Notes: generated from the letters alone by a model not told the origin. A DNA stretch of 38,779 nucleotides from Candidatus Aenigmatarchaeota archaeon (GCA_018304635.1 JAGVVW010000050.1:1-38779); one strand, 5' to 3'. Positions 1 to 38,779 are shown, counted from the stretch's first letter. Numbers and translations are program-made.

Positions 1-38
1 AATGCTCTTGCCTGTTCTCTTGTGAATAATCTTGTCAT
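1..38 (-). CDS. 5' end of a CDS running off the window (MTRLFTREQARA...)
   Basis: Minus-strand ATG at 38..36 preceded by a strong SD (GGAGGTGG); open to the window edge. Confidence 0.5.
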   Translation of the reverse strand, partial: MTRLFTREQARA

Positions 39-43
39 CCACC

Positions 44-99
44 CCACCTCCTTTCTATTCTTTTATTGTGGAGTTTCAGCAAAATACTTTACGCACCCG
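44..99 (-). repeat. Dispersed repeat, copy C (56 bp)
   Basis: Minus strand CGGGTGCGTAAAGTATTTTGCTGAAACTCCACAATAAAAGAATAGAAAGGAGGTGG; 54/56 identical to 27692..27747. Confidence 0.92.
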
Positions 100-185
100 A
101 AACAAAATTCAGAGGTTAATCGAAGTTCTCTAGTATGTTCAGCTAATTTTGGAACATTTATCAAAAGCGTTTACGGAAAATATTA

Positions 186-854
186 TCAAACACTTGCCCG
201 TTCTCTTTTCATCTCATGTATCATTGCAGACAGGCTTTCAATATTTCTTGTCAGCGTTGGCAGAAATTGTTTGAATGCTTTTTCCAGGCCGCCGACACGT
301 GCTTCCAGATCCTCAACTTTGGCATAGAGTGATTGAATATCTTCTGAATGACCAGTTTCAGTTACACTACCTGTAGGTTCTTTCTCGCTTATTTTTTTTG
401 TCATAACCATGAGACGGTGAAGATTTTTTTCAGTGTTGTCCAGCCTTGTTTCCAATTTTTCCCATTTTTCATTTACAACACCCTCAACAAGCTCTTCTAT
501 TGCAAGCTCGGGTGAAATATCCGAAGTAGGTTCTTCTTCTGTAAAGGCAAATTGTTCCTGCTCCTCCTGGGACTGAGGCTGCTCATAAACTTCATCCCAT
601 GTCGGCAAATTTGTTACTGGCTGCGGTCTGCGAATTTGAGGTTGTTGCTGCATCATTGGCAGTGATGTCTGATCTACACCATCTTTAACAGCATTAAGCA
701 TTCCTTTTTCTATTTCATCATAAGAATATCCTTCAGATTTTAACTGGCGGATAACATCTTTATCACTCATTCCCTGTTGTGTGAGCATTCTCACGCGTTC
801 CATGGGAACAGCTCCTCTCCCTCCTTCTGTCTTATTTTTCTTGCGAAAGAACAT
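186..854 (-). CDS. Hypothetical coiled-coil protein
   Basis: 222-aa ORF; charged heptad-like C-terminal half; overlaps the next minus-strand ORF. Confidence 0.75.
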   Translation of the reverse strand: MFFRKKNKTEGGRGAVPMERVRMLTQQGMSDKDVIRQLKSEGYSYDEIEKGMLNAVKDGVDQTSLPMMQQQPQIRRPQPVTNLPTWDEVYEQPQSQEEQEQFAFTEEEPTSDISPELAIEELVEGVVNEKWEKLETRLDNTEKNLHRLMVMTKKISEKEPTGSVTETGHSEDIQSLYAKVEDLEARVGGLEKAFKQFLPTLTRNIESLSAMIHEMKRERASV

Positions 855-1269
855 CTTTTTGTGACCTCCTTTTCAATTCTTTAAACCCTTCTTTTACTTC
901 CTCTTCAACTTCCCTGTCAAGAGATTCTTTTGTAACAAATTCCTGCGATATAGGATTCAATAAATCAAACATTTTCTCCAATTCTTTAATGTCACGCTTA
1001 TTTGCAAACTTTACTACCTGCTTATTTAATTTGTCGACGTCGTTTTTAAGCTTTAATAAAACTTCATTTGTATTTCTTATATAACCATCGGTTTCTACGA
1101 ATTTAAGGTCGGATTTTTTATATCTTCGGACTGATACTTCTTCAAGAGAGTCAAGCCTGGTTTCAATAGCATTTAATTGTTGTTCCAGTGTTCGAAGGCG
1201 CCGGCTTTCATTATTAGCTCTGCGAATAAGTTCCTGCAGAATAAGCTGTAATTTCTTCGGGTCAGGCAT
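832..1269 (-). CDS. Hypothetical coiled-coil protein
   Basis: 145-aa ORF, operon-like overlap with 186..854. Confidence 0.75.
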   Translation of the reverse strand: MPDPKKLQLILQELIRRANNESRRLRTLEQQLNAIETRLDSLEEVSVRRYKKSDLKFVETDGYIRNTNEVLLKLKNDVDKLNKQVVKFANKRDIKELEKMFDLLNPISQEFVTKESLDREVEEEVKEGFKELKRRSQKDVLSQEK

Positions 1270-1373
1270 ATTAAATCATTGCATAGGCTTATTTATAAAG
1301 ATGGATATTTTCATTGCTGAAATATTATAAATTGATTAACCAATATCTGATTTTATCACGGAGTATTTGATAT

Positions 1374-2297
1374 CTACCGTTTCAATTCCGAACCGCCAAT
1401 AAAGTTGTGCTGGATTTTTATCAGGTCGTGCTTTTCAAGAATACGTCCCCATTTGTGTATCATATTTTCAGAAACATTAAATTTTTTAGCAGCGTCTGAA
1501 AATTTTACCCGACCGTGGCTGTTAACCATTTCATAAAGTTCAACAAGTGGTGCATATGTTACCTTAACTTCTTCTGGTTTTTCCTGAATAGGAAATACAA
1601 TGTGATCAATTGTAGTTTCTTTTTTTACTTCAATTTCATCATTGTCTAATTTTTTTAAAAATCTTTCGAGTATAAGCAGTCCTGATGTCGGCTCTTTTTT
1701 GTATTTTCTTTTATAATCTTCATACTCTTTTTTCATAACATCCTTCTTACTCATTGTAATTGATTCCTGTTCTGCATTCACTTGTACAGGCTTTTCTTCA
1801 TCTTTCAATTTAGGAACATAGTTTTCCGGAGAAATAGGATCCTCATCGGGGATGTTTGGCGTATCTTTCTTATCTTCATCCATTAATCCAGCACCAGTTT
1901 GCTTAAAGAATTCAAAATTATCACGAACCTTTTCAACTATTCTGTCAACACCTTTTTTATAATGTACTGAAAACTTTTTTGTCTCGTTTTGTGTGCGCAA
2001 TTCCTTGTTATGAAGTATTTCTATGGCATCTGCTACATGACAGAATTTTTCATTATTTTGTTTTTCTACGGTATCCATTCGTTCATTCAGATCCTTAACT
2101 CTGGAAAACATTCGTACATCCATATCATCAAAATTCCTTTCCAGAGTTTCGATTCTATCACGAGAAACATAGCGGTAAAAATGCTTTTCAAGTATTTTTA
2201 GCCTCTTGTCATAATCAGTTGTTTTTATTTTGCTTATTTGCTTTTTCAGAGTTATTCTCTTGGTTTTACTTCTAAAGGTTTTCGGTTTTTTAGCCAT
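1374..2297 (-). CDS. Coiled-coil protein with C-terminal winged-helix-like segment
   Basis: 307-aa ORF; C-terminus VKFSDAAKKFNVSENMIHKWGRILEKHDLI resembles a wHTH. Confidence 0.7.
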   Translation of the reverse strand: MAKKPKTFRSKTKRITLKKQISKIKTTDYDKRLKILEKHFYRYVSRDRIETLERNFDDMDVRMFSRVKDLNERMDTVEKQNNEKFCHVADAIEILHNKELRTQNETKKFSVHYKKGVDRIVEKVRDNFEFFKQTGAGLMDEDKKDTPNIPDEDPISPENYVPKLKDEEKPVQVNAEQESITMSKKDVMKKEYEDYKRKYKKEPTSGLLILERFLKKLDNDEIEVKKETTIDHIVFPIQEKPEEVKVTYAPLVELYEMVNSHGRVKFSDAAKKFNVSENMIHKWGRILEKHDLIKIQHNFIGGSELKR

Positions 2298-2389
2298 ACA
2301 AATCCCTTAAGCTAATATTCTCATTATCAGTATTTATAGGTTTAGGCATACTTTTCTATAGTAACAAATGCCAGTGAGGTGATTTATTA

Positions 2390-2656
2390 ATGGGTATAAT
2401 TGCTCTTACACTTAAAATAATGCCAAATGGGCCTGATACAGATATAGCTCTTATTAAGGATCAGGTAGGAAAAAAGCTTTCTGAAAAATATGATATAAAA
2501 GATATTAGAGAATTTAATATAGGCTTTGGATTAAAATCCATTGAAATTCTATTGACATTCAGCGATAAAACCGGAAGCACTGATGAAATTGAGAATACCC
2601 TGCGAAGCATTCCGGGTGTGGCTTCAGTTGAACAGGAAGATATGACACTGCTTTAA
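2390..2656 (+). CDS. Translation elongation factor aEF-1 beta
   Basis: 88 aa; MGIIALTLKIMPNGPDTDI...GVASVEQEDMTLL matches the archaeal EF-1B family. Confidence 0.9.
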   Translation: MGIIALTLKIMPNGPDTDIALIKDQVGKKLSEKYDIKDIREFNIGFGLKSIEILLTFSDKTGSTDEIENTLRSIPGVASVEQEDMTLL

Positions 2657-2797
2657 ATATGAAATAAGGAATAGATAGATTACCTTAAGTGAAACATATC
2701 TGAATTTTTAAGATATGCGTAACCTGAAAGGTTACCAAGAATGGAAGAGGTTAACTTAAGGGGAAACCTTCGTATACTTCAAAGAGGTGTCCCCTAT

Positions 2798-3772
2798 ATG
2801 GGAGTAAATATATCGCCACTGGTGCAGCCAAATGAAATAGAAATTGAAAAGTTAGCTGGAAAAACACTTGCGGTTGATGCATTTAATTGGATATATCAGT
2901 TTATTACAACAATACGTCAGGCAGATGGCGAGCCACTTAAAGATTCTAAAGGCAACATCACATCGCATCTTTCGGGTTTGTTCTATAGAAACATGAAACT
3001 TTTAAATCAGAATATCAGGCTTATCTATGTTTTTGATGGAAAGCCACCCGAGGAAAAAAATGTTGTTCGCGAACTTAGGCGCGATGTTAGAAAAGAAGCT
3101 GAAGAAGAAAGAAAACAGGCAATAGAGCGTGGCGATTATGAAGCTGCCAGAAAATTTGCCCAGCGATCCAGTTTTATAGACAAACAAATAATCGAAGAGA
3201 GCAAAGACCTGCTTTTTCATATGGGAGTACCTGTTGTTCAGGCACCATCTGAAGGTGAAGCTGAATGTGCTCATCTATGTATAGAAAAAAAAGCATGGGC
3301 TGTTGCATCTCAGGATTTTGATTCTCTTTTATTTGGAACACCTGTTCTTATCCGAAGTCTTTCTTATTCTGGCAAACCAATTGAAATGATTGAATTGCAC
3401 AAAGTTCTGGATCAAAATCAATTAAATCATGACCAGCTTATCTCCATTGGCGTTCTTGTAGGCACTGATTATAATCCCGGCGGAATAAAAGGCATTGGTC
3501 CTAAAAAAGCCCTGAAATTAATAAAGCAAAAACCATTTAAGGAAATCCTGAAAGAAGTTCAATGGGATTTTGACGTGGATGCAAAACATATTTTTGAAAT
3601 GTTTAAGCACCCAAATGTTGGAGATGCGGAAATAAAATTCAGCGGACCTGATATTGAAAAAATAAAAAACCTGCTTTGCAGTAAGCATGATTTCTCAGAA
3701 GAGCGCATTGACAATGCATTTGGCAGAGCTGAAAAAGCAGGGCAGAAATCATTGAGCAGATTTTTCGGATAA
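2798..3772 (+). CDS. fen: Flap endonuclease 1
   Basis: MGVNISPLV..., FDGKPPEEK, EGEAECAH, GTDYNPGGIKGIGPKKAL, C-terminal QKSLSRFFG (PIP-box-like). Start at 2798 preferred over 2741 because of aagaggtg upstream. Confidence 0.95.
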   Translation: MGVNISPLVQPNEIEIEKLAGKTLAVDAFNWIYQFITTIRQADGEPLKDSKGNITSHLSGLFYRNMKLLNQNIRLIYVFDGKPPEEKNVVRELRRDVRKEAEEERKQAIERGDYEAARKFAQRSSFIDKQIIEESKDLLFHMGVPVVQAPSEGEAECAHLCIEKKAWAVASQDFDSLLFGTPVLIRSLSYSGKPIEMIELHKVLDQNQLNHDQLISIGVLVGTDYNPGGIKGIGPKKALKLIKQKPFKEILKEVQWDFDVDAKHIFEMFKHPNVGDAEIKFSGPDIEKIKNLLCSKHDFSEERIDNAFGRAEKAGQKSLSRFFG

Positions 3773-3773
3773 G

Positions 3774-4142
3774 TCACGGAGCTTCACTATAGCCGCAGCA
3801 ATAGGTTTGGCATCGTTTGCCAAGTTCCAGCATATTGTTATCAAAATCGCCACTATTCAGAACATTTATACACGCATCCCTCAAGTCTACATCTTCATCA
3901 CCATCAGCATCTTTATCATATCCATTAATTTTTATATCGGGTATTATTATATTCGGATTTGGATTACTTTTACACCCCAGTGCCCGCCACTTTGCACATC
4001 CGATGTTCAATGCATCAGTGTCTGATATTGTTCCTTTGCTCATGCCAAACCCGCCAAGAAAAAACGCACTAATAGATAAAAGAACTGCAACAGCTATGAC
4101 TATGATAACAACCATATTCACCGGCAGGGAAAGCGCTTTCAT
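3774..4142 (-). CDS. Small secreted/pilin-like protein with N-terminal TM segment
   Basis: MKALSLPVNMVVIIVIAVAVLLSISAFFLGG; Cys-containing extracellular part. Confidence 0.6.
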   Translation of the reverse strand: MKALSLPVNMVVIIVIAVAVLLSISAFFLGGFGMSKGTISDTDALNIGCAKWRALGCKSNPNPNIIIPDIKINGYDKDADGDEDVDLRDACINVLNSGDFDNNMLELGKRCQTYCCGYSEAP

Positions 4143-4196
4143 GATTAATAGTAGTATGGCATTGTTTAAAAGAATTTTTCTTTTTTAGTTCAGGTT

Positions 4197-4262
4197 TTTT
4201 CTTTTTCCGTTAACCCTTTTTCTTTTTTTAGTGGTTTTGTGGTAAAAAAGAAAAAGGGTTAA
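4197..4262 (-). other. Intron-like hairpin element outside any tRNA
   Basis: Minus strand TTAACCCTTTTTCTTTTTT...AAAAAAGAAAAAGGGTTAACGGAAAAAGAAAA, same layout as the tRNA-Leu intron core. Confidence 0.55.
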
Positions 4263-4325
4263 AGTATTAAAACCACCCCAAACAAGAATATTATATATAG
4301 AAATTAAATACGGAGGTTAAAATTA

Positions 4326-4859
4326 ATGGCAGACCCATTTGCAGCACTCATACAAACTGTTGAAACATTCGGAATTTACAGTTTCTTGCTGCCTTGGTTG
4401 CTTGTATTTGCTATAATATACGGTCTTCTGGTAAAAGTAAAGCCTTTTGGTACTGAAGCTATAGGCACCAGAATAAGCGGGATCGTGGCTTTTGTAATAG
4501 CACTTCTTGTTACTATTGCCGCAGGCCCTGAAATTTCAGCATTTGTGGCAAATATATTCGGTGGTGCTTCAATCTTCATTGCAGGAATTCTGGTTGTAAT
4601 ATTGTTCCTTGCGATGGCAGGATATGATTATAGCAAATTAGGCGAGAATAAATATCTGTTAGCATTCCTTATTATTGTCGCAATCCTTTTATTCATTGCA
4701 TCTGGCGGACTTGGTGCAGGATGGATTGGCTTATCATTAGGAAGCCAAACAGTGGCACTGATATTCGTGCTGATAATTATTCTGGCAGCTGTATGGTTTG
4801 TAACGCGTCCTGAAGCGAAAGCAGAAGCAACTGGTGGCAAACCGAAAGAAGGTGGATAA
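4326..4859 (+). CDS. Multi-TM membrane protein (paralogue 1)
   Basis: 177 aa hydrophobic; GIYSFLLPWLLVFAIIYGLLVKVKPFG. Confidence 0.75.
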   Translation: MADPFAALIQTVETFGIYSFLLPWLLVFAIIYGLLVKVKPFGTEAIGTRISGIVAFVIALLVTIAAGPEISAFVANIFGGASIFIAGILVVILFLAMAGYDYSKLGENKYLLAFLIIVAILLFIASGGLGAGWIGLSLGSQTVALIFVLIIILAAVWFVTRPEAKAEATGGKPKEGG

Positions 4860-4967
4860 GAAACTGTTTTGGGGACTTTTTTATTAATCCCTTAAAATTT
4901 TTTTCAATATAATGACTTTATGTATGAATGCAGATAGTTGTAGATATGGAATTCCTGAATATCCTGT

Positions 4968-5453
4968 TTGAGTGGTACTATGAATCCATTTGAAATATTT
5001 ATACAGAACATGCATCGTCTTGGATTTTTTGGCTTTGTGCTTCCATGGCTCCTTACTTTTGCTGTTGTTTATGGCCTCTTGGCTAAAACCAAAGTTCTTG
5101 GTGAAGATTTAAAAGTTGTTGGCGTTACTGCGATGGTTATCGCATTCTTTGTTACAGGCTTTGGCGGCGTTGCTTTTGGACTTCTGCTTTCCAGCATGTT
5201 TGGCATGGCAATTATAATACTCGCTACGATTATAATTATTGTTCTATTTGCAGCAATGACAGGCTTTGATATGTCTGCATTTACAGATCATAAAGGAATT
5301 TTAGCTGTACTAATAGGTATCGGTATTCTGATATTCTTCACAGTCGGCGCTGCATCTGTCCTGAAAATAAATATAAGCGGTGAAGTGGCATCAATAATTT
5401 TTGTTCTGATTTTAATGGCTGTTGCTGTTTATTTTATTGCAGGGAAGAAATAG
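4968..5453 (+). CDS. Multi-TM membrane protein (paralogue 2)
   Basis: 161 aa; GFFGFVLPWLLTFAVVYGLLAKTKVLG aligns with the preceding ORF. Confidence 0.75.
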   Translation: MSGTMNPFEIFIQNMHRLGFFGFVLPWLLTFAVVYGLLAKTKVLGEDLKVVGVTAMVIAFFVTGFGGVAFGLLLSSMFGMAIIILATIIIIVLFAAMTGFDMSAFTDHKGILAVLIGIGILIFFTVGAASVLKINISGEVASIIFVLILMAVAVYFIAGKK

Positions 5454-5651
5454 GTTTGGATTTTTTCAATAATCTCTGACAAAAACATAGTTCCTACTCA
5501 TTCAATTCTTTTCAATCCGATAATTCCGTTTTTTTTCTTTTAGTACAGGTTTTCTTTTTTTTGAAAAATATCAAAGCAAAAAATAAAAAGTGTCTTTAAA
5601 TAGTTTTGCATATCTTAATAGAACTTGGGAATTTTTATGAGGTGATGAAAA

Positions 5652-5909
5652 ATGAACAGGTTCATGAAATATCTTTTAATCGGAGCAGGCACTGCTGTAA
5701 TAAGTTATGCGGGTTTGAAGCCGGAATATGAATCTACTAAAAGAAACGATGAAAATACAGCTGATATTGGTTATCATCGCCGCGGGCATGGCCCGACACC
5801 ACCTACAAACTGGAGAGAACTAAGAAACGAAAGAGAAAAATATATATTAAGACGACAGTTAGAAAAAGACAACAACGATCATTTCTACCATCCAGAACTG
5901 ACACAATAG
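5652..5909 (+). CDS. Hypothetical protein with N-terminal hydrophobic segment
   Basis: 85 aa, preceded by gaggtgatgaaa SD. Confidence 0.5.
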   Translation: MNRFMKYLLIGAGTAVISYAGLKPEYESTKRNDENTADIGYHRRGHGPTPPTNWRELRNEREKYILRRQLEKDNNDHFYHPELTQ

Positions 5910-5999
5910 AAGATCATATGAGCCAGACGCTTGCGAAGTATCACGGAATAGATGCAGACTCATAGAGTTCAACAACATTATTCTCCAAAAAGGGTTGTG

Positions 6000-6782
6000 T
6001 TATACCATCATTCCCAAACTAAAGAAGTTGCGCAGTCCAGGCCCGGCACCTAAAACAATTACAGCTAGTTTAAGAAATGTATTCCATTCTTCATTTTTAA
6101 CATCTTTATCAATGATATAAAGTGCCAATAAAACAATTGGAATCTTCAGCAGATACATTGACCACGGACCAAGTACACCAATGACAAAACCCGAAACAAC
6201 ATGCTGCTCAATATATGGAAAAAAGGCAATTGCAATGAAGGTACTGGTTGCGTCAAAGATATGGACACCAAGAGCTGTAAAATTCAAATTTGTGAGCAGT
6301 TGATTGAATTTTTTATTATATTTTCTTAACATAAAAAACCCGATCATCCACGCAGCTGATATTCCAATAATCAAGGCCATACCAACAGGATTTACAATTT
6401 TCACAAAAGCCAGCGAAAATACCAGAATACCTGTGCCTATTAACAGCCACGACTTATAATATTTTTCCTTAAATAACAGCCTTGATACTATTAAACTTAC
6501 GAATGTTATTGCTATGATAATAAAATAAATGAATGGTGTTTTGAAGAAAATACTATCCAAAACGCGAGCATCCTGTAGCGATCGCCACAATCCACCGATT
6601 ATGATGTATGGTGCGATTCCAATGCAAAATTTTTCATCTATTTTAATTTTGATTCTCCGTATTGCTTTGTAAAGCAAAAATATGACACCAACTGCAATGA
6701 GTGCATAAACTATGGTATTTACAGGATTGTATCCTGTGCCATAAATCAACGGATTAATAAAATAATCTTCGAGAAAAGGCAT
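6000..6782 (-). CDS. DUF63-family membrane protein
   Basis: MPFLEDYFINPLIYGTGYNPVNTIVYALI; multi-TM; start at 6782 avoids overlap with the divergent gene. Confidence 0.8.
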   Translation of the reverse strand: MPFLEDYFINPLIYGTGYNPVNTIVYALIAVGVIFLLYKAIRRIKIKIDEKFCIGIAPYIIIGGLWRSLQDARVLDSIFFKTPFIYFIIIAITFVSLIVSRLLFKEKYYKSWLLIGTGILVFSLAFVKIVNPVGMALIIGISAAWMIGFFMLRKYNKKFNQLLTNLNFTALGVHIFDATSTFIAIAFFPYIEQHVVSGFVIGVLGPWSMYLLKIPIVLLALYIIDKDVKNEEWNTFLKLAVIVLGAGPGLRNFFSLGMMV

Positions 6783-6896
6783 GATATATATATAATTGCA
6801 TAGTTTATATTTCTGAAAAAGAATAGATAAATTCCAGAAAACATGATACGTGTGCTTTTTCGCAAATTTAATAAATACGGCTTCCATACTTTATTC

Positions 6897-8831
6897 ATGC
6901 CAAGAATTCCGTCATGGCAGTACCGTGTTTACAAAGAAGAAGAAACATGGTCATCTACTGCTAGAACGATTTATGAAAAATTAGCCCGCGGTGCCGGGAG
7001 AATTCTCAATATAGAACCTGATGAGCATACAAGCAAAACACTGAAAGATGCCATAGAGTTCAGCCATATGAAAATTTCTCCGGGAGATGTTACATCTCTT
7101 ACTCTTCTCACTATATTCAGCATACTGATTCCTACAATGGTTCTTATTTTATTAAATCTGTGGTTTGGGTTGCCGGGCCTTGAAATTGGAAACGGTGTGT
7201 TGATAATCGGCTTGTCAATACCATTTGCATTGTTTATTTATTTTTATCCTCTTTATCAGAAGCGCCGCTATGAAATGAAAGCTGGTTCTGATATAATCAA
7301 TACAATACTTTACATGTCAATATATATGCGCAATGTACCGAACATAGAAAATGCTGTTGAATTTGCATCCAAAAATGTAACAGGCCCGATGATGTATGAG
7401 CTGAGAAAACTAATGTGGGACGTGCAAACAGGAACTTATACAAATATATACGAGGCTTTAACAACTTTTGCAGGAAAATGGAAAAACAACCGCGAATTCA
7501 TAGAAGCTATTGAGTTAATGCAGGCAAGCCTTCAGCAAACAGGACAGAAAAGAATGGACATGATTGACGAAGCTGTAAATGTTATATTAGACGGCTCAAG
7601 GGAAAATGCAAAACATTATGTTGAAAAATTGAGAATGCCTATAATGGTAATTCATGCAATGGGTATAATTCTACCTGTGATGGGACTTGTTATGTTTCCT
7701 ATAGTTTCTGTTTTTCTGGGTACAGATCCTGTATTTTTATTCGTGGCTTATGATGTTTTACTACCGATAGCCTTATTCTTTATAATTCAGGAAGTTATGA
7801 AGCTGCGGCCTGCAACTTTCAGCCAGATAAATATTGAAAACAGCCCCGATATTCCTCCAAAAGGGAAATATCCTGTTATCATAGGAGGAAAAAAATATAT
7901 GATCCCGCTGAAATATGTCGCTATTACTATAACAATAATAATATCCGGAATTGGCATGATGCTTCCTCGTGATATATACAGTGCTTTAATAATTCTAGCA
8001 GGATTGTCAATTGGTCCGGGAATATATTTCATTCTCTCATCTGCTCCCCGACTTGATATACGGCAAAAAGTCAGAAATATAGAACTGGAATTCACAGAAG
8101 CTCTTTTTCAGCTTGGCAACAGAATAAGCACTGGCGCACCAATTGAGATTGCACTGGAAGGCTCTATGCGACGCATAAGAAACTTAAAAATAAGAAGCCT
8201 TTTCCAGAGAGCACTTGAAAATATGAGAAATTTCGGAATGACATTTCAGACAGCATTTTTAGATGAAAAACGCGGTGCTGTAATTTTCTATCCATCTGAA
8301 TTAGTCCGTTCAATTATGAAAATTGTTTCAGAATCCGGAAAAAAGGGCGTAAACTCAGCATCAATCGCAATGATGAGCATTTCCAGATATCTGAAAGGCC
8401 TTCACCAGACGCAGGAAGAAGTTGATGAAAAATTAGGAGAAGTTATAAGCTCACTGCAATTTCAAGCCTATTTCCTATCTCCAATGATAAGCGGAATAAT
8501 TTCAACTCTTGCTATAATTATTATTGAAATTCTGAGTATGATATCAGCCAAGCTAACAAGTCTTGGCGGAATGGGAAGTATGGGATTTCTATCCAGCTTT
8601 TCAAATCTGAGAATAAGTGAGTTTGAATTTGTTTTGATAGTTGGCATATATCTAATAGAAACCAGCTTAATACTCGCCAGATTTTTGAACTGGATTGAAA
8701 ACGGAGATGACCCAATAGGATTTCAGTACAGGGCTGGTGCGATCCTGCTGGTAGGGTTTTTTGTCTTTGTAATAACACTGCTTATAACACTTGCACTTTT
8801 TGAGCCAATGATAAAGAGCACGGTACTATAG
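6897..8831 (+). CDS. Type II/IV secretion system F family protein (TadC/FlaJ-like, two T2SSF domains)
   Basis: Two repeats of ALxxF...GxxxxxAL plus TM pairs; start MPRIPSWQY preferred. Confidence 0.8.
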   Translation: MPRIPSWQYRVYKEEETWSSTARTIYEKLARGAGRILNIEPDEHTSKTLKDAIEFSHMKISPGDVTSLTLLTIFSILIPTMVLILLNLWFGLPGLEIGNGVLIIGLSIPFALFIYFYPLYQKRRYEMKAGSDIINTILYMSIYMRNVPNIENAVEFASKNVTGPMMYELRKLMWDVQTGTYTNIYEALTTFAGKWKNNREFIEAIELMQASLQQTGQKRMDMIDEAVNVILDGSRENAKHYVEKLRMPIMVIHAMGIILPVMGLVMFPIVSVFLGTDPVFLFVAYDVLLPIALFFIIQEVMKLRPATFSQINIENSPDIPPKGKYPVIIGGKKYMIPLKYVAITITIIISGIGMMLPRDIYSALIILAGLSIGPGIYFILSSAPRLDIRQKVRNIELEFTEALFQLGNRISTGAPIEIALEGSMRRIRNLKIRSLFQRALENMRNFGMTFQTAFLDEKRGAVIFYPSELVRSIMKIVSESGKKGVNSASIAMMSISRYLKGLHQTQEEVDEKLGEVISSLQFQAYFLSPMISGIISTLAIIIIEILSMISAKLTSLGGMGSMGFLSSFSNLRISEFEFVLIVGIYLIETSLILARFLNWIENGDDPIGFQYRAGAILLVGFFVFVITLLITLALFEPMIKSTVL

Positions 8832-8864
8832 TTTAACGCTTAAGCATCTTCGCCTGTTTTATAT

Positions 8865-11042
8865 TTATTTTGCTTTATATCTTTTCATCAGCAAAGAATT
8901 TGAAATAACACTGACAGATGAAAATGCCATTGCCAATGAAGCAATTATAGGGCTTAGCAGAAATCCTGTGAATGGATACAAAACTCCAGCTGCAACAGGA
9001 ATTGAAACTGCATTATAAAAAAATGACCAGAAAAGATTTTGTTTGATTTTTTTCATGGTATAATTGCTTAGATCTATGGATGTTACAACATCGCGCAGGT
9101 CATTCTTTACAAGAATAATCTGGCCTGTTTCCAGGGCAATATCAGTTCCAGCTCCGATTGCAATTCCAATATCTGCTCTTGCAAGTGCAGGAGCATCGTT
9201 GATGCCATCGCCAACCATTGCAACAACTTTTCCCTGTTTCTGTAAATCTGATATAACCTTTTCTTTGTGATCAGGGCGTACGCCAGCTATAACTTTGTCG
9301 ATGTCCAGCTTTTTTGCTATTGCCAGTGCTGTTCGCTCATTATCGCCGGTTAACATTATAACTTCTTTATTCATTTTATGCAATAATCGGATAGCTTCTT
9401 CTGAAAATTCTTTTATTGTATCTGCAGCAGCTATCAGGCCTGCAGGTTTTTTATTCACTGCAAGAATCATTACTGTTTTTCCCTGATTTTCAAGATCTGT
9501 TATATTTTTCTCAAACCCTGATGTTTTTATTTTATATTTTTTCATTAAGTTTCTGTTTCCAAATAATATTTTTTTGGCCTGATAATCAGCAACAACGCCA
9601 TAGCCGGGCATTGCCTGAAATCCGGAAGGTTCTGGAATTTTTATTTTTTCTTTTTTTGCTGCGCTCAAAACAGCATCTGCAAGCGGATGCTCCGAGCCTT
9701 TTTCAACCATTGCAGCATATTTCAGAATCTCTTTTTCTGATATTTCATCAAGTTTTATAATATCGGTTACGCTCGGCTCACCTTTTGTCAGTGTTCCTGT
9801 CTTGTCAAAAACTATAGTTGTTATCTTATGAGCATTTTCGAGAGCTTCAGCACCTTTGATTAATATTCCGTTTTCAGCTCCTTTCCCTGTTCCTACCATT
9901 ATTGCGGTTGGCGTTGCAAGACCAAGAGCACAGGGGCATGCAATTATTAATACAGCAACGGAGATTATAAGAGAGAAAACAAAACTTTGTCCAATAACAA
10001 AATACCAGATTAAAAACGATGCGATTGCTATTAAAATTACTGCCGGAACAAAATAACTGCTTATTTTGTCAGCTAATCTCTGTATTGGTGCTTTGCTTGT
10101 TTGGGCATCCTCAACTAATTTTATTATCTGATTGAGCGTAGTATCTTTTCCGATTTTAGATGCCCTGAATTTAAATGAACCGTGCTTATTGACTGTAGCA
10201 CCTATTACTACATCTCCTTTTTTCTTTTCTACGGGAATGCTTTCACCAGTAATCATGGATTCATCAACTGATGAAAATCCGTCAACAATAATTCCATCAA
10301 CAGGTATTTTTTGCCCCGGCTTTATCAGAATAATATCTCCAACATTCACTTTTTCTATCGGGATCTCAATTTCTTTTTTATTTCTTATTACAATAGCTGT
10401 TTTTGGCTGGAGTCCCATCAATTTTTTAATTGATTCAGAGGCTTTGCCCTTTGTTAACATTTCCATCCATTTTCCAAGTATGATGAATGTTATGATTATA
10501 GCAGTTATCTCAAAGTAAACCCCACTTCCCAGAATATCTGAAAAAATTACTGCAAACAAGCTGTAAAAATAGGCAGCTGAAGTACCTACTGCTATGAGTG
10601 TATCCATGCTGGCTGTTTTTGCTTTAAGAGATGAATATGTACCTTTGTAAAACCTGTATCCAACAATAAACTGAACTGGTGTTGTCAGAACCAGAAGTAT
10701 GTAGTTTTTATACGGAACATCGATTCCTAGCCATTCAAATGGCATTGCGATTATAAAAATCGGCAGGGTTAGTATCAGGGAAAACAGAAACAGGTTTCTC
10801 AGTGTCCTGATTTCTTCCTGTTTATCTGTATCTGACTCAGATACTTTATATCCCAATTCTTCAATAACCTGTTTTATCCGGTATTCATTAACCATCTTTT
10901 CATCAAAATTTACAGTTGCCTTTTCTGTTGCAAAATTAACACTAACGTCTGTAATGCCGCCTAATTTTTTAATCGCTGATTCTATTTTTTGTGCACAGGA
11001 TGCACAATGCATGTCTGAAATTGATATTGATATTTTCTTCAT
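8865..11042 (-). CDS. copA: Heavy-metal (copper-type) P1B-ATPase
   Basis: N-terminal HMA MHCASC, CPC in [37 protein letters not shown]. Confidence 0.93.
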
Positions 11043-11106
11043 TTTATCACATTCAATAAGTTACGCAGTTTAGTATATTTATTATATATAGTGTGATTAT
11101 TAATTT

Positions 11107-11733
11107 ATGAAAAGAGTGAATAAAATTATCCACTTGCTCAGGAACCAATATGGAAGATCCCATGTCTTTCTAAAAGCAAAGAAGCCTGTTCATAGCCTTG
11201 TGGCCACTATACTATCTGCACAGTGTACAGATGAGCAGGTGAATAAAGTTACACCATTGCTGTTCAGGAAATATAATACTGCAGAAGACTTTGCAAATGC
11301 CAAAATTCACGAATTGGAAAGAATGCTTTACTCTACCGGATTTTACAAAAACAAGGCAAAAAACATTAAAGCATCCTGCAGGAAAATTATGAAATATTTT
11401 AACGGTAGGGTTCCAAAAACTATGAAAGAAATGATAACACTACCGGGTGTTGGAAGAAAAACAGCGAATGTTATACTGGCAGATGCATTCAATATAACCA
11501 GTGGCATTGTTGTAGACACACATGTCCGACGGCTTTCATTAAGGCTCGGATTGACAGAAAATAAAAATCCTGATAAAATCGAAAATGACCTGATGAAAAT
11601 TGTTTTCAGAAACCTGTGGAAAGAAATATCATTTCTTCTGATATCGCATGGCAGAACTGTCTGCACTGCGAGAAAGCCAAAATGCAGGGAATGTGTATTG
11701 AATAAAATATGTCCTAGTGCATTCGGAATATGA
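11107..11733 (+). CDS. nth: Endonuclease III
   Basis: HhH LPGVGRKTANVILADAF...VDTHVRRLSLRLGL; C-terminal CX6CX2CX5C Fe-S cluster. Confidence 0.92.
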   Translation: MKRVNKIIHLLRNQYGRSHVFLKAKKPVHSLVATILSAQCTDEQVNKVTPLLFRKYNTAEDFANAKIHELERMLYSTGFYKNKAKNIKASCRKIMKYFNGRVPKTMKEMITLPGVGRKTANVILADAFNITSGIVVDTHVRRLSLRLGLTENKNPDKIENDLMKIVFRNLWKEISFLLISHGRTVCTARKPKCRECVLNKICPSAFGI

Positions 11734-11817
11734 TGGATATGTGACAGGATGGACACGTAACAGTTAACTTTTAATAGTTTACCCAATACGTAGGTATTAT
11801 ATACTCGAGTTGATTTT

Positions 11818-12039
11818 ATGGTTATGTGTCCAAAATGCATGAAAGAAATTTCTGTGATGATAAACTTTAAAAGTGGGGAAAAGAGATTTATCTTTGACGG
11901 ATATGAATATCATGAAGAAGATTTTGTGACAAACGGAAAAACGGATGATTTTGAATGTCCGGAATGTCAGGAAACTTTATTCACATGTGAAAAAGACGCC
12001 AAGAACTTTTTAGGTAACAAAAACAAGAATCGGGGTTGA
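11818..12039 (+). CDS. Small zinc-ribbon-like protein
   Basis: CPKC...CPEC pairs; 73 aa. Confidence 0.55.
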   Translation: MVMCPKCMKEISVMINFKSGEKRFIFDGYEYHEEDFVTNGKTDDFECPECQETLFTCEKDAKNFLGNKNKNRG

Positions 12040-12046
12040 AATTTAT

Positions 12047-12760
12047 ATGAATGAAAGTGATGATAAGAAAGACAATTTCAGCTATAAAATATTAAATGAA
12101 GATGACAAACAAGTTGGGATTTCATATAAAAACAAAACTATAAAATTTCAACTCAAGGTTAAAAGATCGTTCATAGTATTGAAAAAGTTACTGGAAGCGT
12201 ATCCTGACTTTATTAATATACATTCGCTGGATAACATTCTTCACGATCCAAACAGGGCTCATTCCGACTTGCGAATAGCTAATGGATTTGCTAATTTTCT
12301 TATTGAAAAGAAGGACAAGAAGCGCGTAGTTCACCTGAAAATAGACGTGGAAAAATTATTTAGATTTTTCAAATCCGACGATCCCGATAAATTCATGACA
12401 TTATCGGTTCCGCATCTTCGTAAAAGTTTATCCTATATCGATCAAGATAAAATTTATGAAAAATTTCGTGGAAGATGCAACATTACTGGAATAAAAGTAT
12501 ATAACCATTTACAGGGAAATTACTTTTTTAAGCATTTATTGATGGCAAGTTATGATCATCGAAGACCTATATCCAAAGGTGGTTCTAATGATTTATCCAA
12601 CTGGCAGTTGGTATCGAAATTAGCAAACGATGAAAAAAATAAAATATGCAATATATGTAATGGTAAAAAATGTGAACAGTGTGCTTTAGCCTATCCGGAA
12701 AAATATAATACAATCCAGCCAAATAACCAGAAAATTGATGACATTCGTGTCAAGAACTAA
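12047..12760 (+). CDS. HNH-type nuclease, candidate restriction endonuclease
   Basis: CNITG...YDHRRPISKGGSNDLSNWQLVSKLANDEKNKICNICNGKKCEQC (HNH core plus Cys pairs). Confidence 0.7.
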   Translation: MNESDDKKDNFSYKILNEDDKQVGISYKNKTIKFQLKVKRSFIVLKKLLEAYPDFINIHSLDNILHDPNRAHSDLRIANGFANFLIEKKDKKRVVHLKIDVEKLFRFFKSDDPDKFMTLSVPHLRKSLSYIDQDKIYEKFRGRCNITGIKVYNHLQGNYFFKHLLMASYDHRRPISKGGSNDLSNWQLVSKLANDEKNKICNICNGKKCEQCALAYPEKYNTIQPNNQKIDDIRVKN

Positions 12761-13643
12761 ACTTATATAATTTTTTATCTTTACTCAATTTTTTTGTGCA
12801 ATCTTCTACGAAGAATTTGCATATATCACAACCTATGAATTTTCTCTGATTTTTAATACATAATTCCATCATTGTTCCTGAACCCAAGAATGGTTCAAAG
12901 ACAGTGTCACCTGCATCAGTAACCGATAGCAATAATTTTTCTACTATTTTACTTGGAAAAGTCGCAGTATGACCTTTTCTGTGTTCAGGTGATGCTGTCC
13001 AAACCTGATTAGGCATTCTAAGTTTCCCATTACTTTTACCCTTTATCATGATCATTTTCGGATTGAACTTGTATCTTCCTTTCTTAGTAAAATGTAATAT
13101 ATATTCTGCACTTTGTCTTACACGATCTTCTATATTTTCAGGCATAGGATTTGGTTTCTCCCATATAATCTGTTGTCTCCAGATGAAACCCATATCCACC
13201 AGTTTAATTGCAATTCTATATGGTACACCGCACAACGATTTATTCTTTATTATGCTATGTCTGGCTGTTACGCAACTAGTATTACCCTGTCTTTCAGAAT
13301 CAATACCATTCCTTCTGTATGACTTGTCCTTATTATTTTCCCAATGATTATGATGTGAACGGGATACGCCACTACCCATATATGTATCTTGTATGACAAT
13401 AAAAATTGAACCCTCATCTTTCATTATATTTAACAGTGAGGAATATAGTCTAACATTCCTATCTACATATTCTTCTAGGCTTTCACTTCCAAATTCTTTT
13501 TTATCTTTTGTAAAACACCTTTTACCCCAATATGTCGGACTGGTTATAACCGCCTGTATTACATTTTTCGGTAAACTATTCAGACAATCAAATACATCTC
13601 CCCAATATAATTTAATTCTATCGTCACCGTATATTTCCTGCAC
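12750..13643 (-). CDS. Beta-class (TSPxYW) N4-cytosine/N6-adenine DNA methyltransferase
   Basis: Motif IV ITSPTYWGKR N-terminal, motif I DTVFEPFLGSGTM C-terminal; GTG start. Confidence 0.88.
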   Translation of the reverse strand: MQEIYGDDRIKLYWGDVFDCLNSLPKNVIQAVITSPTYWGKRCFTKDKKEFGSESLEEYVDRNVRLYSSLLNIMKDEGSIFIVIQDTYMGSGVSRSHHNHWENNKDKSYRRNGIDSERQGNTSCVTARHSIIKNKSLCGVPYRIAIKLVDMGFIWRQQIIWEKPNPMPENIEDRVRQSAEYILHFTKKGRYKFNPKMIMIKGKSNGKLRMPNQVWTASPEHRKGHTATFPSKIVEKLLLSVTDAGDTVFEPFLGSGTMMELCIKNQRKFIGCDICKFFVEDCTKKLSKDKKLYKFSS

Positions 13644-13649
13644 TTACAA

Positions 13650-13805
13650 TCACCTTGATATGTATTTTTTAAGAATTTTCTCAATAAATTCAGAGATTTC
13701 TATGTTGTTTTTGATACAATATATTTTAACATTTTTCCACAATTCGGGATCGATTTTTATACTTGTTGTAACTTTTTCATTTCTGTTATTTCTATTGGTG
13801 TTCAT
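13650..13805 (-). CDS. 51-aa ribbon-helix-helix (CopG/Arc-like) protein
   Basis: Translation MNTNRNNRNEKVTTSIKIDPELWKNVKIYCIKNNIEISEFIEKILKKYISR*; directly upstream of the methyltransferase; absent from the ORF track. Confidence 0.75.
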   Translation of the reverse strand: MNTNRNNRNEKVTTSIKIDPELWKNVKIYCIKNNIEISEFIEKILKKYISR

Positions 13806-13856
13806 TATAGTATTATGGTATTATAAATTTAAATAATTCAACCTTATATAATAATT

Positions 13857-14069
13857 ATGACAGCTGATCCTTTTCGTGCGTATAGACAATTTCTACTCCT
13901 TCTTCCTGGTATGGATCCAAATAGACTGCCGGATGACAGGAAAACGTGGGATGATGTGTTTCGGTATCCAAGACCTGCTTCACCGCATTCTGAATCTGAA
14001 GAAGGTGAACTTATAGTGGTTATTCATTATTTTCCGGACAAAGAAAAAATAGTATATGAAAGATGTTAA
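13857..14069 (+). CDS. Hypothetical 70-aa protein
   Basis: ORF only. Confidence 0.35.
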   Translation: MTADPFRAYRQFLLLLPGMDPNRLPDDRKTWDDVFRYPRPASPHSESEEGELIVVIHYFPDKEKIVYERC

Positions 14070-14556
14070 ATATGTAACTCTGACGCTGTATTTTCTCGGG
14101 ATCTTTCAATAACCGTGGTTTTGCTTTCATTTTCAATTCACGTCAAAAACTGGACTTTTTGCCTATAAATTTAAAAAACTACAAAACTACGGTTTCTTCA
14201 AATCTTCCAAATTTTGTTTTGAATTTATTTTTTTCACCCCCTCCCCTGAACTGAACTTTATCATAGAACATTTTATTTTTCAGCTTTATTCTTTTGCGCA
14301 TTCGCATTCTTCTTTAATACGTTTCGTGATTTTTCTCATTATTTCACCCCCTCATGTTGATTTTTGTTCTAATTTACCTCTTCCTGTTATTTCTTGCCTT
14401 AAGTCCACCTCCATCTATTTTATCTTTCCCCTCTGAAATCCATCTTCTGATATTTTATATTTTCTTTTCCAATTTTACCTCCCTATTTATAATTTTCCTT
14501 CATAATCCCATCCTTTTCCTTCCTATTCCCATCTTTTTCTTCTTGGTTCCTCCCCT

Positions 14557-14754
14557 TCAATTAAGTCCTCTTGCCACTTTGTCACATAACAATTCATGGC
14601 AGGTACTGAAAATCAACGATGCCATAGCCAGGTCAGGACTATTCCATAAATTCACAGCATTCAAAACCCTCATTCGCGTTTCTGAGCTCTGAAAATCCGG
14701 GTCATGTTCAAGAATCGTATATTTTGTTCTCTTTGTTTTATTTCTTTCTTCCAT
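14557..14754 (-). CDS. Hypothetical 65-aa protein
   Basis: ATG preceded by ggaggagagataatt SD; in a purine-rich tract. Confidence 0.4.
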   Translation of the reverse strand: MEERNKTKRTKYTILEHDPDFQSSETRMRVLNAVNLWNSPDLAMASLIFSTCHELLCDKVARGLN

Positions 14755-15103
14755 AATTATCTCTCCTCCGGAATTGTTATTCTCACCGACTTATGGATGA
14801 TTTTGGTTTCCTTCCTTTCTATATCTCATTTTTACCACCCTTCTATCTTGCTTCTCCTCTGAGATTCTCACTGATTCAAAGATGATTTTAGTTTCTTTTT
14901 TTTCTTTCCTATCCTGTCTCTCCTCTATTTGCCTCTCATTTTTTTCTTCCTCTTTCCAAATTCCTAAAACGCTTTTATGCAGTTAAATTCCTGCGAAATG
15001 GTTGCCTGATTTTACGGAATATATTTTTTGCATCATGGTATTCTATTTATTGTAAAAACTGCCATATAAGGCTTACGCATGCACGACACGAATCTGCGAC
15101 GCA

Positions 15104-15454
15104 TTGAGAAGTAGTAAAAAGCTTTATAAAGGTACCTGTTGTATAGCTTTTCAGGTGATAATTATCAGGGAAGTTTATCTCGTGGTTGCTGAAAACCTCT
15201 CTAAGGCAGAAGATGTACTGAAGAAGGATGAAACAATCAACCGTGGCAGTATTACTACAAAGTCAGCTGCTTCACTTGATATAAAGGAAAATGGATATTT
15301 CATAATTCTGGATTGCAATGAAAAAGCATTGAAAAAGGCTGAAGAACTACTCCAAGATATTGCTGTAAAATATAAGTACAAGGAAAAGGTGCTTTCAATT
15401 GTGGATGAACAGGAAGCTTCAGCAATTGAAGGATTTGGAAACATTTTAGGATAA
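15104..15454 (+). CDS. Small conserved-looking hypothetical protein (true start probably internal)
   Basis: SD aggtgat at about 15153 argues for a non-ATG start near 15160-15182. Confidence 0.5.
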   Translation: MRSSKKLYKGTCCIAFQVIIIREVYLVVAENLSKAEDVLKKDETINRGSITTKSAASLDIKENGYFIILDCNEKALKKAEELLQDIAVKYKYKEKVLSIVDEQEASAIEGFGNILG

Positions 15455-15492
15455 AATAAAAATTTGTAGTCAAAAATGTGTGATGATGTACT

Positions 15493-15801
15493 ATGCATAA
15501 ATTGTTAGATGATATAAGTCCTGATAGTCTTAAGGATTATACAAATTATATTCGGGTAAAAAGGAAGTACAGATACTTCTGCTCGAGCTGCAGACGCAAT
15601 TTTGAGAGTGCTGAAGAAGTTAATGCATGCAAGAGATGTGGCCGTGTAACGATACATATGACATATCCATGGAGCCTTGAAAAGAAACGCGATATGGTTA
15701 TGAAATCTTTGATAAAACTGCCTGAATTGCATATAAATATTCCGAAATTCCACTTTCACAGAAAACCAGCTCGTTCAGAAGAAGAGATGCCGACGTTTTA
15801 G
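15493..15801 (+). CDS. Zinc-ribbon hypothetical protein
   Basis: YFCSSCRRNFESAEEVNACKRCGRV. Confidence 0.65.
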   Translation: MHKLLDDISPDSLKDYTNYIRVKRKYRYFCSSCRRNFESAEEVNACKRCGRVTIHMTYPWSLEKKRDMVMKSLIKLPELHINIPKFHFHRKPARSEEEMPTF

Positions 15802-15873
15802 ATAATTGAAAAACCTATGAAAAATGAAGATGTGTAGTGCTCTGACAAATATGTTGGACAATTTTCATACAAG

Positions 15874-17247
15874 TTAAGCTGGATTTTTGAATTTATATTT
15901 TCTCTTTTTTCTTTTTATGTACTTGTCAATTGGAAGGATGTGCTCCATATGGATTCCAGGCAATCTTATATGTGTTATATAACGAATAACATACTTGAAT
16001 GATGTTTTTTCCCTGTAATTTATAATTTCTTTCAGATATCTCAGGAAAAGAATTGCAGCCAGCAGCCTTATTATAAATGACAGCAGGAACAAGAACTTGA
16101 AATTATAAAGTCCTAAAATAGTAATATTCGCAGTTTTCTCAAGTATTAAACCACCAATTATCGGAGCAGTTATTGCAGCTATGCCCATTATTGTCCAGAC
16201 AATTGCTGCGAATTTTGCCCGTTTATCAGGAGGACTGACTTCAAGGAGATAATTGAAAAACGCCAGCTCAAAACCAGCCCATGAAATCCCGCTCATGATA
16301 TTAATTACGAGTACATGAACAGGGCTGGAAGCAAAAACCCAGCCTAAAGCTATTATTGATATTCCGAAAGTGCATGTTATAATAATTATTCTTTGGCCAA
16401 ACCAGTCTGAAATACGGCCCCATTTTTTCTGTATCAGAGCACTGGTAACAGCTGACACAGCTGTAGTTACAGTTATCCATATATATGTTGCATTCATATT
16501 TTTGACCATATCAACAACAAAATAAGATGATGCTAATTCAACACCAAAACGCATTATGAAAAATATTATTAAGAATGTTCTGAAATTTTTGTTCATAAAC
16601 AAAAGCTTTACATCATCCACGATAGAGGAGCTTTGCTTTTTCTGTGTATCCTGATATGGGATTCTCATGAAAAACAAGAACGTGGCTATGAGCCCGATGA
16701 CAATACCTATTAAAAATACAAGTGAAAAACTAATTGCCTGCGGATTCATGTCCAGATAAATCCCAGCTGAAATCATTGCTATTACACTGCATAAAATTGC
16801 TATTCTGTTTTTCCTGCTGAAAAAACGTCCACGAATTCCAACAGGAATCAAATGGCTTGAAAAAGATGCCCATGAAGGTCCTCCGAGCGCGCCAATAAAC
16901 GTGGATAATGTAACAAGCACAACAAGTATACCTATATTATCACCAAAAACAGGCAGCAAAATTATTGGTATCCACATCAATCTGGATAAAAGTGCTGATG
17001 TTCCTGCCATTGCTTTTTCTTTTCCAATACGTTCTGAAAGAATAGCACCTGGTATTTGTGCCATTGTCCAGAAAATCATTGGTATTGAACTAAGCATTCC
17101 TATTTCAATATTTGAAGCGCCCATTGACAAAGCAAATAAAGAAATCATAGAGCTGGTTAAAGCAACCATCACAGCTGAAAGCACGCCATCATAAAGAAAA
17201 TAGTTCTGTGCTTTTTTTTCCACAGGTTCATCACTATTTTGTCTCAT
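15874..17247 (-). CDS. Major facilitator superfamily transporter
   Basis: 457 aa, about 12 TM, LSERIGKEKAM and MFS-like loops. Confidence 0.8.
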   Translation of the reverse strand: MRQNSDEPVEKKAQNYFLYDGVLSAVMVALTSSMISLFALSMGASNIEIGMLSSIPMIFWTMAQIPGAILSERIGKEKAMAGTSALLSRLMWIPIILLPVFGDNIGILVVLVTLSTFIGALGGPSWASFSSHLIPVGIRGRFFSRKNRIAILCSVIAMISAGIYLDMNPQAISFSLVFLIGIVIGLIATFLFFMRIPYQDTQKKQSSSIVDDVKLLFMNKNFRTFLIIFFIMRFGVELASSYFVVDMVKNMNATYIWITVTTAVSAVTSALIQKKWGRISDWFGQRIIIITCTFGISIIALGWVFASSPVHVLVINIMSGISWAGFELAFFNYLLEVSPPDKRAKFAAIVWTIMGIAAITAPIIGGLILEKTANITILGLYNFKFLFLLSFIIRLLAAILFLRYLKEIINYREKTSFKYVIRYITHIRLPGIHMEHILPIDKYIKRKKRKYKFKNPA

Positions 17248-17303
17248 AAAAACATTATTAAGTCAATAAGATATAAAAACAAGGTGCAATGTGCAATCAG
17301 CTG

Positions 17304-17630
17304 TTACTTTATACGAATTCCTTCTTTAACAGCCTGTTTCACGATTCCGAGTTCATTTTTCTTTCTTTCAAATTCTTCAGGCGTGTATCCAAGAACCTCG
17401 AGATTCATCAGGCTTTTCCAGTATCTGCTCATAAATAATATCCTGTCAACAAATTTCATGCTTTTGAAATCAGAAGAAACAACTATTAGATCTATGTCAC
17501 TCGTAATAAAATAATCACCCCTTGCCCTTGATCCAAAAAGAATTGATTTCTCAATAGCTATATGATTACCCAAAAACTTTAGATATGATTTAATTAGTTT
17601 TATTGTCTCTTTATCCGGTTTTTCATCCAT
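17304..17630 (-). CDS. MNT-type nucleotidyltransferase
   Basis: LFGSRARGDYFITSDIDLIVV. Confidence 0.85.
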   Translation of the reverse strand: MDEKPDKETIKLIKSYLKFLGNHIAIEKSILFGSRARGDYFITSDIDLIVVSSDFKSMKFVDRILFMSRYWKSLMNLEVLGYTPEEFERKKNELGIVKQAVKEGIRIK

Positions 17631-17992
17631 AGCAACACCTTTTCAGTATTTTTTAGAATATGTTCAGCTATTTCCCTGTTGTAATTTTCAGCAGGCATTC
17701 CATTTGCTGCATCTGGATACCGTGTTACGATATAATGCGGATTCAGCTCCCTGATGAAATTTTCAGTTTGTTTGTCCATTTTGATGTTCAACTGATTCAT
17801 CAGATTTACGAGATTATGCTCTTTGGATGGTGGTTGCCTTTTTATGGCCATTATCCCAAATTTTAAAACTTTTTCAATGACCTGATGGCTAAGAAAAACT
17901 GTATAATTATATTTTTCTGCTTTAAACATGACAATAGCTGCATCAAGTGTATCTTCAGCATCTCTTATCCATATCTCAATTTCTGGCCTCAT
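17600..17992 (-). CDS. HEPN-domain protein
   Basis: A...FLSHQVIEKVLKFGIMA...HNLVNLMNQL...HYIVTRYPDA; overlaps the MNT gene. Confidence 0.82.
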   Translation of the reverse strand: MRPEIEIWIRDAEDTLDAAIVMFKAEKYNYTVFLSHQVIEKVLKFGIMAIKRQPPSKEHNLVNLMNQLNIKMDKQTENFIRELNPHYIVTRYPDAANGMPAENYNREIAEHILKNTEKVLLWMKNRIKRQ

Positions 17993-18054
17993 GATTTTAT
18001 TATAGGGTTATGATTTATATAAGCATTTTTATATCAGCTGATTAAATATTATAT

Positions 18055-21000
18055 ATGAAGATTGCACTAATCATAGTACTTTTAGCTATAATAATTATCA
18101 GCGGATGCATTGAGCTGGATGCATGCTCTATCTTTGGGCTTTGCAACACACCTACACAAGTGAATAAAATAGAGCAGAAAATCGGGCCGAAAGATGTTGT
18201 AAAAATAGCCAGTGTTAATACGCTTCCTTTATCTCCTGTTCATCCTGACAATTCAATGCTTATGATGTTTGAGCTGGAAAATAAAGACAATGACCCGATG
18301 AAAATCGCCCAGAATGTTATTGTTGATGTTTATGATGCGCCGACTCTGAAATCTTCTGATGGCAGCATGCTATGTAATAGCCGGCCTTCGCTGGTATGTA
18401 TGCCTGAGCAATGCAGCATTGAAACGCCATGTAAAATTCTTCCTACAGCAAGCAAATATGTAAATGTACCGATGAAAACACCTACACGAGATGAGCTTGG
18501 AGATATTATAACAGAACCTGATATCAGATATCAGATAAGCTATGATTTTGAAAGCACAACACGATATGATATGCTTGTTGTCAATCCTAATGAAATTCTG
18601 AAAAAGCAAAAAGCCGGCGAGAAACTGCCAATGACACAGACAATAATTCACAGCAGCGGGCCGATTAAAATTGATCTTAATTTACAAGGACAGGATTACA
18701 TTATGAGCAATCTGGATTCAAGCATATTACTTAAACTAAAAGATGAAGGTGTTGGTGATTTACGCTACGCGCAGATTGATACAGGTAACTTAGATATTTA
18801 CATACCTGAAAAATTAGTGAACCCCACTTATGATAATATTGCAGGACCTGAAATTGTGATGATATCAGATAGACCAATATTAACTCCAAAAGAATGCTTT
18901 GAATTAGCTGCAGGTGACCCGGAACAGATGAAATACCAGTGCGTTGATACAGAAAGCATGGATCAGGTTGTGCCGGAGACATTCAAAGGTTATTGTGATT
19001 CCAGCCAGAGGTTTGAATGCGGGCTTTCAACAATTGAAAAGGAAATTTCACTGACACCTGAATTGCGGGGTGGTGGAAATGCAGAATGCGTACAGGAAGC
19101 TGAAAGGCTTTACAATTCGAACGAGGAAAAAAATAAATTACCGAAAGTCTATGAAGGTAATGAAGATAAAACAGAATATTCTAGACAATGGTACAGGTGC
19201 TTAGCAACAAATGTAGATCCAAATCCGTGTATTGAAGGCACAGGAATTGCAGTGTGCAATCAGGCAAATGGAATTAAATGCTGCATTCCAAAAGAAGGAC
19301 ATGGTAATGTTGGTACGACTACAACTTCGACAACGTCAACCACGATAACTACACCACCATCTCCTGCTGGAAGCGTTGTTGCAGGGCAGGATATTAATAT
19401 TCCACACGAATACGAACAAAACTCAGCCAGGAATGTGCAAATTCCAGAAGGCAACATGATTACGGGGATGACAGGAGATATAAAAGTTGAATGTACACCA
19501 ACTAATGGTGCTCATACATTGTTCTATCCAAAAACAGATGGTCATATTGCTATAATGTGTGAAAATGTTGACACGACAAAAGATTTCAAATTATATATTT
19601 TCCACCAAAAAGCAGTAATCCAAATAGATTATTATAAAAACTGGCTGGATCCTGTTCAAAAAAGTGGAAATACTGTTATATTTGAATGGGATGGAAAGGA
19701 CAGATATGGGAAATATTTTTGGGATCATGACAGCGAACACGCCGAACTATTATATACTTATGTTCTTTTTCAAAAGGAAAGCATACCCCAGCAACTGTGG
19801 GATTTTAATCTGAATGATTTGATATTAAATCCCGGACGAACTGCTTGGTATCAGGCAGATGCTGCTATAAGAGTAAGCAAAGATATGAAAATAGGGAGTT
19901 TTGAAGCTGTTATAAATTGTAAACAAATGGGTAACGATAATAAAATCGGAACTACCTCTCATAAGATAACTGTAGAATGTAGTGTACAATTACCAACTCT
20001 GCCTGTCAGAGTCAAAAGAAACAGCGAAACATTAGGACAGACAGGCATTACATTTTTAATAATACCAAAAGTTGTAGGCGCGAGGCTTGTGTTATCTAAA
20101 GATGATGGAACACAAAATTTAATCGCAGGCGTAGATGGTGGCTCTATTGTAGGAATAAGAGATATAGAAGTTTTTAGTTATGATGTCAATAAACAGCCCA
20201 CGCAGTCGATTCAACCGTTTGTTTTTGAATGGGATGGACTGGATAATTATGGCAGGCCTTTACCGATGGGTACATATGATTATACAGTTGAAGTTGTTGT
20301 TAGATCGCCTTCAAGTTTATATCTGATACCTTACACAGCCATAACAACACAAAACAGTGTTAATACAGGCACAATAATCATAGAAGATATGAAAAATGTT
20401 GCACAAGGAACAACGTGTGAGCAGCTCGGCCATATATCATGCACAAATACATATACATTAGACTGTCACTGGAATGCTGAAGCTATAAATCCTGATGGAA
20501 CCAAGGGCAAATGCGAGTCTGGCTCTATATGTTCGGGAGAAGCATGGTCATTAGCGTGGCAAAGAGTCTATAATGCATTGAATCCGTTTGGTGGATTTGG
20601 AATCCGGGACATGATTAAATATTGCCATGACTCAGGTTCTAAATGCTATGTAAAATACAATGGTGCCAAAATAAAACTTGAACAGGGAGGATTCTTACAG
20701 CGAATTCCTTTTATAGATTATGATACAGCTAAAATAACATGCGAGCAATGCGACCCTGAAACATTCAAATGCTCTGAAGTAAACATGAATGCTGAATGCA
20801 GAAGCAACAGAATGTGCACAAAGGAGTGTGAGCCAGCTGGTCTTGGGCCAGTTGAAAACAGAAAAAGTGATATCTGCGTCAGAAAGGGTGTGTGGGTTGC
20901 AGCTGAAAGTCTTGACCGTGGAGCACGATTTATATGCTGGCCTGAATATAATGAACACCGGGTTCACTGTCAAAATACAAGACCTATAGAATTGTTCATG

Positions 21001-21156
21001 GATGAATCAGAGCCTGTTTTGTTAAATATTAAAGCTGTACCTCCTGTAGACATTTTTGGCACATACACAATTGATGCAATGGTAAAATATACATACCAGA
21101 TCAAGGGCCTGAAGAAAATCAAAATTGAACCGTTTAATGTAAAGGAAAGTTCGTGA
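18055..21156 (+). CDS. Large secreted Cys-rich lipoprotein with FlgD-Ig-like segments
   Basis: Signal with lipobox-like IISGC; Thr-rich linker TTTTSTTSTTITT; repeated FEWDGkDrYGk / FEWDGLDNYGRPLPMGTYDY. Confidence 0.75.
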   Translation: MKIALIIVLLAIIIISGCIELDACSIFGLCNTPTQVNKIEQKIGPKDVVKIASVNTLPLSPVHPDNSMLMMFELENKDNDPMKIAQNVIVDVYDAPTLKSSDGSMLCNSRPSLVCMPEQCSIETPCKILPTASKYVNVPMKTPTRDELGDIITEPDIRYQISYDFESTTRYDMLVVNPNEILKKQKAGEKLPMTQTIIHSSGPIKIDLNLQGQDYIMSNLDSSILLKLKDEGVGDLRYAQIDTGNLDIYIPEKLVNPTYDNIAGPEIVMISDRPILTPKECFELAAGDPEQMKYQCVDTESMDQVVPETFKGYCDSSQRFECGLSTIEKEISLTPELRGGGNAECVQEAERLYNSNEEKNKLPKVYEGNEDKTEYSRQWYRCLATNVDPNPCIEGTGIAVCNQANGIKCCIPKEGHGNVGTTTTSTTSTTITTPPSPAGSVVAGQDINIPHEYEQNSARNVQIPEGNMITGMTGDIKVECTPTNGAHTLFYPKTDGHIAIMCENVDTTKDFKLYIFHQKAVIQIDYYKNWLDPVQKSGNTVIFEWDGKDRYGKYFWDHDSEHAELLYTYVLFQKESIPQQLWDFNLNDLILNPGRTAWYQADAAIRVSKDMKIGSFEAVINCKQMGNDNKIGTTSHKITVECSVQLPTLPVRVKRNSETLGQTGITFLIIPKVVGARLVLSKDDGTQNLIAGVDGGSIVGIRDIEVFSYDVNKQPTQSIQPFVFEWDGLDNYGRPLPMGTYDYTVEVVVRSPSSLYLIPYTAITTQNSVNTGTIIIEDMKNVAQGTTCEQLGHISCTNTYTLDCHWNAEAINPDGTKGKCESGSICSGEAWSLAWQRVYNALNPFGGFGIRDMIKYCHDSGSKCYVKYNGAKIKLEQGGFLQRIPFIDYDTAKITCEQCDPETFKCSEVNMNAECRSNRMCTKECEPAGLGPVENRKSDICVRKGVWVAAESLDRGARFICWPEYNEHRVHCQNTRPIELFMDESEPVLLNIKAVPPVDIFGTYTIDAMVKYTYQIKGLKKIKIEPFNVKESS

Positions 21157-21194
21157 ACGTGTAGCTATTTATTCATTAAAATCATATAATATCT

Positions 21195-21536
21195 ATGCTG
21201 CAAATACATAGAGAAATATTGAATGAGTTCAGACATATAAATGCCGGAGTCATCTTATATGGTTCCGTAGCTACTGGATCGTATGATGATGAATCTGATA
21301 TAGATCTGGCTATAATCAGCAACGAAAAAAGAATTTTCAGAGAAGCGGATAAAATAGCAGATAAAATTTTATTGAACTACGGAAAAGTTGTTATGCTGGT
21401 AAACATAAGACCAGAAGAGCTGAAAATGAGGCAGAAATGGCCTTTTTATGAAAATATTATTAAAAATGGGGTGATGATAAGCCGTGGAAAAAGAGCTGAT
21501 AAAAGAACTGGTAAAGGCAGAATTAGGTCAGGCTGA
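21195..21536 (+). CDS. MNT-type nucleotidyltransferase
   Basis: LYGSVATGSYDDESDIDLAII. Confidence 0.85.
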   Translation: MLQIHREILNEFRHINAGVILYGSVATGSYDDESDIDLAIISNEKRIFREADKIADKILLNYGKVVMLVNIRPEELKMRQKWPFYENIIKNGVMISRGKRADKRTGKGRIRSG

Positions 21537-21885
21537 GGAAAGATTAGAAGCTGGCCAAATTCTTCTGAAGAATGACAAAATTGTTGATGCTGTCAATAGA
21601 TTTTATTACGCAGCGTTTCATGCTGCCCGCGCTGTTTTGAATTCAATTGGATTAAATCCGAAAACACACACCGGGCTTTTGTCACAATTTGGAATATATG
21701 TTGTGAAAAATAAATTGATGGATGAGAAATTCGGTAATTATTTAAGAAAATTAATGGAAGCCCGTGAAAGCGGGGATTACAAAATTGAAGCAATATTTAG
21801 TACTGAAGACGTCAAAGATCTCGGTGAAATGGCTAAAAAATTTGTTCTGGAAGCAAAAAAAATCGCGATGGGAAAAATAAAATAA
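21484..21885 (+). CDS. HEPN-domain protein
   Basis: AVNRFYYAAFHAARAVLNSIG...KTHTGLLSQFG...ARESGDY. Confidence 0.85.
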   Translation: MEKELIKELVKAELGQAEERLEAGQILLKNDKIVDAVNRFYYAAFHAARAVLNSIGLNPKTHTGLLSQFGIYVVKNKLMDEKFGNYLRKLMEARESGDYKIEAIFSTEDVKDLGEMAKKFVLEAKKIAMGKIK

Positions 21886-21965
21886 CAGGATATAATCAAA
21901 TAAATGGTGTTGATTTCATTTTGTATATGATATGCGTATTAATATTTTGTTGAAAATTATTTATC

Positions 21966-22976
21966 ATGCCCCACTCAAAGTTTCTCAACCTGTTAATGGA
22001 TGGTGAAACACTATTCAAGAACGAGGAAGTATTTGATCCTTCTTATCTTCCTGAAGAATTTATTTTCAGGAACTCGCAGATGAAAGCTCTGGCAATGTGT
22101 ATCAAACCCGCGATGAGAAGCTCACGTGCTTTGAATACATTACTTTACGGCTCATCAGCAACAGGAAAGACAACTGCAATAAAAACAGTTTTTAATGAGC
22201 TGGAAAACACAGAAAACGTGGAATGCTGCTATGTAAATTGTAGAGTAACTAAAACAATGTATTCTTTATTTGCCAAAATATATGAAAATGTTACAGGACG
22301 ACAGGCACCTGAAACAGGAACATCTTTTTCAACTCTTTATGAAAAGATTCTGAAGAAAATCAAAAATAAAGTTTTAATAATAGCTTTTGATGACTTTGAC
22401 TTTCTTGAAAGAAATAAAGAAAAGGTTCTTTCTACGCTTCTGCGAACGCATGAAATGTATCCTGTGAAAATATCTGTATGGCTTGTAAGCAAAAATAACA
22501 ATATTTTATTTGACACATCGGTAAGAAGCATGTTCAGTCCTGAAGAAATACACTTTCCGGATTATACAAAAGAAGAGATTAAATCAATTCTGAAAAACAG
22601 AATAAAGCTCGGGCTTTATCCTAACTGTATGGAAAACGGTTCGTTTGAAAAAATATTGAATTTTACAATGGAAAATGATTTGAGAAGAGGCATTGAACTT
22701 ATTAAAAAATCAGCATTGAACGCTGAAACCGAAGGTGCGAGATCAATAAGAGAGGAGCATGTTCATGGAGATGTTGAAAAAACAATTGAAGATATCCTGA
22801 AAAAAGAATCACCAATTGAAAGCTCGCTATTGTTTGAAAAATTCAGGACTGCAACAAAACAAAGCTACAGTCAATACTGTAGAAATATTCTCAATATGAA
22901 TGTAAATGGAAAGCTAATAATTGAAAATCAGGGACGGACTAGAATAATTTCTTTAAATACCAGCGGGAACATATAA
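21966..22976 (+). CDS. cdc6: Orc1/Cdc6 family replication initiator
   Basis: Walker A YGSSATGKTTA, Walker B-like LIIAFDDFD, C-terminal wHTH. Confidence 0.85.
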   Translation: MPHSKFLNLLMDGETLFKNEEVFDPSYLPEEFIFRNSQMKALAMCIKPAMRSSRALNTLLYGSSATGKTTAIKTVFNELENTENVECCYVNCRVTKTMYSLFAKIYENVTGRQAPETGTSFSTLYEKILKKIKNKVLIIAFDDFDFLERNKEKVLSTLLRTHEMYPVKISVWLVSKNNNILFDTSVRSMFSPEEIHFPDYTKEEIKSILKNRIKLGLYPNCMENGSFEKILNFTMENDLRRGIELIKKSALNAETEGARSIREEHVHGDVEKTIEDILKKESPIESSLLFEKFRTATKQSYSQYCRNILNMNVNGKLIIENQGRTRIISLNTSGNI

Positions 22977-23039
22977 TGTAATACATGGTTCTTTTTTGAA
23001 AAAATTATGTAAAAGAAAGAACTTATGGAGGCTGTTAGA

Positions 23040-23168
23040 TTGGCGAAAACAAAGTATAAAAAAACCCGACTCGAATCTTGGAAATGCAAACAATGTTTAT
23101 TTGAATGGGCTTACAGAACTGTAAGATGTCCGTTGTGTTCATCTCAGAATACTTCAAAAATAATTTAA
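23040..23168 (+). CDS. 42-aa zinc-ribbon protein
   Basis: TTG start 8 nt after TGGAGG; MAKTKYKKTRLESWKCKQCLFEWAYRTVRCPLCSSQNTSKII*; not in the ORF track. Confidence 0.65.
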   Translation: MAKTKYKKTRLESWKCKQCLFEWAYRTVRCPLCSSQNTSKII

Positions 23169-23257
23169 TTACTATGATTATAGATATAAATATTGAAACT
23201 TGTTTAGATTTTACACTACAACTTCAGATGTATTACCTATAGGTATCCCTGTATTAA

Positions 23258-23962
23258 ATGAGATGTGACCGAAGGTCGCTAAAAAGGGAAGATAGTAAAC
23301 AACTTAATAAGCGAAGCTTGTCTTTCGTTTTCGAAACCACGGATGTCTTGCGTATGTATGTTGACTATGAACTGTTTGCTAATAATCATCCTTTTGTATT
23401 AATTCTGGGTGGCGAAGATATTAAACGTTCTTTGTATTTATTAAGGACAAGGAAAGATGCGGATATTATTTTAATCGGTGGTCTGATAGGAAAGCTCGGT
23501 TTAATTGCAAAAGGACATGATATTGGTTCTGACAAAAGCCTTCTCGAAAAAAAGGGTGTTTTGGAATTTTTAACTGAAATTAAATATGTGCTAAAAGACA
23601 ACAAAAATATAATCCTGCCGCTGGATTTGTGCTATGAGGAAAATGGCCAGAGATGTAATGTAACTGTTTTTGAATTCCCAGCCAAAAAAATAACTGGTGA
23701 TATTGGCGAACGGACAATTGCACAGTATAAAAATGTTGTTCTTAATGCTAAAGTAACTGTCTTCTCTGATGTTTTAGGAGATGTTAATAAGAACATATTT
23801 CAGAAAGGCACTTTTGATGTATTAAATGCATTTAACCAAAATAGAAATTTCAAGTTTATATGCGGTGAGAAAATATCAAAAATGGCAGAATACAAAAAAA
23901 TAAAATATGATTTTTCAGGTTCTGATCTTCCTGTAGCCTTGCTGAATAATCCTAAACGTTGA
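23258..23962 (+). CDS. Divergent phosphoglycerate-kinase C-terminal-domain-like protein
   Basis: PFVLILGGEDIKRSLYLL, DIILIGGLIGKLGLIAKGHDIG, NIILPLDLCY, GDIGERTIAQY, FQKGTFDVLNAF follow the order of PGK C-domain motifs; start may be 23354. Confidence 0.65.
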   Translation: MRCDRRSLKREDSKQLNKRSLSFVFETTDVLRMYVDYELFANNHPFVLILGGEDIKRSLYLLRTRKDADIILIGGLIGKLGLIAKGHDIGSDKSLLEKKGVLEFLTEIKYVLKDNKNIILPLDLCYEENGQRCNVTVFEFPAKKITGDIGERTIAQYKNVVLNAKVTVFSDVLGDVNKNIFQKGTFDVLNAFNQNRNFKFICGEKISKMAEYKKIKYDFSGSDLPVALLNNPKR

Positions 23963-23993
23963 TTTTAATATTCACAATGATATAGGGTATTAT

Positions 23994-24755
23994 ATGTCAA
24001 TTTATTCTGATATTCTAAAAATGAAAATACGTGGGGCAGATAATATAGCTCTGACATGCTTAAAACACCTCAGTAAATATGAAGACAAAAAATGTTTTGA
24101 AAACGAATGCAAGAAACTGGAAAAGTTAAGGCCTACGGAAGTTGTGCTCCATAATGTAATAAAGAAACTGAATGCTGGGTGTTCGGTTCAGGAGATGACT
24201 GATAAAATACATAATAACAGGAAATTAATTGAATGTCATGGCAGGAAATTAGTAAAAGGGAAGAATGTTATGACTCATTGCCATTCGACTGAAACAATGA
24301 CTGTTATAAAACACTCTAAAAGTGTTTACGCTACGATAACCGAGCCTCGAAATCAGGGTATTATAACAGTAAGATACCTGAGAAATTTTACAAAAACAAA
24401 GCTCATTATAGATTCAGCCTGCGGATTTTATATGGATGATGTCGATATGATTGTCATAGGTTCTGATTCGCTTAGAAAAGAAGGTATTGTAAATAAAATA
24501 GGGTCTATTCCGTTATGCATAACAGCCAAAACATTTGGCAAAGAAGTTTATATCGCTGCTAATACTTTGAAATTTGATAACAGAGAAAAATTCAGTATAG
24601 AGTTCCGGCTGCCGAATGAAATTCATGAATCTATAAAAAATGTTGAAATATTAAACCCGGCTTTTGATATAATACCATGGAAATTCGTTAATGCTGTCAT
24701 AACAGAGAATGGCATTATCAATCCGAAGAAAATTTTACAGGAACTGAAACGATGA
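23994..24755 (+). CDS. eIF2B-like ribose-1,5-bisphosphate isomerase
   Basis: MTHCHSTETMTVIKHSK, TEPRNQG, DMIVIGSDSLRKEGIVNKIGSIPL. Confidence 0.8.
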   Translation: MSIYSDILKMKIRGADNIALTCLKHLSKYEDKKCFENECKKLEKLRPTEVVLHNVIKKLNAGCSVQEMTDKIHNNRKLIECHGRKLVKGKNVMTHCHSTETMTVIKHSKSVYATITEPRNQGIITVRYLRNFTKTKLIIDSACGFYMDDVDMIVIGSDSLRKEGIVNKIGSIPLCITAKTFGKEVYIAANTLKFDNREKFSIEFRLPNEIHESIKNVEILNPAFDIIPWKFVNAVITENGIINPKKILQELKR

Positions 24756-24838
24756 ATAGTGCATAAAAAGAAGCAACTAATGATAGAGAATACTGAACAT
24801 TATGGAATGACATAGTTTGCGATGTAGAGGGTAAGTAT

Positions 24839-26290
24839 ATGGATCTAAAAGTAAGGCCAATTGAACTGGATGCGGCAGGAAAAACTATTGCTATAATCAA
24901 TAATCATGATGCTAAAGAACTTGGAGTGCGACCAATGGAGCGGATCATAATAACAAAAGGAAATAAAAAAATGTGTGTAATTATAAATACCACTGCTGAC
25001 AGATTTGTCAAACGTGGTGAGATTATTGTATACCACGAAGTAAGGGAAGCATTGAAACTTAAAAATAGTGATATTGTACATGCAAAGCCACGGGGAGCAT
25101 TGGAATCCAAGAAATATATCAAGGAAAAAGTCCGTGGCAAGGAACTGGAATACAAGAAATACAAGGCTATTATTTTTGATGTAATTCAGCGCAACCTGAA
25201 CGACTTGGAAATTTCCAGTCTGATAACAGCGCTTGAAATCAATGGAATGACAGAACAAGAAGTTTATGATGTAACAAAAATTATAGTTGAAACCGGAAAA
25301 AGAGTTAATTTTAAAGGTGCTGTGGTTGACAAGCATTCTGTTGGGGGGGTTCCGGGCGATAAAACTACCTTGATGTTTGTTCCAATAATTGCTGCATCCG
25401 GACTAACAATACCTAAAACATCTTCACGTTCAATAACAAGTGCCGCAGGAACTGCTGACAGAATGGAAGCTCTTGCACCGGTAGAATTCTCAATAAGTCA
25501 GATAAAAAAGATTGTTGATAAAACAGGAGGATGTATTGTATGGGGTGGAGCTGTTGATTTAGCACCGGCTGATGACCTGTTCATTCAAATAGAGCATCCA
25601 CTGAATCTGGATCCATTGTTTATACCGTCAATAATGAGCAAAAAAATTTCAATGGGATCTAAATATCTTGTAATTGATATGCCATCAGGACCTGATGCAA
25701 AAATAAAAACTGGAAAAGATTTTGATGATATATCCAAAAAATTTCTTCATATAGCACATAAATTCGGAATAAAAACGCGATGTGTAATGACTGATGCCCG
25801 GCAACCACTGGGAAGAAACATTGGTCCTTTACTTGAAGCAAGAGAAGCTCTGGAAAATATAATCATGCCAAAAGAAAAAAATCTCATTAACAAAGTCATT
25901 GTTCTTTCAAATACACTTATGAAACTTGCGGGAAGAAAGGAAAATGCAATGGAAATTATTGAAAGCGGTCTTGCTGAAGAAAAGCTAAGAGAGATTATAA
26001 AATATCAGGGCGGAAATGAAGATATAAAACCGGAAATGCTCCAGCCTGGAAAATTCAGACATGAAATAAGATCCAAAGAATCAGGCAGAGTAAAGTACAT
26101 CAATATAAAAACGATAGCTGTAAAAGCCAAAATGTGCGGAGCTCCTGACGATAAAAAAGCCGGTATAATAATGCAGAAGCAGCTGAATGATACAGTAAAG
26201 AAACACGAAACACTTTACACACTTTATTCTGAAAGCAGGAATAAAATGAATCAGGCTGCGAAAGGCGATGTTGGATTTATTGTAAAGTAA
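24839..26290 (+). CDS. deoA: AMP phosphorylase (thymidine phosphorylase family)
   Basis: DKHSVGGVPGDKTT, PKTSSRSITSAAGTADRMEAL, N-terminal archaeal extension. Confidence 0.92.
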   Translation: MDLKVRPIELDAAGKTIAIINNHDAKELGVRPMERIIITKGNKKMCVIINTTADRFVKRGEIIVYHEVREALKLKNSDIVHAKPRGALESKKYIKEKVRGKELEYKKYKAIIFDVIQRNLNDLEISSLITALEINGMTEQEVYDVTKIIVETGKRVNFKGAVVDKHSVGGVPGDKTTLMFVPIIAASGLTIPKTSSRSITSAAGTADRMEALAPVEFSISQIKKIVDKTGGCIVWGGAVDLAPADDLFIQIEHPLNLDPLFIPSIMSKKISMGSKYLVIDMPSGPDAKIKTGKDFDDISKKFLHIAHKFGIKTRCVMTDARQPLGRNIGPLLEAREALENIIMPKEKNLINKVIVLSNTLMKLAGRKENAMEIIESGLAEEKLREIIKYQGGNEDIKPEMLQPGKFRHEIRSKESGRVKYINIKTIAVKAKMCGAPDDKKAGIIMQKQLNDTVKKHETLYTLYSESRNKMNQAAKGDVGFIVK

Positions 26291-26464
26291 ACAGGAAAAC
26301 AAAAAAGATGGGGGGGGGGAATGAGATAGAAAATGATGGGATGATGAAGGCAGAATGATTATAGTTTTGGGTCATATAAAATTTTTTCAGACTCTCCATC
26401 TGAAAAAATTTGTTTAAAATGAAGACGGAGAAAATTGGTGCAGGAAATGATGGTGATAAAATAA

Positions 26465-27259
26465 ATGATAGTAATAAAGGGCGATGGTACAAAGGAAGAA
26501 TTTAGCGAATATAAAATAATCAAAACGTGCATGAGAACAGGCGTGAATAGAAATAAAGCTGAAGAAATTGCAAGAAAAATAAAAAAAAGCACAAAAGACG
26601 AAACCAGAACAGATAAGATATACAGAATGATCTTGAAAGAGCTGGACAAACATAGCCCAGTATCATCATCAATGTACAGGCTCAGGCGTTCTCTCTCAGA
26701 AATGGATTCAATAAGCTTTGAAGTGTTTTTTATGAACATCCTGAAGAAATTTGGCTACAAATGTGAATGGAATAAAATAATAGCTGGTGCTGCTGTTGAG
26801 CATCAAGTAGATGTCGTTGCTGTTGATTCTGAAAAAAAAATAAAATACATGATAGAATGCAAGCATCACGAAAATACTCATAGATATTGCGGACTAGGAG
26901 ATGTAATGGAAACGTGGGCACGGCTGGATGATATAAATGAAAAAAACAAACTTTTTGATGTTGCATGGATTGTAGTCAATACAAAATTATCAGAGCATGC
27001 TAAAAAATACTGTAGATACAAAAACATGCGGGTAACTGCATGGAACAGCGATGAACCCATAGAAACGCTCATAAAAAAAACAAACGTGTTTCCAATAACA
27101 ATCCTGAATCTGAATAATGAGACGCTTCAGGAACTGGCAATGAAAAAAATCGTTGACACTACACAGATTGAGCAGAACATTGACTGGTTGAAAATAAAAG
27201 GATATGAAAACGTTATTAAGAAATATTATAATTTCATGGATATTCTTAAACAGGAATAA
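26465..27259 (+). CDS. ATP-cone domain fused to Mrr-like restriction endonuclease
   Basis: N-terminal ATP-cone MIVIKGDGTKEEFSEYKIIKTCMRTGV; C-terminal VDVVAVDSEKKIKYMIECK (D..ExK). Confidence 0.8.
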   Translation: MIVIKGDGTKEEFSEYKIIKTCMRTGVNRNKAEEIARKIKKSTKDETRTDKIYRMILKELDKHSPVSSSMYRLRRSLSEMDSISFEVFFMNILKKFGYKCEWNKIIAGAAVEHQVDVVAVDSEKKIKYMIECKHHENTHRYCGLGDVMETWARLDDINEKNKLFDVAWIVVNTKLSEHAKKYCRYKNMRVTAWNSDEPIETLIKKTNVFPITILNLNNETLQELAMKKIVDTTQIEQNIDWLKIKGYENVIKKYYNFMDILKQE

Positions 27260-27728
27260 AATAAAAGCTTTGAAACTGTTTACCGGCGAGATAAAACCTA
27301 ATTTCAAAACAAAAGATCCTCGCCGTGCTAAATTTACCGAACTTCCGGAAAATATGCAAAAAAGAATAATTGATTTTTTCAAAACAAACAGGATTTTGGT
27401 AATTGCAGATATTCTAAAAGGCAGAAGTGGCATTACTGCTGACTGGGTGTTGGTTGCACGTTACGAGGAGAATAAAAATGAAACTGACTGGATACTCAAG
27501 GATATTAATACTGTCATGAATTTTTTCGGTAGTGGAGAAATAAAAATTTCTCCAACCGGAAGCAGATTATTAATAGGCAAAATCGGTATGCAGAGGAAGG
27601 GTGGAACACCTGATCCGGAGAGCCTGCAGTTCAAGATAAATCCCTGTGAGTTATTCAAGCTTAATAGAAAAAGAAAGAACTTAACCCAAAACGGGTGCGT
27701 AAAGTATTTTGCTGAGACTCCACAATAA
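27204..27728 (+). CDS. Hypothetical protein (true start probably after 27259)
   Basis: ORF; last codons lie inside dispersed repeat copy A. Confidence 0.5.
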   Translation: MKTLLRNIIISWIFLNRNKIKALKLFTGEIKPNFKTKDPRRAKFTELPENMQKRIIDFFKTNRILVIADILKGRSGITADWVLVARYEENKNETDWILKDINTVMNFFGSGEIKISPTGSRLLIGKIGMQRKGGTPDPESLQFKINPCELFKLNRKRKNLTQNGCVKYFAETPQ

Positions 27729-27747
27729 AATAATAGAAAGGAGGTGG
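27692..27747 (+). repeat. Dispersed repeat, copy A (56 bp)
   Basis: CGGGTGCGTAAAGTATTTTGCTGAGACTCCACAATAAAATAATAGAAAGGAGGTGG. Confidence 0.92.
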
Positions 27748-27771
27748 AATGGTATTACTGCTCAATTCAGA

Positions 27772-28662
27772 CTATCTTTCGTTCCTGATATCCTCTATCA
27801 TTCTGCATGCCATACATTTTTTACCAGAACAAGGCTCACCACACTGGCAGAAATTGATTTTTACCTTTGATGCGCTTTTGTTCAGCATCGGCCTTAGATT
27901 GTCGTAGAATCTAACTATCTGGATTACAGCATCGGGATATTCGCTTTCAATCTTATCAATAAAATTCATTATAGAACGGCGCTGGTTGTGAGCTGAGTAA
28001 GGACATGATGCATGAGCAAATGGTATTCTATTTAGCATGGCATATAAAACAATTTCCTTTTCACGAATGTTACGCAGGGGCTTGATTCTTGGCACGAATT
28101 TTTTATTGCTGATAACATGCGGTGATACACCTAGTCTCTGGAAACGATTCATATCGCCACGTATGAAATTCAATAAGATCGACTGTGCTTCATCGTCCAT
28201 ATTATGGCCAACAGCGATTTTATCTGCTCCAAATTTATGTGCAGTTTTATTGAGAAGATGTCTTCTTAGAACACCACAGTAGCTGCAATAGTTTTTGTCT
28301 ATACTGTCCATGGAAAATCCAAACTCTTTTTTAAAACTTATGATATTGTGCTCAATGTTAAGCCTGTTACATAATTTTTTTGCTGATTGTAGGGTTTGTT
28401 TTCTGTAGCCAGCTATACCTTCATCAATAGAAATTGCAATCAGCTCAACAGCTTTTATTTTGCTCATTAAATACAGCAGGGTATTGCTGTCTTTTCCACC
28501 TGACACTGCAACTGCTATTTTTTTTGAGTTTTTAATTAATTCACTCTTTCGTATGGTATGCTTGAATGTGCGCTCAACATGCCTTGACAAACATGGCCCG
28601 CAATAAAACTTTTTTTCCCAGTCACGGTAATGGATTGCTGACTTGCCGCATATACATTTCAT
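27772..28662 (-). CDS. tRNA 2-thiolation protein of the TtuA/NcsA family
   Basis: PP-loop AVSGGKDSNT, N-terminal CxCG...CGPC, C-terminal CQCGEPCSGKKCMAC. Confidence 0.85.
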   Translation of the reverse strand: MKCICGKSAIHYRDWEKKFYCGPCLSRHVERTFKHTIRKSELIKNSKKIAVAVSGGKDSNTLLYLMSKIKAVELIAISIDEGIAGYRKQTLQSAKKLCNRLNIEHNIISFKKEFGFSMDSIDKNYCSYCGVLRRHLLNKTAHKFGADKIAVGHNMDDEAQSILLNFIRGDMNRFQRLGVSPHVISNKKFVPRIKPLRNIREKEIVLYAMLNRIPFAHASCPYSAHNQRRSIMNFIDKIESEYPDAVIQIVRFYDNLRPMLNKSASKVKINFCQCGEPCSGKKCMACRMIEDIRNER

Positions 28663-29426
28663 AATCTAACATTCCTTTTGAGAAAATTTATATTAAATTC
28701 TCTGTACCTTTGTTTTATTGCGTCTTTTAAAAAATAACACTCTTCGAAATTATATTTAGAAACTTGTTTGGATAATTTTTCTACAACTCTTTCCAAATCC
28801 AAATGAAGACCTAAGCATATAGCTTCTCTTATTGCATCTCTTTTTAATGGAGGGATTTGATCAACTGGAATTTTCTGGCTCAGTTTCATAAAAAGAATAT
28901 TTGGGCTGTTTTCCTGAAAATCTTTCTCATATTCTCTTAAATCCCGATCAATGTCGAGAATCTGAGTATAAACATAAATCGGTAGGGTAAAGTCTTTATT
29001 TCCTGTGAAAATTTTTGTTAATCTGCCATAAAATAAAGCATCTGCTGATTTCATCTGCCAAAACCTTTCTATCTCCGCATCAGAAACCTGCTGTCCCTTT
29101 TTTACTTTTATCCAGATTCGTTTTTCATAATCAAAGAGTTCTATTATCTGCCTTTCTATTAACTGTAGATCTTGTCTATCCTTTTCAGACATACCTGAAT
29201 ACATTAACTCCTTGTATCTATTCGCTTCTTGTAAAAAATCATTATCATTTGTTTCAGAATAAAAGTCTAGAAAAAAAGCAGTTCTAAGGGCAGTTCTAAG
29301 CAAAGATTCAGCTTCCTTCAACTTCTTATTGTCCTTTGTATAAACCCGCACTATCTGAGTTAGCAAAGAAAGGTAATTTTCTATTCTTCTATCTATCCAC
29401 AACAGTGTCTTTTCTATTTTTTTCAT
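28659..29426 (-). CDS. Hypothetical helical protein
   Basis: 255-aa ORF overlapping the thiolation gene by 4 nt. Confidence 0.65.
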   Translation of the reverse strand: MKKIEKTLLWIDRRIENYLSLLTQIVRVYTKDNKKLKEAESLLRTALRTAFFLDFYSETNDNDFLQEANRYKELMYSGMSEKDRQDLQLIERQIIELFDYEKRIWIKVKKGQQVSDAEIERFWQMKSADALFYGRLTKIFTGNKDFTLPIYVYTQILDIDRDLREYEKDFQENSPNILFMKLSQKIPVDQIPPLKRDAIREAICLGLHLDLERVVEKLSKQVSKYNFEECYFLKDAIKQRYREFNINFLKRNVRL

Positions 29427-29563
29427 ATCAAACTATTGATTTAATCTGTTTTAAATTTCTTTTATTGAAAAAGTTAGAACGAGCCACCACAAGTGAGCCA
29501 TCGATCGAAAAAAATATATGCAAGACAGGGTTTTTATACTTTGAAAGGATAAAAATTAAATTT

Positions 29564-30877
29564 ATGATGGATTATAATCAATATAAAGACCGTGAAGTTT
29601 TAGCATACACTCCAATAGGCATGAAATTAGAAAAGTATGATGGTGGTTGGGGCACTTTTCTATTTACAAGCTCCAGAGCTTGTAATCTGAGCTGCGAGGG
29701 TTGCTGGACTTCAACAACAAATGAATTAATCAGAAAACAACTGAGAGCAGGTGCGGATTGGCTATATGATGGTTCTTGTGGAGTAAATGTATTAGAAGCA
29801 ATGCTGGGAAAATTTGCTAATGAAGGAGGGCGATTAGTTGCAAACATGTCCGATGGCAAGCCATTGATCCCGGCAAATTATGGTTTCATTTTAGAATTGA
29901 CAAAACAAAGTAGTAAGCAAGGCCTGCCTCTTCTTTTGTTTACAAACGGTCATTATCTTACTGAAGAAAAAATGCAAGAGTTAACAGCAGCAAATAGAAA
30001 GATTTCTTATTGCATAAGCATACAGACTGGTATTTCAAATAGATATGATAATTTTATGCTATCAGAAAGATTACAAAATACTTCTTCTGCTGATAAATTA
30101 TTTGAAAAATTAGAAAGAAATTACGGGGCTTGGATAAAATATGATCAAAAGATTTTACAAGAAACCGGCAATCATGGTATAGCAATTCATACGTATATAA
30201 TCCCCGAAAAAACAACTGAAGCTGACATGGAAGCTGTTAAATTGGTCGTAGAAATATTAGGTAATGTTCCTTGGATTGTAACAAATATGGGTATTCATAC
30301 TTCAAGGTCATTAAGAAGGGAATCAATCCAAATTTCAGATAGTGCCTTTAAATTAAAAATAAAATATGATACTAGACCAACTGCAACATTAAATTTCGGA
30401 GAAGGTGAATATCAAAAATTATGTTCCTATATTTCACATGGTTTCTATCCATTTGAAGAAGAAAAAGGAGTGTTTGGCATAACATTTAATCCATATCAAA
30501 GAGGACAAGTGCAAACATGCCCATATCATTCAGCTATTGGTACAAACGAATGGTTTAATTTGAGAGATTATTTGGATTCAATGAAGCAAAGTGGGCAGCA
30601 AATTACTGATGAACATATCGGAAGGTGGTTAGAAAATGCAGTGAAAGTTGAAACGATGGTAACACAGGCAGCGTTTGATTTGGCTGGTTATGAACACTGT
30701 TTCATGAGACACTCAAGAAAACCTGAAATTGATCTTTTAATCTCAGGAGTCAATATTGAAATGGCAAAACGTAGAAAGGAGAGGAGATTTGATATTAAAG
30801 ATAAAGAGTATTTTATCAACGTTATAGAAAATCTTAGTGATGCTATACAAATTGTTGCAACAAAATTAGGAGCGTAG
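29564..30877 (+). CDS. Radical SAM protein
   Basis: CNLSCEGC (CX3CX2C); start MMDYNQYKD at 29564 with upstream aaaggat. Confidence 0.85.
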   Translation: MMDYNQYKDREVLAYTPIGMKLEKYDGGWGTFLFTSSRACNLSCEGCWTSTTNELIRKQLRAGADWLYDGSCGVNVLEAMLGKFANEGGRLVANMSDGKPLIPANYGFILELTKQSSKQGLPLLLFTNGHYLTEEKMQELTAANRKISYCISIQTGISNRYDNFMLSERLQNTSSADKLFEKLERNYGAWIKYDQKILQETGNHGIAIHTYIIPEKTTEADMEAVKLVVEILGNVPWIVTNMGIHTSRSLRRESIQISDSAFKLKIKYDTRPTATLNFGEGEYQKLCSYISHGFYPFEEEKGVFGITFNPYQRGQVQTCPYHSAIGTNEWFNLRDYLDSMKQSGQQITDEHIGRWLENAVKVETMVTQAAFDLAGYEHCFMRHSRKPEIDLLISGVNIEMAKRRKERRFDIKDKEYFINVIENLSDAIQIVATKLGA

Positions 30878-30880
30878 GAA

Positions 30881-30900
30881 GCGTAAAGTATTTTGCTGAG
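30881..30900 (+). repeat. Dispersed repeat, partial copy B (20 bp)
   Basis: gcgtaaagtattttgctgag, identical to 27697..27716. Confidence 0.85.
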
Positions 30901-30911
30901 TTATACATTCT

Positions 30912-31313
30912 TTACTTTCTTTTTTTATGTAAATTTAATGCCTTTCTTAATTTCTTGTGAGTTCTAGAATACGTATTCATTGTTTTTAATAATCCTTTCC
31001 TTATACGATTTCCCATTACTTCTTCTCTTTTTTCAAAATAAATTGTTGAAAAAACCGATAAAGCAAATAAAGACACGCCGACACCAGCAAAAGCAAAGAA
31101 CACAGTAAATATTTTAGACATCGGGCTTGTTGGATAGAGATCGCCATATCCGATCGTGGTCATGGTTATTCCTGTAAAATAAAATGAATCTGTATAACTC
31201 CAGCCTTCTAAATAGTGATACGAAACTGTGCCCACAACCATGACTGTTAAAATCGTAGAAACAACGATTTCAATTTTAGTTAGAGTTTTCATTGATTCTA
31301 TTATTAATCGCAA
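30912..31313 (-). CDS. Two-TM potassium channel
   Basis: Selectivity filter TMTTIGYGDLYP between two TM segments. Confidence 0.88.
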   Translation of the reverse strand: MRLIIESMKTLTKIEIVVSTILTVMVVGTVSYHYLEGWSYTDSFYFTGITMTTIGYGDLYPTSPMSKIFTVFFAFAGVGVSLFALSVFSTIYFEKREEVMGNRIRKGLLKTMNTYSRTHKKLRKALNLHKKRK

Positions 31314-31347
31314 GCAAATAAAAAGAAAAAGTACGCCGGGAGCAGGA

Positions 31348-31398
31348 ATTCCCCCATCTTTTTCTTTTCAAAGCATTAACGAAAAAGAAAAAGATTGT
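31348..31398 (-). other. tRNA-Ser T-loop intron (51 nt)
   Basis: TTCAA^A ... AT^TCCTGC; internal stem ATCTTTTTCTTTT/AAAAGAAAAAGAT; central helix imperfect. Confidence 0.8.
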
Positions 31399-31417
31399 TT
31401 TGAACCTGCGTGTCAAT

Positions 31418-31465
31418 CCAACAGACGCAAAATCACATGATACTTTGTAACATTTTTGCGTCAAT
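31418..31465 (-). other. tRNA-Ser variable-arm intron (48 nt; boundary ambiguous by a few nt)
   Basis: Hairpin GACGCAAAA/TTTTGCGTC; GATTGAC repeated at both junctions; BHB is non-canonical. Confidence 0.7.
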
Positions 31466-31497
31466 CTATGTGACAGTAGTTTTCGAGACTACCGCGT

Positions 31498-31589
31498 TTA
31501 GCTCCTTTATCAATGCTATAAAATTGATAAATCCTTTTTTTCTCTTTTTCCCAAGGATTTTTCTCTTTATTTAAAAAAGAGAAAAAGGC
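31498..31589 (-). other. tRNA-Ser D-loop intron (92 nt)
   Basis: BHB: central GGTT/AGCT (two G-U), bulges AAG and AAA, inner helix CCTTT/AAAGG. Confidence 0.78.
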
Positions 31590-31759
31590 TTAACCTAGCT
31601 CCGCCATCCCGGCACTTATTAATCATAGAAACTCAGAGACTTTAAAATTATACAATGTTGCGCATTCACATAGTACCTGTAGTAGAAAGGCTTAAAAATC
31701 TTTATAAACCATTCGCAACCATACCTATAATAGCAAAGACGCTTGAACTTTAATGTTCA

Positions 31760-31773
31760 TGACGCATGCGTCA
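31760..31773. promoter_or_regulatory. Perfect 14-bp palindrome TGACGCATGCGTCA
   Basis: Between TATA-like tttataaacc (about 31700) and the start codon at 31803. Confidence 0.4.
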
Positions 31774-31802
31774 AAAATTTCAAATAAGGAGGCAAAAAAT
31801 AA

Positions 31803-32435
31803 ATGTCAGACGTTGTAAGCGTCCTCTCCAGCATTGGAGTGCAGTCAGTGGCTTTCCTTCCAAACCTAATAAGCGCTATTATAATCTTAATAATTGGTTT
31901 GGTATTGGGAAAAATACTAGGACGTGTAATCAAGGAAGTTCTCGTGAGAATAAAACTTGATTATTATGTCACTGAAACACACAAGCCAATAATAAGCCTG
32001 AGTAATTTATTTGCACTGGTAGTGAGATGGTGGGTCTATCTTGCATTCATTGGTGCTGCATTATCCAGAGAAATTCTGGGAATACCAGCATTAGCATCAT
32101 GGATCGGCCAAATAACATCATTTATTCCGAATATAATCGGGGCATCTGCCATTGTGGTAGTTGGCTACATATTAGGTGAATATCTAAAAGCTCAGCTTAT
32201 GAAGACAAAGCAGACATATGCTACACTGGTTGGAAAAGTATTATTCTTTTTCATTCTGTATGTAGCAATTGCACTTGCATTACCTATTTTAGGAGTTCCA
32301 TCAGCACTTGTAAGCAATATATTGCTGATAATCATAGGCTCAGTAGGTGTCGGCATTGCAATAGCACTCGGTCTTGGATTAAAGGATGCTGTAGCAGATA
32401 TCTCCAAGAGATATGCCAAGAAGATGAAAGTTTAG
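31803..32435 (+). CDS. Membrane protein with mechanosensitive-channel-type conserved TM helices
   Basis: LPNLISAIIILIIGLVLGKILGRVIKEVLVRIKLD repeated with a second similar TM unit; SD aaggagg. Confidence 0.7.
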   Translation: MSDVVSVLSSIGVQSVAFLPNLISAIIILIIGLVLGKILGRVIKEVLVRIKLDYYVTETHKPIISLSNLFALVVRWWVYLAFIGAALSREILGIPALASWIGQITSFIPNIIGASAIVVVGYILGEYLKAQLMKTKQTYATLVGKVLFFFILYVAIALALPILGVPSALVSNILLIIIGSVGVGIAIALGLGLKDAVADISKRYAKKMKV

Positions 32436-32506
32436 GATTTTTTATTTTTTAATTCTTTTTTTCTTTTAGTATAGTTTTTAATACTTTTAAGTGGTTATAT
32501 ATAAAT

Positions 32507-33199
32507 ATGGTAGCAAAACCACTTCCGTATACTACGGAACAAAAGAGAGAACTCAGAAGAGAACAGTTCAGGCCTTATCTTAGAATTAGTCCTGACAAAC
32601 CAGAATGGTATGCAACTGTAAGTGATATAGCCGTGAGAATAAGCAATGGAACTGCATACAAGAATATATTAAACATAATTGAAGATCTCGATATAGCTGA
32701 AGAATATAGAAACATGTTAACTGCTCAGGCAATTGCACTTTCTGCAAAGCAGAAGGGTAAACGCACTCATATGTATCCTTCAACCGATGCTGTAACAAAA
32801 GCTGCATATAATTATACAAATGATAATACAGTTGCTGATTTATCTGGGCGTGTTTACGAGTTGCCTGATGTTCTAAACTTATCTGATTATAGAAAGAAAA
32901 ATCCAGAACCTGATATGGAACCGACAGAAACAGAATCTCTTGGAATTATTAATGACAGAAAAGTTGGAATTTATAGAAATCAAAAAAATGCTGCTGGAGA
33001 TAGTGGCGTGGAATACTGGAATGAAAATGATCTGAGATACTATAATGAACTTCAAGCAAGACAATATCATTATAATTACAGGGGTCATGTTGAACCGCAA
33101 AACAGGACTTCAGAATACAAAAGAGCTGAAAACAGGCAGCCGTGGTACAAATGGAACAGCATTAAAGCCGGTTTCAGAAAGCTATTTGGAAGGGAATGA
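32507..33199 (+). CDS. Hypothetical Tyr/Asn-rich protein
   Basis: 230-aa ORF. Confidence 0.55.
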   Translation: MVAKPLPYTTEQKRELRREQFRPYLRISPDKPEWYATVSDIAVRISNGTAYKNILNIIEDLDIAEEYRNMLTAQAIALSAKQKGKRTHMYPSTDAVTKAAYNYTNDNTVADLSGRVYELPDVLNLSDYRKKNPEPDMEPTETESLGIINDRKVGIYRNQKNAAGDSGVEYWNENDLRYYNELQARQYHYNYRGHVEPQNRTSEYKRAENRQPWYKWNSIKAGFRKLFGRE

Positions 33200-33209
33200 T
33201 GAATTTCTT

Positions 33210-33323
33210 GTGGAGGCGAAGGATAAAATATATCAAAGAGATTATGATACAGCGAATTGGGCGTATTATTCCGAGCTTCATCAAAAGCATCTTGAATGGG
33301 CACGCCAAAATATTTTAGGATAG
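33210..33323 (+). CDS. Possible 37-aa protein, GTG start
   Basis: MEAKDKIYQRDYDTANWAYYSELHQKHLEWARQNILG; resembles NDLRYYNELQARQYHY of the preceding ORF. Confidence 0.35.
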   Translation: MEAKDKIYQRDYDTANWAYYSELHQKHLEWARQNILG

Positions 33324-33460
33324 GCTTTTTGGGTACAATCATCTGATTCTTTAAAATTTATATTCTTATTCAAGAATAATAGTATATTGCAAATTGTATC
33401 CGTAATAATTATATATAAACTATGCAATTATTCATAAATAAACTTGCGGTGGTAGTCTAG

Positions 33461-33554
33461 ACATCCTTTTTCTTTTTAAAAGAAAAAGCATGTATGGAAA
33501 AAGAAAATTTTGACTGTTTAACTAAATATTAAATATAGAAGAAGGATAAGACAA
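33461..33554 (+). other. tRNA-Gly D-loop intron (94 nt)
   Basis: Central helix GTCT/AGAC, bulges AGA and AAT, inner helix ATCCTTTTTC/GAAGAAGGAT; internal hairpin CTTTTTCTTTT/AAAAGAAAAAG. Confidence 0.88.
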
Positions 33555-33597
33555 TGGTCAGGATACAGCCTTGCCAAGGCTGTGACCCGGGTTCAAA

Positions 33598-33715
33598 AAA
33601 GCCTTTCTTTCGGAAAAACGATGACATGCTTCGCGTGTCTTTTCGTTGATGAAAGAAATCCTTGGGAAAGAAATAAAAACAAGGATTGACATATAATACT
33701 GTCAGGCTATGAAAT
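33598..33715 (+). other. tRNA-Gly T-loop intron (118 nt)
   Basis: Outer helix CCGGG/CCCGG, central TTCA/TGAA, bulges AAA and ATT, inner AGCCT/AGGCT; splicing restores T-loop TTCAAAT. Confidence 0.92.
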
Positions 33716-33894
33716 TCCCGGCCATCGCATTGCTGCCCTTTCTTTTTCGTAAAGCCATGATGCACCTTGAAAAATGTTTCAAGTGCATCTTACGTTTTTG
33801 AAAAGAAAGTGTAAGTTGCTCAAAGAAAAGAAATAATTGGCAATTCCAATGCTATCAGATTGATTTTGCTAAACATAACAGGACGGTATAATCC

Positions 33895-34515
33895 ATGGTA
33901 TTTTCAGAGATAATGACTATTCTTGGCGGATTTGCATTGTTATTGATAACGTCTTTTGGTTATATTGGCATTTTTTTTCTCATGGTACTGGAAAGCATGA
34001 TATTCCCGATGCCGTCTGAACTTGTAATGCCGTTTGCGGGGTTTGCTGCATCACAGGGTAGTCTTGATTTTATGCTTGTCATTATATCCAGTACATTAGG
34101 CAGTATTGTTGGCTCACTTTTGTCATATTATATGGGTATGAAAGGCGGCCACTATTTTATCAAAAAATATGGTAAGTATTTTATGATAGAAGAACATGTG
34201 CTGGATAAAACAGAGAATATATTCAAAAGAAAAGGCGGGCGGGCAGTTCTGATAAGCAGATTTATCCCAGCAGTACGCCATGTAATTTCAATATTTGCCG
34301 GAATCGGAAAAATGGATATCAAGAAATTTATAGTGTATACAATAATCGGTGCAGCAGCATGGAATACCTTTCTTGCATATATCGGATTTGAGCTTGGTCA
34401 GCATTGGAATATTGTAAGACAATATACAGAACCGATATCACTGATAGTAGTGATAATCATTGTATTATTTGTTGTTTATTTTTATTTTAAGCATTTCAGA
34501 AAAAAAGAAAAGTAA
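33895..34515 (+). CDS. DedA-family membrane protein
   Basis: FLMVLESMIFPMPSELVMPFAGF, RFIPAVRHVISIFAGIGKM. Confidence 0.85.
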   Translation: MVFSEIMTILGGFALLLITSFGYIGIFFLMVLESMIFPMPSELVMPFAGFAASQGSLDFMLVIISSTLGSIVGSLLSYYMGMKGGHYFIKKYGKYFMIEEHVLDKTENIFKRKGGRAVLISRFIPAVRHVISIFAGIGKMDIKKFIVYTIIGAAAWNTFLAYIGFELGQHWNIVRQYTEPISLIVVIIIVLFVVYFYFKHFRKKEK

Positions 34516-34574
34516 AATATTATAGTGGGTTCGAATCTGCTTAAAATTATGATAATATCAAAGGGGGTGTAAAA

Positions 34575-35162
34575 ATGAATTCTCTGCCTATGACAAGAGA
34601 AGATGCTGTTAATTTGCTGAAAAGCATGCCGCAGACAGATTCTGACATGAATCACTATTTAGAAACAGAGTCCATTATGAGAATTTTGGCTGAAAAATTC
34701 AATGAAGATGCTGAATACTGGGGCATGGTGGGCTTGCTTCATGATGTTGACTGGTCATCAACAAGAGATAACCCAAAAGAACATTGCATTAAAGCAGCAG
34801 ATATTCTGAAAACCAGAGGATTTGATAATGTCTTTATAGAAAATGTGCAATCCCACGGATATGGCTATGATGGAATTCCGGCATTCAAAAACAGAAAAAG
34901 AAACTCAAAAATACAGTATGCTCTTGTTGCTGCTGAGACCGTAACTGGAGTAATTTATGCATATGCATTAATGCGGGGGAAAAATATTTCTGATATGGAA
35001 GTCAAAGGGCTGAAGAAAAAATTCATTGATAAAAGTTTTGCTGCTAATTGCAGCAGAGAATTAGTCAGAGAAATAGAAACAACTGGCTTGTCTCTGGATG
35101 AATTTTTTGCTTTATCTATAATGGCTGTTAAAAAAATAAAAGACCAGATCGGTCTGAAATAA
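34575..35162 (+). CDS. HD-domain hydrolase
   Basis: H...GLLHDVDW...EHCIKAADIL...VQSHGY. Confidence 0.8.
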   Translation: MNSLPMTREDAVNLLKSMPQTDSDMNHYLETESIMRILAEKFNEDAEYWGMVGLLHDVDWSSTRDNPKEHCIKAADILKTRGFDNVFIENVQSHGYGYDGIPAFKNRKRNSKIQYALVAAETVTGVIYAYALMRGKNISDMEVKGLKKKFIDKSFAANCSRELVREIETTGLSLDEFFALSIMAVKKIKDQIGLK

Positions 35163-35217
35163 AACATTATGCAATTCAGGCAACTTAAACTTTTAAACTT
35201 GCAATACAAATATTAAT

Positions 35218-35649
35218 ATGATATTTTCAGGAAAAAGGGATGATATGCACGAAATAAAGAGAAATATTATGATGGATGATGAGGAAATTGCCCAGTTGCA
35301 GGATGTGCCTGTAAATACAGCTCCTTTATTTGTTAAAATAGAACGGTATCAGGATGTCATAACTCATGTTAATGACATGCGGACATTTATTTCCGGGCTG
35401 AAGCACATTTTCACTTTAATGAGTGAGATTGAAAATATACGAACTGATACGCTGAAAATTATGCGTGCCAGCGTACAGAGGCTTGAACGCAGCGTGTCAG
35501 AATTGGATAGTATGATGCTCAGACCTGGGGGCGTGCCGTTTACAGAACCTGTAAGACAGGGTAAAGAACTTGGAAATGTAGAAGACGCACTACTTGAACT
35601 GCAAAAACAACTTTCTGATTTGAGACGGGAACTGCAGGATGTTAGATAG
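35218..35649 (+). CDS. Coiled-coil hypothetical protein
   Basis: 143-aa ORF; start may be 35245. Confidence 0.6.
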   Translation: MIFSGKRDDMHEIKRNIMMDDEEIAQLQDVPVNTAPLFVKIERYQDVITHVNDMRTFISGLKHIFTLMSEIENIRTDTLKIMRASVQRLERSVSELDSMMLRPGGVPFTEPVRQGKELGNVEDALLELQKQLSDLRRELQDVR

Positions 35650-35848
35650 AGCCTTTTTGGAGAAATAGTGTTGTTGAAATTCATGATTTTTCATCTATCA
35701 AAAACCCTCGGGAAAAATATCAGAATTGCAAAATTTCGGGTGAAAACTTCTGGAAGAGGCTGATTGATTCGATACGTTGCCCATTAAATTCTTTATTAAT
35801 TTAATTCGGGACTGTATTAACTACTATAAAGAGCGAATGCGATATTGA

Positions 35849-36135
35849 TTGCTGCCGAAGGCAGCAATATTTGCAAAGCATGGAATTGAAGGCTTGCAAG
35901 ACCTACCAAGACCCGGAAAGCCTTGTATCTATGGACATGATACACACACAGAATTCTTGTCGTTTGTAAAAGATGTCTACAAAAAATGGGGCAGAAAGAA
36001 AGAACTCCATTTCGTTATCGATAATTTTTCAGCACACAAACACAAGGATGTCATGAAATGGGTATTGAAAATTATAATGAAAAAGCAAAACCTTTTGCTT
36101 GGACATACCAAGGAAAACCGCTAAAAATTAATTAA
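35849..36135 (+). pseudogene. Decayed IS630-family transposase (internal deletion plus frameshift)
   Basis: GIEGLQDLPRPGKP (N-terminal HTH end) runs into HFVIDNFSAHKHKDV (catalytic C-terminal part); C-terminus YNEKAKPFAWTYQGKPLKIN* is in another frame. Confidence 0.75.
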
Positions 36136-36176
36136 GGATTTTAGGGGACTATGTATTAGATATGCGAGGGGCAGGA

Positions 36177-36313
36177 GTTTCACCACCAACCTTTTTTCGA
36201 GATCAAAGGTTGTGCCTACGAAAAAACGTTGACGAAAAATATATTATTATAATAATATTTTTCTAATGTTTTTCTTTCCGAGCACGCTTTCTTTTTACAA
36301 AAAGAAAGGGTGC
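36177..36313 (-). other. tRNA-Leu T-loop intron (137 nt)
   Basis: Outer GCAGG/CCTGC, central TTCA/TGAA, bulges AAG and ACT; splicing gives TTCAAAT. Confidence 0.88.
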
Positions 36314-36345
36314 TTTGAACCTGCGAACTCACTGAGAGACAGGAT

Positions 36346-36418
36346 TTCTTATTTTTAATAGAAAACACAGAATATTGTTTTCTTTCCGTTCACGCTTTCT
36401 TTGATAAAGAAAGGGTGA
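36346..36418 (-). other. tRNA-Leu anticodon-loop intron, canonical 37/38 position (73 nt)
   Basis: Outer CAGGA/TCCTG, central CTCA/TAAG (one C-A mismatch), bulges AGT and AAA. Confidence 0.82.
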
Positions 36419-36435
36419 CTTGAGTCCTGCGCCTT

Positions 36436-36484
36436 TTTCTATAACTCTTTCCGTCAACGCTTTTTGCGAAGCAAAAAGAGTTGG
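36436..36484 (-). other. tRNA-Leu D-loop intron (49 nt)
   Basis: Central TCTG/TAGA, bulges GTC and AAA, inner AACTC/GAGTT, hairpin CTTTTTGC TTC GCAAAAAG. Confidence 0.85.
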
Positions 36485-36642
36485 ACCAGACTTGGCTACC
36501 CTCGCGATATAATTATTTGGGATGATATTTTTTAATGCATTAAAACCAATATAAAACAATGAAATCAGGGCTGAATTTATTTTTGGTAAAGACAATGAAT
36601 CAATTCAAGCCATGAAATTAGAGTGTGTTGATACCTTTTAAA

Positions 36643-37611
36643 CTATCTCTCGTCTTTCCAGTTACAAATATGGTCAAGAACTACGGTTGCATATGCACCC
36701 TTCGGTAGAGTAAATCTTAAGATGATATCATTATCACGAACTTCATAACTTATATCAGGATAAATCATAGGCATTCTCATGCTTCCGCGACACATTATAC
36801 CAAGTTTGTCAATCTTAAAGTTGCGCAAAGAAATTTTTTCTGCTTTCAGGATATCTGTGAGAATTCTGTCAAACTTTTTATTTCCTAATACGGTGTTATA
36901 GCCTGGCACGGACAATTCTTTACTGTTTAATAGCTTTAGCTGTTTTTTCAAATATTTTTTCAAAGCATTGTTGAACAGGAAAGACTGGTAAGCGTGAATA
37001 TAAAACTTTGTCAGATCTTTAGCAAAGACACTTTTTCCTGTTCTGATAATTTTTCTACCTATAATATGGTTTTTTTCGCTGAACCGCTGATTGCCAAAGA
37101 AGTTTGGTATTCCATTTCTGACTGATTTGATAATTTTGGGTAGTTTTTCTATGTCTGAACAATCATGCAGAGTTATTGTAAATTTGTTTCCCCGCAGGTC
37201 CCCGGGAGAGAGCTGGCCATGGACAAATTTGACAAAATTTAGTTTGAACCATGCATCTGAATTTTTGTAATCTGAATACATAGAAATGTTTTCGATGGCA
37301 TGTCTTTCCTTTATCAGACAACTTTCAGCTGCATTATTAATTTTATCTATTTTGATTGTAACATACTGCGATGTTACTGCTTTTTTGTCTTTCAGTCCTG
37401 CAAATCCGATGCTGCGCTGGAATTTCTTCTCAAGCTCTTTTATTACATCCATTGTGTTCATGTTTTGCTTTTTCAGCAGGAAAAGAGCATAATCGCCGCT
37501 GGATTTTTCAATGCCTTTTCCTGTTCGCTTATAGCTGTGAATGAATCGTTCAGAAAGAATTTCTTCAACTATAAAATCTTCGTATATTTTGAGTGTACCT
37601 GAAAACTTCAT
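36643..37611 (-). CDS. truD: tRNA pseudouridine synthase D
   Basis: GFAGLKDKKAVTSQYVTI, NFFGNQRF. Confidence 0.92.
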   Translation of the reverse strand: MKFSGTLKIYEDFIVEEILSERFIHSYKRTGKGIEKSSGDYALFLLKKQNMNTMDVIKELEKKFQRSIGFAGLKDKKAVTSQYVTIKIDKINNAAESCLIKERHAIENISMYSDYKNSDAWFKLNFVKFVHGQLSPGDLRGNKFTITLHDCSDIEKLPKIIKSVRNGIPNFFGNQRFSEKNHIIGRKIIRTGKSVFAKDLTKFYIHAYQSFLFNNALKKYLKKQLKLLNSKELSVPGYNTVLGNKKFDRILTDILKAEKISLRNFKIDKLGIMCRGSMRMPMIYPDISYEVRDNDIILRFTLPKGAYATVVLDHICNWKDER

Positions 37612-37644
37612 AATTAACTCGGTTGATGAAAACTTAAATCATTT
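37598..37644. repeat. 47-bp direct repeat, copy 1
   Basis: cctgaaaacttcataattaactcggttgatgaaaacttaaatcattt; 44/47 identical to copy 2. Confidence 0.95.
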
Positions 37645-37863
37645 TTTCAGCAATTCTGTGAATTCTTCCTTTGTTATTTCAGCAGCCCGTAAAATTTGAA
37701 TCAGTGTTCCTTTTGCAATAGTCGCATGATTTGGTACAGTTAAAGGGGTTTTCGTAGGATGACGAAGATGGATATGACTTCCCCTCTGATTACGTATATA
37801 ATATCCACTCTTTGTCAAAACTTTCAAGACATCTTTAGAAGAAACAACAGGTAATTGTGTCAT
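37639..37863 (-). CDS. hicA: HicA-type toxin
   Basis: KVLTKSGYYIRNQRGSHIHLRHP...VPNHATIAKGTLIQILRAAEIT. Confidence 0.9.
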   Translation of the reverse strand: MTQLPVVSSKDVLKVLTKSGYYIRNQRGSHIHLRHPTKTPLTVPNHATIAKGTLIQILRAAEITKEEFTELLKK

Positions 37864-38090
37864 ATTTTGACACTCACTAATAATTCCTTTGAGTTCTTGT
37901 TTTTTGTTGTAATAGGTACACCATCTTCAGCCAGTGTTTCCAAATGTAACTCTATAGCCTCTTTGATATTCTCCACAGCTTCTTTTACAGTTTTCCCCTG
38001 AGAAATACATCCCGGAAGACTCGGGCACGTAGATGTTAACCATCCATCTTCACCATGCTCTAAAACTATCTTGAAATCCATAATTCTCAC
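37860..38090 (-). CDS. hicB: HicB-type antitoxin
   Basis: EDGWLTSTCPSLPGCISQGKTVKEAVENIKEAIELHLE. Confidence 0.9.
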   Translation of the reverse strand: MRIMDFKIVLEHGEDGWLTSTCPSLPGCISQGKTVKEAVENIKEAIELHLETLAEDGVPITTKNKNSKELLVSVKI

Positions 38091-38183
38091 CAGATGTTAT
38101 TTTGTCATAAATCTTTTTAAAGATAGGTGTTAATCGACAGCTTAATTGATTTCATTTTAAGCATGCAGATTTTGAAATCAATC

Positions 38184-38230
38184 CCTGAAAACTTCATAAT
38201 TAACTCGGTTACTGAAAACTTAAATGATTT
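38184..38230. repeat. 47-bp direct repeat, copy 2
   Basis: cctgaaaacttcataattaactcggttactgaaaacttaaatgattt. Confidence 0.95.
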
Positions 38231-38256
38231 TAAATTGCTGAATCCAATAGTTATTC

Positions 38257-38595
38257 ATGAAACAGGTAATTCTCATACGCGCAGACCTTAAAATGAGCAA
38301 AGGAAAAATAGCTAGCCAGGCATGCCATGCATGCCTTGGTGCTGTTGAAAAATCCAGTTCCTCTGATATTAGAAAATGGAAAACCGGCGGACAAAAAAAG
38401 GTTGTTCTGAAAGTCAATGGTTTGAGTGAGCTTGATGCGATAATCAAAAAAGCACGAAAAGAAGAAATAAAATTATGTATAATTGCAGATGCAGGCTTGA
38501 CAGAATTAGAGCCAGGAACTGTAACTGCAGCAGCTTTGGGTCCTGCTTCGGAAAAAAAGCTGGATCAAGTAACCGGGCACTTGAAGTTGCTGTAG
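38257..38595 (+). CDS. pth2: Peptidyl-tRNA hydrolase 2
   Basis: MKQVILIRADLKMSKGKIASQACHA...TVTAAALGPASEKKLDQVTGHLKLL. Confidence 0.93.
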   Translation: MKQVILIRADLKMSKGKIASQACHACLGAVEKSSSSDIRKWKTGGQKKVVLKVNGLSELDAIIKKARKEEIKLCIIADAGLTELEPGTVTAAALGPASEKKLDQVTGHLKLL

Positions 38596-38747
38596 ATAGC
38601 TTTATATATGCGTTATATTTTTATACTTTATAGCTACTATTTAATAGTTAAATTATGGTGGTATTATGGATTCGAGACTAAAACCTGACTTCGCCACTTA
38701 GATAATAATTAAAGAAAGGTTATGCATCATGTATTCGAGGTGAAAAC

Positions 38748-38779
38748 ATGAAAAGCATAACCTTCTCATTAGGTAGTGT
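38748..38779 (+). CDS. 5' end of a CDS running off the window (MKSITFSLGS...)
   Basis: ATG preceded by cgaggtgaaaac SD. Confidence 0.5.
   Translation, partial: MKSITFSLGS

Follow-up and report, generated by a model that had tools for sequence, protein, structure and literature searches.

We found that the tRNA genes of this DNA are interrupted by introns which are in all likelihood of the archaeal BHB type and derive from a dispersed hairpin repeat now present in tRNA genes, in the SRP RNA gene and in intergenic DNA. At the T-loop site 59/60, tRNA base 57 covaries with base -6 of the intron. We regard this as a real and well-supported variant on the known BHB tRNA introns, with an unusually clean rule. 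The window (the whole stretch of 38,779 nt analyzed here) is contig C4 of a Parvarchaeota MAG assembly (G000, 1.08 Mb, 88% complete); it was placed in a Parvarchaeota genome by FEN1, whose closest matches are Parvarchaeota MAGs with 44–47% identity. The genomes compared are likewise draft MAGs, and some introns sit at contig ends (C31/C36).

No tRNA was found in the whole window by ARAGORN, or by Rfam at the gathering threshold. At E ≤ 0.01 the Rfam tRNA model gave 8 tRNAs in the window's genome, 5 in the sister genome G001 and as many as 35 in a genome of the same order that is poor in introns. We recovered tRNAs by a GGTTCRAA search together with a script demanding a T-stem and an acceptor stem, and examined the stretches of the window's genome surrounding candidate tRNAs and repeats. 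As a result, 36 tRNAs were obtained, 24 of which carry an intron at 59/60; this supplies the census of T-loop introns that the first-pass annotation had proposed. By spliced alignment 34 of 35 tRNAs possess at least one intron anywhere, and the one remaining tRNA (contig C30) is interrupted in its T-loop, which brings the figure to 35 of 36. One further tRNA is split across contigs C31/C36, with the break within its T-loop intron. Reference-based spliced alignment gets the register of certain Ser, Arg, Phe and T-loop boundaries wrong by a few nucleotides or more, and T-loop intron boundaries were set by T-stem pairing in its place. Since tRNA finders overlook most tRNAs in such intron-rich genomes, tRNA-based claims on these archaea, for example on missing tRNAs or completeness, are unsafe.

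The three tRNA genes of the window, for Ser(CGA), Gly(GCC) and Leu(CAA), were read from the sequence and with the T-stem/acceptor script. Each has an intron at exactly 59/60 as well as a D-loop intron:

31335–31613, minus strand: tRNA-Ser(CGA) gene with D-loop, variable-arm and T-loop introns; acceptor GCCGGGA/TCCCGGC, anticodon loop CTCGAAA, T-stem GCAGG/CCTGC
31348–31398, minus strand: Ser T-loop intron at 59/60, 51 nt, of the 50–51-nt family; central helix TTCA:GGGA with 3/4 pairs; layout GCAGG TTCAAA (51-nt intron, 31398–31348) T CCTGC
31498–31589, minus strand: Ser D-loop intron; boundaries inferred by hand from the BHB GGTT:AGCT with bulges AA|G and AA|A
31421–31463, minus strand: Ser variable-arm intron, boundaries approximate; inner helix GACGCAAAA/TTTTGCGTC
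33446–33728, plus strand: tRNA-Gly(GCC) gene with D-loop and T-loop introns
33461–33554, plus strand: Gly D-loop intron after position 15, hand-read, with central helix GTCT(10–13):AGAC and bulges AG|A and AA|T; the script places its 3' end 1 base earlier
33598–33715, plus strand: Gly T-loop intron at 59/60, 118 nt; TTCA:TGAA with 4/4 pairs; layout CCGGG TTCAAA (118-nt intron, 33598–33715) T CCCGG
36164–36505, minus strand: tRNA-Leu(CAA) gene with D-loop, 37/38 and T-loop introns
36177–36313, minus strand: Leu T-loop intron at 59/60, 137 nt; TTCA:TGAA with 4/4 pairs; layout GCAGG TTCAAA (137-nt intron, 36313–36177) T CCTGC
36346–36418, minus strand: Leu canonical anticodon-loop intron at 37/38, 73 nt, from spliced alignment
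36437–36483, minus strand: Leu D-loop intron, 47 nt, containing the repeat motif AAAGCGTTGACGGAAA

Removal of the introns restores the cloverleaf, as judged by spliced alignment to relatives' tRNAs and by acceptor and T-stem complementarity, and Rfam at its gathering threshold detected no group I or group II catalytic core within the window. The first-pass annotation had described the T-loops of Gly, Leu and Ser as split at one and the same nucleotide (after TTCAAA and before T), with intron positions -6 to -3 reading TGAA in both Gly and Leu but GGGA in Ser; T-stem and acceptor pairing places the split at 59/60 in all three, and the intron ends are read directly as described. This register is not due to chance, because the complementary T-stem and the 6–7 bp acceptor stem fix it and 4/4 pairing is far above background.

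To define the pairing more generally we used 54 T-loop (59/60) introns from 7 Parvarchaeales genomes. Bases 57 and -6 form A-T in 29 and G-C in 12 of them, and A-C or G-T in none (Fisher 1.3e-10). With similar introns clustered and each cluster counted once, the numbers are 17, 11, 0 and 0 (5e-8). This covariation indicates that the TTC(R):(Y)GAA pairing is under selection. Intron positions -5 to -3 are GAA in nearly all 54, pairing with TTC. The central helix with TTCR has 4/4 pairs in 39 of the 54 introns and 3/4 in 13, and the corresponding background from all 4-mers in the same introns is 3.2% and 15%; moreover, a one-base slide of the register destroys the signal. A second set of 25 strings came from a class-wide pattern search with Y unrestricted, in which strings were chosen by the intron inner helix without regard to -6. 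It gave A-T 15, G-C 9, G-T 1 and A-C 0 (5e-6), leaves out five genomes that provide most of the first set, and overlaps with it in that 5 of the 25 strings come from G004 and G010, each of which contributed one intron to the 54.

Introns with a purine at -6 opposite R57 amount to 13 of 54 (A-G 8, G-A 3, G-G 1, A-A 1), most of them in the window's genome. They mainly retain TTC:GAA and need a relaxed BHB or another register. One of them, L077, reads AACA in the register used here. Two families illustrate how intron ends relate to their hosts. Among near-identical 84-nt introns of G012, the one in a TTCAAA host (L258) has TGAAAT as its last bases and those in two TTCGAA hosts (L261 and L267) have CGAAAT, whereas the 50–51-nt family of the window's genome ends in GGAA or GGGA, forms three pairs and occurs in both A57 and G57 hosts. 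Thus, both tuned and generalist intron ends exist.

The idea that the T-loop is a pre-made BHB half-site, advanced in the first-pass annotation, is borne out by the 57/-6 covariation, but its formula TTCA:TGAA was too narrow, as TTCG hosts use CGAA; the rule is TTCR:YGAA with Y matched to R57. T-loop introns lacking the TTCA pairing, which the annotation had named as evidence against itself, do occur in part: among 23 tabulated in the window's genome, 11 pair 4/4, 10 keep 3/4 (mostly with GGAA-type ends) and two are worse. Its further suggestion that any insert ending in TGAANNT could be spliced finds no support, because nearly all inserts come from one repeat family. Their shared start, hairpin and inner helix make a defined mobile element plus a half-site the better reading.

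The proposed mechanism is as follows. The mature tRNA would supply the outer helix (T-stem 49–53/61–65), the 5' strand of the central helix (54–57, TTCR) and, with 58–59, the first two bases of the 5' bulge. The intron would supply YGAA at -6 to -3, the 3' bulge (the two bases preceding T60) and, from its own ends, an inner helix. The cuts, one following 59 and the other preceding 60, would presumably be made by EndA, with RtcB ligating the exons. One intron could serve many hosts because TTCR is common to nearly all tRNAs. A new copy would form three or more central pairs (TTC:GAA) from the outset and later be tuned at -6 to the R57 of its host, or it may arrive already matched. The introns show the BHB arrangement of two 3-nt bulges on opposite strands with a 4-bp helix between them, an exon-exon outer helix and an intron-intron inner helix, and it is relaxed in about one quarter. 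In minimum-energy folds the T-stem is kept in 54 of 54, and at least three central pairs are formed in 26 of 54. We count against this explanation both the absence of the central helix from about half of the minimum-energy structures and the 13 of 54 introns with a purine at -6.

Common to the introns are a start of the form NNARCC(C)TTT (also NNARCC/ATC) on the 5' side and a hairpin that is T-rich/A-rich; a tail, for example ACGGAAA, is frequent. The opening bases of the intron are, in many copies, complementary to those just past the hairpin, e.g. GCAC/GTGC and TCAC/GTGA in Leu and ACAT/ATGT in Gly; the Leu T-loop intron holds one hairpin element forward and a second in reverse orientation. 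Genome-wide, the motif AAAGCGTTRACGGAAA is matched 39 times and a reversed control pattern twice. The 39 include 17 inside tRNA genes that together make up 7.9 kb, two in the contig-split tRNA and one in the SRP RNA gene, with the rest elsewhere, and some copies outside RNA genes are tandem units of about 60 nt. The window contains one clear intergenic copy:

4199–4262, minus strand: hairpin repeat copy outside any RNA gene, between ORFs 3774–4142 (minus) and 4326–4859 (plus); TAACCCTTTTTCTTTTTT...AAAAAAGAAAAAGGGTTAACGGAAAAAG

Members of the repeat family occur in introns of the T-, D- and anticodon loops, in the SRP RNA gene and between genes. In the SRP RNA (RF01857, 82 bits, E 5.5e-17) the same repeat interrupts the 5' domain as a predicted intron, with the hand-read BHB CCTG:CAGG. 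Near-identical introns were also found in different genes at equivalent sites, as expected of mobile introns: the 50–51-nt family at 59/60 of five tRNAs of G000 (Glu, Ser, Ser, Leu and one without assigned identity), the 84-nt family in three tRNAs of G012, and 53- and 59-nt families in G007. We give an even chance to the more specific view that the Parvarchaeales repeat is a mobile element camouflaged by splicing, intergenic in some places and a BHB intron in tRNA and SRP RNA in others, its motif completed by TTCR (in the D-arm probably by 10–13), which would be why it is tolerated in essential RNA genes, and each copy retuned at -6 to its host.

For D-loop introns a strict BHB scan proved too narrow, and a scan based on the inner helix was used instead. 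At 15/16, 4/4 pairs were found in 6 of 18 introns versus 1.7 after host shuffling, which is suggestive. On this weaker evidence, D-loop introns at 15/16 appear to use positions 10–13 (GTCT or GCTC) as T-loop introns use TTCR, so the T-loop is probably the best, yet not the sole, ready-made half-site.

A splicing endonuclease is encoded in the window's genome by one EndA gene (186 aa, N- and C-domains). Its closest PDB match is the tRNA endonuclease 1a79, and it has a loop insertion in common with N. equitans chain 3iey_A. A search of this genome for a second EndA subunit returned only the one gene, whose product resembles a single subunit of alpha type; in two other genomes a further two-domain EndA of 410–418 aa occurs. 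Alpha4 EndA enzymes are described as strict, and many D-loop introns look relaxed, which is at odds with an enzyme of that type. As to candidate movers, a Y1 transposase is present only as a fragment in G000 and at full length in G001, and is absent from G002, G007 and G012, all of which have T-loop introns. We rejected it since its distribution does not track the introns; in REP/Y1-transposase (RAYT, IS200/IS605) systems a transposase accompanies the repeats wherever they occur, and this is not the pattern here. A reverse transcriptase occurs in G001, and RVT_1 had no match in G000, G002, G007 or G012, so this candidate was likewise set aside.

Several other explanations were weighed. If the 59/60 introns were old and vertically inherited, R57 and -6 would agree by descent within each tRNA, and indeed some introns are confined to one tRNA and the Glu copies in G001 share an intron. 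However, near-identical introns lie in tRNAs of different identity with -6 switched per host (G012), the covariation survives one count per intron cluster, and the repeat is found outside tRNAs too, all of which makes vertical descent very unlikely. A transposable element targeting TTCAA-like DNA, e.g. by IS200/IS605-type single-strand transposition, would turn the pairing into a side effect, and splicing might not occur at all. It would be in keeping with a hairpin element whose tail is constant and whose copies are dispersed, and with the Y1 transposase of G000 (fragment) and G001 (full), but intron-bearing G002, G007 and G012 have none. Moreover, the D-loop, anticodon and SRP insertion sites are without TTCAA, targeting by itself leaves the match of -6 with R57 unexplained, and two thirds of the tRNAs interrupted without splicing would be lethal; we hold this account to be highly improbable.

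Spread of the T-loop inserts via reverse splicing, reverse transcription and recombination of pre-tRNA copies would agree with the exact 59/60 placement and both exons being intact. It leaves the intergenic copies unexplained and meets the lack of RVT_1 matches in four genomes, although the enzyme may lie in a host cell or in missing sequence, and we judge it unlikely. That the window's three loci should be tRNA pseudogenes, or products of faulty assembly, is scarcely credible: ARAGORN and Rfam are blank there, but Gly and Leu, once spliced, give good alignments with the tRNAs of relatives and have their acceptor, anticodon and T arms intact, the same architecture recurs in 24 of 36 tRNAs here and in independent genomes, and the genome would lack most tRNAs if such genes were discounted. 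We thus prefer BHB introns derived from the dispersed hairpin repeat.

This reading bears on how archaeal tRNA introns gain new hosts, that is, how inserts settle in new genes without killing the cell. With a single-base 57/-6 rule, recent copies matching different hosts and the repeat outside tRNAs, intron gain becomes testable by enzyme assay and strain comparison. The 57/-6 covariation, the retuning to hosts and the link between introns and intergenic repeats look new; in the literature, chiefly open access, we found neither a description of tRNA introns in Parvarchaeales nor any mention of 57/-6 covariation or of repeats from an intron family lying outside tRNAs. The 59/60 site had been described before, as had BHB introns and the transposition of tRNA introns. 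Introns at 59/60 reportedly stand in the position tables of Sugahara 2007 and of Marck and Grosjean 2003.

In archaea, noncanonical BHB introns, including T-loop ones, and several introns per tRNA have been described, as has intron transposition in Thermoproteales (PMC4090602, PMC4033280, PMC3218864, PMC6379350). Chan 2011 (PMC3218864), and Fujishima 2010 as cited in PMC4090602 and PMC4033280, report large-scale transposition in Pyrobaculum and Thermofilum, with more than 70 introns in P. calidifontis. Both systems have BHB introns in several arms, several per tRNA, and similar introns in different tRNAs; ours differs in its Parvarchaeales lineage, the dominance of a single T-loop site, the repeat family in SRP RNA and between genes, and the 57/-6 covariation. 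Permuted tRNA genes of Thermofilum pendens and Cyanidioschyzon merolae also join at 59/60 (PMC3218864, PMC3978253), with a BHB built with the T-stem, whereas the genes here keep their normal order and are interrupted by an intron rather than a permutation linker. In the Asgard Atabeyarchaeia and Freyarchaeia, 92–95% of tRNAs have introns, often noncanonical, so nearly the whole tRNA set is interrupted as it is here, but these belong to a different phylum, and the T-loop rule and the repeat family are not noted for them in the portions of PMC11291895 consulted. Finally, Thermoproteus SRP RNA is matured via a BHB and the permuted RNA is circularised (PMC4731332); the SRP RNA described here has a predicted BHB as well, which in this case would delimit an internal repeat-family intron in the 5' domain and not a circularised permuted RNA.

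A copy of the hairpin repeat found in the tRNA introns splits the SRP RNA gene in its 5' domain (1427-1800 of locus L214, contig C8 of the genome of the window), and the BHB of this insert, read by hand, has the pairing CCTG:CAGG and two bulges, TT|A and AA|A. Repeat units of about 60 nt are also arrayed between genes at two loci of this genome (L220, C41:23375; L231, C36:16725), where the arrays lie a few bases from an apparent start codon on the opposite strand. The T-loop intron of tRNA-Thr (L268 / L003), 171 nt in length, consists of almost three tandem copies of the repeat, every one opening with ACAACCC; it is as if successive insertions had entered one half-site.

Immediately 3' of tRNA-Gly, an additional intron-like element (window 33735-33850) resembles the D-loop intron of a Gln tRNA (L006). 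GCATTG/CAATGC lie on either side of it, and a canonical BHB is not clear in this element. An ORF adjoining tRNA-Leu (window 35849-36124), which includes ...VIDNFSAHKHKDVMKWV..., looks like the remains of a DDE transposase of the IS630 type.

Two other genomes, both members of one family, encode, in addition to the usual EndA, a second protein of 410-418 aa with two tRNA_int_endo matches (G005 C50:15353 and G010 C2:48292), possibly an EndA of the alpha'2 or epsilon2 type.
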